From positions 1-64,000 of the forward strand of contig JAKALP010000024.1 in NCBI GenBank assembly GCA_021824175.1: a stretch of 64,000 nt of DNA, written 5' to 3'. Positions 1-64,000 of the stretch are shown here, one piece after another. A program made the position numbers and the translations under genes. This DNA comes from Deltaproteobacteria bacterium (lineage in GTDB: Bacteria > Desulfobacterota > Desulfobacteria > Desulfobacterales > Desulfosarcinaceae). The notes below the pieces were generated by a model. That model searched no databases. It worked only from the letters and a program-made list of their open reading frames with translations, and was not told the origin of the DNA. How positions within the stretch are numbered: position 1 is the first letter of the stretch; each line of letters begins with the position of its first letter.

Positions 1-327
1 TTCCGATCTGATCAAAATATTGACCAGGGGTTGCAGCATCAACCCCGCCCGGCCGGCATTGATGGTTTCCAGGGAAAAAGAAGAAAAGGTGGTCAGAGCC
101 CCCAGATAACCGGTGATCAAAAACAGACGCATCTCCGGTGTAAGCAGGCGCACGCGGTCGGCCAGGGAGAAAAGCAGGCCGATCAGAAAACACCCCACCA
201 AATTCACCGTTAAAGTGCCCCAGGGGAAATTAGGGCCCCAAAGCCGGACCGCCATCAGTCCCACCCCGTAACGGCTGGCCGCGCCCAGGCTGCCGCCGCA
301 CATCACCAGAAGCAATTTGGTCACCAT
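1..327 (-). CDS. crcB: Fluoride ion exporter CrcB/Fluc, partial (C-terminus off the left edge)
   Basis: The first 109 residues are visible, reading left off the window edge; the family is usually about 120-130 residues, so only the end is missing. It begins MVTKLLLVMCGGSLGAASRY and carries the family signatures GGxxGAxxRY (residues 11-20), TLTVNLVGCFLIG and TGYLGALTTFSSFS. These signatures mark the small four-helix dual-topology inner-membrane channel that exports fluoride. The start ATG at 325-327 has GGAG upstream. TunR ends 111 bases upstream on the same strand, so the two could be co-transcribed. I found no fluoride aptamer in the gap 328-438. A fluoride-riboswitch operon lies 1.7 kb further upstream. 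Function is secure by family; its regulation is not visible here. Confidence 0.9.
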   Translation of the reverse strand, partial: MVTKLLLVMCGGSLGAASRYGVGLMAVRLWGPNFPWGTLTVNLVGCFLIGLLFSLADRVRLLTPEMRLFLITGYLGALTTFSSFSLETINAGRAGLMLQPLVNILIRSE

Positions 328-438
328 CTCCTCCGCGACTAAACCGTCATCCAACCCCGCGGGTCAGCGCACGTCTACCGGACCACAATAACCGCGCAGG
401 GGGGGTTAACTCAATCCCATCTTGCAATCCACCGAAAA

Positions 439-1542
439 TCAATGCACATGCAAAACAACGGAAAAACAGTTGAAGAGCGCCCAGACTTCATCCCCCTCGT
501 TCAACTTGAGCTCTTGGATGGCCTCGGTTGAAACAACGGCGCACAGTTCAATTGTATCCGAAATTCGGACGACGCATTCGGTGTTGATCTTGCCCCTGGA
601 GATCCTTGTCATGGTCCCTTTAAATCTGTTGTCGGCGCTGGATTCCGGCTCGGTGTCGCCGCCGTGCAGGATAATCCAGGGCGCCTTGACCTCGGCCGTC
701 ACTATCCGGCCTTGTTTTAAGCCTATCCTGTTCGCGCTATCGTTGGTTATGAGCGCGGTGATCGAATGACCCTCGATGGTTGCCAAGACCACCCGCGTCT
801 GAATGTCACCGCGTTGGATATTCGATATTTTGCCCAAAAAAGAGTTTCGCGCGCTGGTCTTGCGCGCCGATTCCCTTTCCATGAAGCGCTTTGCGACCTG
901 CTGGACCTCGTCCTCGGAAAAGGAAACGTAGGACGATGTTAGATTGGGCGTCGAATGCCCCAACATCCTTTGAACCGCCGGCAGCGGCATGTTGCCCTGC
1001 ATCAACTCCACCGCCCGCGCCTTGCGAATCATCTCCGGGCCAGCCAGGTGCTTGGGAAGACCGCACGCCAGAGCGCGCTCGTAAAACTTGCGGCGAACGA
1101 AGCCCGGATCGACAGCGAGCATGTTGGCGGCATCTTGGCGAAACTCTTTCATCTTCTCCTGAAGCTCACGGGCCAGCGGGGTTGAGATCTGGACCTGCCG
1201 CGCCTGCGCTGGCGCGTCGGCGGCATCTCCGCGAAACCGGACGACCTGCCGCGCAAGATCGATGTCCAGCAACGGATTCAGCGCCAGGACCTCGCTCAGC
1301 TTAGCGCCCGTGTAGCGGATCAAAAGAAAAATGATCCATATGCGTTGGCGGGAAAGACGGATGTCGGGCCGGCCGGCCCGGGCCACCCATTCACGGAAAG
1401 CGCCTTCCAGCAGATTGAGCTGGATCATGTCTATGCATTGCTTTTCATCCGGCCCCGAAATGATGCGGCCGTGATGCGCGTCCGCGAACAACGCAATTCG
1501 TGATGAACTGCGGCCTTGACGGCTTTTTGGATTTCGTTTCAT
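439..1542 (-). CDS. tunR: TunR-like tungstate/molybdate-responsive regulator (tyrosine-recombinase-like domain plus two TOBE/Mop domains)
   Basis: This 367-residue protein has a tyrosine-recombinase-like core at about residues 35-210 and two tandem molbindin (TOBE) domains at about 230-295 and 303-367. The recombinase box I reads RYTGAKLSEVL, with Lys81 where the catalytic Arg belongs. The box II HxxR is replaced by GPEMIRKAR, while LGHSTPNLTSSY still holds a His (196) and a Tyr (205). It is therefore probably a DNA-binding, non-recombining protein. TunR of Desulfovibrio, a described tungstate-responsive regulator family, has this architecture. The start at 1540-1542 (MKRNPKSRQG) gives a compact N-terminus; an upstream ATG would add 47 unmatched residues. 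No tup transporter genes are in view, so its target may lie outside the window. Confidence 0.8.
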   Translation of the reverse strand: MKRNPKSRQGRSSSRIALFADAHHGRIISGPDEKQCIDMIQLNLLEGAFREWVARAGRPDIRLSRQRIWIIFLLIRYTGAKLSEVLALNPLLDIDLARQVVRFRGDAADAPAQARQVQISTPLARELQEKMKEFRQDAANMLAVDPGFVRRKFYERALACGLPKHLAGPEMIRKARAVELMQGNMPLPAVQRMLGHSTPNLTSSYVSFSEDEVQQVAKRFMERESARKTSARNSFLGKISNIQRGDIQTRVVLATIEGHSITALITNDSANRIGLKQGRIVTAEVKAPWIILHGGDTEPESSADNRFKGTMTRISRGKINTECVVRISDTIELCAVVSTEAIQELKLNEGDEVWALFNCFSVVLHVH

Positions 1543-1727
1543 TGGATAAAACCACCCATTGTATCCATCGAAGATCTTAAGCTTATCTTTCTTAACACAT
1601 CCGTTCCGTGCGGTACCACGGTAAAAATCATGGACGAAAGCATCTTGAGGATAGACAGCGGCATTGCTAATGAATGCTAACACGAAAATTTTTTATTGGT
1701 GTCAATACCCTACGGAGGGCCTAACCC

Positions 1728-2042
1728 ATGTTGTTCCAAACCGCCGGCATCGAAGTCGCTTTTTGGCTTCCACCCCTGGTAGCCTTCGTCATTTCGTTTT
1801 TTACTTCCATGGGAGGGGTCTCCGGCGCTTTTCTGCTGCTTCCCTTCCAGATCTCTTTTCTCGGCTATACAAATCCTTCGGTGAGCGCCACCAACCAACT
1901 ATTCAATATCATCGCCATCCCGAGCGGCGTCTATCGCTATTGGCGCGAGGGTAGAATGGTGTGGCCGCTGACCTGGATGGTGGTGGCCGGCATCATTGTC
2001 TTTACCGCAACCAAATACGTCATCGATTTCTGCGGCCGTTGA
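1728..2042 (+). pseudogene. TauE/SafE-family permease remnant, apparently internally deleted
   Basis: A 104-residue ORF starts with a good ribosome site (acggagggcctaaccc). It opens like full-length TauE/SafE permeases, with two membrane segments and conserved stretches such as GGVSGAFLLLPFQ and NPSVSATNQLFNI. Members are normally about 250-350 residues. After TWMVVAG the sequence jumps to IIVFTATKYVIDFCGR, which resembles the last helix of such permeases, and then stops. This suggests the middle was deleted in frame. The family moves sulfite, sulfonates or other organosulfur anions across the inner membrane; this short form is unlikely to transport. It lies on the opposite strand to its neighbours, divergent from tunR and convergent with uspA. 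Confidence 0.6.
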
Positions 2043-2062
2043 GGCGGACCCATGCCCCGGCA

Positions 2063-2482
2063 TCATCCGCGCACAACGATCACCGTACACGGGGCGTAGC
2101 TCAACACCCGTTTGGCCACCGAGCCCACCAGCCATTTTTGCAGCAGGCTCTCGCCGCGGTGGCCCATGACGATGGCGTCCATCTTGCGCTCTTCGGCCAG
2201 GCGCGCGATCTGCTCGGCCGGATGGCCCACGCGCACCTCGAAATCAACCTTCACCCCTTTGGCGGCGGCCTTGGCCTTCATCTCGGCAAAATGGGATTGG
2301 TAGTAAACCGTGGCATTGTCCAGCACCGCCTGCATCTCCACCGCCACCGGCGGCTCCGGCAGACGGGCCACCGAAACCACCGCCAGGCGGGCGTCATGTT
2401 TTTGCGCCATCTCCAAGCCGAAGGCAAAGGCTTTTTGAGCTTGGCTGGAACCATCATAGGCAACGAGTAGATTAGCGATCAT
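2063..2482 (-). CDS. Universal stress protein, UspA family (ATP-binding type)
   Basis: This single-domain 139-residue Usp has the strand-1 motif LVAYDGS (residues 6-12). Its nucleotide-binding signature is G107-x2-G110-x9-GS (120-121), the ATP-binding subclass. UspA-family proteins act in the cytoplasm as stress-induced regulators. It is the last gene of the fluoride-riboswitch operon. Its ATG overlaps the TGA of the antiporter gene by four bases, so translational coupling is likely. UspA genes are recorded among fluoride-riboswitch-associated genes, which fits its position. Family assignment is certain; what it does in fluoride stress is unknown. Confidence 0.92.
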   Translation of the reverse strand: MIANLLVAYDGSSQAQKAFAFGLEMAQKHDARLAVVSVARLPEPPVAVEMQAVLDNATVYYQSHFAEMKAKAAAKGVKVDFEVRVGHPAEQIARLAEERKMDAIVMGHRGESLLQKWLVGSVAKRVLSYAPCTVIVVRG

Positions 2483-3705
2483 GGTAGAAGTTCTCCTTTG
2501 CTGGAAGTAAAGGCGACCGGTTCCGTCGCCGGCGCAGCGGGGGTTTTCTCAACCTTGCCGCCAAGCAGATGGCGGGGCAGGAAAAAGGCGTTGGCGATAA
2601 GCGTGGGCACCACCGCGCTGCCCACCACGGCCGCGATCAGATAGGAATATTGGGCCGTGTCGATGATCTTGTGGGAAAGTCCGAACAGGGCCGAAATACT
2701 GCCGAAGGTCAAACCGGTGGACATCAACAGGGTGGTGTAGACTCCCTCCTTGCCGGGGCTCTTGAAGAGCCGGGTCACCGGCCAGACCGCCACGCATTTG
2801 CTGGCCATCTTGCCCAGCAGCAGGATAAGAAAAATGGAGAAGCCCGAGGCCAGGGCCGGCACCGAGACGAACGACCCGGCCCGGATGAAGTAAAAGGGAG
2901 TCAGCAAACCGAAGGTGACGGTGCGCAGACGCCGGATCAGCACATGATCCTTGCCCACGGTGCCAGCCAGCACCATGCCGATGACATAGGCCGGCAGAAC
3001 GGACTCGCTTTCGGCCCAACTGGCCAGGGCTCCCAGGCCGAAGAGACAGAGCAGTAAAAACTTGGTCTCCAGCTCAGACGGGCGGTTGCCATATTTTTGA
3101 AAGAAGCGCGGGGTCAGGTGGGGTAGAATGAAAAAGGAGGCCAGGCTGACCGCCGCGAACACCGCGGTTTTCATGGTGAAGGGAGCGAAGATCAATCCCA
3201 GGGCCAGGACCGTGCCCAGATCATTGATAAAGCAGCCAGCCAAGACCACCTTGCCAAAGGTGGTCTTGTTCAATCCGGTCTCCAGCATCACGGCGTAGAC
3301 CACGGCCACCGAAGTGGTGGAGAGCGCCACTCCGGCCAGCCAGCTCGCCCGGCCGTCCCAGCCCAAGCCATAATAGGCCAGGGCCGCGCACCCCAGGAAC
3401 GGGGCCACGAAACCGGCGATGCCCAGGGCCGTGGCCTCTTTCCATTTGAGGGTGAACACCTCGGGGTCCAGTTCGGCGCCGGCCAGAAAGGTGAGCACGA
3501 TGGCGCCGGTGCCAGCCAGGAACTTGATCCACGGCTCGTGCACGCCCAGCACCGTGCCGCTGATCACCGCGCCGATGATCAACTGGGCCACGGTGCCCAC
3601 CACGATTTCGGACAGCGCCGTGGCGACGCGCAACCAGATGGAGAGCATCGTGGCCACCAGCGCCAGCCCCAGCCAGAGGGAGGCCAGAAACCAGGTCTCG
3701 GTCAT
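2479..3705 (-). CDS. CPA2-family cation/proton antiporter (Kef/NhaS3-like membrane domain)
   Basis: This 408-residue, highly hydrophobic protein has about 12 predicted membrane segments and matches the Na+/H+ exchanger (CPA2) fold. It contains AGAELDPEVF and an ND pair in AGCFINDLGTVLALG, typical of ion-site helices. It lacks a C-terminal TrkA-N domain, so it is the short form. The start at 3703-3705 (MTETWFLASL) is chosen because AAAGGAGATCCC precedes it; the ORF is open 21 codons further. It overlaps the AAA+ gene upstream and uspA downstream by 4-bp ATGA junctions. Na+/H+ antiporters recur in fluoride regulons, where exchange of F- or HF-derived protons has been proposed; here that role is inferred from the operon. 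Confidence 0.88.
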   Translation of the reverse strand: MTETWFLASLWLGLALVATMLSIWLRVATALSEIVVGTVAQLIIGAVISGTVLGVHEPWIKFLAGTGAIVLTFLAGAELDPEVFTLKWKEATALGIAGFVAPFLGCAALAYYGLGWDGRASWLAGVALSTTSVAVVYAVMLETGLNKTTFGKVVLAGCFINDLGTVLALGLIFAPFTMKTAVFAAVSLASFFILPHLTPRFFQKYGNRPSELETKFLLLCLFGLGALASWAESESVLPAYVIGMVLAGTVGKDHVLIRRLRTVTFGLLTPFYFIRAGSFVSVPALASGFSIFLILLLGKMASKCVAVWPVTRLFKSPGKEGVYTTLLMSTGLTFGSISALFGLSHKIIDTAQYSYLIAAVVGSAVVPTLIANAFFLPRHLLGGKVEKTPAAPATEPVAFTSSKGELLP

Positions 3706-4493
3706 TGGGATCTCCTTTCGCTTGATTCCCTGATAGGATCGGGTGCTGCCGGATGTTCCAAAAGACATTGCATGCGGACTCCGTCCAAATCCGTGAAGTA
3801 GGTCCTTGCGATCCGGGTAATAATCTCGGCGCGCAGGGACTCCTTAAGCACCCGGCCGTCGCGCCAATAATGGGTGTCCGCCAGCAGTTGCACGGCCATG
3901 ATGATCCACCCCGGCCGGCCATGCGCCATGAGGATCAACGCTGCCAGATCGGCCGGACCCAATGGGTAAGGCAATGGTGCGGCGCGGATGCCATCGTCCA
4001 TGATGCGGCGCAGAAATCGTCCCGAAAGCGGCGGCACCTTTATCTCCTGGAAGCTCAGGTGCATGCCGCGCACCCGCTGGTGATCGCGCGGACCCTCCGC
4101 GTCGGCCGCCAGCAGCACTCCCAGCCCGGTGCCCCGCAAGGCGCGCAAATAGCCTTTAAACTGAGTGCCGGCCTCGCCCAGGTGATCGAGCAGCAGCACC
4201 CCCGGCCGTGCCTCGATGGCGTCGGCCAGGTAGCTGCGAACCAAGCGCGGTGTGCGGCCCTCGACCCGGACTTCCGGATAAACCGCCAACAGCGCCCCGG
4301 TGATATCGGAAAGAGCCTGGGTCCGGCGGCAAAAGCCGCAAGGCCGCCGCTTCTTTTGGATGCCGCGCGCCAAGGCTTGCAACACGGCGCTTTTGCCGCT
4401 GCCGACCGGACCGTAGAGCAAAAGCGTTTGCCCGGCCAATAAGGGATCGGTCAATTGCTCTATAAGCCGCCGCCTGCCGTAGAGCGCGACCAT
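3702..4493 (-). CDS. AAA+/STAND-like P-loop ATPase of unknown role, in fluoride operon
   Basis: This 263-residue protein has Walker A GPVGSGKS (residues 28-35) and a Walker B-like GVLLLDHLGE around 110-120. The layout after it resembles ExeA/TniB-type single-domain AAA ATPases. No transmembrane segment or recognisable partner domain is present. A CxxC pair (CGFC, about residues 56-59) lies shortly after the P-loop. The start at 4491-4493 (MVALYGRRR) is chosen because it begins just after the enolase stop (four-base gap); the open frame extending further lies inside enolase. It overlaps the antiporter start by ATGA. I do not recognise a named family. The tight coupling between enolase and antiporter suggests a role under fluoride stress, which is inference only. 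Confidence 0.7.
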   Translation of the reverse strand: MVALYGRRRLIEQLTDPLLAGQTLLLYGPVGSGKSAVLQALARGIQKKRRPCGFCRRTQALSDITGALLAVYPEVRVEGRTPRLVRSYLADAIEARPGVLLLDHLGEAGTQFKGYLRALRGTGLGVLLAADAEGPRDHQRVRGMHLSFQEIKVPPLSGRFLRRIMDDGIRAAPLPYPLGPADLAALILMAHGRPGWIIMAVQLLADTHYWRDGRVLKESLRAEIITRIARTYFTDLDGVRMQCLLEHPAAPDPIRESSERRSQ

Positions 4494-4497
4494 GACG

Positions 4498-5772
4498 TCA
4501 CCGCAGGGGATTGTTGAATACCGCCGCCGGCCCAAGTTCGGCCTCGATCTCCAGCAGCCGGTTGTACTTGGCGATGCGCTCGCTGCGGCAGGCCGAACCG
4601 GTCTTGATCTGCCCTCCGCCCATGGCCACGGCGAAATCGGCCATGAAGGCATCTTCGGTTTCCCCGGAGCGGTGGGAGATGACGTAGCCCCAGCCGGCCT
4701 TGCGGCACAACGCGATGGCTTCAATGGTTTCGGTCACCGTGCCGATCTGGTTGAGTTTGATCAAAACGGCGTTGGTGCTCTTTTCGCGGATCCCGCGTTG
4801 GATGAACTCCGTGTTGGTGACGTAGTTGTCGTCGCCCACGATCTGGATCTTGGCGCCCAGGGCCGCGGTGTGGTCCCGGAAGCCGTCCCAGTCGTTTTCC
4901 GCCAGACCGTCCTCGATGGAGACGATGGGATACTTCTCGATCCACCGGGCATACAGTTCGGTCATGGCATCGCTGGTTTTGCGGCCTTGCCCGGACTTGG
5001 CCAAGTGGTAGCGCCCATCCTCGTAGAAGGAGCTGGCCGCCGGGTCCAGGGCGATGGCCACCTCCCGGCCGGGCTGAAAGCCGGCGGCGGTGATGGCCTC
5101 CACGATCAATTCACAGGCCTCTTCGTTGCTCTTGAGATTGGGCGCGAAGCCGCCCTCATCGCCCACGGCTGTGGTGTAACCTTTCTGGGCCAATATTTTT
5201 TTAAGCGCATGAAAGGTTTCAGCCCCGTAGCGCAAGGCTTCGGCAAAACTCGGCGCGCCCAGCGGCATGACCATGAACTCCTGGAAATCGACGCTGTTGT
5301 CGGCATGCTTGCCGCCGTTGAGGATGTTCATCATGGGCACCGGCAAGCGCGCGGCGCCGGGCCCACCCAGGTAGGCGTAGAGCGGCAAATCGGCGGCCGT
5401 GGCCGCGGCCCGCGCCACGGCCATGGAGACGCCCAGGGTGGCGTTGGCGCCCAGCTTGCCCTTGTTCGGCGTGCCGTCCAAATCGATCATCAGCCGGTCG
5501 ATGGTGGCCTGATGCGCCGGGTTCAGCCCGACCACCCGGGGCGCGATGCGTTCGTTGACGTTTTTGACCGCCGCCAAAACCCCTTTGCCGTTGTAGCGGT
5601 GCTTGTCGCCGTCGCGCAGCTCGACGGCTTCATTCTCGCCGGTCGAGGCCCCCGAAGGCACCGAAGCCGACATCCGTATACCATTGTCCAAGCCGCAGAA
5701 CACCCGGATGGTCGGGTTGCCGCGCGAATCGAGAATCTCCATGGCATTGATGGTCCGAATGGTTGGCATCAT
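4498..5772 (-). CDS. eno: Enolase (phosphopyruvate hydratase), in fluoride-responsive operon
   Basis: This 424-residue enolase has ILDSRGNPT near the N-terminus, [39 protein letters not shown] and the C-terminal signature [11 protein letters not shown]. It interconverts 2-phosphoglycerate and phosphoenolpyruvate in glycolysis and gluconeogenesis, using two Mg2+. Enolase is classically inhibited by fluoride with phosphate, so placing it downstream of a fluoride riboswitch makes biological sense: extra enzyme could replace inhibited enzyme. Two adjacent ATGs (5767-5772) follow AAAAGGAGCAAAGACG; I took the first. It may be a second, stress-induced copy, which cannot be judged from this window. 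Gaps to its neighbours are 47 and 4 bases. Confidence 0.96.
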
Positions 5773-5819
5773 CGTCTTTGCTCCTTTTGTATGGGTTATC
5801 CGGTTTGCTACATCCCCTG

Positions 5820-6266
5820 TTACCAATTTGGGGCCGTTTTTGCGCCGACCTCCGATAGGCTCTCGGAAATATGGGTCAAGAGGCGTCGCAACCGCGCTAT
5901 GCGGTCATCCAGTTCCTGGGCATCCGCCGGGGTCAACTCGCCATAACCGCGCGTGTGCTTGGATTTGAGCTCATCCAGGGCAATATCCGCGAAGGCCAAA
6001 TTGGTCAGCGCGGCTCTCTGGGCGCTAATCCCGGAGGGATGGCTTTGAATGCCCAATTGCCCCAACATCTCGCGCATCGACCGCCTGAATTCAATGGCCT
6101 CGTGTTTGAAGTGCGCCAGCCTGTCAGGTGCCGTATCGCGAAAATATTTTGGAAAAAGAGACCCAGCATGGGGAGACGACAAGATCTGCTCCGTCTCCAC
6201 GAGCAACTGGTCGATGTACTCGAAGGTGTGCAAAAGATGGCGTTTTTGACTCTCATTGAGATGCAT
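5820..6266 (-). CDS. Uncharacterised helical protein in fluoride operon
   Basis: The 148-residue product ([12 protein letters not shown]...) is predicted almost entirely alpha-helical and charged, with no signal peptide, membrane helix or Cys pair. It ends in a helical stretch rich in Arg and Leu ([11 protein letters not shown]). I do not recognise the family. The start at 6264-6266 is supported by GGAGAT upstream; the ORF is open 33 codons more, but that stretch has shadow-like composition. It sits between the DUF4242 gene and enolase with gaps of 43 and 47 bases, all on the same strand, so it is very likely co-transcribed under the riboswitch. Function unknown. Confidence 0.65.
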
Positions 6267-6309
6267 GGCGCATGGATCTCCGTTTCTGAAAGAGCTGAGC
6301 CGGTACCAG

Positions 6310-6633
6310 CTACATCTCAGAACTGGCCGCGGTGTCCTCTCTTTCTTCCGCTTCCATCTGCTCAAGATACTTTTTGGCCCAGATATCGGGGATGGTCTCC
6401 TCGACTTCCAAGATCGACTCGCAACTGATCTGAAAATCCGCGAAGATCTTCTTCAACGTCTCTTTATTCGGCGCCAGCCACAGACAAAACCTGACCTTTT
6501 CATCCACATTATAATAAGTCCGGAGCCAGGTGGCTGGTTCAAGGTCCACCATCTTGGACCAGTTGCTTTCAACTTCATCCCAGCTCACATCCGGGTCTCT
6601 ATGCACCACCATGTAACTTTTCATTCTTTTCAT
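6310..6633 (-). CDS. DUF4242 family protein (SCO4226 nickel-binding-like)
   Basis: This 107-residue protein matches DUF4242, a small ferredoxin-like alpha/beta fold. Visible elements are YMVVHRDPDVSWDEV, EPATWLRTYYN, CLWLAPNKETLKKIF and a closing VEETIPDIW. One family member, SCO4226 of Streptomyces, has been described as nickel-binding; most are uncharacterised. The ATG at 6631-6633 follows AAAGGAGGCGCC, a strong ribosome site. Gaps are 25 bases to the MFS gene upstream and 43 to the next gene. Its presence in a fluoride-riboswitch operon is not something I know as established, and the role there is unknown. Confidence 0.8.
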   Translation of the reverse strand: MKRMKSYMVVHRDPDVSWDEVESNWSKMVDLEPATWLRTYYNVDEKVRFCLWLAPNKETLKKIFADFQISCESILEVEETIPDIWAKKYLEQMEAEEREDTAASSEM

Positions 6634-6658
6634 TTGGCGCCTCCTTTTTTGCTTCTGT

Positions 6659-7963
6659 TTAATGTCTTGCGGACCTTATACCCCCCATCCATACGGCGCC
6701 CGCGAAGGCCACCACCACCGCATAACCGAACCCCCAGCCCGCGCCGAAGGCCGTCCATAACAAGCCCACCATTAAACTCGACACCAGGTCACCGATGCCG
6801 TTGACCACACCCAGCAGCCCGAAGGCGGTGCCGGCCGTCGCCTCATCGACATAATCCCGCACCGCGGCTCCCTCGAGGGTGTCTTCCCAGGCGATAAACA
6901 CTCCTGCCAAGCCGAAAAACAGCGTCAACCACCCAATGGAGGCCGGCGCCAAGGCAAATCCCAGGAAGGTGAACGCCGCGACACCGTAACCGACAGCCAG
7001 AAAGCGGCTACGGGAAAACCGGTCACTTAAGACGCCGATGGGAAATGAGGCTACCGTGTACACCACATTACGCCAGAGATAGAGCAGCGCGGCTATGCGC
7101 GATGCTTCCAGAAGCCCCATGGGCCCTTCCAAAAGATTGGTGGCGCGCAGGATCATGAGCGTCGGCGCAAAATCGGCCAAACCGAAGATGCCCACCGGCA
7201 CAAGAAAAGAGCGATACGCCTTAGGCATGGCGCCGAGGGTGCGCCAAAATTGTAACCCATGATTGGCCGGTCGCCGTTTCTCCTTGACCAAAAAAAGAAC
7301 GGAGGCCACTGATAACAAGCCGGGAATCAGGGTCAATAGGAAAATGAGGCGATATTCGGGTCCGGGGGCCGTGGTGAACACGGAAAAGATGCTTGTAAAC
7401 GGCTTGAGCACGCCGGGATGATCAGCCGCCAACCCCAGCAGCCAGAAGGCCAGCAGCGGCCCGACCACCGCGCCGATGGTATCGCCGGCCCGATGGAAAC
7501 CAAACGCCTTGCCGCGATGATGCGGGTCCACCGAATCGGCCAACATGGCGTCGCGCAGCGGCCCGCGAATGCCCCGGCCAAGCCAGCCGATGGCCCGTCC
7601 GACCAAAATCAGGGGCCAGGCCAGGGCAAAGCCGAAAATGGCTTTGGCCACGGCCGTCAAGGCATAGCCGGCCACGGTCCAGGCTTTGCGGTGGCCGATC
7701 TTATCGCTATGAAACCCGGCGCCCAGCTTGACGAAGCTGGCCAGGGCGTCCGAGATGCCTTCGATCAACCCCAGCGAAGCGGCGCCGGCGCCGATGGCGC
7801 GCATGAACTGCGGCAATACCGCCGTGGCCATTTCATGGCAAATGTCTCCCAGCAAACTGGTCAGTCCAAAGGCCAGCACATTGCGGTTCAACCAGCCGCC
7901 CAACCCTTTTTCAACCTTGGTCGGCTCTTCGCGCGATGCAACGGGAGCAATTTTCTCGGTCAT
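6659..7963 (-). CDS. Major facilitator superfamily transporter
   Basis: This 434-residue protein has about 12 membrane segments and MFS loop motifs: FHSDKIGHRKAW after TM2 (motif A-like), GRAIGWLGRGIRGPLRDAML after TM4 and GVLSDRFSRSR between the halves. The N-terminus is a 30-residue cytoplasmic tail. The closest pattern I recognise is the group of MFS proteins with GRGIRGPxRDA, whose substrates are mostly undefined. It lies second in the fluoride operon, 45 bases after the HAD gene, with a GTGAGG ribosome site. Whether it exports fluoride, a metal-fluoride complex or something else cannot be read from sequence. Confidence 0.88.
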   Translation of the reverse strand: MTEKIAPVASREEPTKVEKGLGGWLNRNVLAFGLTSLLGDICHEMATAVLPQFMRAIGAGAASLGLIEGISDALASFVKLGAGFHSDKIGHRKAWTVAGYALTAVAKAIFGFALAWPLILVGRAIGWLGRGIRGPLRDAMLADSVDPHHRGKAFGFHRAGDTIGAVVGPLLAFWLLGLAADHPGVLKPFTSIFSVFTTAPGPEYRLIFLLTLIPGLLSVASVLFLVKEKRRPANHGLQFWRTLGAMPKAYRSFLVPVGIFGLADFAPTLMILRATNLLEGPMGLLEASRIAALLYLWRNVVYTVASFPIGVLSDRFSRSRFLAVGYGVAAFTFLGFALAPASIGWLTLFFGLAGVFIAWEDTLEGAAVRDYVDEATAGTAFGLLGVVNGIGDLVSSLMVGLLWTAFGAGWGFGYAVVVAFAGAVWMGGIRSARH

Positions 7964-8008
7964 TGAGCCTCACTTTCCGTTGATCCTACGGTGCTTGGCT
8001 GCCTTTGT

Positions 8009-8488
8009 TCATGCTCTCAGAGTGGCCTTGAGGCGCAGTGGTTTGAGCAACAGGTCCAGGGCCGCCAGGATATCCGGACAGACCACCTTGGCGGCGCCGA
8101 TCAGCTCGGCGGCGCACCCTTCAGGGCCGATGACCACAATGCCCAGGCCGGCCCCACGGACCATGCCGATATCATTGCGACCATTGCCCACTACGGCGGT
8201 TTCGGCGCGGCCCAGGCGGGATAAGAAATCGACTTTGTCCTGGCCGGTCTGAATAAGTTGCAGCCGTAGCGGCAGTCCTTCAAGCTGTTTGGCCGCGCTC
8301 CCGAATGTGTCGGCCGTCAAAACGGTGATGCGCAGCTCGCCCCCGAGCAGCTCCAGTCGCTGGGCAACACCAGGCAGCAGCACGCCGTCGCACGACAATG
8401 TGCCGGTAAAATCCAGAAGCAATTGCGTCAGCCGCAAGGGCTCACTTCCAGGGATCTCCACCTGAATTCCTGTTTGTCTGCCATCCAT
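8009..8488 (-). CDS. HAD-superfamily soluble P-type-ATPase-like phosphatase, first gene of fluoride operon
   Basis: This 159-residue HAD core has motif I DFTGTLS (Asp26; the usual second Asp is Thr, as in P-type ATPases), motif II VLTAD and motif III/IV VVGNGRNDIGM. No membrane or cap domain is present, so it belongs to the small soluble P-ATPase-like HAD group. Members hydrolyse phosphate esters or phosphoanhydrides, Mg2+-dependent; the substrate here is unknown. HAD phosphatases are among the gene types reported behind fluoride riboswitches. The ATG follows AAAAGGAGCACTGAAG. It is the gene immediately downstream of the riboswitch terminator, about 60 bases away. Confidence 0.88.
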   Translation of the reverse strand: MDGRQTGIQVEIPGSEPLRLTQLLLDFTGTLSCDGVLLPGVAQRLELLGGELRITVLTADTFGSAAKQLEGLPLRLQLIQTGQDKVDFLSRLGRAETAVVGNGRNDIGMVRGAGLGIVVIGPEGCAAELIGAAKVVCPDILAALDLLLKPLRLKATLRA

Positions 8489-8551
8489 CTTCAGTGCTCC
8501 TTTTCTCGGGTTTCTTCACTTGCGGTAGGGCCCTGGTCCGCATCAGGCAAT

Positions 8552-8660
8552 AAAAAAACCGCCCACGGGTACTTGTTCATCGAGATCCTACCATACGTAA
8601 TAACAGTCGGTAGGAGTCATCAGCCAAACCCGGGCGGTTATATGGGGGACTCCATCCCCT
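8552..8660 (-). promoter_or_regulatory. Fluoride riboswitch (crcB motif) with overlapping intrinsic terminator
   Basis: Reading the minus strand from 8659, the sequence is GGGGATGG then AGTCCCCC, a short linker, AACCGCCC, and GGCTGATGACTCCTACC (ending near 8608). This is the crcB-motif consensus: P1 helix GGGGA/TCCCC, the AACCGCC strand and the invariant CTGATGACTCCTAC. Further down, ACCC-GT-GGGCGGTT (8559-8572) followed by seven T's can pair with AACCGCCCGGGT of the aptamer (8627-8639). A terminator would thus form when the aptamer is not held by fluoride. A third helix, TCCTACC with GGTAGGA (8584-8590), is possible. It controls the minus-strand operon beginning at 8488. This is the expected ON-switch design: fluoride allows read-through. 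Confidence 0.93.
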
Positions 8661-8791
8661 TTATCTTTATTGATATTTAATAGTAAGCGATTTCACTGTC
8701 AAGCCGGAAACCTTTTATGTCGTACCCCCATACTTCGCAAAAACTTCGTAAAAACTTCAGCACTCACCTCCGTTGAAGTCGTTTCCTTAAC
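8661..8791. other. Intergenic stretch, promoter region of the fluoride operon
   Basis: No gene is visible. The AT-rich part near 8665-8700 lies just upstream of the riboswitch on the minus strand and should hold the operon promoter; I could not assign -35/-10 boxes with confidence. With the riboswitch and the palindromic element it makes up the 449-base gene-free gap 8489-8937. Confidence 0.5.
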
Positions 8792-8936
8792 TAGTGCCTG
8801 ACCGAAAAGCCCATATTTTTCCAAGTTCAAGGCGGAGGCAAAATTTTAACCGCAGGAATACATGGAGTATTTCGAGGATTAAAATTTTGCCCCAACGCAG
8901 AAATTGGGAAAATAGGGGCTTTTCGGTCAGGCACTA
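8792..8936. repeat. 145-bp imperfect palindromic repeat element (MITE-like)
   Basis: The ends are perfect 21-base inverted repeats (8792-8812 and 8916-8936; outermost bases TAGTGCCTGACCGAAAAGCC). Similarity continues inward on both arms through GGCAAAATTTTAA and its complement, so the whole element can fold into one long hairpin. No ORF is inside. Its right end abuts the TAG stop of the metallopeptidase gene. The form is that of a non-autonomous miniature element or large REP-type hairpin; no second copy is in the window. Confidence 0.75.
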
Positions 8937-8937
8937 A

Positions 8938-9327
8938 CTACTCATACCCCAAATCCGCAAGCTCCTCATCGCTGAGGCCCAAGGCATGGGCAATTTCGTG
9001 GGCCACGGTGATCTCTATTTCTTCGACCAATTCATCCCGGGTCAGACACATCTCTTCCAGGGGCTCTTGGAAGATAAATATGGTATCCGGATAGAGGGGC
9101 GGCTCGGTTACCGAACGTTCGGTCAGGGGCACACCCCAGTAGATGCCGAACAGGGTCTCATCCGGTCCCATGTCCAGCTGGGCCAGCAGCTCGTTGCTGG
9201 GCCGCTTCTGCACGCTGATCAAGATATTATCAAGGTGCCGGCGCATTTCCATGGGTATGCGGTCAATGGCTTGCTGCACGGCACGGTCGAATTCCTGGTC
9301 GCTGAGTCTGACTTTCTTGAAGGCCAT
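8938..9327 (-). CDS. Metallopeptidase family protein (zincin-like, minimal MMP-like)
   Basis: This 129-residue protein ends in the zinc signature H110-E-I-A-H114-A-L-G-L-SDEEL, the extended HExxHxxGxxxxxL motif of the short bacterial zincin-like family (formerly DUF1025). The upstream part has the family stretch ETLFGIYWGVPL and a loop with acidic residues. It probably acts in the cytoplasm, as there is no signal peptide. It is the last gene in the Hsp70-module direction, 38 bases after the zinc-ribbon gene, and may be co-transcribed. Substrates of this family are unknown; a link with chaperone-assisted protein turnover is inference from context. Confidence 0.85.
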   Translation of the reverse strand: MAFKKVRLSDQEFDRAVQQAIDRIPMEMRRHLDNILISVQKRPSNELLAQLDMGPDETLFGIYWGVPLTERSVTEPPLYPDTIFIFQEPLEEMCLTRDELVEEIEITVAHEIAHALGLSDEELADLGYE

Positions 9328-9365
9328 GATGGCTGTATCCTTCCCGAAAGCAATCGGAAATGATT

Positions 9366-9665
9366 TTATTCATTGCGACCCAAGGACCGCATGTACCAAC
9401 GCGTGGCTTCCGCAAACTGCTTTTGGTGTAAACAGGCCAGAAAAGCCAACCGGGCCGCAGCCGGTGAATGCTTCAAGTGCCAGGCGCTTTGCGCGCTTTG
9501 CAAAGCCTCGGCCGCATCGTTGCGACGTAAAAAGCGTTGACTCTCCGATCGAAGCTGCGCTGAGGCGTCCAAAATTTGAATTAAAATACTCAGGTCCGTT
9601 CCGCAGCGGGTGCATTGCGGCTCAGACAGATTCATTTTCCGGCAAGCTGGGCAAGTAATCTCCAC
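9366..9665 (-). CDS. Small zinc-ribbon protein of the accessory Hsp70 cluster
   Basis: This 99-residue protein opens with a zinc ribbon, C5-P-A-C8 and C18-T-R-C21, followed by a helical region resembling one to two TPR-like hairpins (residues 30-95). The start lies six bases beyond the stop of the Hsp70 gene, so the two are translated from one message. It may be a client or partner adaptor of the Hsp70, but I know no named family. A downstream metallopeptidase gene follows after 38 bases. Confidence 0.7.
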   Translation of the reverse strand: MEITCPACRKMNLSEPQCTRCGTDLSILIQILDASAQLRSESQRFLRRNDAAEALQSAQSAWHLKHSPAAARLAFLACLHQKQFAEATRWYMRSLGRNE

Positions 9666-9671
9666 GGAAGT

Positions 9672-11405
9672 TCAATCCTCCAGATAGAAGAGCATGTCGG
9701 ACAGCGATTCGTTGAGTCGCGCCAGCTTGGAAAGATCACCGTCGGCAATGACCTTCTGACTTTCGGATAGGAGTGCGCGCAGCTCATCGGCGTCAGTGGC
9801 ATCGATCTCTTCCAGAAGCGCATCAGCCCGTTTGCGCAAATCCTTGGCAATAACGATAATCTGGTGCTTCTCTTCGCCGGCTTGCTCCAGCCGGCTGCTC
9901 TCCCCATGGTTGAGTCCGAGGACATCGCCAAGATTCTCGCGCGCCCGGTCCAGGTCAAATGACGCGCCGTCGTCTCCCGTCTGCATTGAAACCGTTTTAG
10001 ACAAGCCAGTGCGTTTTTCGATGGCCGTAACCTCCAGCACACCGTTGAGATCCAGGGCCAATGTCAGCACAATTTCATTGCCGGCCGGCGCATCTTTGAG
10101 CCCTTCGACCAGAAAATTTCCGATAAAGATATTATCTTCGGCCAGCGGTGCTTCACCTTGGTAGATGCGCACATCCACGGCCGGTTGACCGTCATGCATC
10201 GTTAAGAAGACTTCCCCCTTTTTGGTTGGAAGCGCGGTGCCGCGGTGGATCAAGGGCACAAAAATATCGTTCTGCAACATGCCGTTGAATATGCCCACGG
10301 CGCTGGTGCCGAAAGTATAAGGGGTGATGTCGACCAGAATGCTGCTGGTCTTTAGGCCTTTGATTACCCCGGCCTGGATGGAGGCCCCCATGGCCACGAT
10401 CAGATCGGGATCGATTTCATGGCGCGGCGCAACGGGAAGCACTTGGCTTAAAAGCTCCGTCACCAACGGCGTGCGCGAAGCACCGCCCACCAGGATGACT
10501 TTGTCCACAGCGCCGGGCAGGATGGCGGCATCCTTAAAGCAGCGATGCACGCAATCAATGGTTTTGCGCAGCAGAGGACGGATCATCTCTTCATATTCCG
10601 AGCGCGCGATTTCCATATCCAGATGCAGATCACCGATCATATACTCTTCGCGGATACGGGCAAAGGGAACGTCGGACAGCGCGCGCTTGGCTTTCTCAAC
10701 GGCGATCCACAGGCGATTGCGGGCTTTGAGATCCTCCATCAGACGGATGCCGTGGGCTTCAAAAAAACACTGATCCACATGCGCCATCAACAATTGATCG
10801 AAATCGTCTCCTCCCAGATGCGTGTCGCCGTGACTGGCTTTGACTTCCACGATGCCGTCTTGGGCCACGACCAAAGAAGCATCAAAGGTGCCTCCGCCCA
10901 AGTCGTAGACCAGCACAGTCTGGTCCTTGGTCTGATCGGCATCATAGGCCAGGGCCGCGGCCGTGGGCTCATTGATGATGCGTCGCACCTCTAATCCCGC
11001 CAGGGTCCCGGCATTCTGCGTGGCCTTGCGCTGAGCGTCATCGAAATAGGCCGGCACGGTAATGACGGCCTCGGTAACGGCCTGGCCCAAGTAGGCTTCG
11101 GCGGCGGTTTTGAGTTTGGCCAGGATCATGGCTGAGATTTCTTCCGGAGTATACGTCCGGCTGGCGATGGTAACCTGGGTATTCTGCCCCATTTTGCGCT
11201 TGATGGACAAAACAGTGGATTCAGGCGCAGCCACCATCTGATTCTTGGCCGGCCGTCCCACGATGATGCCGCCGTTGGCATCCACGCTCACACAGGACGG
11301 CATGATCGACTCGCCATCCACGGCAATGACTTGGGGCCGCCCATCTCGAATGACGGCCACTTCCGAATTGGTAGTGCCCAAATCAATACCGACGATGGCG
11401 CTCAT
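9672..11405 (-). CDS. Hsp70-family chaperone, short accessory DnaK paralogue
   Basis: This 577-residue Hsp70 has the phosphate loop GIDLGTTNSEVAV at residues 6-18, the second motif VYDLGGGTFDASLV, INEPTAAALAYDAD and VGGASRTPLV. A substrate-binding beta domain follows from about residue 385, then a shortened helical lid. Canonical DnaK is about 635-640 residues and ends in an acidic EEVD-like tail; this one stops at DMLFYLED, so it is a paralogue. It refolds or remodels clients with ATP. Its ATG overlaps the grpE-like stop by ATGA. The neighbouring GrpE-like, J-like and TPR proteins suggest a dedicated chaperone machine. Confidence 0.9.
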   Translation of the reverse strand: MSAIVGIDLGTTNSEVAVIRDGRPQVIAVDGESIMPSCVSVDANGGIIVGRPAKNQMVAAPESTVLSIKRKMGQNTQVTIASRTYTPEEISAMILAKLKTAAEAYLGQAVTEAVITVPAYFDDAQRKATQNAGTLAGLEVRRIINEPTAAALAYDADQTKDQTVLVYDLGGGTFDASLVVAQDGIVEVKASHGDTHLGGDDFDQLLMAHVDQCFFEAHGIRLMEDLKARNRLWIAVEKAKRALSDVPFARIREEYMIGDLHLDMEIARSEYEEMIRPLLRKTIDCVHRCFKDAAILPGAVDKVILVGGASRTPLVTELLSQVLPVAPRHEIDPDLIVAMGASIQAGVIKGLKTSSILVDITPYTFGTSAVGIFNGMLQNDIFVPLIHRGTALPTKKGEVFLTMHDGQPAVDVRIYQGEAPLAEDNIFIGNFLVEGLKDAPAGNEIVLTLALDLNGVLEVTAIEKRTGLSKTVSMQTGDDGASFDLDRARENLGDVLGLNHGESSRLEQAGEEKHQIIVIAKDLRKRADALLEEIDATDADELRALLSESQKVIADGDLSKLARLNESLSDMLFYLED

Positions 11406-12094
11406 ATTCCTCCTCCTTTGTGGATTGCGATTTTTACTTCGGCGAATTTCAGCACTTCATCCTTGAACAAGTATCCGGCCCCCAGTTCGTCGATGACTGT
11501 ATTGTGCGGCACGGTGGTATTTTCTTCCACGGCGACGGCTTTCATGCGCGTGGGGTCGAAGCTCTGCCCCTTGGCTGGCATGGCGGTCACGCCCGCATCC
11601 CGCAGCAATAGCTCAAAATGGTCGCGCAACAGCGCAAACCCTTGTTCAAAGGAGATCCAGGCCGTGGACCATTGGCGGCGGGCCGCAAAAAAACGGGCCT
11701 GGGGCGGATGAGCGAGCTTCAGAGCCAATCGGTTCAACCGTTCCAGTATCTCGGCATAGGGCAATAAAAATCGCTTTTGAGCCGCCAATTCCAGACGGCC
11801 GCGCTCCTGGCGCTCAGCGCTCAGCCGGCCGGCAAGATCCCTCAGCATCTCTTCAAAGCCTGCCAGGGTTTGTCCGAACCGCGTAAAGGTTTCATGGCTG
11901 CGCCGCGTGCCCTTGCTCACGTCGCTGCGCAGTACACACAGGGCTTCAAAGAAGGAGTACAGATCCGGCGCCGGATCTTCCTCCGGCGGGCTAAACGCGC
12001 CAGGCATGCCATGATCGCCGCGATCGGCTTCGCCCGCCATTTCATCCAGCCACTGCTTGAAGTTTGCTTCTATGGTTTGCTTCCACTCTTGCAC
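11402..12094 (-). CDS. GrpE-like nucleotide exchange factor of the accessory Hsp70
   Basis: The C-terminal 110 residues match GrpE: a long helix then a beta domain with DPTRMKAVAVEEN, NTVIDELGAGYLFKDEVLKFAEVKIA. GrpE dimers release ADP from Hsp70. The N-terminal half is longer and more divergent than housekeeping GrpE, with an acidic linker PPEEDPAPD. No ATG is available at the 5' end. I chose the GTG at 12092-12094 (about 230 residues) downstream of GGGAAGG; GTG at 12106 or TTG at 12139 are alternatives. It overlaps the Hsp70 gene by four bases, so the pair should be made in step. Confidence 0.82.
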   Translation of the reverse strand: MQEWKQTIEANFKQWLDEMAGEADRGDHGMPGAFSPPEEDPAPDLYSFFEALCVLRSDVSKGTRRSHETFTRFGQTLAGFEEMLRDLAGRLSAERQERGRLELAAQKRFLLPYAEILERLNRLALKLAHPPQARFFAARRQWSTAWISFEQGFALLRDHFELLLRDAGVTAMPAKGQSFDPTRMKAVAVEENTTVPHNTVIDELGAGYLFKDEVLKFAEVKIAIHKGGGI

Positions 12095-12181
12095 GTTTGA
12101 ACACACCTTCCCTTTGAACCGGCGGTGAATGCGCCCCAACCGGACGATCTTATACTTTTCCGTTGCGCGACAGAAAATACT

Positions 12182-12487
12182 TCAGCGTCCGGCACAGGCG
12201 CGCAGTTTGCGTTTCAAGGTTTCAAAATCCGGCGGCGCCGGACGCTGACCCCAGGCGAAGTGTTGCACCACGGCTTCCATGGGCGAGGCCACGCCGGTCT
12301 TGGTGTTGAAGCACTCATATTGCAGGCGGCCGGCTTCATCCTTCAAGGCCTGATAGGCTTCGCTGATGGCGGCAAAACGGTGCGGCGCGCGTTCGGGAGG
12401 AAAGCGCTTGACGCGCTCCAGGTAAGCCTTGCGCACCGCCTCATCACCGGCATCGGGAGTGATGCCTAAAATATCATAGGGATTCAT
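12182..12487 (-). CDS. J-domain-like protein lacking the HPD motif
   Basis: This 101-residue protein starts NPYDILGITPDAGDEAVRKAY, unmistakably a J-domain helix I-II, and continues with FAAISEAYQALKDEAGRLQYE, the helix III region. Between them, where J proteins carry HPD, it reads F29-P30-P31-E32. The HPD tripeptide is needed to stimulate Hsp70 ATPase in known J proteins, so this one either works differently or only tethers. The C-terminal 35 residues are unrecognised. It lies 87 bases upstream of the grpE-like gene in the same direction. The degenerate loop is a direct observation; its consequence is inferred. Confidence 0.8.
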   Translation of the reverse strand: MNPYDILGITPDAGDEAVRKAYLERVKRFPPERAPHRFAAISEAYQALKDEAGRLQYECFNTKTGVASPMEAVVQHFAWGQRPAPPDFETLKRKLRACAGR

Positions 12488-12596
12488 GACCCTGCCCTTT
12501 CTCCCATGTTAAATCTGGATCTTATTTATTACCGGTCGGCGTGACCGCGGCCCCCCTTGGCCGCGATAGACTCATTTTTTCGGGCGGATTCATCCA

Positions 12597-15110
12597 TTAA
12601 AACAGCTCCATTTGCCGCGGCCCGGACGAAGAAGATTTCTTCCGTCTTCCACCCTTAGTCCTTGAATTTCTTCCCTCCCGCGAAGAAGACCGCGGCGGGG
12701 AAAGGTTATCGATCATGGAACGAAGAACAGCTTCGGTTAACTCATCATCTTCCATGTCATCATGTTCTTCATCATCCAAATCCATTGATCCAAACGGATC
12801 GGCGCGGTGTCGTGCCTGATCTTGTCCTGATTTCAACGCTTGAATCTGCTTCTGAACTTCAGCCGTCACCATCGCCTCTTGCTGCTCACGGGATAATTTC
12901 AAAATGGTCGTAAGCTCATCCATCGCCGCCTTCAAGCCTGGGAGCAGACGAGCGTCATCCTGATGCATCAGATAGCGCTGATAGCGAAAATAGGCGTCGT
13001 TGGGATCGCTTTTTAACCGATTGCGCACGCAGAGAGATGCAATATCCGGGCTGTAGTAATGGTTGCTGAGCGCATAGGTTAAAATGGCCTTGGCCTCCAA
13101 ACAGGACATTTGCTCTTGCACGGACCGCTTCATAAAACCATGAATCAGTTTCCGATGGCGCAAGACGAATTTATAGGCTTGGGGCAGCGACCTGAAATAG
13201 AGCAGCGTTTCCGCTAAATCCCCGGCAATGCCGGCTTTGGCCGGCCCTTTCAGGGTGCTTTGGATCAAAGCTTCGTTCTCTTTGAGCAAGCGATGATCAA
13301 CGCCGTAGTAGCGCGCGGCAATCCAATAGAAAAAGTGCAACGTCATCTTGCCGGCCGGCTGATGGGCAATGGCCTTTTCCCACAGCGCCGCGGCTTCGGC
13401 CTCATGGTGACAAAGCAATTCAAAGGCGGACCAGCGGGCATAAAGAAACCCATGGCTGCGATTCATATCTTCCGAGATGGCATCCGAAACCGCCAGCGCC
13501 CGAGGCAGCAATGCGCGGCACTTGTCAATTTCCGCCTTTTGCGCATAGGCGTGCGCGGCTCTGATACAAGCGACAATAAAACCTTCGCGCACCTTTGCAT
13601 CCATGGGATCCAAGGCCAAGGCCTGTTCGAGGTAGTTCAAACCCTTGAGCAAAGCCTTGCGCTCAAGGCAGCGATTGCCGGCCTTGAAAAGCACTTCCTT
13701 TTCATCGGGGAATTGCTTGATCAACTGATCCAGCATTTTGTTGACTTTGGCGGTCTGCCCATTCTTTTCATAAAAATCGATCAGCGCCATCTGGGTATTC
13801 TTGGCGCCAGGGTCGGCTTTCAGGCTCTTTTCGTAACATCGCTCGGCCAATTCCGGATTTCTGAAGGTAGCGCGCTCCCGGCGCTTGAATATTGAAAAAA
13901 ATGCAAACGGTGAATCATCCGGGATCACCTGGGCAAAAAGATCTCCCAGCCGGCGGTAAACCAGGGCGCGGATCTTTTGCCCATCCCCGTGGAATTGGTG
14001 GTGCACGCTTAGAAACTTCTCCCAAAGTTCTAAAATGATCTCATCATCAAGGGAATGATTTTCCGTGTGCAAGGCCAGGGATCGTTGCGCCCATAGCTGT
14101 TTTATCGGATCACTTGCGGAGAACGAAAAAGCGGATTGGGACAGGTGGCGGAGATACTTCTGACTTTGATCAAAAGGCATTTCCAAACAAGAATTATAAA
14201 AAAGCTCGGTCAAGGTGCGCTCAATGCCGGATTTTATCGAGGGAAATCCTTCAACACGGCCATGCAAATGATCGTAAGCGTCTCTGAAACGCTGGACCCG
14301 CCATAAATAATCGGCTCGGGCAATCACTGGCGCCAGCACATCAAATCCGGCCGCGCAACACACTTCTTCCACAAACGCCGCATCCTTGGCTGTAGCATCA
14401 TTTCCAAGATCTCCAGCCAGCAGCCGGGCATAGGGTTCCGCAAAGGCGGCCGCGGCCGAACCCGCATCAATTTTCGCAAAAGCGACGAGCGCCCTGTCAT
14501 CCTCAGCGGCATAAAACGCGCTCAGCCCTTTGATCAACCATTTCCAGTTGCCGAACGGCGAACGCAACCCGATGGGCTTAATCAAGTCCAGGGCACAACC
14601 GTTGTTTTGTTGACCCATCGATTTGAGCGCGGCGTGAATTCGGTCCAACTCACCATTGATCGCCTCCGGCAATCCGCTGGGCTGGGGCAGATCATCAAAG
14701 GCCACGACCAGGGCGTCGGCCGCCAGCATGATGTCCTTGGCAGGCAAGGCATTCATGCCGCGCATAAAAGTTGCCGCTGTCTCGGCGGCCTTGGCAAACT
14801 CCTGGCGTTTGAGCTGCAACCGAATGCTTTCGGCGCAAGGGCGGTCACCGGCCAGCTTTTCAAGCTGGTCAAGAATCATGGCCGCCTCCTGGGTCATCCC
14901 CTTTTGAAGCCGCTGTTTGTATAGCCCTTCGTAAGCAGCCTGCAACTGGGCTTTATAGTCCGGCGCATTTTTTTTATAAAGCGCCTTGAAAGCATCCACT
15001 GCTTGCCGAAATCGACCCGCCGTAAGATGCTCTTGGGCTTGACATTCCGGTGAGAGCACTGCTGCGACTGAATGCCCGCCTTTTTGTCCCTTGTTCTTCC
15101 TTCTTTTCAT
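12597..15110 (-). CDS. Large TPR-repeat protein of the accessory Hsp70 cluster
   Basis: This 837-residue cytoplasmic protein is rich in helical pairs of TPR type throughout, for example around residues 20-75, 415-490 and 560-600. Near the C-terminus is an acidic stretch (DLDDEEHDDMEDDELTE) and then a basic Arg/Lys/Ser tail ending GPRQMELF. No signal peptide, catalytic motif or zinc site is visible. It is the first gene of a same-strand series with J-like, GrpE-like, Hsp70, zinc-ribbon and metallopeptidase genes, with a 109-base gap before the J-like gene. TPR proteins often bind Hsp70 tails or clients, so a scaffold role is likely but inferred. Confidence 0.75.
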   Translation of the reverse strand: MKRRKNKGQKGGHSVAAVLSPECQAQEHLTAGRFRQAVDAFKALYKKNAPDYKAQLQAAYEGLYKQRLQKGMTQEAAMILDQLEKLAGDRPCAESIRLQLKRQEFAKAAETAATFMRGMNALPAKDIMLAADALVVAFDDLPQPSGLPEAINGELDRIHAALKSMGQQNNGCALDLIKPIGLRSPFGNWKWLIKGLSAFYAAEDDRALVAFAKIDAGSAAAAFAEPYARLLAGDLGNDATAKDAAFVEEVCCAAGFDVLAPVIARADYLWRVQRFRDAYDHLHGRVEGFPSIKSGIERTLTELFYNSCLEMPFDQSQKYLRHLSQSAFSFSASDPIKQLWAQRSLALHTENHSLDDEIILELWEKFLSVHHQFHGDGQKIRALVYRRLGDLFAQVIPDDSPFAFFSIFKRRERATFRNPELAERCYEKSLKADPGAKNTQMALIDFYEKNGQTAKVNKMLDQLIKQFPDEKEVLFKAGNRCLERKALLKGLNYLEQALALDPMDAKVREGFIVACIRAAHAYAQKAEIDKCRALLPRALAVSDAISEDMNRSHGFLYARWSAFELLCHHEAEAAALWEKAIAHQPAGKMTLHFFYWIAARYYGVDHRLLKENEALIQSTLKGPAKAGIAGDLAETLLYFRSLPQAYKFVLRHRKLIHGFMKRSVQEQMSCLEAKAILTYALSNHYYSPDIASLCVRNRLKSDPNDAYFRYQRYLMHQDDARLLPGLKAAMDELTTILKLSREQQEAMVTAEVQKQIQALKSGQDQARHRADPFGSMDLDDEEHDDMEDDELTEAVLRSMIDNLSPPRSSSREGRNSRTKGGRRKKSSSSGPRQMELF

Positions 15111-15528
15111 AGCCCGGCAAAATGCCTTATCCCAGTGCCGACTGTCAATGAAAAGGTTTCATTGTTGGTAAATACTTAATGAATTCATGCTTTAAGAAGA
15201 AACACCAGCATACTTATTTACAAGCGCTGTTGGGTAAAATTCTGCGGATGACCATTGAGAGACTCACCCCAAGGCAAAGAGTGTAAGTCAGGCGTGTTGC
15301 TTTGATCGGAATCGGCATCGGTATCGCTATCGTTGTGTTTCGATTCCGATGCCGAATCCAAGGCCGTGCAACAGTCGTGACTCACACACCAAGGTAAAAA
15401 TCAAGTTGCAACCCCCTATCAGATAGAATAAGGTTAGAATAGAAGAATTCGGATTTTCGGATGTTCTACCATACCATTCCGGCAGCCTCAATTGCCGGCG
15501 TTGCTGACAAAAATAAGGAATGTTTCGG
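15111..15528. other. Divergent intergenic region between TPR protein and ParA operons
   Basis: This 418-base gap must hold promoters in both directions. No gene is visible. Its clearest structure is an inverted repeat: 15308-15321 and 15346-15359 (GGAATCGGCATCGG with CCGATGCCGAATCC, one mismatch) around TATCGCTATCG-type sequence. The rest is AT-richer than the genes, with no recognised regulatory motif. Confidence 0.5.
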
Positions 15529-16323
15529 ATGAGAAAAATCGCGGTGGCCATGGCCAAAGGAGGCGTGGGAAAAACTACGACGGCCGTCAATCTGGCCCAT
15601 GATTTGGCTCTTCAGGGTCAACGGGTGCTGCTGGTGGATTGCGACACCCAGGACCAGGCCGCCAAATTTTTAGGCGTCAAACCTGCCCATGGGCTGTATG
15701 AATTCATCACCGGCCGAAACGGAAATGGCAAGTCAGTGCTAAAAAAGGATGCCATCCATCCGGCCCGCGAAAACTTGTGGCTCCTGGCCGGGGGCATCAA
15801 ATTGGTGGAGCTGAAAAACTGGCTAGGCGAACAACCGCGCGAAAACCGCCACGCGGTATTGCGCCAATCCCTTACCCCCAAGGGCGATAGTCTGGATTTC
15901 ATGATTTTTGATTGCGCGCCGGGCTGGGACATCCTCAGCGTCAACATTTTAATGGCCGTCCAGGAGGTGCTCTGCCCGGTCTCCCTGCAAGCGCCGGCCA
16001 TCGAGGGTCTAAAGACTTTTTTCCAATATCTGATCTCGGCTCAAAAACAAAACAATGAACTGGCGCTCAAGTACGTTCTGCCGACCCTGTTTGACCGCCG
16101 CACGCGCCAGAGCGTGGATCTGTTTCAAAAGCTCAAACGGCTCTTTACCAAACAGATCTGCGAGCCCATCCGGTATAACGTGCGCTTATCCGAGGCGCCG
16201 GCCCAAGGCAAAACGATTTTTGAGTTCGATCCCCGCGCCACCGGCGCCTTTGATTATCACCAATTGACCAGGAGGCTTATCGATGACGGCATCCGAGCAA
16301 AAGAGGCCCCCCGATTTTTTTGA
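15529..16323 (+). CDS. ParA/Soj-family ATPase (orphan, in operon with Rho paralogue)
   Basis: This 264-residue ParA/MinD-type ATPase has the deviant Walker A KGGVGKTT (residues 10-17), the DCDTQDQ motif and Walker B FMIFDCAPGWD. The C-terminal half matches Soj (NVRLSEAPAQGKTIFEFDP). Such proteins form ATP-dependent dimers on DNA and position chromosomes, plasmids or protein machines. The ATG at 15529 is chosen because AAGGA lies nine bases upstream; an ATG-like start nine bases earlier would be too close to it. No parB neighbour or parS-like palindrome was seen. It overlaps the next gene by 41 bases. The partner may be the small downstream protein, so this is probably not the housekeeping chromosome ParA. 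Confidence 0.9.
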   Translation: MRKIAVAMAKGGVGKTTTAVNLAHDLALQGQRVLLVDCDTQDQAAKFLGVKPAHGLYEFITGRNGNGKSVLKKDAIHPARENLWLLAGGIKLVELKNWLGEQPRENRHAVLRQSLTPKGDSLDFMIFDCAPGWDILSVNILMAVQEVLCPVSLQAPAIEGLKTFFQYLISAQKQNNELALKYVLPTLFDRRTRQSVDLFQKLKRLFTKQICEPIRYNVRLSEAPAQGKTIFEFDPRATGAFDYHQLTRRLIDDGIRAKEAPRFF

Positions 16324-16591
16324 AGAACGCGGGCCCGATCCGGTTTCCGCGGCCACTGGCTTCGGGCCGGCGGACAAAACCATTGCCAAAAAGAAAGCCG
16401 GCTTTTATCTCTCCGAAGAGCTGATCCAGCGCTTCAACCGCCACTTTCACCAGATGAAGCTGGCCGGTGTGAGTATTGAAAACAAATCAGCCTTATTGGA
16501 AATGATGATGGCCTTTGCCCTGGAAGACCTTGATAAGGGCGGTCAAAGCCTGATAATAAAAGCCATGGCAGTCAAGGAAGGGCAATTGTGA
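16283..16591 (+). CDS. Small putative ribbon-helix-helix partner of ParA
   Basis: This 102-residue protein has a disordered N-terminus (residues 1-35). A core follows, KKKAGFYLSEELIQRFNRHF, then a helix pair ending MMMAFALEDLDKG. A strand followed by two helices is what ribbon-helix-helix DNA-binding proteins show, and such proteins act as centromere-binding partners of orphan ParA ATPases. The match is by pattern only. Its gene overlaps parA by 41 bases in another frame, and its TGA overlaps the GTG start of the rho-like gene, so the three are tightly coupled. Confidence 0.65.
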   Translation: MTASEQKRPPDFFEERGPDPVSAATGFGPADKTIAKKKAGFYLSEELIQRFNRHFHQMKLAGVSIENKSALLEMMMAFALEDLDKGGQSLIIKAMAVKEGQL

Positions 16592-17658
16592 AACCAGCCA
16601 GCGGTTATCTTGAAATCATGGAAAACGGGCGTGGGTTTCTGCGCAACATCGAGCTGAACCTGCAGCCCAAGCCAGGGGATACTTTTGTCCCGCTTTCCAT
16701 CATTGACCAGCTCAGACTGCGCGAAGGTTCATTCATTCAAGGCATATGCATTGATCCTGAAGGCCGGCACCGCAATCCGCGGCTGCAATCCATAGAAAGC
16801 ATCAACGGGCTGAGCATAGAGGCTTTCAACGAGACACCACCCATTCAAGAGCAGACCAGCATCAGCCCTTATCAGCGTTTTATTCTCACGACGGGTAAAA
16901 AGGATTTATTGGGCATGGCCTTGGATCGCATCGTGCCCATTGGACGAGGCCAACGCGGCCTGATCATCGCTCCGCCCAAGACTGGCAAGACAACGATTCT
17001 GAAACATATGGCCAACGCCATCACGGCCAATCATCCCGATGCCACGGTGTTTGTGCTGCTGGTGGATGAGCGCCCCGAAGAGGTCACCGACTTCAAACGG
17101 GGACTCAAAGGGGCGCAAGTACTTTCTTCTTCGGCCGACCAAAGTATCGCCCAGCACATGCGCATGGTGCGCCTGGCCATGAATACGGCTCTGCGCTGGG
17201 TGGAGACGGGCCGCGACGCGGTGGTTTTCATTGATTCGCTCACCCGCATGGCCCGGGCGTTTAATGTCGAAACCCAGAGTTTTGGCCGCACCATGAGCGG
17301 CGGATTGGGCGCCAATGCGCTTGAGATCCCAAGGCAGATTTTCGGCGCGGCCCGCAAATTGGAAGAAGGCGGCTCCATGACCATCATCGCCACCATCCTG
17401 ATAGACACCGGCAGCCGCATGGATGACATCATCTACCAGGAGTTCAAAGGCACCGGCAACATGGACCTGGTGCTCAACCGCGATTGCGCCGAGCAGCGCA
17501 TCTGGCCGGCCATCGATATCAAGCAATCCGGCACCCGCAAAGAAGAACTTCTCCTGGAGAAAAAGGAACATCAGGAGATCATCAAGATCCGCCGGGGCTT
17601 GGCACATCTTAATCCGGTCAATGCCATGGGCGCATTTCTAGAGTACTTGAACAAATAG
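16588..17658 (+). CDS. Transcription terminator Rho paralogue lacking the N-terminal helical domain
   Basis: This 356-residue protein is clearly Rho. The RNA-binding cold-shock-like domain starts at residue 6 (GYLEIMENGRGFLRN), Walker A is APPKTGKTT (128-136), Walker B VVFIDSLTR, and the Q- and R-loop regions follow (GSRMDDIIYQEFKGTGNM). Housekeeping Rho is about 415-420 residues and begins with a roughly 50-residue Rho_N helical domain, absent here. The start is GTG at 16588, overlapping the previous TGA. Rho is an RNA-dependent hexameric helicase that ends transcription. Sitting in one operon with a ParA suggests a specialised second Rho, but whether the genome has another Rho cannot be seen. 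Confidence 0.9.
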   Translation: MKPASGYLEIMENGRGFLRNIELNLQPKPGDTFVPLSIIDQLRLREGSFIQGICIDPEGRHRNPRLQSIESINGLSIEAFNETPPIQEQTSISPYQRFILTTGKKDLLGMALDRIVPIGRGQRGLIIAPPKTGKTTILKHMANAITANHPDATVFVLLVDERPEEVTDFKRGLKGAQVLSSSADQSIAQHMRMVRLAMNTALRWVETGRDAVVFIDSLTRMARAFNVETQSFGRTMSGGLGANALEIPRQIFGAARKLEEGGSMTIIATILIDTGSRMDDIIYQEFKGTGNMDLVLNRDCAEQRIWPAIDIKQSGTRKEELLLEKKEHQEIIKIRRGLAHLNPVNAMGAFLEYLNK

Positions 17659-17841
17659 AAAACTATACTATCCCCCACCGGTGCCATGAGCCAGTCCCCC
17701 GATTGGGCAGCGTTGAGACTCGCTGGGCATGGCCGCTCGCGCTCTGGAATAAAAGAGTGAATCCGCATCACCTCAGCGCTATTCCCAACAGTCGAAACGG
17801 ATATATACTCGATCTATTTTTTATAACGAAAACGCGGCGAG

Positions 17842-18681
17842 TTAAAAGGGAGCTTTTTCGTCCTCATCATCGTCGAACTCATCATCATCAAACTCAGCCA
17901 GCCCTTCGGCCATGACCAATGCTTCATGGGCCGCATCGGCAACGTCATCATCCTTGGACTCCAGAAGAGCACCGAGAATTTCCCCGGCATCCTCGGGGCG
18001 GATATTGGCAATGGCCTCGATGGCGGCAAGGCGCAAATTCTTCTCGGTCTTATCGGATCGCACCAGCTTGGCAATGTGATCCCAAGCCTCATCCACCTCC
18101 CAGTTGCCGGCGGCCACTACGGCTTGGTAGTGAATCAACTCATCGGTATTATTGAGCGACTCAATAATCTCTTCTTCGAAACCAGCAATGAATTGCATGC
18201 AAAATACGGCGGTCAGACGCCAATTATCCTTGACGCCGGCGTATGCTGATCGTACGGCTTCGTGATGCCACGACTGGGGTGCGCGAACCGAAGCTTCCAG
18301 AACCCTTCGGCGTACCAGCTCCGGCAATTCGTTCTTCGCGTAAAGCTCACGCAGTGATTGTTGTATTTGCCGGAATAGATTCTCCGATATCACCACATCA
18401 TCTTCATCTTCAAAACCCATCATGTCGGCATGTTCCAGGGCCGGCCCTAAAGATATGGCGGCCATGCCCCGCACATTATCTTTCTCCTGGTTATTTTTAA
18501 TGACACCCAGCAACGCCTCGGCCAGGGCATCGTTGATCACCGCGGGATCGCCGGCCAATTCCACGGCCAGCAAACGGTCCTGAGCATCAACGGCCCCCTT
18601 GCTCAAGATTTCAATCAACAGCTCGTCAGTATTCTCCGGCCACTCCCAGGGGGCGGTATCGCGCAAGGTCTTCAGATCCAT
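17842..18681 (-). CDS. HEAT-repeat protein with acidic tail
   Basis: This 279-residue soluble protein is built of alpha-helical pairs of HEAT/PBS type. They are most visible at residues 165-265 (YQAVVAAGNWEVDEAWDHIA, LRLAAIEAIANI, DAAHEALVMA), where Ala/Leu/Ile-rich helices alternate at about 33-residue spacing. It ends in an extremely acidic segment, EFDDDEFDDDEDEKAPF. HEAT-repeat proteins are scaffolds for protein binding; no enzymatic motif is present. It is convergent with the rho-like gene (183-base gap) and alone in its direction. Function unknown. Confidence 0.75.
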   Translation of the reverse strand: MDLKTLRDTAPWEWPENTDELLIEILSKGAVDAQDRLLAVELAGDPAVINDALAEALLGVIKNNQEKDNVRGMAAISLGPALEHADMMGFEDEDDVVISENLFRQIQQSLRELYAKNELPELVRRRVLEASVRAPQSWHHEAVRSAYAGVKDNWRLTAVFCMQFIAGFEEEIIESLNNTDELIHYQAVVAAGNWEVDEAWDHIAKLVRSDKTEKNLRLAAIEAIANIRPEDAGEILGALLESKDDDVADAAHEALVMAEGLAEFDDDEFDDDEDEKAPF

Positions 18682-18816
18682 CTGACTCCTCCCGTTCGAT
18701 TTGTCTTGCGTTGATTATTGTGCTGCCTGCATGGGGCCAACCGATTATTTCTACCGGCTGCTCATCGCATTAGAAGAAAAAATATAGGTGATTATTATTG
18801 ATTAATCAAGGAGATC

Positions 18817-18844
18817 TTCCCGGCGCTGTGAGCTGCGCCGGGAA
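18817..18844. terminator. Strong hairpin downstream of the FecR/DUF6600 gene
   Basis: A perfect 10-bp stem (TTCCCGGCGC with GCGCCGGGAA) has an 8-base loop. It sits between the end of the minus-strand FecR-like gene and the start of the HEAT gene. No clear U-tract follows on either strand, so termination activity is only likely. Confidence 0.45.
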
Positions 18845-18889
18845 AATGATAAGAAAGCTAATTGCAATGGCTATGCGATGGCAGCCGCA

Positions 18890-20989
18890 CTATCGCTGCC
18901 AAGATTGATGCCGCCCATTGCCAGAAGATCGTCCCGGCCACCCTGAACTTTCTCGGTGTTGCGTTCGGTCCGGCAAACGAGAAGATCTTGGCTGTGGCTG
19001 TTGGACCGCAACTTCCTCGGGTGAATTCTGGGGCCGGTAGGCAGGCTCCTTGGATCGAACTGGGAAATGTCCGCTTTGAACTCTGGACTGACCGCCGGTT
19101 TCTAGTGCAGGGAATTGTGGTGACGGTTGCCTCGGTGGATTGTTCTGATATCTTTCACCAGGTTGAAATCCATGACCGGAGCCGGATTGATCACCTTTGG
19201 GTCGGCGATCAATAGGGTTCCAATTGGGCCGCGTCGGCGCTGTTGGGTTCGAGGATGGAAACTGCGGCGCAGTCATCTGAGAGTTGGGCTGTCGCGCATC
19301 CTGCCTTGGACGAAAGGCCGGCGGCGAACCTGAGTTTGGTGCAGGCCTATGGTTATTCCCTTTCTCTCCTCCACTTGGCACCTGACCATGCTTGATATTG
19401 GGACGCTCGCCTTGACCAGGCGCATGAAAGGCCGGTGGCTGTTCATTTGGTGAAGGCCTGCGCGGGGGCCACGGTTGCGGTTGTTGCGGCAAGGGCGATC
19501 GCACGGATTCCTTATGGCCGAACCTGGAATTAATACTTGGGTAAGGCCTGACGGGCTGATGGGATGGACCAAAAGGAGACTCCCCAGGGCGCCTGAATTC
19601 ATTACCAAAGGGAGTTTGAGCGTGGGGGGCTTTATTGGCAAAGCCTCCCGGCGCGGGCCACGAAGCGTGCGGCGCCATTGGCATCGGCCGCAAGTTTCTG
19701 ACATCAGCATGAACCATATGGGGCTTGGCGATGGGGCCGCGACCAAAATAGTGCGGATCAGCGGTTACCACCGCATGTGGCCGGTGCATGTGATCATAGC
19801 TGTGGATCTGGCCAGCTTCAATAACAGTGTGGGAACTTACCACTGTGCGATTCACGCAATGTGGGCCGCCCCACCCTCCCCACCATGGCCGATGGATGAA
19901 GCCGGGCCTTCCCCACCATGGCACCAGCGGCTCGCCCCAGCCCAGTGCAACCCAGCCGACCGCCGGGCCGCTGAATCCGACGCTGACAGCCACGCTCACA
20001 CCGGGTTGACCGAAAAAGGCCACTAGGGCGGGGGCATAGACTGGACGCACCACTCGGGGGCCCGGTGCCCAACACCAGTAGCTATTCACATATACCCAGC
20101 GTCCATAATGATAAGGAGCCCAGCCCCAGGGGGCGGTATCCACCCAGGTCCATCCATAATAGGGATCGTGCATCCAGACACCCGTGCTGTAAGGGACCCA
20201 TCCAACGGCAACGCCGGCCGGACGCCAGACCGGACCATAGGCGGCCGTTACCATCCAGGTGCCATGTCGATCAAGATCGTTCACCCCATATACTTCACCG
20301 GGAACATAACGATTGCTCTTGGATGCCAAAAACTGATCGGTGCGGTCATAATTCCACTGATCCCATTCGTCCAGCGGTGGCGCGTTCCGCGAGTCTGCCT
20401 GAGAGAGCCCCCCTGATCCAATCACCAGCGATTCGTTCGGTCCGATGGATACGGGAGCCCCGCCTTCCATAGAAGCTGAAGCCCGGCCGTTGCGCCGGGA
20501 AATGAAATGGGTCTGTTTATCCTGGACCTCCAGGCGGTAATATCCTTCGGTATCCATGGTAAAGGTCGCCTGGGGCGTGTCCACCGCGATCATACGTCCC
20601 GGCTCCACGCCGCGCAGATCAAAAGAAACGGCGCCCGAATTCACTTTAAATTTTAGGAAATCAGGTTCTTGGCTTTCCAGGCTGAGTTGAGCTTCGCTGC
20701 CCCCTCGGACAAAGGCACGGGGCCCAATCTGGAGTTCCATATTGCCGTCCGGTCCAACGGCCAACTGGTCGCCGGGGGCCAGAGCGGTATTAATTTGAGC
20801 TTCGGCCCACTCTTCGGAGCCAGGTCGCCAGAATGACACTTGGCCGGCTACGAAACTCAAACGCGGCGGCGTCCTTCCAATGGCCTCCTGGTCATTATCA
20901 GAGTCATTCCGCGACTGAGCCAGGGCCAATTGCGCTACCGATATAGTGGCGAATATCATTAATAGTAAAATAGCCCTTATTGCCCTCAT
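18890..20989 (-). CDS. Secreted FecR-domain / DUF6600 protein with Pro/Gln-rich tail
   Basis: The 699-residue product has a Sec signal peptide (MRAIRAILLLMIFATISVAQ, cleavage after ALA-QS). A FecR-like beta domain covers about residues 40-175 (RLSFVAGQVSFWRPG, ALAPGDQL, ELQIGPRAFVRGG). A Trp/Tyr/Gly-rich DUF6600 region follows at about 200-390 (HGTWMVTAAYGPVWRP, YYGWTWVDTAPWGWAPYHYGRW). The last 300 residues are low-complexity Pro/His/Gln/Arg-rich. Such proteins are exported; the tail may bind wall polymer or other surface material, but no function is established. The start at 20987-20989 has GGAG upstream and begins directly with the signal peptide; the longer ORF adds 17 unrelated residues. 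Confidence 0.8.
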   Translation of the reverse strand: MRAIRAILLLMIFATISVAQLALAQSRNDSDNDQEAIGRTPPRLSFVAGQVSFWRPGSEEWAEAQINTALAPGDQLAVGPDGNMELQIGPRAFVRGGSEAQLSLESQEPDFLKFKVNSGAVSFDLRGVEPGRMIAVDTPQATFTMDTEGYYRLEVQDKQTHFISRRNGRASASMEGGAPVSIGPNESLVIGSGGLSQADSRNAPPLDEWDQWNYDRTDQFLASKSNRYVPGEVYGVNDLDRHGTWMVTAAYGPVWRPAGVAVGWVPYSTGVWMHDPYYGWTWVDTAPWGWAPYHYGRWVYVNSYWCWAPGPRVVRPVYAPALVAFFGQPGVSVAVSVGFSGPAVGWVALGWGEPLVPWWGRPGFIHRPWWGGWGGPHCVNRTVVSSHTVIEAGQIHSYDHMHRPHAVVTADPHYFGRGPIAKPHMVHADVRNLRPMPMAPHASWPAPGGFANKAPHAQTPFGNEFRRPGESPFGPSHQPVRPYPSINSRFGHKESVRSPLPQQPQPWPPRRPSPNEQPPAFHAPGQGERPNIKHGQVPSGGEKGNNHRPAPNSGSPPAFRPRQDARQPNSQMTAPQFPSSNPTAPTRPNWNPIDRRPKGDQSGSGHGFQPGERYQNNPPRQPSPQFPALETGGQSRVQSGHFPVRSKEPAYRPQNSPEEVAVQQPQPRSSRLPDRTQHRESSGWPGRSSGNGRHQSWQR

Positions 20990-21171
20990 ACCCCTATCTC
21001 CTCTCTCGAAACCCGGCATAGAACGGCGGTTTTCCAGCAACCTGCGTTACTTCCGAGTATTCATTTCCAAAATAACCATGGACCTGCTATATCTCCACAC
21101 CTGCTGGCTTGCTCATGAATCCAAGCTTAATTTGTCTGACGACCGGAAATTTAAAAAGTCTACACCAACCT

Positions 21172-21807
21172 ATGCTGCAGCTTTTCACCATTTTCACGAC
21201 CTCTTTTCTACTCGCGCTCTCCGGAGCCCTGATGCCGGGGCCATTGCTGACCATCACCATCAGTGAAAGCCCGCGCCGCGGAATGATCACCGGCCCCTTG
21301 TTGATTCTCGGCCATGGACTACTGGAACTTAGCCTAGTCACCGCCTTAATTTTGGGGCTGGCACCCATACTGAAAAAACCAGCGGTTTTCACCACAACGT
21401 CTCTGATCGGCGCCGTGGTATTGGCGTGGATGGCCTGGGGCATGTTCAAGGCCCTGCCGGATATGACACTGCGGGCCATTAAACGTCAAGCCATTGAGCG
21501 AAATCTTGTGGCGGCCGGGGTATTATTGAGCCTGGCAAACCCTTACTGGGCCATCTGGTGGGTCACCATTGGCCTGGGGTATATTACCCATAGTATTTCT
21601 TTCGGTATCTGGGGAATTTTCTTCTTCTTTAGCGGACATCTGCTGGCAGACTTGGCTTGGTATTCAAGTGTCTCCACGGCCATCTGGAAAGGTCGAAGCT
21701 ACATTAGCGACAGAGCCTATCGCTGGTTGGTGGGCGGCTGTGCCGTTTTTCTGCTTGGATTTGCGCTATTCTTCGCCCTTTCGGGGTTACACGCCTTAGC
21801 GATCTGA
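21172..21807 (+). CDS. LysE/RhtB-family exporter
   Basis: This 211-residue membrane protein has about six helices and the family N-terminal signature SGALMPGPLLTITISESPRRG, followed by GPLLILGHGLLEL. LysE-type proteins export amino acids or other small metabolites, driven by the proton gradient; the substrate here is unknown. I chose the ATG at 21172 (MLQLFTIFTTSF) because it places the first helix at the N-terminus. An ATG at 21115 is also in frame, and neither has a strong ribosome site. It stands alone, divergent from the FecR gene. Confidence 0.85.
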   Translation: MLQLFTIFTTSFLLALSGALMPGPLLTITISESPRRGMITGPLLILGHGLLELSLVTALILGLAPILKKPAVFTTTSLIGAVVLAWMAWGMFKALPDMTLRAIKRQAIERNLVAAGVLLSLANPYWAIWWVTIGLGYITHSISFGIWGIFFFFSGHLLADLAWYSSVSTAIWKGRSYISDRAYRWLVGGCAVFLLGFALFFALSGLHALAI

Positions 21808-21878
21808 ACACCAAGGCAAAACCCCTGCTTCAATTTTGCAGCTCGCCGCTGAATAGCGGGTTCGGGGAGAATTACTAA

Positions 21879-21914
21879 AAGCAAAAAGCTCTCTGCCCCG
21901 AAAGGCAGAGAGCT
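21879..21914 (-). terminator. Intrinsic terminator of the AbfD-like gene
   Basis: An 11-bp perfect stem (AGCTCTCTGCC with GGCAGAGAGCT, five-base loop) is followed on the minus strand by TTTTTGCTTTT. It lies 33 bases past the stop codon of the minus-strand dehydratase gene and may serve the LysE gene from the other side. Confidence 0.85.
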
Positions 21915-21947
21915 CCTTGCTATCAATGATTATATCCGATTTCTTTC

Positions 21948-23456
21948 CTACTTTGCTTCCTTCTTCGGCTTTGGCGCTAAAGCTTCCCGATCCCCGCCAC
22001 TCATGCCGGCGATATAACGCACCAGCTTTTTTCGCGACTCAATGTCATATTGGGAAGTAATGGCGATCTGCTCCATGATGGGCGATCCGCCGCCGTGGTA
22101 TCCGCCCACGCTGTGAATGCCACCTTTGGCTGAGCAGAGCACATCACCCAGATAGCGCCAAAATTGGGCTTGATCCTCCACCGGCATTTCTGGGTTGCGT
22201 TTGGTGTACTTTAGTAGAAGATCCTTGGTTTCAGGATTGAGGAAATCCCGTTCATGGGGGAAAGTGGCCACCACACCGCCGGCGATATCACACAGAATTT
22301 CTGCTTCCCGGAAAACCGCTTCACCCGATAGACAGCGGCCCACGTTGCAGTAAATGGAGTGAGGGATGTATGAACCCGGTCCATAGGGGACAAGGCCCTT
22401 GCCCGGCATGAACAAGCGGGGGCCACCCAGATCGGATGCAGTGTAGCCGGCTGCATAGCCCAGCTCGGTGACCATGATCAGCTCAGCCAGCTTCTCGCGC
22501 ACATGGGAAGCTTTATGGACATTGTTGACTTCGGCAGCGAGGGCAGCAGCGCCCATAATGACATCGCCGATGGCGGGTTTACATCCCGAATAGGAGTGGC
22601 GGTGGAATAAGGCGAAGAGCAGCGCATTGATGCCGCCATGCTGATGTTCGCCAGCTAAAAAGACCCGATCCCAAGGTACAAAGCAGTTTTCAAAAATCAT
22701 GTATGAGTCGGTGGAGGCCGGCATCCAGCCACGTTTGAAATGCTCACGCTCCCTGAAGCGATGGATGGTGACGACCTGTTTGAGCCCATCCCAGTCGCCG
22801 GGCACGGCAAAGGCCACGGCATAATTCTTGTCTTCGGGGCGCATGGCACGAGTGGGCACGACCAATACTTCATCTGCCACCGAAGCCTCTGAAATATGGA
22901 GTTTGCACCCCTCCACGACAATACCGTCCTTGAGCCGTTCTTTGATGTAAACATAGGAACCAGGGTTTGGCTGGTCCGACGGCCGAAGCATGCGATCGCC
23001 TTTGACATCGGTCTGGGCGCAGCAGCCGATCAGATCTTCGGTCTGAAAACGGGTCAGCCATTTTTTGAAGTTTTCATGATACCGGGTATCCCCTTTGTTG
23101 GATTTGTCCGCTTCATAGGAGACATTGTAGATGGCATTAACCGCATCCACGCCCATGCAGCGCTGAATACAGCCGCCCACCTTCTGGCAGAGCATGCGGG
23201 TCATATCCTGCTTCTTATGCAGATCTTCCTTGTTCTGATGAATATGGGTAAAACGGTTGATGCGCTGGCCAGTTAAATGGGAGATGGCGGTCATTAATTC
23301 CTGATTTTCGGGTTTAGCTGCCTCCTCATAAGTGGTGCCGATGTTGTTGATGCAGGCCATTTGTAATTCATCGGCACGGTCGATCAACTGCCCATTGAAG
23401 TAAACGTTGCGTTTCATCTTGGACAACCCGGCAATATAATCCTGTTTCGTTCTCAT
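21948..23456 (-). CDS. abfD: 4-hydroxybutyryl-CoA dehydratase / vinylacetyl-CoA isomerase family (AbfD-like)
   Basis: This 502-residue flavoprotein is of the 4-hydroxyphenylacetate-3-hydroxylase fold. The ligands of the unusual [4Fe-4S] cluster are in place: Cys96 and Cys100 (GGCIQRCMG), His285 and Cys292 (FHRHSYSGCK, spacing +7), next to Lys293. Enzymes with this set dehydrate 4-hydroxybutyryl-CoA to crotonyl-CoA by a ketyl-radical mechanism in 4-aminobutyrate or succinate fermentation and some CO2-fixation cycles. Length is normal. AAGGAG precedes the ATG. It stands alone with its own terminator; no CoA-transferase or 4-hydroxybutyrate dehydrogenase gene is nearby, so the exact substrate remains open. 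Confidence 0.88.
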   Translation of the reverse strand: MRTKQDYIAGLSKMKRNVYFNGQLIDRADELQMACINNIGTTYEEAAKPENQELMTAISHLTGQRINRFTHIHQNKEDLHKKQDMTRMLCQKVGGCIQRCMGVDAVNAIYNVSYEADKSNKGDTRYHENFKKWLTRFQTEDLIGCCAQTDVKGDRMLRPSDQPNPGSYVYIKERLKDGIVVEGCKLHISEASVADEVLVVPTRAMRPEDKNYAVAFAVPGDWDGLKQVVTIHRFREREHFKRGWMPASTDSYMIFENCFVPWDRVFLAGEHQHGGINALLFALFHRHSYSGCKPAIGDVIMGAAALAAEVNNVHKASHVREKLAELIMVTELGYAAGYTASDLGGPRLFMPGKGLVPYGPGSYIPHSIYCNVGRCLSGEAVFREAEILCDIAGGVVATFPHERDFLNPETKDLLLKYTKRNPEMPVEDQAQFWRYLGDVLCSAKGGIHSVGGYHGGGSPIMEQIAITSQYDIESRKKLVRYIAGMSGGDREALAPKPKKEAK

Positions 23457-23482
23457 TGTGTCTCCTTATTTATTCAACATTA

Positions 23483-23504
23483 TAGGATCAAGTAATCGAT
23501 CCTA
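23483..23504. promoter_or_regulatory. Operator-like palindrome upstream of abfD
   Basis: TAGGATC and GATCCTA, seven-base arms with an eight-base spacer, lie 27-48 bases upstream of the abfD start codon, where a repressor or activator would act. This is inferred from position and symmetry only. Confidence 0.4.
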
Positions 23505-23573
23505 CCTTCCCTGGAGGGGCAACAAACCATATTGCTTGTATGCTCTTTGAATAAAGGTCGTCAACGGTTTTAT

Positions 23574-23594
23574 GAACAAATTGCGCTTTTGTTC
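23574..23594. promoter_or_regulatory. Second operator-like palindrome upstream of abfD
   Basis: GAACAAA and TTTGTTC, seven-base arms, surround TTGCGCT. With the nearby TGCGCAC repeats it may form an activator binding array. No regulator is encoded next to it. Confidence 0.35.
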
Positions 23595-23830
23595 AAAAAC
23601 GCAAAAATTGTCTGCGCACTTCCCAAAATTGCGCACTCAAACCGCCTTAAAGCGATGGACCCTCCCCGTACAATCGAGTTGGACTATAAAATAAAATAAA
23701 TAATAACAGAATATTATTAATATTTTAGAAAAATACCCCCCATGACATATCATGAGGCACAAACCGTGCATGCGTATTTTCAAAATGCCCGTAAAAGGCG
23801 TTATAAAAAAAAGACAAAGGCCCCCCCTTT

Positions 23831-24235
23831 ATGAAAATTAGATTATTTTGGTTACTCCTTTTCGTGCTTTTCGCCTTTCCAGCCATAGGCATCTGCGCGG
23901 ATGTCACCTTGGCGTGGGATCCTGTCAATGAGGCGGATCATTATCGGATCTATCCCCGTGAAGCCGGGGAATCTTATGACTACCAGAACGATTACGAAAC
24001 ATCCCAGACAAACCAGTATACCCTGACCGGTTTTGATCAATCCAAAACCTACTACTTTGTTGTACGAGCCATGGATGCGAACGGGAACCAAAGCAGCGAT
24101 TCCAATGAGGTATGCTGGGACCCCAGCGGCACCGGGAAATGTGCTCAAGGGGTGAATTACTCTTTGGGTGGCGGTGGCTCCGCCAGTAGTGGCGGCGCCG
24201 GCGGCTGTTTCCTTTCCACCTTTTTCGGCGATTGA
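23831..24235 (+). CDS. Secreted fibronectin type III domain protein with Gly-rich Cys tail
   Basis: The 134-residue product has a signal peptide (residues 1-22, ending AIGICA). A single fibronectin III domain follows at about 23-95, with VTLAWDPVNEADHYRIY and YYFVVRAMDANGNQSSDSNEV. A Gly/Ser-rich tail ends GGAGGCFLSTFFGD. The tail resembles the GGCFIATAAFG-type C-terminal motif seen in exported proteins of deltaproteobacteria, but here the usual following hydrophobic helix is missing. It is probably exported and surface-associated. It has its own terminator downstream. Confidence 0.75.
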   Translation: MKIRLFWLLLFVLFAFPAIGICADVTLAWDPVNEADHYRIYPREAGESYDYQNDYETSQTNQYTLTGFDQSKTYYFVVRAMDANGNQSSDSNEVCWDPSGTGKCAQGVNYSLGGGGSASSGGAGGCFLSTFFGD

Positions 24236-24276
24236 TTGAGGATAGCGTAAGATCATTTGAGACTTTGAATTTTCAG

Positions 24277-24311
24277 CGCCCTAAACCGACCAGCGGAGTA
24301 GGGCGTTTTTA
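24277..24311 (+). terminator. Intrinsic terminator of the fibronectin-domain gene
   Basis: The stem CGCCCTA/TAGGGCG, with a 15-base loop, is followed by TTTTTA. It begins 42 bases past the stop codon. Confidence 0.75.
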
Positions 24312-24429
24312 ATTCCAATTCTTATAATTCTATCCAGCATTTACGTCTTTGTGTGAAGGAGGTTTGTCACCCTTCCCTGTTTTACAAAGCATCTCAAAAT
24401 AGGAACGCTTATCCCCGGGAGAGATAACG

Positions 24430-26151
24430 ATGCCCATAAAGAATGACCGCAACCAATTTTGGACGACTTTTGTTAACTTAAATTCATGGCTATTGGCAGC
24501 CATTACCATCATTATATTGTTCCTATCTTGTGGGGGTGGCGGGGACAGTCCCGGCCGGTCCGCCGCCCCGCCCCCCAGCAACGGCAATCCGCGTTTGCCG
24601 ACGCCCGCGGTGTGTATGGCCTCTGCTAGCGGCAATTCAGCAGCCGTATCGGCTCCTGTTCTGCGCCAAACGTTGGAGGCCAGTTGGGATGAGAACTGGT
24701 TGGCAGCCCCAGCTGTGGCCGACATTGATGGCGATGGACAAATGGAGATTGTCGCCGCCCGCCACTCAGTACTTTATGTCTACCGCCACGACGGAACCCT
24801 TTTTTGGAAGACCGCCTTTGGGTCCAGTGCCTCCAACACACCGGACCATGGTACGACCCGTATGTGGGCGTCACCCGTGGTGGGCGATATGGATAATGAC
24901 GGCTACATGGAAATCGCGGTGGGAGGCGATGCCGACAGCACAGGCAACATCAACATCAGCCTTTATGATTATCGCGGTCAAATGCGCCCTGGTTGGCCCC
25001 GTCAGTTCGGTAGCACCGAGATACGAAGTATTGCCGCCGCTGATGTGGATGGTGATGGAGTCATGGAGATTTTGGTGAACAAGACCGGTGAAGGGCCAAC
25101 CACGGCGGTTTATGAACTGGATGGTTCATTGCACGCCAACTGGCCCCAGGTTTCTGCCTCATGCAATCCCCCCAGCCCGGCTGAAGCCTGTTGGGATTTC
25201 GGCGGCTACAACCAGAACATCGGTGCCGGAGACCTGGATGGTGATGGGGTCATGGACGTAATCTCAACCTATGATGCCATCGGCTTTGGTGTGTTTTGGG
25301 GTGATGGCCGTCCCTTTCCTGCTAATTCCGAATTCAGCGACCGGGTGATTACGGCCGTGGAAGCCTATCATGACATCGCCCTGTCCAAACAAGGTTGGGG
25401 CACCGGCGACCGAAGTGAATTCACTTACTCACCGCCGGTGGTGGCGGATATCGATGATGACGGCCAGATGGAAATCGTGCTGGCCGGCGACCATGAACAT
25501 ACCAACAGCACAGCCAATCAGGGTATCACGGTCTGGGTGCTCAATATCGATCTGACTCGTCCCCAGGGTTGGCTCTGACCGAAGGATACTGGTTTACCCC
25601 TGGGCGGAAGCGGCGATTTAGGCAGCAATATTGTGCCTACCATGCCCAGCCCCTCGGTGGCGAACTTGGACGGCAATCCTGGAATTGAAATTGTAGTGCC
25701 TGCCTATGATGGAAAGCTGTACGCCTTTCGCTCGGACGGTACGATATATTGGACCTATACCTTTTCTTCGGTGGCCACACCCTACACTGGAGCCAGCGAA
25801 GCTACCATCGCGGACCTAAATCAGGACGGCGCACCAGAGATCATTTTCACCACCTTCTCTTCAGGTGAACCGCGCCAACCCGACACTCCAGCCCATTTGA
25901 TCATCCTGGCCAGCAACGGCGTTCAGGTGCACAAAGTCCCGCTGTTTGGCCGCGGCGCCATGTCCGCACCCACTGTGGCGGATGTGGATGGTGACGGCCA
26001 GGTAGAAATTGTGATTTCCCTCAAGGATACCCTCGGCAACGGCAAAGGGGGCGTCCAGATCTGGAATGTCGCCGGTTCGGCCGCCAATTGCCTGCTGTGG
26101 CCCACGGGCCGCGGCAGCTACTTGCGGGAAGGCAACTATGTCGGGCCATAG
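24430..26151 (+). pseudogene. FG-GAP/VCBS-repeat lipoprotein gene interrupted by an in-frame TGA
   Basis: One frame runs through two ORFs (24430-25578 and 25633-26151), separated only by a TGA at 25576-25578. The product would be about 573 residues with a lipoprotein signal (LFLSC lipobox near residue 36). It has eight calcium-loop FG-GAP repeats such as DIDGDGQMEI, DMDNDGYMEI, DLDGDGVMDV and DVDGDGQVEI, forming a beta-propeller. The stop falls in GWL*PKDTG. Elsewhere in the same protein the matching place reads GWPRQFG and NWPQV, so the TGA most likely replaces TGG (Trp). It could be a real nonsense mutation or a sequence error; selenocysteine is less likely as there is no Cys context. Confidence 0.72.
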
Positions 26152-26247
26152 CAAGGCCCGAATGGCTTCTACCAACCAGCCGTACGTTTTTACTTCTTGG
26201 GTGAGATTGCTTTCACGGGGGCTTTAAGCTTTTGATGAATTTGAAGC

Positions 26248-26754
26248 TTATCGCAGCAATTCCCCCGCCGCTTTATCCGCAACCGCCAGCCATTGACTCA
26301 AGTCTTTTACTCCGGCTGTTCCGCTGGCGGTTTTCACTACTTTACCACTGGCCACATCCACGCGACGCAGATCGATGCGAAGGGTACTGCCGATGACTTG
26401 ATAAGCGCCAAAAATCATTTGACGGGCGCCAATAAGGTGGCCCAATTTCAGGCAGGCCTGTGGATCGGCCAGGTCGGAGCTTCCCAGATGAAGTTCTTCC
26501 ATGGCTTTCAGTAAATGCTGTCGCTCCACCACTTGATAGGCGGGATTTTCTCCGAAACGGGCGGCAATCTGGCCAGCGAGCATGGCTTCCATACCAGCCT
26601 GCCCGTGAGCGACGGGGCTTAAATCCTCAAGGTCCCAAACCGCTATGGAAACAGTCTCCTGTGGAGTCATTGGTTCACTGCCGGCACAAGCCACAAGCAG
26701 TATGGCCGCCAACCATTGAAAGAGAAAAATGCTCTTTGCTCTCCTATTGGCCAT
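26248..26754 (-). CDS. CsgG-like lipoprotein
   Basis: This 168-residue lipoprotein (LLVACAGSE, Cys at about residue 23) has a CsgG/FlgT-like domain: VSIAVWDLEDLSP, YQVVERQHLLKAMEEL, LGSSDLADPQACLKLGHLIGA, FGAYQVIGS. In CsgG this fold forms an outer-membrane secretion pore for curli; short relatives are periplasmic accessory lipoproteins. The ATG at 26752-26754 is chosen because AGGTGG is five bases upstream. It overlaps the end of the redoxin-TPR gene, whose own C-terminal domain is related, so the pair is an operon of paralogous domains. Confidence 0.75.
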   Translation of the reverse strand: MANRRAKSIFLFQWLAAILLVACAGSEPMTPQETVSIAVWDLEDLSPVAHGQAGMEAMLAGQIAARFGENPAYQVVERQHLLKAMEELHLGSSDLADPQACLKLGHLIGARQMIFGAYQVIGSTLRIDLRRVDVASGKVVKTASGTAGVKDLSQWLAVADKAAGELLR

Positions 26755-28720
26755 CTTTTCCACCTTTTTTTACATCCGCCGCTACGACCTCTTTGACTTG
26801 ATCATCCCGGCCAAGAGGACGCTGTGATTCCGTGATGCGGGCATAGCACAGATCGGGTTCCACCCGGACTACTTCCAGTTTGGCTACAGTTTTGGGAGTG
26901 CTTTTCAACACTTTTCCCCGGTAGACTTCTTCCTTGCCCGGCTCTATGGCTTCAAAGGCGGCCCCAGGAGTGACGCCCTGTTTGCGACCCAAATTGATCA
27001 TGGCCTCCTTGCCCTCGACCCGCACCACATAGCCTTGCAAGGGATACTTCTCTATGACGGTCTGCAGAATGGATCGATTCAGGCTAAACATCTCCCGTTC
27101 CAAATCAGCGGTAGCCCCAAGCCGGTAATTGATGGTTTTGGCAATGGCTGATGTTTCGGTGTCAATAAAACGCAGGTTCAGCATGGTGCTGTCTGGAAGA
27201 TAAAGAATGGTTCCCGTACCGATCAACTTGGCGGAGAGCAGTTTACCCAACTTCAGGGCCGTTTCCGGGTCGGCCAATTCCGACGATCCCAGATTGAGTT
27301 CAGAGAGCAGCCTTTCCATGACCGCTCGCTCCACCACCTGGAGACGCCCCGAAGCATTGAGCAGTTCTCCCAACCGCGTGGCCAGAACCATGGCCAGCCC
27401 ATCGCGCGAAGAAAGCCCACCCTTTTCCTGAATATCAACGAAAGTGAGCACCAGGGGGCGCGAGGTCCAGCCATCTTCGACCGCCGTCGGCGGCTGGGCT
27501 TTTTGGCTTTTGTAGCGTTCAACTAAATCTTTGACCAGTTGATCCATGCGTGCTTTGCCGGCAGTATCGGCTTGCAGGGCCAGCATCTGCTCGGCTTTGC
27601 GGGCCAGCACGGTGGCGATGGTATCGTTCTGATCCAGGGTCTGGGCTTGCCGGTATTCGGCTAAAGCTTTGGTCCACAGTCCTTCCTTTTCGTAGGTCAC
27701 TCCTTTGTTGGAGGTGGGCTCAATGTAATACGGGTCCAAGGCTACGGATTGATCAAAAAATTTGCGGGCCTGATTATAGTCACCCCCCTGGGCATACATG
27801 CGGCCCAGTTGGTTGTAAGCCTCCGCTTTCTGAAACACCGGCGCCTCGGTCTGGGTAGCGGCCTTTTGATAAGCAGCGGTTGCGGCCTTGCGATCGCCTT
27901 TGGCGGCCAGCACGTCACCTTTGATTTTTTGGGCCACTACTCGTTCGGGAGCCTTTTTCGTAACCGCATCTGCCAAAGCCAAGGCTTGCTCACTCTGGCC
28001 TTCGCGGGCCAGCACGGCGGCCTGCCCCTCTTGACCGATGACGGCTTTAGAACCGCCGGCCGCGGCAATCTGATCAAATGTATGCCTGGCTTCTTCGGTT
28101 TTGCCTTGGGCCAAAGCCGCGTACCCCTGCACAGCCCTGGCCTCGATGTTGGCCGGATTGGCATCAGCCGCCGATGCAGCCAAAGCCTGGGCCATCTGGG
28201 GCTGGCCGCGATGGATCTGGCGCTCGGCCAGCCGCACCAGCATCATCTCGATGGTTTCACCGCCGCCCTGAAAATGATCGATGATCTCCAAACCCGGTCC
28301 CAGGGTGCAGACAACGGGCAGGATGGTGCGTGCGTTGTACTTCTCGCTCACCTGCGATTTATCCAGAAGGATAGGAAACTGCAATTGGGCTTTCTGATTG
28401 AACCGCTGGACCACTTCACTGCTGGATCGTGTGATGCCCCAGATGGTCAACTGTTTATCCTCATATTTGCGTAACAAACGGTCGAGCACCAGCAGACCTC
28501 CCTGGCTGGCATCCGAACCAGCATCAAAGAAGTAGAGCACTGTCATTTGTCGCCCCTTGATTTCACTAAGCGTATAGGATCGGCCGTAAACATCAGAAAG
28601 TGTAAATCCGGGGGCGTTTTGCCCAACCTGAATGTCTCCCGCCGCGCCACCGGTTATCATCAGATTGAAAAAAAACAGAACTAATAGAGTCCGCCAAAGA
28701 GCGTGCAACGGTTGTCTCAT
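26744..28720 (-). CDS. Exported redoxin-TPR-CsgG-like fusion protein
   Basis: The 658-residue product has a signal or anchor segment (residues 8-26). An AhpC/TSA-type thioredoxin fold follows at about 28-160 (VGQNAPGFTLSDVYGRSYTL, TVLYFFDAGSDASQGGLLVL), lacking the CxxC: FFDAGSDA stands where redox cysteines would be. TPR repeats cover about 165-395. A CsgG-like domain follows (LQVVERAVMERLLSELNLGSSELADPETALKLG), and a C-terminal beta domain (NLGRKQGVTPGAAFEAI). The ATG at 28718-28720 has AAGGAGG nine bases upstream; the open frame extending over the tRNA is spurious. The protein is likely a periplasmic assembly or envelope-stress scaffold. Function is inferred from domains only. Confidence 0.78.
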   Translation of the reverse strand: MRQPLHALWRTLLVLFFFNLMITGGAAGDIQVGQNAPGFTLSDVYGRSYTLSEIKGRQMTVLYFFDAGSDASQGGLLVLDRLLRKYEDKQLTIWGITRSSSEVVQRFNQKAQLQFPILLDKSQVSEKYNARTILPVVCTLGPGLEIIDHFQGGGETIEMMLVRLAERQIHRGQPQMAQALAASAADANPANIEARAVQGYAALAQGKTEEARHTFDQIAAAGGSKAVIGQEGQAAVLAREGQSEQALALADAVTKKAPERVVAQKIKGDVLAAKGDRKAATAAYQKAATQTEAPVFQKAEAYNQLGRMYAQGGDYNQARKFFDQSVALDPYYIEPTSNKGVTYEKEGLWTKALAEYRQAQTLDQNDTIATVLARKAEQMLALQADTAGKARMDQLVKDLVERYKSQKAQPPTAVEDGWTSRPLVLTFVDIQEKGGLSSRDGLAMVLATRLGELLNASGRLQVVERAVMERLLSELNLGSSELADPETALKLGKLLSAKLIGTGTILYLPDSTMLNLRFIDTETSAIAKTINYRLGATADLEREMFSLNRSILQTVIEKYPLQGYVVRVEGKEAMINLGRKQGVTPGAAFEAIEPGKEEVYRGKVLKSTPKTVAKLEVVRVEPDLCYARITESQRPLGRDDQVKEVVAADVKKGGKDGQ

Positions 28721-28862
28721 TGCCGTCATCCTCCTTGTTGTTATGTCAAATATGATTGGAGAGCCGGAAGTGGGCCAATGCTTGAAAAAATATAATCGGT
28801 TGTAATGGTATTGTAAAGATTGAATATTATATAGAATCCAATGCCGGTAGGCCTGACCGGCA

Positions 28863-28897
28863 AAGAAAAAAGCCTGCCGTGGTATCACGGCAGGCTT
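28863..28897 (-). terminator. Intrinsic terminator downstream of the tRNA
   Basis: The perfect 12-bp stem AAGCCTGCCGTG/CACGGCAGGCTT with a four-base loop is followed on the minus strand by TTTTTTCTTTG. It begins ten bases after the tRNA CCA end. Confidence 0.9.
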
Positions 28898-28906
28898 GAA
28901 TTCATC

Positions 28907-28983
28907 TGGTGGCGATGCAGGGACTTGAACCCCGGACACTGCGGATATGAGCCGCATGCTCTAACCAGCTGAGCTACATCGCC
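28907..28983 (-). tRNA. tRNA-Met (anticodon CAT), CCA encoded
   Basis: On the minus strand GGCGATG pairs with CATCGCC as acceptor stem. The D-arm is AGCTCAGCTGGTTAGAGCA, the anticodon arm GCGG-CTCATAT-CCGC with anticodon CAT, and the T-arm CCGGGGTTCAAGTCCCTG. It ends ACCA. Five unpaired acceptor-end features of initiator tRNA are absent (the first pair is G-C), so it is elongator Met or the tRNA-Ile whose CAT is lysidine-modified. Elongator Met is the better guess from the body sequence. Confidence 0.93.
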
Positions 28984-29077
28984 AGGTAGTGCCCTTTGGC
29001 CCCCCTTGTGAAGTCAGACCAAATGACGAACGGCTCTCTTAACAGCTCCCCAGCCGATAGTCAACTGGAAATATCCT

Positions 29078-31939
29078 CTATTGGCCGGGGGTTGAGCTAA
29101 CTATTTCAACCGCAAACTCGTCCAATTGATCCATTGGTGGCAGCTCGGAGAAGACCACCATGAACGGGATGCTTTGCCCTGGCCGGGCGCTGCCGGCGGT
29201 TTCCTGGGGCTGAGCTGCTGCATTTAACCGTTGCTTGATTTCAGCAATGGGCAGCGAGGCCAAATCCTGATCATTGATCATGATGCCGGCATAGCTATAC
29301 TCAGTCTTGGCGATCACCTTACCCTTGGTGAACAATCGGCCTTGCATACGAATATTGTTGCGAGACATATTGTAACCATTACGAACTTTTCCGGTGATAA
29401 TAAACAGCCGCCCCGCCTGGCTGTTTTCAATAAACTTACTGTTGATATCCAGTGTCGCCAGTTTAATGGTGCCGGAAGGGTCCTTGGGTTTGGGGTTGAG
29501 ATAATCGTTGATATAGGGAATTTCTATACCCCTCTTGGGCGCCTCAATAACCACTCCATAACCTATTGCGCCCAATAAAACGAGGACAAGCAAAAAGACC
29601 AAGGCTTTGCTGCTTTTTTTCTTCTTGGGCTTAAATGGCTTTGGTCGACTGGGCGTGTATGTCTCAGCAACCGCCGCACTTTCCATGGTTTCTTCGGCTT
29701 CCAGATCACGTGCCGATGGGGCAGGTTTCATGAGACCCGCTGTTGTGCGTCCGGTGGTCGTGGCAACTGAGGCCGAGGTTGCATCTTCTTCTACCTGGAA
29801 TTCCAGCTCAATATCCCCAGAGGAGATGACGTCGGATTTCTTCGCCGCCGCTGGTTCTTCAACAATATCGCTCAGATCGGACAGATCCAATTCGCCGCTT
29901 TCCGCATCGACGGTGTCGCCGGCTCCGGATTTTGGTCCTGCACTCTCGATTTCAAGCTCAAGATCCAGCTCTTCTTCCTTATGGTCCTTGGAGGCTGCCA
30001 TAGGAACCTCTTCGACAGCTTTAGGAGCAGCCGCAGCGGAATCAAAAGTGGAGTCCAGCTCCAGTTCCTGTTCTTCCTTTTCCTCGGCTTCGTCCGCCGT
30101 TGAAGTGTCCGCTTGATCGATGGCGGTTTCGATTTCCGCCAGATCAATTTCACTCGCGCCGCCCAAGGCGACTTCGGGCTGTTTGGCTTTGGCCGGCTCA
30201 GCGGGCTTCTCAGGCTGGGCTTCTCCGCCAAGCATTTGCTCAATATCCGAAAGATCGATCTCTTCTTCTTTGGAGATATCCTCTTTTTGTGCCTGCTTCT
30301 CTTTGGCGGGCTTTTGCGCCGCGGGTTTGGCGGCTACAGGTTGTTCCTCCAACTCCATATCCAGATCAAGGCTGAGATCTTCAATTTCTTTCTCAGCGGG
30401 CTTAGCCTTGGCCGCTTTGATTGTTGCGGGTTTCTCTTCATCCAAATCAAGATCCAAATCTTCCAGCTCCGAAACCGCATCGGCCCCAACCTTCGTCGCG
30501 CCGGCGGTCTCTTCATCACCACCGCCCATAAGCGTATCCAAACCCGTCAAATCCAGTTCTTCTTCCTCAGCGTCCTTGTCTTTTGCTTCTTTTGCGGATT
30601 TTGCGGGTGGCGTATCATCAATTTCCAGCTCGAAGTCATCTTTGAAATCAATATCTTCATCCAGGCTCAGGCCAAGATCTTCCTCCCCAGTCTCCTCCTC
30701 GCCGCCGATGAGGGTGTCCAAACCAGCCAAATCCAACTCATCATCCAGTGCTTCTTCTTTCCCTTTTGCTTTGGGCGCTCCTTTGGCGGGTGTCTTTTCA
30801 AGTTCCAAATCAAATTCATCGTCAAGCGTAAGACCGGCTTCTGCTTTCCCAGGTTTTTGGCCATCACCCATCAGAGTATCCAAATCGCTTAAATCCAATT
30901 CCTCATCCTTGGGTGCCTTGGTTTTTGCGACCGGCGCGGCCTTGGCCTTCGGCTTATCAGGCTGGATCTCAAAATCATCCGCCAGGCTTAATTCAACCTC
31001 TTCCTTGGCTTCGGGTTCCGTCTCTTTGTCATCCACTGACAAATCAAAATCCAAGTCCAGCTCATCCGAGGCCGTCTCCAACGCTTTTTCCGTGATTTCC
31101 TTGACATCCTCGCTGATAGGGATGGGTTCTTCCAAACCGAAGTCAAGATTTTCGGAGAGACTTAGTTCCGGCTCTTCTCCACCTAAATCTTCTTTCTTGG
31201 CGCCGCCGTCTAGATCAAAATCAAGGTCTTCCAATCCGAGATCATCCACGGCTGGGGCTTTGCCGGAGGCTTTGGCCTTGCCACTGTCTTCTCCTTCAGG
31301 CTCCAGTTCTAAGCCTTCAAGCACCGACTCCAAATCATCCTCCAGGGAGGGATTCGCAATATCGTCGGCAGATTTGATGGCGGCTTCAGCATCGGCGATG
31401 GCGGGCGTCAGATCCGAATCTTCCTCTGCTTCGACAACCGGCGCTTCGTCATCGATTTCAAAATCCATATCCAGCTCGATGTCCTCGGTCTCTTTTTTCC
31501 CGGCATCAGCTTTGGCTTTTGATTCGACGGCCGGGGTTTCCAGAGCCGCTTCAAAATCCAATTCGAGGTCTTTGTCCGTTGTCTCAACTTCCGCGATGGC
31601 GGGTTCGGGTTCAACGGCCGGCCTCGGCGGTGTTTTAGCTGGAGCTGTAAGTACGTCCGTATCCCCTTGCAGAATCGCATCCAACTCCGCCAAATCGATT
31701 CCTTCCAGGGCCTTTTCCTTGGGCGGAGCAACGGCCGCGGCAACCGGGTTCATATCGGCGGTCATGGGGGCAATAGGCGCCGTAGCAGCCTGCCGCGGCA
31801 CCGCAGCCAGCGCGGGAGTTACCGGAACCGCGATAAATTTATGCCGGCATTGAGAACACCTCACTTTGGACCCCGTGGGTTTAAGCAATCTTTCATCCAG
31901 ACGGTACGTGGTGTTGCATTCCTGGCAAGTAATAAACAT
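29078..31939 (-). CDS. Zinc-ribbon (MJ0042) / DUF3426 membrane protein with long acidic repeat region
   Basis: This 953-residue protein starts with an MJ0042-type zinc ribbon (C5-Q-E-C8 ... C28-S-Q-C31). A very acidic Ala/Glu/Lys/Asp region of about 680 residues follows, then a single membrane helix near 785 (ALVFLLVLVLLGAIGYGVVI) and a C-terminal DUF3426 beta domain (about 825-950). The acidic region repeats a short motif, for example EELDLSDLDTLMGDG, DELDLAGLDTLIGGEE, EELDLTGLDTLMGGG, EEIDLSDIEQMLGGE and SEIDLAEIETAID, each on a 60-90 residue period. The topology puts the ribbon and repeats in the cytoplasm and DUF3426 outside. It resembles FimV-like or MJ0042 polarity scaffolds in layout; function unknown. 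hpt lies 12 bases upstream. Confidence 0.8.
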   Translation of the reverse strand: MFITCQECNTTYRLDERLLKPTGSKVRCSQCRHKFIAVPVTPALAAVPRQAATAPIAPMTADMNPVAAAVAPPKEKALEGIDLAELDAILQGDTDVLTAPAKTPPRPAVEPEPAIAEVETTDKDLELDFEAALETPAVESKAKADAGKKETEDIELDMDFEIDDEAPVVEAEEDSDLTPAIADAEAAIKSADDIANPSLEDDLESVLEGLELEPEGEDSGKAKASGKAPAVDDLGLEDLDFDLDGGAKKEDLGGEEPELSLSENLDFGLEEPIPISEDVKEITEKALETASDELDLDFDLSVDDKETEPEAKEEVELSLADDFEIQPDKPKAKAAPVAKTKAPKDEELDLSDLDTLMGDGQKPGKAEAGLTLDDEFDLELEKTPAKGAPKAKGKEEALDDELDLAGLDTLIGGEEETGEEDLGLSLDEDIDFKDDFELEIDDTPPAKSAKEAKDKDAEEEELDLTGLDTLMGGGDEETAGATKVGADAVSELEDLDLDLDEEKPATIKAAKAKPAEKEIEDLSLDLDMELEEQPVAAKPAAQKPAKEKQAQKEDISKEEEIDLSDIEQMLGGEAQPEKPAEPAKAKQPEVALGGASEIDLAEIETAIDQADTSTADEAEEKEEQELELDSTFDSAAAAPKAVEEVPMAASKDHKEEELDLELEIESAGPKSGAGDTVDAESGELDLSDLSDIVEEPAAAKKSDVISSGDIELEFQVEEDATSASVATTTGRTTAGLMKPAPSARDLEAEETMESAAVAETYTPSRPKPFKPKKKKSSKALVFLLVLVLLGAIGYGVVIEAPKRGIEIPYINDYLNPKPKDPSGTIKLATLDINSKFIENSQAGRLFIITGKVRNGYNMSRNNIRMQGRLFTKGKVIAKTEYSYAGIMINDQDLASLPIAEIKQRLNAAAQPQETAGSARPGQSIPFMVVFSELPPMDQLDEFAVEIVSSTPGQ

Positions 31940-31951
31940 GGCCCACCTTCA

Positions 31952-32476
31952 TTAATTAAAATTCAAATTATAGATTCCCGGCAGATGTCTGTAGGCTTCG
32001 GCGTAATCCAAACCGTAGCCGACCAGAAAGCCTTCTTTCAATGTATGGCAAACATAATCCGCTTGAATATCTACCTGGCGCCGCTCCAGCTTGTCAATGA
32101 ACACACAAGTCTTCACTGACCTGGGCTGCATGGAGCTCAAATGCTTTTTTAAAAATGCCAACGTCAACCCTGAGTCCAGAATATCTTCCACGATGATGAC
32201 ATCCTTACCAGCGACATTGAGCTCAACATCTTTAAGAAGCCCCACGGAACCGCATGATTGGTTTTTGCTGCCGTAGCTGGCCACGCGGATGAAATCGATG
32301 GCCAGACATTTTACCTCCACACGGCGTATTAAGTCCGCTAGAAAGACGAAAGCGCCTTTCAGCACACCAATCATCACCAAATCTGCATCTCTGTAATCAG
32401 TAGAAATTTGTCGGGCGAGCTCGTCGACCCTCCGGGCAATGGCATCTGAACTTAAGACGGGTGTCAAATCTGGCAT
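31952..32476 (-). CDS. hpt: Hypoxanthine phosphoribosyltransferase
   Basis: This 174-residue type I phosphoribosyltransferase has the PRPP loop VIIVEDILDSGLTL, the flexible-loop region ASYGSKNQSCGSV and the purine-binding segment DYVCHTLKEGFLVGYGLDYAE. All are typical of bacterial HPRT (about 175-185 residues). It salvages hypoxanthine (and guanine) to IMP/GMP with PRPP in the cytosol. The ATG at 32474-32476 (MPDLTPVLSS) matches usual HPRT N-termini; the ORF is open 27 more codons. It is followed after 12 bases by the zinc-ribbon/DUF3426 gene and is probably in one transcript with it. Confidence 0.92.
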   Translation of the reverse strand: MPDLTPVLSSDAIARRVDELARQISTDYRDADLVMIGVLKGAFVFLADLIRRVEVKCLAIDFIRVASYGSKNQSCGSVGLLKDVELNVAGKDVIIVEDILDSGLTLAFLKKHLSSMQPRSVKTCVFIDKLERRQVDIQADYVCHTLKEGFLVGYGLDYAEAYRHLPGIYNLNFN

Positions 32477-32673
32477 TGTGTCTCTAATAATAGAGAGATC
32501 GAAGGTTCTTGTTACATTTTCAAAAGGCGCAAAGGATGCTCCGTCTCCCTCTTTCAACCCCCAAAAAGACTCATAAAAAATAGACTTGCTGCGTGCTATT
32601 CAGTGTGCGCTGCTCAATACGGCTAAGCAAATAGCTACATGAACATAGCACTCTTGTCAATAAATTTAATTCC

Positions 32674-33585
32674 TTACAGACCAGTGAGGGCTAATTGCTC
32701 AATGAGCTTTTTCTGCTCGGCAGTCAGTTTTTGAGGCATGGCGACCTGAACCATGACATAAAGATCACCGCGACCACTGCCTTGCATGTGGGGCAGGCCC
32801 AAGCCTGAGAGACGCATCTTGGTTTTATGACGGGTGCCAGGTGGGATTTTGAGTGTCATTTCCTTGCCGTCGATGGTGGGTACGGCAATCTGAGTACCGA
32901 ACAACGCTTGGGTGAGCTTGATCTCCCGATTAATGGTCAAATCGTGGTTCTCCGCGACGAACTGCGCATCGTCGACCACGATCGATTTGATGTACAAATC
33001 CCCGGCCGGTCCGCCATACGGGCTGGGCTCTCCCTTACCGGCCAGACGCAGTTTTTTCCCATGGATCATTCCCTTGGGAATTTTAACATTGATCGTCTCC
33101 GTCCTCCCCTGGTGCTGGAAAGTAACGGTTTTGTTGCAGCCTGTAGCCACCTCCTGCAATGTCAGCGGCAATTCATACACCAGATCCGATCCTTTAGGCG
33201 CGGCCTGATGGCTTTGACGGCCACCAAATGGAGAGCCCCCACCGAAGGTAAAGCGGAATCCGCCGTCACCAGTGGAAAAGCCGCGACCTCCAAAGCCAAA
33301 CTCCCGGAAAATGTCGCCGAAGTCGAAGTTGCGGAATATGTCTTCCTGACTGAAGCGCTGATGAAAATCGGCCGACCCGTAAGTGTCGTACTGTTTGCGT
33401 TTTTCTTCGTCGCTGAGAACCGCGTACGCCTCGCTGATCTTCTTGAATTTCTCTTCAGCGTCCTTGTCATTCTTTGCATGATCCGGGTGGTATTTCATGG
33501 CCAGCTTCCGGTAGGCCTTTTTGATGTCAGCGCTGCTGGCGCCTTTGTCAACTCCCAGGACTTTATAGTAATCGGTTTCCGCCAT
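32674..33585 (-). CDS. CbpA/DnaJ-type co-chaperone (type II, no zinc fingers)
   Basis: This 303-residue J protein has an intact J domain (residues 4-70) with KYHPDHAKN, a Gly/Phe-rich linker (about 75-130, [15 protein letters not shown]) and the two C-terminal beta domains of DnaJ (about 135-290, [16 protein letters not shown]). It lacks the four CxxCxGxG zinc repeats, so it is the CbpA class. It delivers clients to Hsp70 and triggers ATP hydrolysis through HPD. It is single-gene and distant from the accessory Hsp70 cluster at 9-15 kb, whose own J-like protein lacks HPD. Confidence 0.92.
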
Positions 33586-33754
33586 GTCTAAATCCGCTCC
33601 GTTTCTTTACTCTCATTGCCTCCAGAACAGCTAAGCCCTGAAGGGCAAATTTAATATGCTGAAAGAATAAGAATTTGAACCTTTTCAGTCAAGCAAGACC
33701 TCCACGGCCGCTCGCCAAGACCCCACGTGAAAGGTAAGGACCACATTGTGTGCC

Positions 33755-34552
33755 TCACCGCTTTTGCAATCGATCCAGACGTAATCGCTGGCGTTCGTCG
33801 AACAAACGCCGGGCGGCCAGCCACACCGCGGATACCGTTCCCAAACCAGTGCCACCGGCGATCAGGAACATGATCATGATCTGGTATTTGACAGCCTCCA
33901 TGGGGGGATTGCCGCCCAGAATCTGACCGGTCATCATGCCGGGCAGACTGACCAGGCCAGCTGCCATCATGGAATTGATGATGGGGATCAAGCCGGCGCG
34001 AACGCTTTCGGTGCGCATGGACTCAATGGCCTTGTGCCAGGGTTCTCCCAGCATGAGGCGCTGTTCGATCACTGTCCGTTGATCCCAGGCCGCTGTGGTC
34101 AGACGGTCCATACCCACGGAAATGCCATTCATAGTGTTGCCCAGCAGCATTCCCAGCAACGGGATCGCATACTGCGGTTCAAACCATGGCGTTGGACTAA
34201 TAATCACCGTCAGGGTCAATATGGTTACGGCAAAGCTGGACACGAACATGGAGAGTGTCCCCAGACCAAAAGCCCATCCCCCTTTCAAATAGCGTTTTTG
34301 ACGCCCCGAAATTTCCCGGCCGGCCGCCAGCAGCATGACGCAGGCCACCAATGTCATCCACCCCCAGTGGACATTGCTGAACAACGCCTTGAGCACCAAA
34401 CCCACCAGCAACAACTGCACGGTCGTGCGCACGGCGGCAATGATGAGCTGACGTTCCAGGCCAAAGTGCATGCCCCTGGAGATCACTACCAAAATCAAAA
34501 CTAAGCCGGCGGCCAGCCCCAGATCCAAAGGTGTCAACAGTACCAATGTCAT
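33755..34552 (-). CDS. fetB: ABC transporter permease, FetB family (metal exporter)
   Basis: This 265-residue membrane protein has seven predicted helices and FetB/YbbM signatures: GRQKRYLKGGWAFGLG, LLGMLLGNTMNGISVGMDRL, SLPGMMTGQILGG and ARRLFDERQRL. In E. coli FetAB exports iron and improves peroxide tolerance. The ATG at 34550-34552 ([10 protein letters not shown]) overlaps the fetA TGA by four bases. Length is typical. Substrate by family is iron, inferred here. Confidence 0.9.
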   Translation of the reverse strand: MTLVLLTPLDLGLAAGLVLILVVISRGMHFGLERQLIIAAVRTTVQLLLVGLVLKALFSNVHWGWMTLVACVMLLAAGREISGRQKRYLKGGWAFGLGTLSMFVSSFAVTILTLTVIISPTPWFEPQYAIPLLGMLLGNTMNGISVGMDRLTTAAWDQRTVIEQRLMLGEPWHKAIESMRTESVRAGLIPIINSMMAAGLVSLPGMMTGQILGGNPPMEAVKYQIMIMFLIAGGTGLGTVSAVWLAARRLFDERQRLRLDRLQKR

Positions 34553-35193
34553 GGCGCTTTCTCCGGGCCGGCCGAGGAAATGGCGCTGTGGGTGGGTTGT
34601 GCTTCGACCAAATGATGATCTTTCAATGTGAGAATAGGATGGCACCAGCGTTTGAGTTGGCCTAAATCGTGGCTCACCCAGAGGATGGCCGGCCGATGGG
34701 TTTCACGGTATTGACTGAGAAGAGATTCCACCCGCTCGGTGTTTTCACTGTCCAGATTGGCCGTGGGCTCATCCAGCAACAATACCCTGGGTTGATGAAC
34801 CAGCAACCGCAACAAGGCCAGCCTTTGGCGCTCGCCGCTGGACAGATGGTTGATTTGCCAACCTAAAGTTTGGGGTCCAAACCCGAGCTGTTCCAATCCA
34901 TCAGGAGCTCGCTGGCCAAAATGCTCGCCCACGGTATCAAACCACCAGGCGCTTTCGGCCGGCAACAGCCCCACTTGCCGCCGCCACTGGGGCGCGGGCA
35001 TATGGTTGGCTTCCATGCCATCCAGGAACATTGACCCTTCATAGGGTTCCAGATCCGCTACGGCTCTTAAAAACAGCGACTTGCCGGTGCCCGAAGGACC
35101 GGTGATTCCCAGGCTTTGGCCGGCCACCACTTCCAACTGGAGGTTATGCACGGCCCGGCAACTAAAATCCCGCAGCTCAAGCCCGCTGCTCAT
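34549..35193 (-). CDS. fetA: ABC transporter ATP-binding protein, FetA family
   Basis: This 214-residue ABC ATPase has Walker A GPSGTGKS (about residues 30-37), signature [15 protein letters not shown], Walker [13 protein letters not shown] and switch His in WVSHD. It pairs with FetB, encoded directly downstream. The start at 35191-35193 ([10 protein letters not shown]) has an AAGGCGGTGG ribosome site and overlaps the end of mnmG by 17 bases, so it is probably transcribed with mnmG. Confidence 0.9.
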
Positions 35194-37072
35194 CGCCACC
35201 GCCTTTTTCCCTGACTTTGAGCGCAATCATGATGACCGAAATGGCCGCGGGCGTGATCCCCGAAATGCGCGAGGCCTGGCCCAGGGAGGCCGGCCGCACG
35301 CGCGTCAGCTTTTCTTTCAACTCATTGGAGAGACCATGGACCTGATGAAAATCGAAGTCTTCCGGCAGGCGGATCTGTTCAAGATGTTTGAAGCGGGCAA
35401 TCTCAGTCAATTGCCGCTGGATATACCCTTCGTATTTGATTTCGATTTCCGCCTGCCGCGCCACCTGCGGCCGCACTGGGTTGGAAGCCGGCGCCAAGCG
35501 GTCCACGACTTCGTAATCCAGTTCAGCGCGTTTGACGAGCTGGTCCAGGCGAACACCGTTGTCGATGGGCTTGGCGCCGCGCAACTCCAGATAGGCGTTG
35601 ACCTCGGGCAGCGGTTTGATTACCGTGCGCCGGATGCGCTGAATCTCATCTTCGATTTGGGCTTTGCGCTCAATCACCTCTAGGGCGGTGTCCGGGGAAA
35701 CCAGGCCCAATTCCCGGCCGATTCCCACCAGCCGCATATCAGCATTGTCTTCGCGCAGCATCAACCGGTATTCGGCCCGGGAAGTGAACATGCGATACGG
35801 CTCCTGGGTGCCGCGAGTCACCAGATCATCCACCATCACGCCCATATAGGCCTGGGAGCGGTCCAGGATAAAGGCGGGGCGGCCCTGCACGCGGCAGGCG
35901 GCATTGATGCCGGCCCACAATCCCTGGGCCGCGGCCTCCTCATAGCCGGAAGTGCCATTGATCTGACCGGCCAGATAGAGCCCCGCCACCGTCTTGGTCT
36001 CCAGGGTGGGCTTGAGCTGAATGGGGTCCACGTAGTCATATTCGATGGCATAGGCCGGTCGCATGATCTCGGCGGCTTCCAAACCTTGCACCGAGCGCAC
36101 CAGTTGGAGCTGGATCTCCACCGGCAGGCTGTTGCCCAGCCCGCTGGCATAAACCTCCAGGGTATCCAACCCCTCGGGTTCCAGGATCACCTGGTGACTC
36201 TCTTTCTCGGTAAACCGCACCACCTTATCTTCCAGCGAAGGGCAATAGCGGGCCGACACGCCCTTGATCACCCCTCCATAGAGAGCCGACAGATGCAGAT
36301 GATCGCCCACCACTTTATGAACCCTGGCATTGGTGCGGCCGATGTAACTGGGCAGCTGCGGCAAATGGATCTGTTGACAGGCAGACGAAAACGGGCGTGG
36401 CACCGCATCTCCCTCTTGAATCGTGAATTTGGAAAAATCGATGCTCTCACGGTGAAGTCGCGGCGGCGTGCCGGTCTTCATGCGTCCCAAAGCCAGGCCC
36501 AATCCGGCCAGGCTTTCCGCCAGCCCATAGGCGGCGAATTCACCGGCGCGACCGGCCTTAATGGATCTGAAACCAATGTGCACCAGACCGCTGAGAAAAG
36601 TACCGGTGGCCAAAACCACGGCCCTGGCCTGAAACCCAAAGCCCGTGTGATCCTCCATCCCGACCGCCCGGCCGTCTTCCACCACCAGACGCTCCACCAG
36701 GGCCTGCTTGAGGTCCAAATTGGCCTGGCGCTCTAACACCGCCTTCATCGCGATGTGGTAACGCTTTTTGTCGTTCTGGGTGCGCGACGATTGCACCGCC
36801 GGCCCCTTTTTAGTGTTGAGGATTTTATACTGGATGGCGGTCTGGTCCGTGATTTTAGCCATCTCCCCGCCCAGGGCATCGACCTCGCGTACCAGCTGGC
36901 CCTTGGCCATGCCGCCGATGGAAGGGCTGCAAGGCATGGCCGCCACCTTGTCCAGATCAATGGCCAGCAGCAGGACCTTGCATCCCATGCGGGCCGCTGC
37001 CAGCGCGGCTTCACAACCAGCGTGCCCGGCCCCCACCACGATGATGTCATACTGCTTTGCGTAGGTTCCCAT
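35177..37072 (-). CDS. mnmG: tRNA uridine-5-carboxymethylaminomethyl modification enzyme MnmG (GidA)
   Basis: This 631-residue FAD protein has the dinucleotide motif [17 protein letters not shown] at the N-terminus and GidA signatures [22 protein letters not shown] and [13 protein letters not shown]. The C-terminal helical domain binds MnmE. With MnmE it builds cmnm5U34 on wobble uridines of several tRNAs. Length matches the family (about 620-630). It starts a minus-strand run with fetAB and is divergent from glgP across 219 bases. Confidence 0.96.
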
Positions 37073-37291
37073 TGATCATCCGCCTTCCATGAATTGAAAT
37101 CGGTGCCCCTTATATAATCTTCTACGATGGATGTCGAGCCATGCGCTGCGATCGATAGTCCAGTCGTCGATAGTTAAGTATTGATCCACCCCCTAACTTT
37201 CGTTAATCTAATAAAGTTGCCATCTTCAAACTGGTCTCCCATTCTATTGCGGCCCCAATATCCGAACAACTTTAACCCCCATGGAGGAACC

Positions 37292-39778
37292 ATGAGCGCC
37301 CGCAAGGCCACTCAACCCAAACCAGCCAATAACCATGCCGCGATCAACTCCCCCTCCGGCTCCCTAAAAGAACGCATCGAGCACCATATCTGTTTCACCC
37401 TGGGCAATGATGCCGAGAAACCCAGCAAGTACAGTGTCTTTATGGGGCTGGCATACAGCGTGCGCGACCGTCTGATCGAACGCTGGATCAAAACCCAGCG
37501 CGCCCTTTATGACACCTTTTCCAAAAGAATCTATTTTCTCTCCCTGGAATTTCTACCCGGTCGTTTCTTGAAAAACTATTTGATTAGCATTCAGATGGAA
37601 GACGAAGCCCGTCACACCCTGGCCGACATGGGCTTTGATCTGGATGAACTGGAAGAAGAAGAATGGGATGCCGGACTGGGCAACGGCGGTCTGGGGCGAT
37701 TGGCTTCATGCTACATGGACTCCATTGCCTGCCGCGATTTGCCCGGCTACGGCTACGGCATCCGCTACGATTTCGGCATTTTTCATCAGGTCATCGAAAA
37801 CGGCTACCAGCGCGAGCAGGCCGACAACTGGCAGCGCCGGGGCAACCCCTGGGAGATACAGCGCGCCGATCACCTGGTGCCGGTGCGATTCTACGGCCGC
37901 ACCGAATCCTTCCGAGATGAGGAAGGCCGCACGCGTTACCGCTGGGTGGATCATGAAGTGGTCATGGCCATGGCCTGCGACATTCTCATCCCCGGCTATG
38001 GCGACGATTACGTCACCAACATGCGCTTGTGGACAGCCCAATCCAGCCGCGAATTCAGCCTGGAGAATTTCAACCAGGGTGATTACATCGGCGCGGTTCA
38101 AACAAAGGTGATGAGCGAAAACATCTCCAAAGTGCTCTACCCCAGCGATGAACGCGAATCGGGCAAGGAACTACGCCTCAAGCAGCAGTACTTCTTCGTG
38201 GCCGCCACCTTGAACGACATTCTGCGGCGCTATAAAAAACTCAACCGCTCTTTTCACGACCTGCCCAACTTCGTAGCCATTCAGCTCAATGACACCCACC
38301 CAGCCATCGCCATACCCGAATTGATGCGCATCCTCATGGATGAGGAGGGCCTGGGCTGGGACGAAGCCTGGACCCTGTGCGAACAAACCTTTGGCTACAC
38401 CAACCACACCGTGCTGCCCGAGGCCCTGGAAACCTGGTCCGTGGAGTTGATCGGCCGGCTGCTGCCCCGGCACCTGCAAATTATCTTCGAAATCAACGCC
38501 CGCTTTTTGGAAGCCGTTCGCAAGCGTTTTCCTAAAGATGATGCCTTGCTGCAACGGGTCTCGCTGGTGGCCGAAGGAAGTGAAAAGCGCATCCGCATGG
38601 CCAATCTCTCGGTGGTGGGCTCCCACAGCGTCAATGGTGTCGCGGCTTTGCACAGTCGTATTCTGCAAGAGCAGCTCTTCGCCGATTTTCACAGCCTGTT
38701 TCCCGATCGCATTCAGAATGTCACCAACGGCATCACCCCGCGCCGCTGGCTAAAGCAATCCAACCCCTCCTTATCGCGACTGATCACCGAAGCCATCGGC
38801 CCGAAATGGATCAGCGACCTGGAGCAATTGGAGAACTTGACCCCCTTGGCCGACGACGCCGCCTTCCGCCAGAAGTGGAGAGATACCAAGCGCGAATGCA
38901 AAACCCGTCTGGCGCGCTATATCCTGCGCAAAATCGGCCTGGGCGTGAATCCTGACACGCTGTTCGACGTACAAGTCAAGCGCATGCACGAATACAAGCG
39001 CCAACTGCTCAACGTCATGCACGTCATCACCCTGTACAATCGCATCAAAGCCGCGCCCAAGGCCGAGGCCGTGCCGCGCACCATTATCTTCGCCGGCAAA
39101 GCGGCGCCTGCCTACCATCAGGCCAAACTGATCATCAAATTGATCAATTCGGTGGCCGCTGTCGTCAATAGCGATCCGGTGGTACGCGGTCGCCTGCGGG
39201 TGCTTTTTCTTCCCAATTACTGCGTGTCCCAGGCCGAGAAGATCATTCCGGCCGCGGACCTCTCCGAGCAGATCTCCACCGCCGGCATGGAAGCGTCCGG
39301 CACCGGCAATATGAAGATGTCATTAAACGGAGCTCTGACCATCGGGACCCTGGACGGCGCCAATGTGGAAATCATGGAGGCCGTGGGCCGTGAAAATATC
39401 TTTATCTTCGGATTGACCACCGAAGAAGTGCTGGCCAAACGCCGCGAGGGCTATGACCCCAACGCTTACTACCACCGTGACCCGGAACTCAAACAAGTGC
39501 TGGACATGATCGCCTCCGGCCACTTCTCGCCCCACGAACCGGAATTATTCAGCCCTATCCTCCGATCGCTGCTGGAACTAGGCGATTACTACATGCTGCT
39601 GGCTGATTATCGCGCCTACCTCGAAACCCAGGAAGCAGTCAGCCGGATGTACGCCGATTCTGAACGCTGGACCCGTTGCTCCATCCTCAACACCGCCCGC
39701 ATGGGCCGTTTTTCCAGTGACCGTTCCATCATGGAGTACGCCGACCGGATCTGGCATATTCAACCTCTGGCCTTTTAG
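37292..39778 (+). CDS. glgP: Glycogen/starch alpha-glucan phosphorylase
   Basis: This 828-residue GT35 enzyme has N-terminal YFLSLEFLPGRFLKNYL, GLGNGGLGRLASCYMDS and QLNDTHPAIAIPELMR. The PLP site is EASGTGNMKMSLNGALTIGTLDG, with the Schiff-base lysine at about residue 675. It releases glucose-1-phosphate from glycogen using phosphate. The start at 37292 (MSARKATQPK) has a clear GGAGG ribosome site; the upstream open frame is not needed. An EAL-HDOD protein gene follows after 17 bases, so the two are probably co-transcribed. Confidence 0.95.
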   Translation: MSARKATQPKPANNHAAINSPSGSLKERIEHHICFTLGNDAEKPSKYSVFMGLAYSVRDRLIERWIKTQRALYDTFSKRIYFLSLEFLPGRFLKNYLISIQMEDEARHTLADMGFDLDELEEEEWDAGLGNGGLGRLASCYMDSIACRDLPGYGYGIRYDFGIFHQVIENGYQREQADNWQRRGNPWEIQRADHLVPVRFYGRTESFRDEEGRTRYRWVDHEVVMAMACDILIPGYGDDYVTNMRLWTAQSSREFSLENFNQGDYIGAVQTKVMSENISKVLYPSDERESGKELRLKQQYFFVAATLNDILRRYKKLNRSFHDLPNFVAIQLNDTHPAIAIPELMRILMDEEGLGWDEAWTLCEQTFGYTNHTVLPEALETWSVELIGRLLPRHLQIIFEINARFLEAVRKRFPKDDALLQRVSLVAEGSEKRIRMANLSVVGSHSVNGVAALHSRILQEQLFADFHSLFPDRIQNVTNGITPRRWLKQSNPSLSRLITEAIGPKWISDLEQLENLTPLADDAAFRQKWRDTKRECKTRLARYILRKIGLGVNPDTLFDVQVKRMHEYKRQLLNVMHVITLYNRIKAAPKAEAVPRTIIFAGKAAPAYHQAKLIIKLINSVAAVVNSDPVVRGRLRVLFLPNYCVSQAEKIIPAADLSEQISTAGMEASGTGNMKMSLNGALTIGTLDGANVEIMEAVGRENIFIFGLTTEEVLAKRREGYDPNAYYHRDPELKQVLDMIASGHFSPHEPELFSPILRSLLELGDYYMLLADYRAYLETQEAVSRMYADSERWTRCSILNTARMGRFSSDRSIMEYADRIWHIQPLAF

Positions 39779-39795
39779 ATGAGGAGAACGAGATC

Positions 39796-41070
39796 ATGAC
39801 CGAAGAAACTTCCAAGGCCGTTGACCCCGACACTGTATCCATTGCCCGGCACCCTATTTTTGATGAGAAACGGCGATTGTGGGGCTATGCCCTGCACTGC
39901 GTCGGCGCGGCCTACAAGGTCTCGGCCGATGCGGCAGAAGCCGATAACGTGGCAGCCCGGCTGGCCAACAGCGCTTACATGGGCCTGCAGCAAATCCTGG
40001 ATCGCCAAAAGAAAGTAGTAATTAACTTCAGCGAAAAGAACATCCTGGACGATCTGCCGTACGCACTGCCGCCTGACTTAACCGTGGTGCAAGCCACCGA
40101 AGAGACTTTCAAACACCCCTCGGTCGCGCCGGTTCTCAACCAGCTGAAAGCGGATGGCTACCTCCTGGCGGTTTCGAATTATTCCTGCCGCGACGATTGC
40201 GACGCGCTCTACCAAATGGCCGACATCCTGAGCATGGATGTCTCGGGCCAAACCAAAGAAGTCCTGAGCGCCGCCCTGGACAAAGCCCGTCCCTACAATC
40301 CCACTTTGCTGGCCATGCGGGTGGAGAGCACCGAGATCTTCAACCGTTGCCTGCAAATGGGCTTCACGTTGTTCCATGGCCCCTTTTTCAAAACGCCCGA
40401 CACCATCAAAGTGCGCAAATTATCTTCCAATGAAATGTCGCGCTTCCAGCTCATGAAAGCGATTCAACGGGAAGATTCCGATTTTACCCAGTTGGCCGAA
40501 TCCATCCAGGCCGACGCAGCCCTGAGTTTCCGTTTGCTATCCTATTTGAACTCCGCGGCCTTCGGCCTGCGCCAGAAGATCAAATCGATCCACCAAGCAG
40601 TCTCTTTACTAGGGTGGCGAAAAATAAAAAATTGGCTGCGAGTCGTACTGCTCAATGACGTCAACCAAAGCCCGGATGCCCCCGAACTGATGATCCTGGC
40701 CGCCCAGCGAGGCAAATTTCTGGAGCAAATCGCCAAAGACTACAGTTATTGGGGGTTCGATCCTGAAAGCTTGCACATGCTCGGCATGTTCTCTCTGCTG
40801 GACGCCATGCTGGGCGTTCCCATGAGCCAGGTCACCGAGCACCTGCCCCTGGACGACAAACTCAAATCAGCCCTGTGTGGCGACCCCAACAACGAATACC
40901 AGCCCCTGCTGACTCTATCTGTCTACTTTGAAGAGGGCCGCTGGCAAGACGCCGAAGAACAAATCCAGAAACTCAACATGGACCCCGACAAAGTCCGCCG
41001 CGCCTTCCAACAAGCCGTGGAGTGGGCCGATCAGCTTACGAGCATTCATCACCAGGAAGCAAAGTCTTAA
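39796..41070 (+). CDS. EAL-HDOD signalling protein with degenerate EAL domain (YuxH-like)
   Basis: This 424-residue protein has an N-terminal EAL-like domain (residues 14-205, ARHPIFDEKRRLWGYALHC) and an HDOD domain (about 210-400, LAESIQADAALSFRLLSYLN, IHQAVSLLGWRKIKNWLRV). In active EAL domains the start reads ExLxR. Here the corresponding site is YALHC, so c-di-GMP hydrolysis is unlikely and a binding or sensory role more probable. HDOD proteins act as output scaffolds in two-component and stress signalling. It has a GAGGAGAACG ribosome site and lies 17 bases after glgP, suggesting shared regulation with glycogen use. Confidence 0.85.
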   Translation: MTEETSKAVDPDTVSIARHPIFDEKRRLWGYALHCVGAAYKVSADAAEADNVAARLANSAYMGLQQILDRQKKVVINFSEKNILDDLPYALPPDLTVVQATEETFKHPSVAPVLNQLKADGYLLAVSNYSCRDDCDALYQMADILSMDVSGQTKEVLSAALDKARPYNPTLLAMRVESTEIFNRCLQMGFTLFHGPFFKTPDTIKVRKLSSNEMSRFQLMKAIQREDSDFTQLAESIQADAALSFRLLSYLNSAAFGLRQKIKSIHQAVSLLGWRKIKNWLRVVLLNDVNQSPDAPELMILAAQRGKFLEQIAKDYSYWGFDPESLHMLGMFSLLDAMLGVPMSQVTEHLPLDDKLKSALCGDPNNEYQPLLTLSVYFEEGRWQDAEEQIQKLNMDPDKVRRAFQQAVEWADQLTSIHHQEAKS

Positions 41071-41233
41071 ACGGGGCACCGGATTACTACGACCGCTCAT
41101 TTGGCAAAAACTCTGATAGGATTTTGGAAATCACACCTTGGGGCCGTAATCCTGGGGTTGCCATTCTCCATAAAGAAAGAATTGTTCACTATCCCCAGTT
41201 TTGGTATCGTAATTAAAATAACGGAAGCATATT

Positions 41234-41476
41234 ATGAATATTTACGACATGATCGAAATAAACCCCGAAGTGATGCTGGGCAAGCCAATTATAAAGGGAA
41301 CACGGATTCCGGTTGATCTCATCATAAGGAAGTTGGGCGAAGGGGCCTCGTTCAACGATTTGCTGGATGCTTACCCCAAACTATCCATTGATGCGATCCG
41401 CGCGGCGTTAATCTATGCGGCCGATGCCATACGAAACGAGACAACCATTTTTTTAAAGACGGGTACCTCCAATTGA
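41234..41476 (+). CDS. DUF433 antitoxin-like protein
   Basis: This 80-residue protein matches DUF433, a small winged-helix DNA-binding family: INPEVMLGKPIIKGTRIPVDLIIRKLGEGASFNDLLDAYPKLS. DUF433 genes are commonly paired with DUF5615 PIN-like toxins, and one follows here with a TTGA overlap. The likely role is antitoxin and autorepressor. The toxin partner is broken by a nonsense codon, so this antitoxin may be a relic or may protect against related toxins. Confidence 0.85.
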   Translation: MNIYDMIEINPEVMLGKPIIKGTRIPVDLIIRKLGEGASFNDLLDAYPKLSIDAIRAALIYAADAIRNETTIFLKTGTSN

Positions 41477-41844
41477 ATCCAACGCTACAATTCTTGGCGG
41501 ATTAAAGCTGTGATCACTCGGTTGTCCGTGCTTTAAGGGCGGCTGGTTATTCCATAAATGCCATTGCTGAAATTTCACCGGCGCTAACCGATGCAGCTGT
41601 ATTGGAACTGGCTGTCACGCAAAATCGATTGCTGATAACGGAAGATAAAGATTTCGGTGAATGGGTTTTTGCCCACGGACAGACGACCGCCGGAGTATTG
41701 CTGATCCGCTATTCATCGAATACGCGTTCCTCCATGGTTGAAGCGGTTATTGATCTAATCAAAGGACATGGTGCCAGTCTCGCAGATGCCTTTGCCGTTT
41801 TGGAACCTGGAAGAGTGCGAATTCGAAAAAGAATCCGAAGATAA
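41473..41844 (+). pseudogene. DUF5615 PIN-like toxin, disrupted by an early TAA
   Basis: Reading from TTG at 41473 the frame gives LNPTLQFLAD, then TAA (41503-41505), then SCDHSVVRALRAAGYSINAI and on through TEDKDFGEWVF to the end at 41844. The family motif is LADES/LADEN, so the TAA replaces the conserved acidic codon (GAA to TAA is one change). The remainder, including the second acidic site (TEDKDFG), is intact. A shorter in-frame ORF from 41602 would lack the first active-site strand. The gene is therefore probably inactive and recent. Confidence 0.8.
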
Positions 41845-42557
41845 GGGCATGGAATATCTTTACCAATCCAAAATTGCCTGTCTGCCCGCAGTACTGCTTT
41901 GATAGCACCGCAATAAATGAAGCTTCTCAATTTAACTCGTAAAATAACTCATTTACAACAACTATCCACTGCGGATAATCCTTTCTATTCTCACAAAAAC
42001 ACGGCAGGCAATAAGCGGTTCGCTGGTTCTTGGCGTTGAGCTTTTCAATCAGGTTGCCGGCGCTGTTTATTGATTTCGTTGCATTTTTGATGAACTGAAT
42101 CAGTGCAGCCGGTGCCGGTGCTGCCGCCGTAGGCCAGATCAATGGCATTGCCGTTGCCGTCAATGTTTTTGGATAGTTTGCGATCAGCGTCATACTCATA
42201 GCTGGTTTTATGGTTCTCGCCGTCGCTCTGGGAGAGCACCCGACCGTCAAAGGTGTTGTCAATGCTGGTCGCTTCCAAGGCTGGGTTGATGCTTTTCTTG
42301 AGATGGTCGCGCAGATCGTACTCGTAGGTGGTCTCTTTACCGCCGGCATCCCGCTGCCGGATCTTGTTGCCCACCTGGTCGTAGAAGTATTCGGTGGTCA
42401 GAAGATATCCTGCCTGATTTGAGAAGAACAAATACGGCGGTAAAAGAAGAAATTAATCTTCGTAAACCTCCGCCTGTCAAGGGTTTGCCGAGGAAGTTAA
42501 TAAGTTAATGGTGTCCCCAACCTCCGGATTTCACCACCAGGAAACAAAATCGAAATT
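41845..42557. other. 713-base gap holding an RHS-repeat remnant
   Basis: Apart from the RHS fragment at 41936-42431, no gene is convincing. The stretch 42432-42557 shows no coding pattern or structured site that I can name. It separates the broken toxin-antitoxin pair from the acylase region and looks like decayed accessory DNA. Confidence 0.5.
41936..42431 (-). pseudogene. RHS/YD-repeat protein fragment, frameshifted
   Basis: The minus strand encodes typical RHS repeats: TTEYFYDQVGNKIRQRDAGG, TTYEYDLRDHLKKS and KTSYEYDADRKLSKNIDGNG. After the NEI codons (near 42070) the reading frame shifts by one and continues as NSAGNLIEKLNAKNQ and an unrelated Cys-containing tail. No start codon region or full RHS core exists. 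This is a short relic of a large polymorphic-toxin or wall-associated protein gene. Confidence 0.7.
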
Positions 42558-43094
42558 CTATTGGGACAGCCGTTTAATCAAATTCTTATCGAGGGAGTTC
42601 AGGAAGTCCGAGAAGGTCACACCTAAGGTTTCTTGGAACTCCTTCTCCATGGTCATCACCAGAGTCATGGTAGTAAATCCGGTTTGACTGGTGTAAGGCT
42701 CCAGACCCTGTTTCTGGCGAGTCGAAGCTTCTTTGAGCAGATAGAAGAGATCGGTGGTCTTTACGGCCAGCGCATGTATCTGGGCCGGATTCGCATTTTT
42801 TACTTTTTGCTCTTGGGCAAAGGAGAGAATTCGTTGCTCCCACTGTGTGATCTCGTTTTTGGCGGCGGGATCGTTTGCATTTAGCAGCACGCCATTATTA
42901 GCCGCGGCCGTGATGTACTTCTCGGCCGCGGCGTTATCTTTTTCTTTGGCGGCGGCGCCCAATTCATTCACCGCTTCAACGGTCTGGCGGGCAGGCGCCT
43001 GGAGCGAAGATGTGGGCGCATGGCCCCACCAGAGCCAACCAATAACTGCAGCTGCAAGCACTGCCGTGGCAACAGTGGCGATTTTATACTTCAT
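42558..43094 (-). CDS. Exported protein of unknown function, linked to penicillin acylase-like gene
   Basis: This 178-residue protein has an N-terminal hydrophobic segment (residues 5-22, TVATAVLAAAVIGWLWWG) acting as signal or anchor. The rest is a helical, Ala/Glu/Lys-rich periplasmic part with no cysteines. It starts 12 bases after the stop of the acylase-family gene on the same strand, so it is very likely co-translated in that operon. I do not recognise the family. A periplasmic helper of the acylase is possible but inferred. Confidence 0.65.
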   Translation of the reverse strand: MKYKIATVATAVLAAAVIGWLWWGHAPTSSLQAPARQTVEAVNELGAAAKEKDNAAAEKYITAAANNGVLLNANDPAAKNEITQWEQRILSFAQEQKVKNANPAQIHALAVKTTDLFYLLKEASTRQKQGLEPYTSQTGFTTMTLVMTMEKEFQETLGVTFSDFLNSLDKNLIKRLSQ

Positions 43095-43106
43095 GCCCGA
43101 TACCCA

Positions 43107-45755
43107 TCACTGCACCGTGGCCGCCTGCTGGAAGGTGGGCCGGTTTTGCCAATGCCAGGGCTTGCCGTTGTTGGTGGTATTCACCGGCATCAGTTCAATA
43201 TGGTCCGCGGTCTTGAGCCACAAGGCCGGGGTGTCGGTGCCAAAACTCTTCTTCAAATCGGCTTTGGCCTGCACCAGGGCTTTGAGCACCAGCCGGCGGC
43301 AGCCGATAAAGGTGCCGTCGCCGCACTGGAGAAGATCTTCTCGCACATTGGCCGGGTCATTGCCATTGGCTTTGGCCCGGTTGAGCAGCATGCGCATGAT
43401 GCTGGTGGTGCCGTCCTGGTAAGCCGAACCCATGCTGTTAGGGAGATTCAATGAGCCCAGATCCAACTGCAACGAATCTTCTAAAACATTTTTCAGGCAC
43501 ACCATGATTTCATCCATGATGGCGGGACCGGCGTCGTCGTAACGGCCGTCCCGGTCCAGGTCGATCCGTTTGGCGCCTTTTTGGTCAATCCAGGCGGCCA
43601 GCTCGTTGAGCATGTTGGAAAGATCTCCGTTGGGCAAGATAGCGCCCTGGGTGTAATCCCGCAGCAAGGGCATCATGCTCAGGGCGTAGCCGTCTTGCAG
43701 GGCCGCGGTTTCAGCGATCTGAACCAGAGCCGGCAGATCAATGGTAGACTTGGTGTTCACCAGCCGTTGCAGCATTTGGACGCGCTGGAAATCGCCGTCG
43801 CTCTGGTAGAATTTGGGCGCGCTTTGATTGTTCCAGCTCAGGATATAACCGCCGGGGGGATTGATCGCATGGGGCCTGCGCTCCAGGGGAATCGCGCCCT
43901 GCCAATCCCACTGGCCGGTGCCCCAGGTGGGCAGATCGGTCTGGGCGCCGGCGGCCCGCACCGGATAGAGCCCGGTGTTGACGTAGGCCACTTCCGTGGC
44001 GTTGATATAGGCATAGTTCAGGGCCAGGACATGATACTGCATGAGATCGACAAATTGGGCCGCGGTTTTTACTTTTCCCTTGGCCAGCGCGTAGTATGGA
44101 ATGGCGCCCTGGCCGATGCGTTCGGCGTTATAAGATTTTCTGGCAATGGCCACCGGCTCGCCGGCTACAGTGTCCCAGGCGATCACCGGGCCATGAACGG
44201 TGAATGGCGTCCCGTTATCCGGCCTCAGGCGCATGGGTTTGCATTGGCCCTGATACCAGTAGTATTTGGCTTGGAGATCGATGGGGTACTGGCCATCGGG
44301 CGAGCAGAGCTTTTCCACGAAGATATCGCTGGTTTTGCCGATGGCGGAAGTGGGCGACCACACGCCGTCATGGCCGCTTCCGGCAAAGGCGGCTATGAAG
44401 AGACCCGGCAGAGAGACACCGGTGATTTGAAAGCGGTTGTCTACGGTTCGGGCGTCGAATTCCATGAAGATATCCGGCCGGAAATAGCTCATCTGGGGGC
44501 CGCCAACTAACAAGGGGTGGCCCGTGGCTGATTTGTCTTTTGTGATCAGCATCCAATTACTGTTGTGGGGTTTATCTACGTTCAGCAAGGCGCGCGTGGC
44601 GGGATTACTTTCGATGGCTTTTAAATCCACCCAGGCAATGGAGTCGTCATCCACCGGGCGCTGGGCATCGGTATCATCCGATCCGTCGGCATAGACGGGA
44701 TTCGGGAAGGGATCTTTGGCTGTGACGGTCGTAGGGTCCAGGGGGGCGTTTCGCAGTTTATAGTCCGCGAAGAGCGCTTTGGCTTTGTCTTCGCCAAATA
44801 CTGCTTGAATTTTGCGCCAGGTGGCGAGATTGGCCAACTGATCCGCGCCTGGATCTCCGAATACGCCAGTGATGGCCAGGCCGGGGGCGGCCGTGTCAAT
44901 TACTTCCCATTTGGGCCAAGGAATGCCCAGGGTATCGAAGACCTTGAAGGCCGGGTAGCGTTCCATGAGGGCCTTGTTGATGCCTTCCCGATAGGCCACC
45001 ATGGCCGAGGCCATCTCCTGGCAGTCGGGCCCCAACAGCGCATCGCAAACCCGGGGATCAAAGGTATCCATCAATTCATCCCGGCTGTAATTCAGAGGCT
45101 TGAAATCCATCAACTGTTTCACCAGGGAAGCTATATCCAGCGGCTCATCCGGCGAGATATGCAGCCCGGTTTGCAAGAGCCCGCTCAGGCCCGCATAGCG
45201 GAAGAAAAGCATTTCGATCATATTGGTGTAGACTGTGGCATATCCCAGGCCGAAGGTGACATCCTCCACGGTGTCGCCGACCACATGGGGCACATGAAAC
45301 GCGTCCCAATCGATCCGGGCGCAAAGGGTATTGGGCGGCACATAGGTGATGGGTTTGTCGTAGCCCCGGGCCTGGAATTCCACGATGAGGTCATCCAGAG
45401 CATCGCGGGGGTAAATGGCTTTGGGCTTTTCCAGATATGTAGAGGCGCTGAAGAGGCCGGGTTGCCCGTTTTTGTAATAACGGTTCACGGTACGATCTGT
45501 GTACGGTTCAGCCGCGCCGACGATATCGTCATAAAGTAACATCTGATCAAAGCACATGTCGCACGTAGGCGCGCCCATCCCGCCGGTGCCCGGCGCCAGG
45601 ATGGTCCAGCTTTCGATGGGCGTATTCACCGGACCGTTGGGCGGCGTCTTGCGGCGCAGCAAATCCAAAAAGTCCGAGCCCATGGCGCTGGAAGCAAAGC
45701 ACAGCCAAAGCGGAAATAGAACCATCAGAACTGTTCGTTTGAATTGGGTTGTCAT
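43107..45755 (-). CDS. Penicillin acylase-family Ntn hydrolase (secreted)
   Basis: This 882-residue protein has a signal peptide (residues 1-26). It has the alpha-subunit region of the S45 family (GLGYATVYTNMIEMLFFRYAG), a spacer, and the beta-subunit start at PHNS399NWMLI, where Ser399 would be the N-terminal nucleophile after self-cleavage. Later motifs include VHGPVIAWDT and WDWQGAIP. S45 enzymes cut amide bonds of penicillins, glutaryl-cephalosporins or N-acyl-homoserine lactones; which one here is unknown. The start at 45753-45755 has an AAGGTG site. It is followed by the small exported protein gene and is divergent from the tandem sigma-54 activators. Confidence 0.85.
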   Translation of the reverse strand: MTTQFKRTVLMVLFPLWLCFASSAMGSDFLDLLRRKTPPNGPVNTPIESWTILAPGTGGMGAPTCDMCFDQMLLYDDIVGAAEPYTDRTVNRYYKNGQPGLFSASTYLEKPKAIYPRDALDDLIVEFQARGYDKPITYVPPNTLCARIDWDAFHVPHVVGDTVEDVTFGLGYATVYTNMIEMLFFRYAGLSGLLQTGLHISPDEPLDIASLVKQLMDFKPLNYSRDELMDTFDPRVCDALLGPDCQEMASAMVAYREGINKALMERYPAFKVFDTLGIPWPKWEVIDTAAPGLAITGVFGDPGADQLANLATWRKIQAVFGEDKAKALFADYKLRNAPLDPTTVTAKDPFPNPVYADGSDDTDAQRPVDDDSIAWVDLKAIESNPATRALLNVDKPHNSNWMLITKDKSATGHPLLVGGPQMSYFRPDIFMEFDARTVDNRFQITGVSLPGLFIAAFAGSGHDGVWSPTSAIGKTSDIFVEKLCSPDGQYPIDLQAKYYWYQGQCKPMRLRPDNGTPFTVHGPVIAWDTVAGEPVAIARKSYNAERIGQGAIPYYALAKGKVKTAAQFVDLMQYHVLALNYAYINATEVAYVNTGLYPVRAAGAQTDLPTWGTGQWDWQGAIPLERRPHAINPPGGYILSWNNQSAPKFYQSDGDFQRVQMLQRLVNTKSTIDLPALVQIAETAALQDGYALSMMPLLRDYTQGAILPNGDLSNMLNELAAWIDQKGAKRIDLDRDGRYDDAGPAIMDEIMVCLKNVLEDSLQLDLGSLNLPNSMGSAYQDGTTSIMRMLLNRAKANGNDPANVREDLLQCGDGTFIGCRRLVLKALVQAKADLKKSFGTDTPALWLKTADHIELMPVNTTNNGKPWHWQNRPTFQQAATVQ

Positions 45756-46130
45756 GGCATTCACCTTCGGCTTTGGGGGACACCTCAATGGAGCATATGG
45801 TTTGGAATTGATGGAAGCCTGGTACAGGGGGGCGGGCCGAAAAGCGCCAATCCGCGCTTAACAGCCATGTTAATTTATGACGCAAGGCCACCGGCCCTGT
45901 CAACGAGAATCTGACATGCGGTTCTAATGCATCCGCCGGGGCTTTTGGCCGGCGAAATCATATCCGGCTTAGCTTTCAGTGAATTAGGGATTCGTGGGAT
46001 GAATTTTAGGGGGATTACCATTGCCCCGCTATCGGCATTCGTCATACATGTGAAATCCAATGGATAGATTGAGCTGCCATTGGTCCATGGGCTTGGAACT
46101 TATCGCGCCATACAAACTTGGAAACCTGAA
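45756..46130. other. Divergent promoter region between acylase and sigma-54 activator genes
   Basis: This 375-base gap has no gene. I looked for a -24/-12 promoter on either strand (TGGCAC-N5-TTGC) and did not find a good match. A short Gly/Cys-rich hairpin (GCCGGGGCTTTTGGCCGGC, about 45933-45951) is the only visible structure. Confidence 0.4.
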
Positions 46131-48194
46131 ATGAATGACCCCGTCAGCCATGCCGCTGCCACAGGAGGGACGTCAGCCCCAGCCCTCATGGGTTTCTATG
46201 TGCTGCAGCGGGGCTGCTTTGTTCATGTCGATGCCGCTCTGGCCGGGATCTTGGGCTATGAAGCGCCGGCCCAACTGATCGGACGTTCTTTATGGGAGCT
46301 GGTGCACCCCGAGGACCGGGAAAAGGTCAGCCTTCGGCCGGAAAGAGCGCAAACCAAGGGTCAACCTGTTCGCCTTTTCAAGAAGGACGGCACCATCTTC
46401 CTGGGATGCTTTAAAGGCGGCAACGCCCTCTTCCAAGGCCAATCGGCCAATATGGGTATCCTCATCGATATGAACGTCTTTGCTCTCATGAAGACCGCCC
46501 TGACCAAATATCGCAGCATCATCAACGAGGTCGATGATGCCGTCGCGGAGATGGACCTGAAGGGCAACATCATCTTCTCCAATACGTCGGTATGCCGTAA
46601 ATGGGAGACCTTGGGTGACAAAACCAAAACCTTGAACTTCCGGACCTATGTGGATGAGCCAGCGGTGCCGGCCTTCATCGAAGGATATAAGGAAGTATAC
46701 GACAACGACTGCCCCGGCAAACACATCGTCTATCAAGTCAAATTGGCGGATGGACAACGCCTGACGGTGGAAGATTCGGTCTCCCCCATGCACGATGAAG
46801 CGGGGGCCATCACTGGGTTTCGCGTGATCAGCCGCAATATCACTGATCGCATCGCTGCTGAGCGGCATTTGGCCCGGCAGCGCAGCCAGCTTCAGGCGAT
46901 ATTCCGCAGCGTCCACGACGCCATTATCACGGTGGACCCGGAGCTCAGGGTGGTCGATGCCAATCTTTCGGCCAAAAGCATCTGCGGGATGGAAAAAAAA
47001 AGGTGCATGGGCCGGGTTTTCTCCAGCTGCCTGCCCGCCTGCCAGCACGCATGCCTGCGGCTTTTAAAGCAAACCATTGAAAGCAGGCAATCCGTCAAGG
47101 ATCGGCGAGTAGTCTGCGGTCATCCAACACGCGCCTCGCAGAATGTGAGTTTGAGTTGTTCACCCCTGCTGGACCCCAATGGCCGTTTTATTGGGGCGGT
47201 CCTCGTCATCCGGGATATTACCCATCTTCAACAAATGGAAGAGGAGCTGCACCAGCGCCACCAGTTTAAAAATATCGTCGGCAAGAACCAACGCATGCAA
47301 GAGGTCTTCGGCTTGATCCAAAAGCTGGCTGACCTGGATACCACCGTGTTGATTACCGGAGAAAGCGGCACCGGCAAAGAGCTCATTGCCAAAGCCCTGC
47401 ATTACGGCGGCCGGCGAGCATCCAGACCCTTTATCTCGGTCAACTGCTCGGCCCTCAACGCTGGCTTGCTCGAAAGCGAACTTTTCGGCCATGTCAAAGG
47501 CGCCTTCACCGGCGCCACCCGTGCCAAGCAGGGGCGCTTTGAGGCCGCCGACGGGGGCACGCTGCTGCTGGATGAAATCGGTGACATATCGCCTCTGATT
47601 CAACTCAAGCTCCTGCGAGTTCTGGAAGAAAAGAGCTTTGAGCGCGTAGGTGAAGCCATTGCCCGCAAAACCAATGTGCGCATCATCGCCTGCACCAACA
47701 AGGATCTCAAGGAGAAGATCAGAAGAGGTGAGTTCCGGCAGGATCTTTACTACCGTCTCAAGGTGGTGCAGATTCCCTTGCCGCCTCTACGCCAAAGAGT
47801 GGAAGATATCCCTCTGCTGGTGGACCACTTCCGGGCGCGCTTCAACCAGCGGTTCAACAAGCGGATCAAATGCATCAGCCGCGATGTATTGTGCCGTTTG
47901 ACCAGCTATTCTTGGCCGGGCAACGTACGCGAGCTCGAACATCTTCTGGAGCGCGCCTTTGTCCTGTGCCGCGGCAGTGAAATCCGCATGGAGCACCTGC
48001 CCGTGGAGATAAATATCGGCCCAAGCCCCGACGATATAGCGAGCAACAGCTCCACGGACTTGGCAACCCACCAAATTCAGGACCTGATGGCCTTTCTGAG
48101 AGCCAACCAGTGGAACAAGACGCGGACCGCCGAGGTGCTGGGAATCAGCCGCCAGACCCTCTACCGCAAGATGAAAGCGGCCAGAATGGTATAA
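46131..48194 (+). CDS. PAS-domain sigma-54-dependent transcriptional activator (first of a tandem pair)
   Basis: This 687-residue enhancer-binding protein has three PAS-like domains (about 20-115, 125-240, 250-370). The third contains a Cys cluster, CLPACQHAC, and another pair at VVC and SLSC. The AAA+ domain has Walker [15 protein letters not shown] intact, Walker [10 protein letters not shown] and [12 protein letters not shown] Fis-type helix-turn-helix closes it ([19 protein letters not shown]). It activates sigma-54 promoters from upstream sites after sensing a signal, possibly redox or metal through the Cys-rich PAS. The start is uncertain: ATG at 46131 has only a weak site. The second activator gene follows within eight bases. 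Confidence 0.88.
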
Positions 48195-48201
48195 ACCTGT
48201 G

Positions 48202-50322
48202 ATGAATACGAACACCCGCCAATACTTTCCCCAATTTATCGGTGAACCGTACCAGCCCGATTTCAGCTTGTTCACGGAAAATATCCGCACCGGCCGGTAT
48301 GTGCTTCAACGAGGACGCCTTGTTTATGTGGATAGGGAGTTTTGCGCCATTCTGGGCTGGGAGAATCCCCAGGAACTCATCGGCCGTTCGTTATGGCGCC
48401 TGGTGCACCCCAAAGATCGCGTCCTGGTCCGGCTGAGCCGGAACCGCAACGGTCAAGAGGTGGGGACACCCGAGCCCTTTCGTATGTTTCAAGCCAACGG
48501 CTTAACCGTTTGGGTCGCCATGCAGGGTGGCAATACGACCCTCAACGCCAAGCCCGCCAACTTTGGCTGCCTCATCGATATGACCCCCATCCGTTCGCTG
48601 ACCCGGTCGCTGAAACGCTATCAAGACAGAATCACCCAGGTGGAAGATGCCGTGGCGGAGGTGGATCTCAAGGGCAACATCCTTTCCTATACCGAAGCGG
48701 CCCGTAAACTGTGGGGCGTCTCCTGCGCGGATATCATTGGTAAGAACTATCGCGAGTTTATGGATGAGAATTCCGCCCGGACCGTGCGCCATGCCTACCA
48801 GAGGGTATATAAGACCGGGCAGCCGGGCAATCAGGTGATTTATGAGATCATCCGGCAGTTGGATGGAGAACGCATGACGGTGGAGGACTCGGTGGTACTG
48901 ATGCGGGATAACAACGGACAACCGGCTGGATTTCGGACGGTCAGCCGGGATATCACCGCGCAGAAGGCCGTCGAGCGACAGGCCCATGAACAACAGGCGC
49001 AGCTGGAAGCTATTTTTCAAAGCGTCAATGATGCCATCATCACCGTGGACCCGGCCGTTCATATCACCAATGCCAATGCCGCGGCCAAAGCGATTTGCGG
49101 CATCGATATTCAAAACGCGACCGACCTGCCGCTGGCCGCCCATCAGCAACAATGCAGCGCCGCTTGTGGAGATGTACTGCGCCGAACCTTAGAAGCACGC
49201 CGCAGCATCAAGGATTTCCGCATCGAATGCCGGCACGAGCTGCGGCAGCGCCAAATTGTCGATGTCTCCAGCGCCGCCTTGTTTGACCCGCAAGAGAAAT
49301 ACCTGGGCGCGGTTTTGGTCATCCGCGATGTGACGAGGCAGCAAGACCTCCAAAGAGCATTAAATCCGCGGCACCATTTTCTACACCTCATCGGTAAAAG
49401 CCGGGTCATGCGGGACATCTATCATTTGCTCGAAGACCTGGCTGATCTTCAAACCACGGTCTTGATCACCGGCGAGAGCGGTACGGGCAAAAACATGATC
49501 GCCAAAGCGCTCCACCAGAGCGGGCTGCGTGCCGCCCAACCCTTTGTCACCGTCAACTGTTCGGCCCTGGCGGAAAATTTGCTGGAGAGCGAACTCTTCG
49601 GCCACACCAAAGGCGCTTTTACGGGCGCCGTGCAGGACAAGCAAGGCCGCTTCGAGGCGGCCGGCCAGGGGACCCTTTTGCTGGACGAAATCGGCGATAT
49701 CTCCCCCCTGATTCAGCTCAAGCTTTTGCGGGTGATCCAGGAAAAAGAGTTCGAACGCGTGGGGGAGACCACCAGCCGTAAATTAAATGCCCGAGTCATC
49801 GCCTGTACTCACCAAAATCTCCAGGACAAAGTCAAGCTGGGAGAATTCAGAGAAGATCTTTACTACCGGCTCAAAGTAGTGGAAATCCATATTTCTCCTC
49901 TGCGGGAACGGATGGAAGATATCCCGTTGTTAATCGAACACTTCCGCCAATTTTATAATCAGCGCTTTGGCAAAAATATCGAGGGCCTGTCCACCCAAGC
50001 CATGGCCCGGATCATGAATTATTCCTGGCCGGGCAATGTGCGCGAATTGGAGCATGTGATCGAACGCGCGTTTGTGCTTTGCGACGCGGCTTTTATCACC
50101 CCGGCGTATTTGCCGGCCGAAGTCAAAAACTTCAAGAAAACAAAAAATCCAAGTTCCAGCGACGAAATTGACGGCACTGAAGTGAGCCACCCCCAGACAC
50201 TGCTGGATGCGCTGAATCAGACTTTTTGGAATCGAAGTAAAACCGCCCAACTGCTCGGCATCAGCCGCCAGACCCTCTACCGCAAAATCAAAGAGCACCA
50301 AATCGGTCGAAAGCCCAAGTGA
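48202..50322 (+). CDS. PAS-domain sigma-54-dependent transcriptional activator (second of a tandem pair)
   Basis: This 706-residue paralogue of the preceding protein has the same order: three PAS-like domains, AAA+ and Fis-type helix-turn-helix. Walker A is GESGTGKN (the usual final E is N), GAFTGA is intact, and [12 protein letters not shown] and [13 protein letters not shown] follow. The third PAS has a reduced Cys set (QQCSAAC, RIEC). Start ATG at 48202; a GTG three bases earlier is possible. The genes are adjacent with no room for a promoter, so the two are co-expressed and may form mixed oligomers. It is followed by the secreted hydrolase genes, a likely target set; this is inference. 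Confidence 0.88.
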   Translation: MNTNTRQYFPQFIGEPYQPDFSLFTENIRTGRYVLQRGRLVYVDREFCAILGWENPQELIGRSLWRLVHPKDRVLVRLSRNRNGQEVGTPEPFRMFQANGLTVWVAMQGGNTTLNAKPANFGCLIDMTPIRSLTRSLKRYQDRITQVEDAVAEVDLKGNILSYTEAARKLWGVSCADIIGKNYREFMDENSARTVRHAYQRVYKTGQPGNQVIYEIIRQLDGERMTVEDSVVLMRDNNGQPAGFRTVSRDITAQKAVERQAHEQQAQLEAIFQSVNDAIITVDPAVHITNANAAAKAICGIDIQNATDLPLAAHQQQCSAACGDVLRRTLEARRSIKDFRIECRHELRQRQIVDVSSAALFDPQEKYLGAVLVIRDVTRQQDLQRALNPRHHFLHLIGKSRVMRDIYHLLEDLADLQTTVLITGESGTGKNMIAKALHQSGLRAAQPFVTVNCSALAENLLESELFGHTKGAFTGAVQDKQGRFEAAGQGTLLLDEIGDISPLIQLKLLRVIQEKEFERVGETTSRKLNARVIACTHQNLQDKVKLGEFREDLYYRLKVVEIHISPLRERMEDIPLLIEHFRQFYNQRFGKNIEGLSTQAMARIMNYSWPGNVRELEHVIERAFVLCDAAFITPAYLPAEVKNFKKTKNPSSSDEIDGTEVSHPQTLLDALNQTFWNRSKTAQLLGISRQTLYRKIKEHQIGRKPK

Positions 50323-50750
50323 CATTTTGTAACAGCACAATAATGTGTCGATCCAGCGTGCCCCGCTTATCTTGGTCCCCATTCTGGGGCGAGCAACCTG
50401 CTTTGATGAATGCTCAGGTGAAAGCCTACTCCCATTGCGGGGGTCGTCGTTGGACTGGAGAACAAACAATTTCAATCAATTATCGCTTGCCATGGACAGG
50501 TCTGAAGCAAGCTTCCGGATTATTGCGCCCACCTCCTTTTCATGGCATGCAAATTGAATTTGATTCTGCCGCGGCATTTAACAATGCCCCGGTCGTTACC
50601 GCAGTGGTTGGATGCGTTGCCCGATTTTAAACCATTCCCGCGAGGCGAAGCCACCGACCTGAATCACTAAACGCCCCCCCTAAAAGATTAAATTCGCGAC
50701 GGAGTCGTGTGTATTTCCGCGCCCAAAAAAGGAAAGAGGAGAGAATAGTC
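50323..50750. other. Intergenic region before the SGNH lipoprotein gene
   Basis: This 428-base gap has no convincing gene. It contains a possible -24/-12 element (50543-50558) and otherwise sequence without recognisable structure. It is the likely promoter region for the hydrolase cluster. Confidence 0.45.
50543..50558 (+). promoter_or_regulatory. Possible sigma-54 (-24/-12) promoter upstream of the SGNH gene
   Basis: TGGCATGCAAATTGAA fits TGGCAY-N5-TTGC except that the final C of the -12 GC is A. It lies 193 bases before the ATG of the SGNH gene and directly follows two sigma-54 activator genes. The off-consensus -12 makes it only a candidate. Confidence 0.3.
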
Positions 50751-51515
50751 ATGAAGAAAAGTCTACCCGTATTACTGATGTTAAGCTTAAGCGTCATCCT
50801 CATCGTGGCCAATTGTACGCCGACCACAACCACCAACAACCAGGTGGTCATGCTGGGCGACTCCATCTTCGCCCTGTCCGGCGAAATCGCCAATGAACTG
50901 CGGCGGCTTTCCGGCCAGACCTACCGCAGCTATTATGTCAGCGGCGCTGAGATGGAGGGCGGCACAGTCACCCCAATCCCCACCCAATACACCCAGGCGC
51001 GCAACGCGGACCGCAACATCCGGACCATCATCATGGACGGCTGCGGCAATGACATCCAAATCGGCGCCAGCTCCCAATGCACCAGCGGCAGCGTCACTAC
51101 CGCCTGCAAAAACGCTTTGCAGCCAGCCCTGACCGCGGCGGACAATCTCTTCAAACAAATGCGCGCCGACGGTGTGAAGAATATCGTCTACATGAACTAT
51201 TTCTATATCATGAATGCCAACAGCAAGCCGGCCTTTAACTGGATGCATGATGAAATGGCCAAGGTCGTGCAGAAATACAACGGCCTGATCGTGGACCCCA
51301 TGCCTTACATGAAGGACAGCTACATCGGTCCGGACCGCATCCATCCCACAACGGCAGGGTCCCAGATGCTGGCCAATCTGATCTGGGATGCCATGAAAGC
51401 CAATTGCATCGAGCAACCCAGCGGCTGCACCCCCAGCTCCAGTTCCAGCAGCACAAGCAGCACCTCCAGCAGCTCCAGCACAACCAGTTCAACTTCCGGT
51501 GGAGGTTGCAACTAG
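50751..51515 (+). CDS. SGNH/GDSL-hydrolase lipoprotein with poly-Ser GGGCN tail
   Basis: The 254-residue product has a signal peptide with lipobox ending VANC (Cys22), an SGNH hydrolase domain and a Ser/Thr-rich tail. Motifs: block I VVMLGDSIF (Ser38), block III DGCGND, block V DRIHPTTAG with the catalytic Asp/His. SGNH enzymes cleave esters or acetyl groups of lipids, sugars or polymers. The last 35 residues are Ser/Thr low-complexity ending TSGGGCN at the stop. The ATG has AGGAG nine bases upstream. It is the first of five extracellular hydrolase genes here; the shared tail is discussed as a finding. Confidence 0.85.
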   Translation: MKKSLPVLLMLSLSVILIVANCTPTTTTNNQVVMLGDSIFALSGEIANELRRLSGQTYRSYYVSGAEMEGGTVTPIPTQYTQARNADRNIRTIIMDGCGNDIQIGASSQCTSGSVTTACKNALQPALTAADNLFKQMRADGVKNIVYMNYFYIMNANSKPAFNWMHDEMAKVVQKYNGLIVDPMPYMKDSYIGPDRIHPTTAGSQMLANLIWDAMKANCIEQPSGCTPSSSSSSTSSTSSSSSTTSSTSGGGCN

Positions 51516-51525
51516 ACCTCTTCCG

Positions 51526-51570
51526 AAGGTCCCGCTGAGTACTTCCCTTCCAGCTTGGCGGGACCTTTTT
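51526..51570 (+). terminator. Intrinsic terminator of the SGNH hydrolase gene
   Basis: A ten-base stem (AAGGTCCCGC/GCGGGACCTT) with a 22-base loop is followed by TTT. It starts 11 bases past the stop codon. Confidence 0.85.
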
Positions 51571-51697
51571 GAATGTTACGCTTTGTCGCGCGACATGGTG
51601 TAACAAAATCTGCCCGAACCAACCCCACCGATTGCCACAACACAGCCAACAATCTGAAATGCCATCAATTATTAAAATATTCAGTTTGTACCTAATG

Positions 51698-51713
51698 TGG
51701 CACAGAAGTTGAT
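51698..51713 (+). promoter_or_regulatory. Possible sigma-54 (-24/-12) promoter upstream of the carboxylesterase gene
   Basis: TGGCACAGAAGTTGAT fits TGGCAC-N5-TTGC except for A in place of the last C, the same deviation as the element at 50543. It lies 267 bases before the start codon. Confidence 0.3.
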
Positions 51714-51979
51714 TTGTTCATCCCGAGCGACAACTGCAGGTTGGCCAATCCCCCCTTCCAGGCCTTTGAAGAATTAGCGGCGTATACAACCATCCGCATG
51801 ATGGGCGGCTTCATTTTCCAGTGAGTTGGAAAAATGACAAGGTACGCCAGTGCCAATTGTTTAACGTTTGTAACCCGCCGAACAGCAGCGGGTTTGGGAC
51901 AAAACAATCACCTGGTTCCCAAAGGACCTGCTCTATTGAAATTTTACCAAACCTAATATTCAAAAAGGAGAAAGTTGGA

Positions 51980-54055
51980 ATGCAATTCAATGGCAAGCCC
52001 GCTTCTAAATCAATGGACACTATTTTGAAATGGCTTTTGATTCTCATCCTGGGGTGCTGCACTTTTGGCTGTGGTAGTAATAGCGATGGAAGCGGCACTC
52101 CCCCTGCTCCCGCCCAAATGCTTTCAGGCCTATTTGTGGATAGTCCGGTATCCGGTTTAAACTACAAGAGCGCTACACTCTCAGGCCTCACCGATGATAG
52201 CGGTAGTTTCAACTATCGGGAGGGCGAGACCGTCACTTTCGCCATCGGCAACCTTGTCTTGGGGTCAGCCACCGGTGCGGCCATGCTCTCCCCAATCTCC
52301 ATCGTAGCCGGGGCCACCAATGCCACCAACCAACGGGTCAACAACATCTGCGCACTGCTCCAAACTTTGGATGAAGACGGCAACCTGAACAATGGAATTC
52401 AAATTTCCACGACCATCGCCAACATTGTCTCCGGCCGGGCCGCCTCTATCAACCTTGACCAAACCGCCGCGGCCTTTACCGCCGACGCCAATGTGACCGC
52501 CCTGCTCTCGGCCCTCGAAACCGCCGGGGCCTTTATGGATACCGATCCCCGGCCGCGCATGGTCATGGATGCCGAAAATGCCCGTGAGCACCTGCAACGC
52601 TCGTTAAGCGAACGCAAAGTGGTGCGCACCGTTTACGGCGATCTCCGTGGATTTGCGCCCGATGCCGAGACTTGGGCCTGGTATGGGATTCCATACGCCC
52701 AGCCGCCGTTGGGCAATTTGCGCTGGCGCCCGCCCCAACCGCCAACCGCCTGGCAGGGAGTTCGCGAAGCAGCGGCGTGGAGCGATCAGGCGGCCCAGAA
52801 CCCCGCTTATCAGATGTTCGGTGAAGGGGGCATGAGTGAAGACTGTCTCTATCTGAATGTCACCACACCCCGCAATGCCAATAACCTGCCGGTCATGGTG
52901 TGGTTCCACGGCGGTGGCTTCCGCATACTGACCGGCAATGCCAAAAGCTTCAATAACACCGCATTGCCCCGTAAAGGAGTGGTTGTAGTGACCGTCGTGC
53001 ACCGCCTGGGCCCATTTGGCTATCTGGCCCATCCGGCCCTCTCAGCCGAATCGGAACATGGAGTTTCCGGCAACTACGGCCAACTGGACCTCATCGCAGC
53101 CCTGAAATGGGTCAAGGAGAATATCGCGGCCTTTGGCGGCAACCCGGATAATGTCACCATCTTTGGTGAATCGGGCGGCGGCGGTAAGGTGATTTCGCTA
53201 ATGTCTTCTCCCCTGGCTGCCGGGCTTTTCCACAAAGCGATCTGCCAGAGCGGACAAGCCGCGGCTGATGACACCGTCCTCACGCCGGCCACTTCCCTGG
53301 CGGCCGCCGAAGCCAGAGGCGAAGAGATTGCTGCACTCTTGGGTGCTGATGGGGCCCAGGATGTGGCCGCCGCCATGCGTGCTTTGAGCTGGCCCCAGAT
53401 CATCTCTACTCTTGATGCCGCAGGTATCGAATACAGCCCCAACGTAGATTTCAATGAAACCCTTGGCAGTGGTTGGTACATGCCCCAAACCATGCGGGCG
53501 GCTTTCGAACAGCATCTGCAAAATGATGTGCCCTTTATCGCCGGAGCGAATGAAGGCGATATGCCTGGATTGATCACGGGTTTTATCGAGCAGATGCCTT
53601 GGATTGCGGACTATAACGACTCCCCTGTCTATACATATGTCTTTAGTCATGTGCCCGCCGGGTGGCAAACCCTTGGAGGCAAGGCTTATCACGGAATCGA
53701 ACTAGTATATCTATTCAACTACCCCGGCAGTTTTATTTCCCATTATTTGCTGGGTCTCACTGGACTATCACCGGATGGCACCAATCCCGATACGGGCGCG
53801 CCGATTTATACCGTTCAAGGCTACTTTGCCCGGCAGCCGGGTTGGAATGCCATGGACGCCCAGGTCGCTGACTATATGATGTCCATGTGGGCGTCCTTTG
53901 CGACAACGGGCAACCCCAGCATCTCCAGCATTCCAGGGGCCGACTGGCCCGCCTATACTTCTGAAAGCGACATCTATCTCAACATCAAAGCGCAGATGGA
54001 GGTAAAAGCAGGGATTGCCGAGGCATTTCCATCAGTCCCGGCGCAACCGCAGTAA
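51980..54055 (+). CDS. Type-B carboxylesterase lipoprotein
   Basis: The 691-residue product has a lipoprotein signal (FGC, Cys at about residue 31). A short immunoglobulin-like or calcium-binding N-terminal region covers residues 50-190 (SPVSGLNYKSATLSGLTDDSGS), and a carboxylesterase domain runs from about 205. The domain shows WYGIPYAQPPLGNLRWRPP, SEDCLYLNV, WFHGGGF (oxyanion hole) and nucleophile elbow FGESGGG (family norm FGESAGG), plus AGANEGD (Glu) and YHGIELVYLF (His). It hydrolyses carboxylic esters outside the cytoplasm. Start at 51980 with AAAGGAG. It lacks the poly-Ser tail seen in its four neighbours. Confidence 0.88.
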   Translation: MQFNGKPASKSMDTILKWLLILILGCCTFGCGSNSDGSGTPPAPAQMLSGLFVDSPVSGLNYKSATLSGLTDDSGSFNYREGETVTFAIGNLVLGSATGAAMLSPISIVAGATNATNQRVNNICALLQTLDEDGNLNNGIQISTTIANIVSGRAASINLDQTAAAFTADANVTALLSALETAGAFMDTDPRPRMVMDAENAREHLQRSLSERKVVRTVYGDLRGFAPDAETWAWYGIPYAQPPLGNLRWRPPQPPTAWQGVREAAAWSDQAAQNPAYQMFGEGGMSEDCLYLNVTTPRNANNLPVMVWFHGGGFRILTGNAKSFNNTALPRKGVVVVTVVHRLGPFGYLAHPALSAESEHGVSGNYGQLDLIAALKWVKENIAAFGGNPDNVTIFGESGGGGKVISLMSSPLAAGLFHKAICQSGQAAADDTVLTPATSLAAAEARGEEIAALLGADGAQDVAAAMRALSWPQIISTLDAAGIEYSPNVDFNETLGSGWYMPQTMRAAFEQHLQNDVPFIAGANEGDMPGLITGFIEQMPWIADYNDSPVYTYVFSHVPAGWQTLGGKAYHGIELVYLFNYPGSFISHYLLGLTGLSPDGTNPDTGAPIYTVQGYFARQPGWNAMDAQVADYMMSMWASFATTGNPSISSIPGADWPAYTSESDIYLNIKAQMEVKAGIAEAFPSVPAQPQ

Positions 54056-54071
54056 ACCGTTAAGAATTCCA

Positions 54072-54101
54072 CCGGGCGGATCTATCCCCCCAGCCGCCCG
54101 G
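54072..54101 (+). terminator. GC-rich hairpin after the carboxylesterase gene
   Basis: An eight-base stem (CCGGGCGG/CCGCCCGG) with a 14-base loop lies 17 bases past the stop, with CCTT following. There is no long U-tract, so it is a weak or Rho-assisted terminator at best. Confidence 0.45.
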
Positions 54102-54128
54102 CCTTGGCAAAGGGATTCAAATAGGGCC

Positions 54129-54150
54129 GGCCGGCAATTTACTGCCGGCC
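54129..54150 (+). other. Hairpin in the leader of the first cutinase-like gene
   Basis: GGCCGGCA/TGCCGGCC, eight pairs with a six-base loop, lies 38 bases before the start codon of the first cutinase-like gene. It could affect stability or initiation; no known riboswitch pattern. Confidence 0.4.
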
Positions 54151-54187
54151 AACATGCAGTACAATCATTCACAACAAGGGAGGGAAA

Positions 54188-55093
54188 ATGAAAGGGAACC
54201 ATCAAACTTGGCGTTACTTACTTCTTCTGGCCGCCATCACATCGCTGCTCTTCATGGGCATGGGATGTGATGGCGGTTCCGGCTCAAGCTCCAGCTCATC
54301 CACCAGCAGTTCCAGCGGCGGCTGTAATTCCAGCAGCAGTAGCAGCTCCAGCAGTACGAGCAGCACCAGCAGCAGCGGCGGCACCTATGACACCTTCAAC
54401 AAGGGCGCCTATGCCACCACCCAGAACTTAAGCAGCGGCCCCAGCAGCAAAAGCGGCCTGTTCTACCCCAACAATATCCCCAGCGGCACCAAGCTGCCCA
54501 TTTTCCTCTGGGGTTGTGGCGGCGGCAGTGATCCCAGCGCCTATGTGGATCATCTGAACCATATTGCTTCCTGGGGCTTTGTGGTCATTGCCGAAGTCTC
54601 TTCGGGCAACGGCAGCGAATTGCTGTCGGCCCTGGACTGGCTCACCACCCAGAACAACACGCGCACCAGTGTGCTCTATCAGAAACTGGATCTGACCAAA
54701 GTGGCGGCCGGCGGCCACTCCATGGGTTCCATTGGCACCTTCCAGATTGCTTCGGATTCACGCCTGAAAACCACCATCCATGTGGCCGGCGGTTCGTTTA
54801 GCGGCCAGGGGCCGAAAAACCTCAGAAATCCGACGGCCTATATCTGTGGCGCGGATGATCAAATGGGGGCCACGCCCAATGCCGAAACCGACTACCAGAA
54901 TACCACGGTGCCGGTCTTCATGACCGTCATGACCGGCGTGGATCACATGATGGCCGCCCGACAAGGACTTCCGGCCATCACCGCCTGGCTGCTATGGCAC
55001 CTCAAAGGCGAAACCCAGCGTAAAGCGGATTTCCTGAATAACGGCACCGTTTTCCGCACCGGCATTTTCGTTTCCAAGAGCAAAAACTGGTAA
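54188..55093 (+). CDS. Cutinase/PETase-like alpha/beta-hydrolase lipoprotein with poly-Ser linker (copy 1)
   Basis: This 301-residue lipoprotein (MGMGC, Cys27) is followed by a poly-Ser linker with SSGGCNSSSSS (residues 32-65) and a cutinase/dienelactone-type hydrolase domain. The order of GLFYP..., WGCGGG (oxyanion loop), IASWGFVVIAE and nucleophile elbow GHSMG resembles polyester hydrolases of the PETase/cutinase group, with acid ICGADDQ and His in GVDHM. Substrates could be esters or polyesters; this is inferred. The residue after the lipid Cys is Asp, an inner-membrane retention signal in enterics but of uncertain meaning here. It is 70% or more alike to the gene at 56235 by eye. Confidence 0.8.
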   Translation: MKGNHQTWRYLLLLAAITSLLFMGMGCDGGSGSSSSSSTSSSSGGCNSSSSSSSSSTSSTSSSGGTYDTFNKGAYATTQNLSSGPSSKSGLFYPNNIPSGTKLPIFLWGCGGGSDPSAYVDHLNHIASWGFVVIAEVSSGNGSELLSALDWLTTQNNTRTSVLYQKLDLTKVAAGGHSMGSIGTFQIASDSRLKTTIHVAGGSFSGQGPKNLRNPTAYICGADDQMGATPNAETDYQNTTVPVFMTVMTGVDHMMAARQGLPAITAWLLWHLKGETQRKADFLNNGTVFRTGIFVSKSKNW

Positions 55094-55166
55094 GGGTTTC
55101 GGTTTAGAAGCATTCATGAAGAATTTGTATCCTGAGGTAAACATCTAAAATTCAGCGAGGTCAAAA

Positions 55167-56204
55167 GTGAAGAACAAAAGACTCTTTTTGAAGTTGGCAT
55201 TAGGCATCACCGTGCTGAGCATAATGGGGCTCACCCTAATGATGGCCTGCACGCCGACTAATGTGTGTGACCAAACTTTGCAACCCGGCAATGACCGCAA
55301 ATGCACCATCAACAATCGCACCTACTACGTCTATGCGCCGGCCAACTATAACCCCAACCAGCCCACGGCCCTGATCGTCGATGCCCATGGCGCCATGGAA
55401 ACTGCCGAGGAGCATGCGGGCATCGATACCGAGTTTTGCGCCAATGGTATGTGCTGGCCGGGGAAAGGCTCGGGCTGGCGGCTGGAGGCGGACATGCCGG
55501 GCGGCGGATTCATCGTGATCACACCACAGGGGACCAACAACATGTGGAGCCAAAGCGATGAGAGTTTTATCTTGAACGCCGTGGCTCAGGTGAAGAAAGT
55601 CGCCAACATCAATCCCAACAAGGTGTACATTACCGGTATTTCCAACGGCGCGGCGTTGACCTATTGGGTGGGTTGCCCCAACACCAGTGTGTTTTCAGGC
55701 ATGTCGCCTGTTTCGGGCGGCGCCAATTGCAGCAGCATCGGCAAAGCAGTCCCCGTCATCACCTTTGACGCCCAGCCCGATTTCGCCTACCAGAGTGCCG
55801 TTGATGCCAGCGACACCATGGTCGATCTGAACAATTGCCGCAGCGGCCCGGCCACCTGGTTAACCATTGATAAAAACTACACCGAACCGGTATGCCGGGA
55901 TAATCCTTATTCCACCAATCCCAAGCTGGTGCCCTGCTCCTCCATTTCACCGGCCATCGCGCCCACGGTATGCAAGCGCTGGTACAATTGTAACCGTAAC
56001 GTGGAAGTAGTATTTTGCGATGTAACCCCCGGCAACACCCATGGCGCTGCCAACGCGGCATCCGATGCGCATATCCTTTATGGTAATGAATCCCACTTGA
56101 ATTTGCCGTCCCTGGCGTGGCGTTTCTTTAAAAGCATGCCCGACGGTGGCAGTGGAAGTTCCAGCAGCAGCTCAACCAGCAGCAGTACCGGCGGCTGCAA
56201 CTAA
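55167..56204 (+). CDS. LpqC/PHB-depolymerase-like esterase lipoprotein with Ser-rich GGCN end
   Basis: This 345-residue lipoprotein (LMMAC, Cys28) has an esterase domain of the LpqC/feruloyl-esterase/PHB-depolymerase type: RTYYVYAPANYNPNQPTALI, IVDAHGAMET, IVITPQGTNNMW and nucleophile elbow GISNGAALTYW. The acid is in FDAQPD and the His is probably near GNTHGAAN. There are many cysteines, typical of an exported disulfide protein. It ends SSSSSTSSSTGGCN at the stop, the same tail type as the SGNH gene. The start is GTG at 55167 after GCGAGG. It sits between two cutinase-like genes. Confidence 0.8.
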   Translation: MKNKRLFLKLALGITVLSIMGLTLMMACTPTNVCDQTLQPGNDRKCTINNRTYYVYAPANYNPNQPTALIVDAHGAMETAEEHAGIDTEFCANGMCWPGKGSGWRLEADMPGGGFIVITPQGTNNMWSQSDESFILNAVAQVKKVANINPNKVYITGISNGAALTYWVGCPNTSVFSGMSPVSGGANCSSIGKAVPVITFDAQPDFAYQSAVDASDTMVDLNNCRSGPATWLTIDKNYTEPVCRDNPYSTNPKLVPCSSISPAIAPTVCKRWYNCNRNVEVVFCDVTPGNTHGAANAASDAHILYGNESHLNLPSLAWRFFKSMPDGGSGSSSSSSTSSSTGGCN

Positions 56205-56234
56205 CCCAACCCAATAAATCAAGGAGAGACCAAG

Positions 56235-57122
56235 ATGAAACGATTGAATCACACGACACGGGCGTTAATGTTTGTATGGGCGATGGCGGGATTGATTTTC
56301 GCGGCCTATGCCTGTGACGGCGGCTCCAGCTCGAGCTCCAGCTCATCCACAAGCAGCACCAGCTCCAGCGGCGGCTGCAACTCCAGCAGCAGTTCCAGCA
56401 GCACTTCCAGCAGCGGCGGTGGCTACGACACAAACAGCAAAGGCCCCTATGCCACCACACAAAACCTGAGCGCCGGACCCAGCCGGGCCAGCGGCCTGTT
56501 CTACCCCTCCACTGGAAGCGGCCCCTTCCCGATCCTCGTCTTTGGCTGCGGCGCGGGTACCAACCCCGACAGCTACGTGGATCACGGCAACTACATTGCT
56601 TCTTGGGGATTTATTGTCATGATCGAAACCTCTTCCAACAGCGGCACTGAGTTGACTAACGCCATCGACTGGCTCACCACCCAAAACCGCACCCGCACCA
56701 GCGTGCTCTACAACAAATGCAACCTGCAAAAAATCGCGGCCGGCGGCCACTCCCGCGGCTCCATCGGCACCTTCGCCATTGCTTCGGACTCCCGCCTGAC
56801 CACCACCATCCATGTGGCCGGCGGCTCCTTTGACGGCAATGGCTCCAGCAATCTGCGCAAACCCGCGGCTTATATCTGCGGCGCGGACGACACGATGGCG
56901 ACTCCCAATGCCGAAACAGATTACAACCGGACGACCGTGCCGGTTTTCATGACCGTCATGAATGGGGTGGATCACATCTCCGCGGCCCGCGAGGGATTGC
57001 CAGTCATTTGCGCCTGGATGCTGTGGCAGCTGAAGGGTGAAACCCAGCGCCAGGCGGATTTCCTCAATGCCGGCGGTTATTTCCGCACCGGAAAATATGT
57101 TTCCAAGAGCAAGAACTGGTAA
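56235..57122 (+). CDS. Cutinase/PETase-like alpha/beta-hydrolase lipoprotein with poly-Ser linker (copy 2)
   Basis: This 295-residue paralogue of the gene at 54188 is a lipoprotein (AYAC, Cys27). It has a Ser-rich linker with SSGGCNSSSSSS, then the hydrolase domain FGCGAG, IASWGFIVMIE, nucleophile elbow GHSRG, acid ICGADD and His in GVDHIS. Both copies end FVSKSKNW/YVSKSKNW. The elbow Met of copy 1 is Arg here, so substrate preference may differ. The ATG has AAGGAGAG upstream. A strong terminator follows 70 bases past the stop, so it closes the hydrolase operon. Confidence 0.8.
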   Translation: MKRLNHTTRALMFVWAMAGLIFAAYACDGGSSSSSSSSTSSTSSSGGCNSSSSSSSTSSSGGGYDTNSKGPYATTQNLSAGPSRASGLFYPSTGSGPFPILVFGCGAGTNPDSYVDHGNYIASWGFIVMIETSSNSGTELTNAIDWLTTQNRTRTSVLYNKCNLQKIAAGGHSRGSIGTFAIASDSRLTTTIHVAGGSFDGNGSSNLRKPAAYICGADDTMATPNAETDYNRTTVPVFMTVMNGVDHISAAREGLPVICAWMLWQLKGETQRQADFLNAGGYFRTGKYVSKSKNW

Positions 57123-57191
57123 TCGCTCTCAACTGAGTAGATTTTTCATCATGCTTTGCCCGGGCACCTCCGGGATGTTCATCGATGCAAA

Positions 57192-57230
57192 AACCTCGGG
57201 AACCGTGAGGGTTCCCGAGGTTTTCTCTTC
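57192..57230 (+). terminator. Intrinsic terminator closing the hydrolase cluster
   Basis: A 13-bp perfect stem (AACCTCGGGAACC/GGTTCCCGAGGTT) with a five-base loop is followed by TTCTCTTCTTT. The preceding run of A means it may also stop minus-strand transcription from the kinase gene. Confidence 0.9.
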
Positions 57231-57273
57231 TTTAAAAGGGATTGGGTCAAAAACTTTATTGAGATGGGCCCAC

Positions 57274-59775
57274 TCACTTCAAAAGCTCTCTTAATTTCGT
57301 TGAAAGTACTTCCAGTGTAAAGGGTTTCTGGATAAACCCCTGGCAGCCGCGGTCCATGATTTCGGTCACCTGGCCGTCGATGCTGTAGCCACTGGAAAGC
57401 AATACTTTGACTTTGGGGTTGATCTTGCGAATTTGATTAAATACTTCACTGCCGCTCATCTTGGGCATGATGACATCTAGAATTATCAGATTGATCGTCG
57501 CATGATGCTGTTTGAACAGATCAACGGCTTCTATTCCGTTGCCGGCCTTGAACACCTTGTAGCCAAGGCGTTCCAGAATTTTGCCGCCGATATCCAACAC
57601 CATCTCTTCATCATCCACCAGCAGAATCGTCTCGACCCCTGACATCACCTTGGGTTTGACTTCTACCTGTTTGGTGACTTTCTTTTCCGAAGCAGGCAAA
57701 TAAATACTGAAGACCGCGCCCTTACCCGGCGCGGATTCCACGTCGATATAGCCCCCATGTCCTTTGACAATACCGTAAGCCGAGGCCAGACCTAAACCGG
57801 TGCCGCGGCCCATTTCCTTGGTAGTAAAGAATGGCTCGAAAATGTGATCGATGATGTTTTGGTCCATGCCGCAGCCGGTATCGGAGACTTGAATCAATAT
57901 GTAGTTACCCGGCTTGGGCTGATAGGGGCCACCGAGCATACTCTCATGGGTGACATTCTTGCTTAATACGTTGATGGCGCCAACCCCGGCCATGGCCTGT
58001 CCGGCATTTACCAGAATATTGAGAAGTACTTGTTCGATTTGTCCTTCATCGGCCTCGGCGGCAGCCAAATCGGTCGCCAACTGGCACTGAATGGAAATCT
58101 CCTTGCGCGTACGGCCATAAGTTTCCGAGACATCCTTTACGAGACGATTTAGGTCCAGGGGTTTTACTTCATAGCGGCCTTTGCGGGCAAAACCCAACAA
58201 CTGAGAAGTCAAACGAGCACCGCTTTTGACGCTTTTCTGGATGTTGTCAAATATCCGGTAGTGGGGATTGTTTTCATCCAGGTTGAACAGCGCCAGGGAG
58301 ACATTGCCCTGGATGGCCATGAGCAGGTTGTTGAAGTCATGGGCGATGCCGCCGGCCAAGGTCCCGATGGATTCCATTTTATGAATATTGAGTAATTGCT
58401 GCTCTAACTTCTTCTTCTCGCGGAAGTCTCTGAGAGTGATCACGCTGCCCACGGGCTCACCCGCGGCATTGGTATGCACGGCGCCGCTGATACTTACCGG
58501 TATAAGATCGCCGGATTTGGTGTAACGCCGCGTTTCGATTCCGGAGAAGCTACGGCCGGCCAGGACCTGATCCGCCATCATCTTCATTTCCGCTTTCTTC
58601 TCGGCGGGCACAAACTCTTTTAATGGCGTGCCCCGGCAATCCTCCAATTGCCAGCCGAAGACGGTCGTAAAGGCTGGATTGAAATAGGTCACGCAGCCCT
58701 GGATATCCAAGACCATGACGGGGTCCGGATTGGCTTCCAACACGGTCCGGTACCGCTCTTCGCTTTCGATGAGGGCTTGCTCCGCGCGTTTGCGTTCGGT
58801 TACATCCCTGGAAACCCCTCTGAACCCAATGGTTTTTCCATCAGGATCACGTATCAGGGCCGCGGACATTTCCGAAACAACTCTCCGGCCCGACTTGGTG
58901 ATGTGTTCGAAGTTGGAGAGTTTTGCGCTTTTCCCCGTGGTAAAAACCTGGTTGAAGACCTCGAACATATTCTGGGCCACGTGGGGACTGTTAAAATTAC
59001 GGAAATTCATACCCAGCAACTCCTGGGCGGAATACTCCATGGTCCGGCAGAGGGAAGGGCTGAAAAAGGTAAGATTGCCCTTCAAATCCACCTCCCAGTA
59101 GGCTTCTTCCAGGGTTTCGAGAATACCCCGGTATTTCTCCTCGCTTTGGCGCAAGGCCTCCTCGGAGCGCTTACGCTCCAATGCATTGACGAAGATCTCG
59201 CCGGCGATGCGTAGGAGCGCGATGGCATCCGGGGTCCACATTTTAGGTTTGCGGGAGGAGTCAAATCCCAAAAAGCCAATGACCGCTCCACCAAACTCAG
59301 TGGGCACCATGATCAATGATTGAGTCCCTTGACGGACATTTTCTTCCTTCAAGGCTTTTGCTTCTTCGGGAAGATCTTTGACATTCGGGATATGAACTAC
59401 TTTGGCCGCGTTGATCTGTTCCGTCAGCCATGGCACGATGTCCAGGGGTATGCCTTGTAAGCGTTGTTTCTGCGGTTTGATGCCCGGCGCGCACCATTCA
59501 TGGGTGTTATCCATTTTGGCGCCGTTATCGCGGTAGCGGAAGATATAACTTCGGTCTACTTCGGCGAAATTGGCGATATCTTTCAATGCCTGATTGATCG
59601 CGGCGTCGATTTCATCCGAACGCAGGTTGATGAACTTGCTGGAGATGGCGGTGATCAGCGCCTCAAAGGCAAGCCGATACTGAAGCTCTTTTTCCACCCG
59701 CGCCCTTTTGCGGGTCTCCTGTTCCAGTTCCGAAACTCTGATCTGCAACGCTTCATAGGAGGAATTGGCCACCAT
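57274..59775 (-). CDS. Hybrid sensor histidine kinase (GAF-PAS-PAS-HisKA-HATPase-REC)
   Basis: This 833-residue cytoplasmic kinase has a coiled N-terminus and a GAF domain at about 25-190 (AEVDRSYIFRYRDNG). Two PAS domains follow at about 205-445, with WEVDLKGNLTFFSPSLCR. HisKA is centred on H of GGIAHDFNNLL, and the HATPase has EQVLLNILVNAGQAM, DTGCGMD and GRGTGLGLASAYGIVKGHGG. The receiver domain has LLVDDEE and LIILDVIMPKMSG (phospho-Asp). No membrane helix is present. It probably senses a soluble cue and passes phosphate within itself; no DNA-binding output is present. The start at 59773-59775 follows AAAAGGGAGC. It stands alone. Confidence 0.92.
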   Translation of the reverse strand: MVANSSYEALQIRVSELEQETRKRARVEKELQYRLAFEALITAISSKFINLRSDEIDAAINQALKDIANFAEVDRSYIFRYRDNGAKMDNTHEWCAPGIKPQKQRLQGIPLDIVPWLTEQINAAKVVHIPNVKDLPEEAKALKEENVRQGTQSLIMVPTEFGGAVIGFLGFDSSRKPKMWTPDAIALLRIAGEIFVNALERKRSEEALRQSEEKYRGILETLEEAYWEVDLKGNLTFFSPSLCRTMEYSAQELLGMNFRNFNSPHVAQNMFEVFNQVFTTGKSAKLSNFEHITKSGRRVVSEMSAALIRDPDGKTIGFRGVSRDVTERKRAEQALIESEERYRTVLEANPDPVMVLDIQGCVTYFNPAFTTVFGWQLEDCRGTPLKEFVPAEKKAEMKMMADQVLAGRSFSGIETRRYTKSGDLIPVSISGAVHTNAAGEPVGSVITLRDFREKKKLEQQLLNIHKMESIGTLAGGIAHDFNNLLMAIQGNVSLALFNLDENNPHYRIFDNIQKSVKSGARLTSQLLGFARKGRYEVKPLDLNRLVKDVSETYGRTRKEISIQCQLATDLAAAEADEGQIEQVLLNILVNAGQAMAGVGAINVLSKNVTHESMLGGPYQPKPGNYILIQVSDTGCGMDQNIIDHIFEPFFTTKEMGRGTGLGLASAYGIVKGHGGYIDVESAPGKGAVFSIYLPASEKKVTKQVEVKPKVMSGVETILLVDDEEMVLDIGGKILERLGYKVFKAGNGIEAVDLFKQHHATINLIILDVIMPKMSGSEVFNQIRKINPKVKVLLSSGYSIDGQVTEIMDRGCQGFIQKPFTLEVLSTKLRELLK

Positions 59776-60052
59776 AGATCGCTCCCTTTTGCCGTCAACA
59801 GCGGCATGCATGCGATTTCAACCCATTCAATCGTCACGGTCGGAAAGATATTCTTCCCTTCAGGTCTATCTCCCACTATAGCTTCATGCCAAAGGTGCTG
59901 GCGCGCCATCCTGTTCCACCGGCCCACACCCTGCTGGATGGGGATGGATGGTGTGGCGTGCTTGATCTATGCTGGAACTATTAAAGAGCACATTGGATCA
60001 CTCCGCCCTACAGAGAAGCGGAGAAGGGCCGTATAATTTTTTGATCGGCCGT

Positions 60053-60676
60053 CTAACAAGGCAGCAATTCAATTAACTGCCCCAAATGTTCAATATGCTT
60101 ATCAGCCTTAAGATGCATGTTATTATAAGCCATGAAGGGCACGCCAGCCTGATGGGCGGCCGCCTCATCCAACTCTGAATCACCAATGTAAATCATCTGC
60201 CCAGGGCTGATGCCGAAATGAGCCATCAGCACTTGCAGTTGCTCGGGATGCGGCTTGGCATGGCGGACATCCGCGGCGGTAACCACCTTGTCGAATAATC
60301 CTTCCAGGTGATGCTCCTGGAGGACTCGGGACATGGTGTTGGTCCGGTTGGTGGCGATCGCGGTCTTATATCTGGGCCGAAACCGCCGCAACACCTCTCG
60401 AAGATGGGGTTCGATCACCATCTCCCGGATAAAAGGCGCGTAGCTCAACCGGCGGCAATATTGGATCGCTTCCATCACCATCCCGGCCTCACGAAACAGA
60501 TAGGTGAGCGCTTCGTCCACCGTATGCATATGAACATAGGCAAACTGGATGTCCGTCATCGACGGCAGGCCGAAGTTCTCCAAGATGTGATTATAGTAGG
60601 CCCGATTGGATTGGGATGAATCAAACATCACCCCATCACAGTCAAAAGCCACAACTTTGATATTTTGCCAACTCAC
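60053..60676 (-). CDS. HAD-superfamily phosphatase, phosphoglycolate-phosphatase-like
   Basis: This 207-residue HAD hydrolase has motif I FDCDGVMFDS, motif II ATNRT, motif III with KPHPEQL and motif IV IYIGDSELDEAAA, plus a four-helix cap after motif I. It resembles Gph/PgmB-type small-metabolite phosphatases; the substrate cannot be fixed. The start is GTG at 60674-60676, overlapping the end of the DUF1573 gene by four bases (GTGA), so the two are coupled. Confidence 0.85.
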   Translation of the reverse strand: MSWQNIKVVAFDCDGVMFDSSQSNRAYYNHILENFGLPSMTDIQFAYVHMHTVDEALTYLFREAGMVMEAIQYCRRLSYAPFIREMVIEPHLREVLRRFRPRYKTAIATNRTNTMSRVLQEHHLEGLFDKVVTAADVRHAKPHPEQLQVLMAHFGISPGQMIYIGDSELDEAAAHQAGVPFMAYNNMHLKADKHIEHLGQLIELLPC

Positions 60677-61476
60677 TGGACCGGCTGTGTCTCGCTGCGG
60701 GTGGTTTTTGCAAACACATTGCAGCTGATGGGAATCCGCAGGGTCGGTTTGTCGTTCATATCCGTTTCCAACAGCAGCTGATCCCCCATGCGCCCCTCTG
60801 TTTTACTGCCGCAGATGATTGTCAACACGTACCCCTTCTTGGGAGGTTTTTCTTTGCTTTGGGGTTTGAGCTCCCAGCGGATATTGTCCAGGCCGCGATT
60901 GGCCTTGATCTCTTTGATGGTAAACGCCTGGCCATTCACTGGTGTAATATGGACCTGTTGGGTGAGCGTATCGCCCACATTCCCGACCAATTTCACACGA
61001 TCCGGCGATACTTCTACGACGGCCAGAATCTGACCGGTCACCATCAATTCGGTCTCGGGCGTCTGGGGATCATTGGTGAAAACCCTGAACCGCTTGGTGA
61101 TCGTCTGGCCGCCTCTATTATTGGTATGAACCACTACGCTGATTTTGTCCTTGCCGCCGGCAGGGATTTGCCCCGGATTCGAGGCTACCGAGCAGCCTCA
61201 ATCCGGTTGCACGCGTTCTATGACCAAGGTGCCGGGCCCCTGATTTTCAATCATGAAATCATGGGTGATCTGGACTCCTTCGACCACCGACTTGACCTCA
61301 AATTTGGTTTCAGGGAAAACGGCTTTGGGCTGTGGGGCAGCATTGGACTCCTGTTTGGCTTCAGCCCATGCCGTGACGCAAAGTGAATTGGTATCGATTT
61401 CAGCAACCCACTCCAACCCGGCCAGTAATACGCCTACCGCGAGCGTTACAATTGCCTTGAACCATCTGTTTTGCAT
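60673..61476 (-). CDS. DUF1573-domain exported protein with in-frame TGA, candidate selenoprotein
   Basis: A single frame joins two ORFs across a TGA at 61198-61200. The product is 267 codons, with signal peptide (residues 1-38, ending TAWA) and a DUF1573 domain. The family motif is xxSCGCT/V. Here the text reads IERVQPD-TGA-GCSVASNPG, so the TGA stands exactly at the first cysteine of the C-G-C pair (codon 93), with the second Cys kept. Cys-to-Sec replacement in a redox-type CxC is the usual signature of a selenoprotein. Downstream hairpins exist (61199-61181 and 61176-61157, the latter with loop GCAAAT). The start at 61474-61476 has GGGAGG. It overlaps the HAD gene. If not selenocysteine, it is a pseudogene. 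Confidence 0.78.
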
Positions 61477-61617
61477 GCAATGCCTCCCTATGGTACCGGA
61501 ACTTGTTTTCCGCAAAAACTCTTTGCCAGATATAGAGCGAGCGCTGGGGGATGTCAAGAATCGGGGAGTTGTTGAGGGATTGACCTATTGGTTGAATACA
61601 AACCATCAACCAATCGA

Positions 61618-64000
61618 CTACATTAAAAATACCGGGTCCACATCTACGCTGACCGAAACGCTCCCTTTGCCGGCCATACCGTCCGGGCCAAAGAGCACCT
61701 GGCGTACATAGCCATGCAGCGCATTGGAGTGATGCCCTTTGATCAAAATCTGCCAGCGATATTGGTTGGCGATGCGGGCCAGCGGGGCTTCAATGGGCCC
61801 CAGCACTTGCAATGGGGATCGGGTATTGCACTGCGGCAACAGCCGCTGGCAGCGCTCCCCCAATTGGCTGGCATAATCCGCGACCTGGGCTTTTTGGCGG
61901 CCGCTGATCCGGAGCTGGATCATGCGGGTGATGGGGGGATAACCCAGAGCCTTGCGGAATTCGATCTCCTGGCGATAGAACGCTTCGAAATCCTGCTCGC
62001 GCGCCGCCGTGATGCTGAAATGCAAAGGGTTGTAAGTTTGCAGGATCACGCGGCCCGGTGATTGCCCGCGCCCGGCTCGGCCGGCCACTTGGGCCAGCAG
62101 TTGAAAGGTGCGTTCGCCCGCCCTGAAATCGGGCAGACTCAGGGAAAGATCTGCGCAGATGATACCCACCAACGTGATGTGGGGATAATCATGGCCCTTG
62201 GCCACCATCTGGGTGCCGATCAATATGTCGATTTTACGCTCACGCAAGGCTTTCAAGATCTTCACCAGGGAACCTTTATGGCGGGTGGTGTCCCGGTCCA
62301 TGCGCGCCACCCTGGCTTCGGGGAACCGTTTGCGGATCTCCACCTCCAGGCGTTCGGTGCCCAACCCCAGCCGCTGAATGCGATCCGACCCACAACGGCC
62401 GCAGCGCGTGACCGCGGCCCGGCTGAAGCCGCAATAGTGGCACTGATAGGCATTGCGCTGCTGGTGATAGGTTAGGCAGATGTCACAATGCTCGCAGCGT
62501 TGGGCCTGACCGCAGGTGGCGCATACCAGCGTATTGGCAAACCCCCGACGGTTTAAGAAGATCAGCACCTGTTCATTGCGCGCCAGGGTCTCCTGAATGG
62601 CGGTGAACAAAACAGGCGTCAAATATCGCCGCATGCCCTGCTCTTCGCGCAGCGCGGTTAAATCTTCCACATGGACCTGGGGCATCATGCGCCCATCCAC
62701 CCGCTCATACAGATTAATGCGGCCGAACTTGCCGGATTGGGCATTGAACGCGCTTTGCAAAGAGGGCGTGGCCGAGCCGAGGATGACCACCGCTCCCTGT
62801 TGCTGGCCGCGCACCACGGCCAGGTCCCGGGCATTGTAGCGTGGCGGATTTTCCTGTTTATAGGAATCGTCGTGCTCTTCATCCACGATGATCAAACCGA
62901 TTTCGGCAAAAGGAGCAAAAATCGCTGACCGGGCCCCCACCGCGATGGAGACCTCCTGCCTGCGAATGCGTTGCCATTGATCCAGGCGCTCGCCGTCGGA
63001 CAAGCCGCTGTGCAGCAGGGCCACGGTTTCGCCAAAGCGGGCCCGGAATGCGCGTTCGGTCTGGGAAATCAGTGCGATCTCCGGCACCAGCACCACCACG
63101 GCCAACCCTAGCTGCAATGCCTTGGCCGCCAACTGCAAATAGACCTCCGTCTTTCCGGAACCCGTGACGCCGGCTAAGAGAAAGGTCTGATACCCCTTAC
63201 CCAGGGCCGCCCCGAGGGTCGTCACGGCCCGGAGTTGTTCGGCGGTCAATTCCGGGGCCTGATCCGCGGTGATGGGCGCGCCCAGGGGATCGCGATAAAC
63301 AATCTCTTCCCTGGCCATCACCTGACCCTCTTTGACCATGGCGGCCACCAGGCTGGATGCGGTGGGCACCACCATTTTTAGATCCGCCATAACCATGGGG
63401 CCATTAGCCGACAAGGCATCCCAGATGGCCCGGCGGGGTGCCGAAAGCTTTTCCTGATTCACAAAGAGCGGATTTTGCGCTACCAGGCGCACTTGTTTGG
63501 GCCGGGTCCGCCCCCCTGCCAAGGTTCGCCTCTGCTCAAGCCACCCGCGCTTCTGCCAGTTGGCCAAAACCGCCTGGGAAAATTGCGCGCCGCCAACCCG
63601 TCTCAAGGTGAATAGGGTGCCCGGCCCCTGGGACAACGATTGAAATATAGCCTGCTCCCACTGCTGGAACCGTTGATCAGGCATCTCGCGGCGTCCGGCA
63701 TCGGTCAGTGTATAGCGCACTTGCTCGGCAAGATTGATGCCGCTGGGCAGAGCCGTCTCGATCACCTCGCCCAGGGGATGGATGTAGTAATCGGCCATCC
63801 ATTGAAAAAAGGGCAGCATTTGAATCGGAAACACCGGGGTCTCATCGAGAATATCGCTAATTGATTTGAGGGCCGCCTGGGGCGCCGGACAGCCGACACG
63901 CAGCGTATAGCCGGTCACCCGCCGCCGGCCAAAGGGGACTAATACTCGTTTGCCGACCGCAATCTGATCAAAAACCGGATCAGGCACCTGATAGGTAAAG
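61618..64000 (-). CDS. priA: Primosomal protein N' / replication restart helicase PriA, partial at right edge
   Basis: The visible 794 codons run to the window end, where the N-terminus (…FTYQVPDPVFDQ) continues beyond 64000. Helicase Walker A is GVTGSGKTEVYL, the DEAH box IIVDEEHDDSYK, and motifs for VLVPEIALI, GSATPSLQS and GRAGRGQSPGRVI follow. A zinc region with two Cys pairs of the PriA kind has CATCGQAQRCEHCDICL, CHYCG and CGRCG. PriA restarts stalled replication forks by loading the replisome at D-loops and forks. Length is as expected. It is upstream of the DUF1573 gene with a 141-base gap and no terminator seen. Confidence 0.95.
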   Translation of the reverse strand, partial: FTYQVPDPVFDQIAVGKRVLVPFGRRRVTGYTLRVGCPAPQAALKSISDILDETPVFPIQMLPFFQWMADYYIHPLGEVIETALPSGINLAEQVRYTLTDAGRREMPDQRFQQWEQAIFQSLSQGPGTLFTLRRVGGAQFSQAVLANWQKRGWLEQRRTLAGGRTRPKQVRLVAQNPLFVNQEKLSAPRRAIWDALSANGPMVMADLKMVVPTASSLVAAMVKEGQVMAREEIVYRDPLGAPITADQAPELTAEQLRAVTTLGAALGKGYQTFLLAGVTGSGKTEVYLQLAAKALQLGLAVVVLVPEIALISQTERAFRARFGETVALLHSGLSDGERLDQWQRIRRQEVSIAVGARSAIFAPFAEIGLIIVDEEHDDSYKQENPPRYNARDLAVVRGQQQGAVVILGSATPSLQSAFNAQSGKFGRINLYERVDGRMMPQVHVEDLTALREEQGMRRYLTPVLFTAIQETLARNEQVLIFLNRRGFANTLVCATCGQAQRCEHCDICLTYHQQRNAYQCHYCGFSRAAVTRCGRCGSDRIQRLGLGTERLEVEIRKRFPEARVARMDRDTTRHKGSLVKILKALRERKIDILIGTQMVAKGHDYPHITLVGIICADLSLSLPDFRAGERTFQLLAQVAGRAGRGQSPGRVILQTYNPLHFSITAAREQDFEAFYRQEIEFRKALGYPPITRMIQLRISGRQKAQVADYASQLGERCQRLLPQCNTRSPLQVLGPIEAPLARIANQYRWQILIKGHHSNALHGYVRQVLFGPDGMAGKGSVSVSVDVDPVFLM

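Follow-up and report, generated by a model that had tools for sequence, protein, structure and literature searches.

A putative fluoride-inducible operon carrying a spare enolase of a lineage with an inverted ion pair

Organization of the locus

In the analysed window, a contiguous stretch of 64,000 nucleotides, a fluoride riboswitch leader is followed on the same strand by eight genes, whose coordinates confirm the compact arrangement proposed in an earlier, sequence-only reading of this DNA: in the order of transcription they are separated by gaps of 45, 25, 43, 47 and 4 bases and by two 4-base overlaps. The features of the locus are as follows:

8697..8702, minus strand: TTGACA, a putative −35-like hexamer picked by eye
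8604..8668, minus strand: fluoride riboswitch aptamer (RF01734); covariance model 55.3 bits, cut-off (gathering score) 34
8550..8639, minus strand: expression platform, a terminator helix with its 5′ arm inside the aptamer and a U run after it; predicted fold
8009..8488, minus strand: HAD-like protein, 159 aa, with motif I D-x-x-G-T as in P-type ATPases; motifs
6659..7963, minus strand: MFS transporter, 434 aa; PF07690
6310..6633, minus strand: SCO4226-like (DUF4242) protein, 107 aa; PF14026
5820..6266, minus strand: helical protein, 148 aa; no Pfam or NCBIfam match
4498..5772, minus strand: enolase of the charge-swapped lineage (R23/E408), 424 aa; TIGR01060, 643.5 bits, cut-off 300
3702..4493, minus strand: AAA_16 ATPase, 263 aa; Pfam
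2479..3705, minus strand: CPA2-type cation/proton antiporter, 408 aa; PF00999
2063..2482, minus strand: universal stress protein (UspA), 139 aa; PF00582
1728..2042, plus strand: TauE/SafE-type exporter gene, N-terminal fragment abutting uspA; PF01925
439..1683, minus strand: gene with integrase-like and two Mop (TOBE) domains; domain matches
1..327, minus strand: crcB fluoride exporter gene, 3′ end lost at the contig end; PF02537, 88.4 bits, cut-off 32.9

Profile searches agree with the families previously assigned to six of the genes (Pfam MFS_1, SCO4226-like, enolase, AAA_16, Na_H_Exchanger and Usp), and the gene then called unknown indeed finds no match in either Pfam or NCBIfam. The HAD label rests on D26, T58, K85 and GNG[RK]ND, conserved in six aligned rows; Pfam returns no match for this gene, and its P-type ATPase hit stays below threshold (15.2 versus 62.3 bits). 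Beyond uspA, the tauE copy is truncated with respect to its full-length relatives (317–321 aa), and crcB, whose start at 327 was placed by eye, is cut by the contig end, and between it and uspA lie a rearranged stretch and another gene. Support thus exists for the part of the sequence-only proposal of a fluoride stress regulon in which a leader of the fluoride type heads a long run of same-strand genes that includes enolase, HAD, CPA2 and UspA, but the eight genes include no known fluoride exporter, and the export role would go to crcB, outside the coordinates of that reading and past the rearranged stretch.

In relatives, the same leader precedes partly conserved versions of this gene order: the CPA2-USP pair recurs, an AAA ATPase directly follows enolase also in locus L102, and internal deletions are seen in the operons of L024, L030, L037, L053 and others. 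Among 80 riboswitch-flanking loci from this bacterial order, a translated search finds a whole or broken enolase gene at only 5, of which the gene caller counted three. With a codon-scored caller plus a search of all frames, the first downstream gene called encodes a dynamin-like GTPase for 21 of the 87 fluoride riboswitches examined within this bacterial order (at 10 of the 87, no downstream gene was called). Weak matches to R1, a riboswitch model built in this analysis, were left uncounted (L124, 18.0 bits; L163, 16.2; L147, 15.7; L099, 14.3).

Relatives of the 148-aa protein occur in three other genomes out of 389, as well as at locus L162; that of genome G081 sits on a contig for which no RF01734 match is listed, and an eno-MFS-HAD contig of genome G217 (L202), on which we saw no riboswitch, carries two copies of the family. 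Comparison of the family with PDB sequences yields nothing convincing (best E 0.35), and the AlphaFold model of the 148-aa protein is a helical bundle with a mean pLDDT of 72.9. The AAA family gives short ATPase matches to PDB sequences, with engineered RecA fusion chains as the top scores, and the corresponding AlphaFold model is poor (pLDDT 59.3). Neither model was taken as functional evidence.

The riboswitch and its expression platform

The fluoride riboswitch class is reportedly the one described by Baker et al. in 2012. The consensus blocks of the crcB motif quoted in the sequence-only reading are present in the leader, and the Rfam covariance-model search suggested there, run on both strands of the window, places RF01734 in this position with an E value of 1.4e-12, a score that rules out a chance match. 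Across the 6.07 Mb assembly, the single RF01734 match reported is at this leader. The leader (121 nt) folds at −42.9 kcal/mol (z −3.0), with 0 of 200 shuffles as low, and is 78% identical in L024, L030 and L026 up to about position 8543. As had been claimed, the predicted terminator pairs with the aptamer: the 5′ arm of the helix, which runs from 8639 towards lower numbers, coincides with AACCGCCCGGGUUU in the aptamer, and the 3′ arm is followed by a U run. In prediction, therefore, terminator and folded aptamer exclude each other, an arrangement that is common but not universal in RF01734. This helix, whose loop is longer than a simple terminator scan permits, is absent from the output of that scan, and the 12 sites that the scan gave are at about chance level against a shuffle mean of 9.6. 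Upstream, a TAAATA at 8674–8679 lies 17 bases after the TTGACA, and together, by eye, they would place the transcript start a few bases upstream of the aptamer; a promoter scan gave no promoter-like sites, with this pair falling under its threshold.

A second enolase from a separate lineage

The genome carries two enolases, which rules out the operon gene as the cell's sole copy; the operon enzyme is 60% identical to the housekeeping one and matches TIGR01060 over its whole length. Phylogenetically, it belongs to a well-supported clade (SH-aLRT 100 in a first tree; UFBoot 100 and SH-aLRT 99 in a later one) with members spread over several phyla. In the first tree a fluoride riboswitch lies in the locus of 11 of the 21 clade rows versus 1 of 64 others (p 1.7e-7, the rows not being independent), and in two of these eleven (L094, L104) it stands just downstream of eno. 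Another enolase is present in the genomes of 10 of the 11 riboswitch members versus 1 of the 10 other clade members (p 3.5e-4), or 10 of 11 versus 2 of 12 with the later rows L177 and L178 (p 6.4e-4). The eleventh riboswitch member, L026, comes from an 84% complete genome in which no second enolase was found, and the second enolase of L097 is distant (36% identical). For 9 of the 10 clade members whose locus lacks a riboswitch, no enolase besides the lineage enzyme was found, which rules out a lineage exclusive to fluoride loci; three of these nine genomes (G390, G394, G396) have a fluoride riboswitch elsewhere. The lineage appears to spread horizontally with fluoride genes, a transfer that we infer.

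The clade is marked by an inversion of two charged residues. R23 and E408 of the operon enolase lie at what we take, by motif alignment and sequence numbering, to be the positions of the known E20/R414 dimer ion pair. The sites read R/E in 23 of the 24 clade rows, the remaining row having R at the first site and lacking the other at a contig end, and E/R in 77 of the 78 non-clade rows and in 12 of 13 partner enolases from the same genomes. A second pair, at positions 11 and 411, which are R and E/D in canonical enolase, is no longer R and E/D in the operon enzyme. The E20/R414 pair of the canonical enolase dimer is described in PMC9452966. The inverted pair is a trait of the lineage and did not arise for fluoride, because in nine of the ten members whose locus lacks a riboswitch the lineage enzyme is the sole enolase found. 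Judged by sequence, the operon enolase may be incapable of pairing with subunits of the resident enzyme; operons of the Enterobacter type manage with a canonical E/R enolase, and the inversion is therefore not needed.

The active site itself is of the usual kind. S40, H156, E165, E206, D243, E287, D314, K339, H367, R368, S369 and K390 are unchanged in all 24 clade rows, and at each of these catalytic or metal positions at least 75 of the 78 other rows agree. Roles of some of these residues are given in PMC4667285 and PMC6863902. An active-site signature of fluoride resistance is accordingly not supported, and the earlier notion that the operon replaces a poisoned enzyme stands insofar as the extra copy that replacement needs is present, but finds usual catalytic residues in that copy. 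Clade-specific residues outside the interface include C220, S248, C356, M384 and G386; S248 is shared by the canonical partners L191 and L192, and C220 is lost in L178.

Interpretation

We consider it likely that the locus is a fluoride-inducible stress operon with a dedicated, possibly non-mixing spare enolase, an interpretation supported by the parts of the gene order that relatives keep and by the experimental demonstration of the Enterobacter operon. A rise in cytoplasmic fluoride would let the aptamer fold so that the overlapping terminator could not form, and polymerase would read through HAD-MFS-DUF4242-hypothetical-eno-AAA-CPA2-uspA, presumably as one transcript and perhaps on to crcB. 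The spare enolase may then top up the enolase step while the housekeeping enzyme is poisoned; it would homodimerise rather than mix with the resident enolase, a behaviour proposed because the ion pair mapped to the dimer interface is inverted. A far-reaching version, in which the lineage is a cross-phylum, fluoride-inducible and subunit-insulated spare, unable to pair with the poisoned resident enolase and horizontally spread with partner genes that include the 148-aa protein, the AAA ATPase (both otherwise undescribed) and the dynamin-like GTPase, we regard as speculative and rather doubtful.

The most serious alternative, to which we give somewhat less than an even chance, is simple dosage, as proposed for the E. 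cloacae FRM operon: induction would raise the amount of an ordinary enolase that is just as sensitive to fluoride, and lineage and inverted interface would be accidents of gene capture. The twelve invariant catalytic and metal positions, the canonical enolases of FRM-type plasmid operons and the absence of any other enolase found in nearly all members whose locus lacks a riboswitch all fit this account, which nonetheless leaves the strong enrichment of one lineage at fluoride riboswitches over several phyla unpredicted unless the genes of the cassette travel together. The same enrichment, together with the clade-specific residues outside the interface, could point instead to an intrinsically fluoride-tolerant lineage, with induction swapping a poisoned enzyme for a working one; we think this unlikely, as all twelve catalytic and metal positions are unchanged and, of the distinguishing residues, S248 also occurs in two canonical partners and C220 is missing from L178. 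That the operon is a decaying remnant, as the internal deletions in relatives and the truncated tauE beside the window copy might suggest, seems very improbable: all eight genes are open frames, six with whole-domain Pfam matches and the HAD gene with its motifs.

The enolase genes of fluoride operons have so far been interpreted as providing additional copies of an enzyme that is inhibited. For the spare-enolase reading, a separable lineage with an inverted interface offers a concrete test of running an essential spare beside the poisoned enzyme, and the 148-aa helical family, the AAA ATPase and the dynamin-like GTPase become new candidates for fluoride stress.

Comparison with known systems

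An enolase in a fluoride operon is not a new kind of combination, since a review calls enolase behind fluoride riboswitches frequent (PMC11139923) and the Enterobacter precedent is published; the enolase lineage, which the sequence-only reading had missed, is the part that looks new. The RNA itself shows no difference from the RF01734 class as presented in PMC2864571, sharing aptamer sequence and structure, a terminator that overlaps the aptamer and a predicted ON switch, and the downstream gene set alone is unusual. With respect to canonical enolase (TIGR01060), the operon enzyme has the same whole-length match and all 12 catalytic and metal positions but differs in the R23/E408 inversion and at positions 11 and 411.

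In Enterobacter cloacae, the operon ppaC-uspA-eno-gpmA-crcB-orf5249 is fluoride-induced behind this riboswitch and confers resistance, with a proposed logic that joins export and a stress protein to added copies of the enzymes that are inhibited (PMC5533749). That FRM operon, which we compared by its published description, likewise combines a fluoride riboswitch with an extra enolase, UspA and CrcB; the window operon has eno and uspA behind its riboswitch and, unlike FRM, the HAD, MFS, DUF4242, hypothetical, AAA and CPA2 genes. It works like the FRM operon but is not filed as one, because ppaC and gpmA are absent among its eight genes. For sequence comparison we used the plasmid clusters L175 (Pantoea) and L176 (Enterobacter), which have the FRM gene order and E/R enolases 51% and 55% identical to the operon enolase. 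Closer in its enzyme is the crcB-usp-eno cluster of a Methylocella tundrae plasmid (L174): it comprises only three genes, without HAD, AAA, MFS or CPA2, yet lies downstream of an R1 match of 55.7 bits, and its enolase, 79% identical to that of the operon, likewise belongs to the inverted lineage.

A fluoride riboswitch with eight genes behind it

The sequence-only reading had placed a crcB-motif leader ahead of eight same-strand genes, and the Rfam covariance model RF01734 indeed matches at 8604-8668 on the minus strand with 55.3 bits, 21 above the curated cut-off and the only match reported in the 6.07-Mb assembly holding the window. The claimed pairing of a terminator with the aptamer is likewise recovered, as folding of the 121-nt leader predicts a terminator helix whose 5' arm is the aptamer's AACCGCCCGGGUUU, followed by a U run. 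The leader folds at -42.9 kcal/mol, with none of 200 shuffles as low, and the aptamer alone has no special stability by nearest-neighbour energies (73/200 shuffles as low); the known fluoride aptamer fold includes a pseudoknot, which the folding program used cannot represent. From a TTGACA spotted by eye at 8697-8702, transcription would start a few bases ahead of the aptamer; an automatic promoter scan returned no promoter-like sites. The leader would likely act as an ON switch, in which the aptamer, held by fluoride, leaves the terminator unable to form. Just upstream of the operon lies an imperfect palindrome of ~150 bases (8792-8936), a MITE- or REP-like element; the 79 matches listed, in which many sites count twice because both strands match, come to about 40 separate genomic sites by our count. 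The eight genes are borne out with corrected starts.

Operon genes and the contig-end gene (window coordinates, strand, product)
8009-8488, minus, HAD
6659-7963, minus, MFS
6310-6633, minus, SCO4226-like (DUF4242)
5820-6266, minus, hypothetical (148 aa)
4498-5772, minus, enolase
3702-4493, minus, AAA_16
2479-3705, minus, CPA2
2063-2482, minus, UspA
1-327, minus, crcB, cut by the contig end

Past uspA lies the N-terminal third of tauE on the opposite strand, divergent to a gene encoding integrase-like and Mop domains (pair at 439-2042); the same pair occurs at two other loci (L028, L060), where tauE is 317-321 aa. Since the end of uspA abuts the tauE truncation, a rearrangement at this junction is suggested. 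With crcB at the contig end, a fluoride exporter gene lies near the operon, though the uspA-to-crcB stretch looks rearranged. The contig starts with TTCCGATCT (1-9), which corresponds to the end of an Illumina adapter, and the first bases, where crcB is cut, may not be genomic. The genome has a second crcB (contig C52, L180), which shares 67% identity with the window copy across the part compared and shows no riboswitch match in the 13 kb examined.

An enolase lineage with an inverted residue pair

The new element at this locus is the enolase lineage. Named genomes were scanned for enolase, and the best 80 loci among the matches listed were kept; a tree built from 85 enolases places the window's copy in a clade of 21 rows (SH-aLRT 100), which grows to 24 of 102 rows once 17 further rows are added. 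A more careful tree of 64 rows, built without the very long branches L197 and L198 and 36 other non-clade rows, recovers the clade with UFBoot 100 and SH-aLRT 99. By record labels its members belong to Pseudomonadota, Thermodesulfobacteriota, Spirochaetota, Synergistota, Lentisphaerota, Myxococcota and Acidobacteriota, a spread that suggests horizontal transfer; the members are mostly metagenome-assembled, and misbinned contigs may account for part of that spread.

The clade is marked by an inverted residue pair: position 23 is R in 21/21 clade rows and E in 64/64 others, and position 408 is E in all 20 clade rows having the site and R in 64/64 others. Once the 17 additional rows are included, the clade has 23 R/E members and one R member whose second site is missing, against 77 E/R rows and one E/A row (L197) outside it. 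Of 13 partner enolases encoded in the same genomes as clade members, 12 are E/R. By alignment of the SRGNPT-E and LLRIE motifs and residue counting, these positions presumably correspond, in human and yeast enolase, to E20 and R414. PMC9452966 describes E20 and R414 as the residues allowing the antiparallel enolase homodimer. Twelve catalytic or metal positions are unchanged in the clade. Yeast enolase has a second pair, R8-E417, which is absent in the clade: of the 24 rows, 21 have M, L, I or F at position 11 and the other three Q or H, and no row has E or D at position 411. From these substitutions we infer that the spare enolase would homodimerise without mixing with the resident enzyme.

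Association with fluoride loci and copy number

A fluoride riboswitch was present in the locus examined for 11/21 clade rows versus 1/64 others (L162; Fisher p 1.7e-7, with related rows not independent and several loci short). It lies upstream on the same strand in 9 of the 11 and just downstream of eno in L094 and L104. Locus L103 has a riboswitch directly ahead of enolase, both its sites scoring over the Rfam cut-off, and L102 reads riboswitch, CPA2, UspA, riboswitch, dynamin-like, enolase, AAA. Genome-wide, of the 17 named genomes that contain a clade member, 10 carry RF01734.

Another enolase (E up to 1e-50) accompanies 10 of the 11 riboswitch-associated members, a distant one only for L097, and the exception, L026, comes from an 84% complete genome. 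Among members with no riboswitch in the locus the figure is 1/10 (L108, with crcB beside its enolase), giving p 3.5e-4 for a comparison picked after the data were seen. Of two later rows (L177, L178), neither with a riboswitch in the stretch examined, only L177 is accompanied by a second enolase; their addition gives 2/12 and p 6.4e-4 (the L174 chromosome lay outside the search). By these counts, no enolase outside this lineage was found in some bacteria, and in others the lineage supplies a spare within fluoride loci. Since bacteria of the first kind carry the inverted pair too, the change predates any fluoride role.

Fluoride riboswitches across Desulfobacterales

RF01734 occurs in 77 of the 389 Desulfobacterales genomes surveyed, over the cut-off in 70. 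Surroundings were taken for 87 of 91 listed places (74 genomes), omitting the window and three weak ones (G313, G374, G117); 5 of the 87 score below the gathering score and 10 have no downstream gene called. With families named by Pfam, called operons hold a dynamin-like GTPase in 23 cases, a 490-aa Na+/H+ exchanger in 19, CrcB in 15, CPA2 in 10 and enolase in 3; direct translated search finds enolase at five loci, whole in L020, L026 and L087 and broken in L030 and L053. Among the 87 riboswitches (L014-L093), the dynamin-like GTPase is the most frequent first gene, at 21, and its representative (L029) matches PF00350 and the LeoA and LeoBC models.

The window's gene order is pieced together across relatives. 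In the same genus, L024 carries a leader, dynamin remnant, HAD, MFS, DUF4242, then CPA2 and UspA, and L030 a leader, enolase tail, AAA, CPA2 and UspA; elsewhere, L026 has a leader, dynamin-like gene, HAD stub, enolase, CPA2, UspA and CrcB, and L087 a leader, HAD and enolase. Down to about 8543, the leaders of L024, L030 and L026 match the window's at 78% identity. Six fluoride operons of relatives (L024, L030, L037, L026, L053, L020) show internal deletions inside genes, joined in L037 across 13- and 7-base overlaps; these may be real decay or assembly errors.

The AAA and 148-aa families look fluoride-linked. The former occurs in 2/389 genomes (E up to 1e-10), in a fluoride operon both times, and a member lies directly behind enolase in L102. 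The latter occurs in 4/389 (E up to 1e-5), all four carrying RF01734: in two genomes it sits next to a riboswitch, in one it is on an eno-MFS-HAD contig (L202) that has none, and in the fourth its contig has no riboswitch listed; L162 holds a further relative. At L053, L068 and L188, the neighbours of a fluoride riboswitch or of the 148-aa family include a protein of ~220-265 aa that has the motif FLWWFIQG.

Comparison with known systems

The fluoride-riboswitch operon observation thus holds: the riboswitch is real and its eight genes are as described. Its interpretation as a fluoride-stress operon is reasonable and has precedent. The enolase in the operon is not the genome's only one, a second copy, 60% identical, lying on contig C55. 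In the literature searched, there was no paper on a fluoride-resistant enolase, nor one joining fluoride, dynamin and riboswitch. The partners called new here may figure in the companion list of Baker et al. 2012. Genes named in the motif's first description include mutS and those for K+ or Cl- transport and formate hydrogen lyase (PMC2864571). Two plasmid clusters (L175, L176), with matches to our own fluoride-riboswitch model upstream (33.9 and 22.7 bits), follow the gene order of the Enterobacter cloacae FRM fluoride operon (ppaC-uspA-eno-gpmA-crcB-orf5249) and, unlike the window's inverted-pair copy, use a canonical enolase; enolase has therefore been recruited at least twice.
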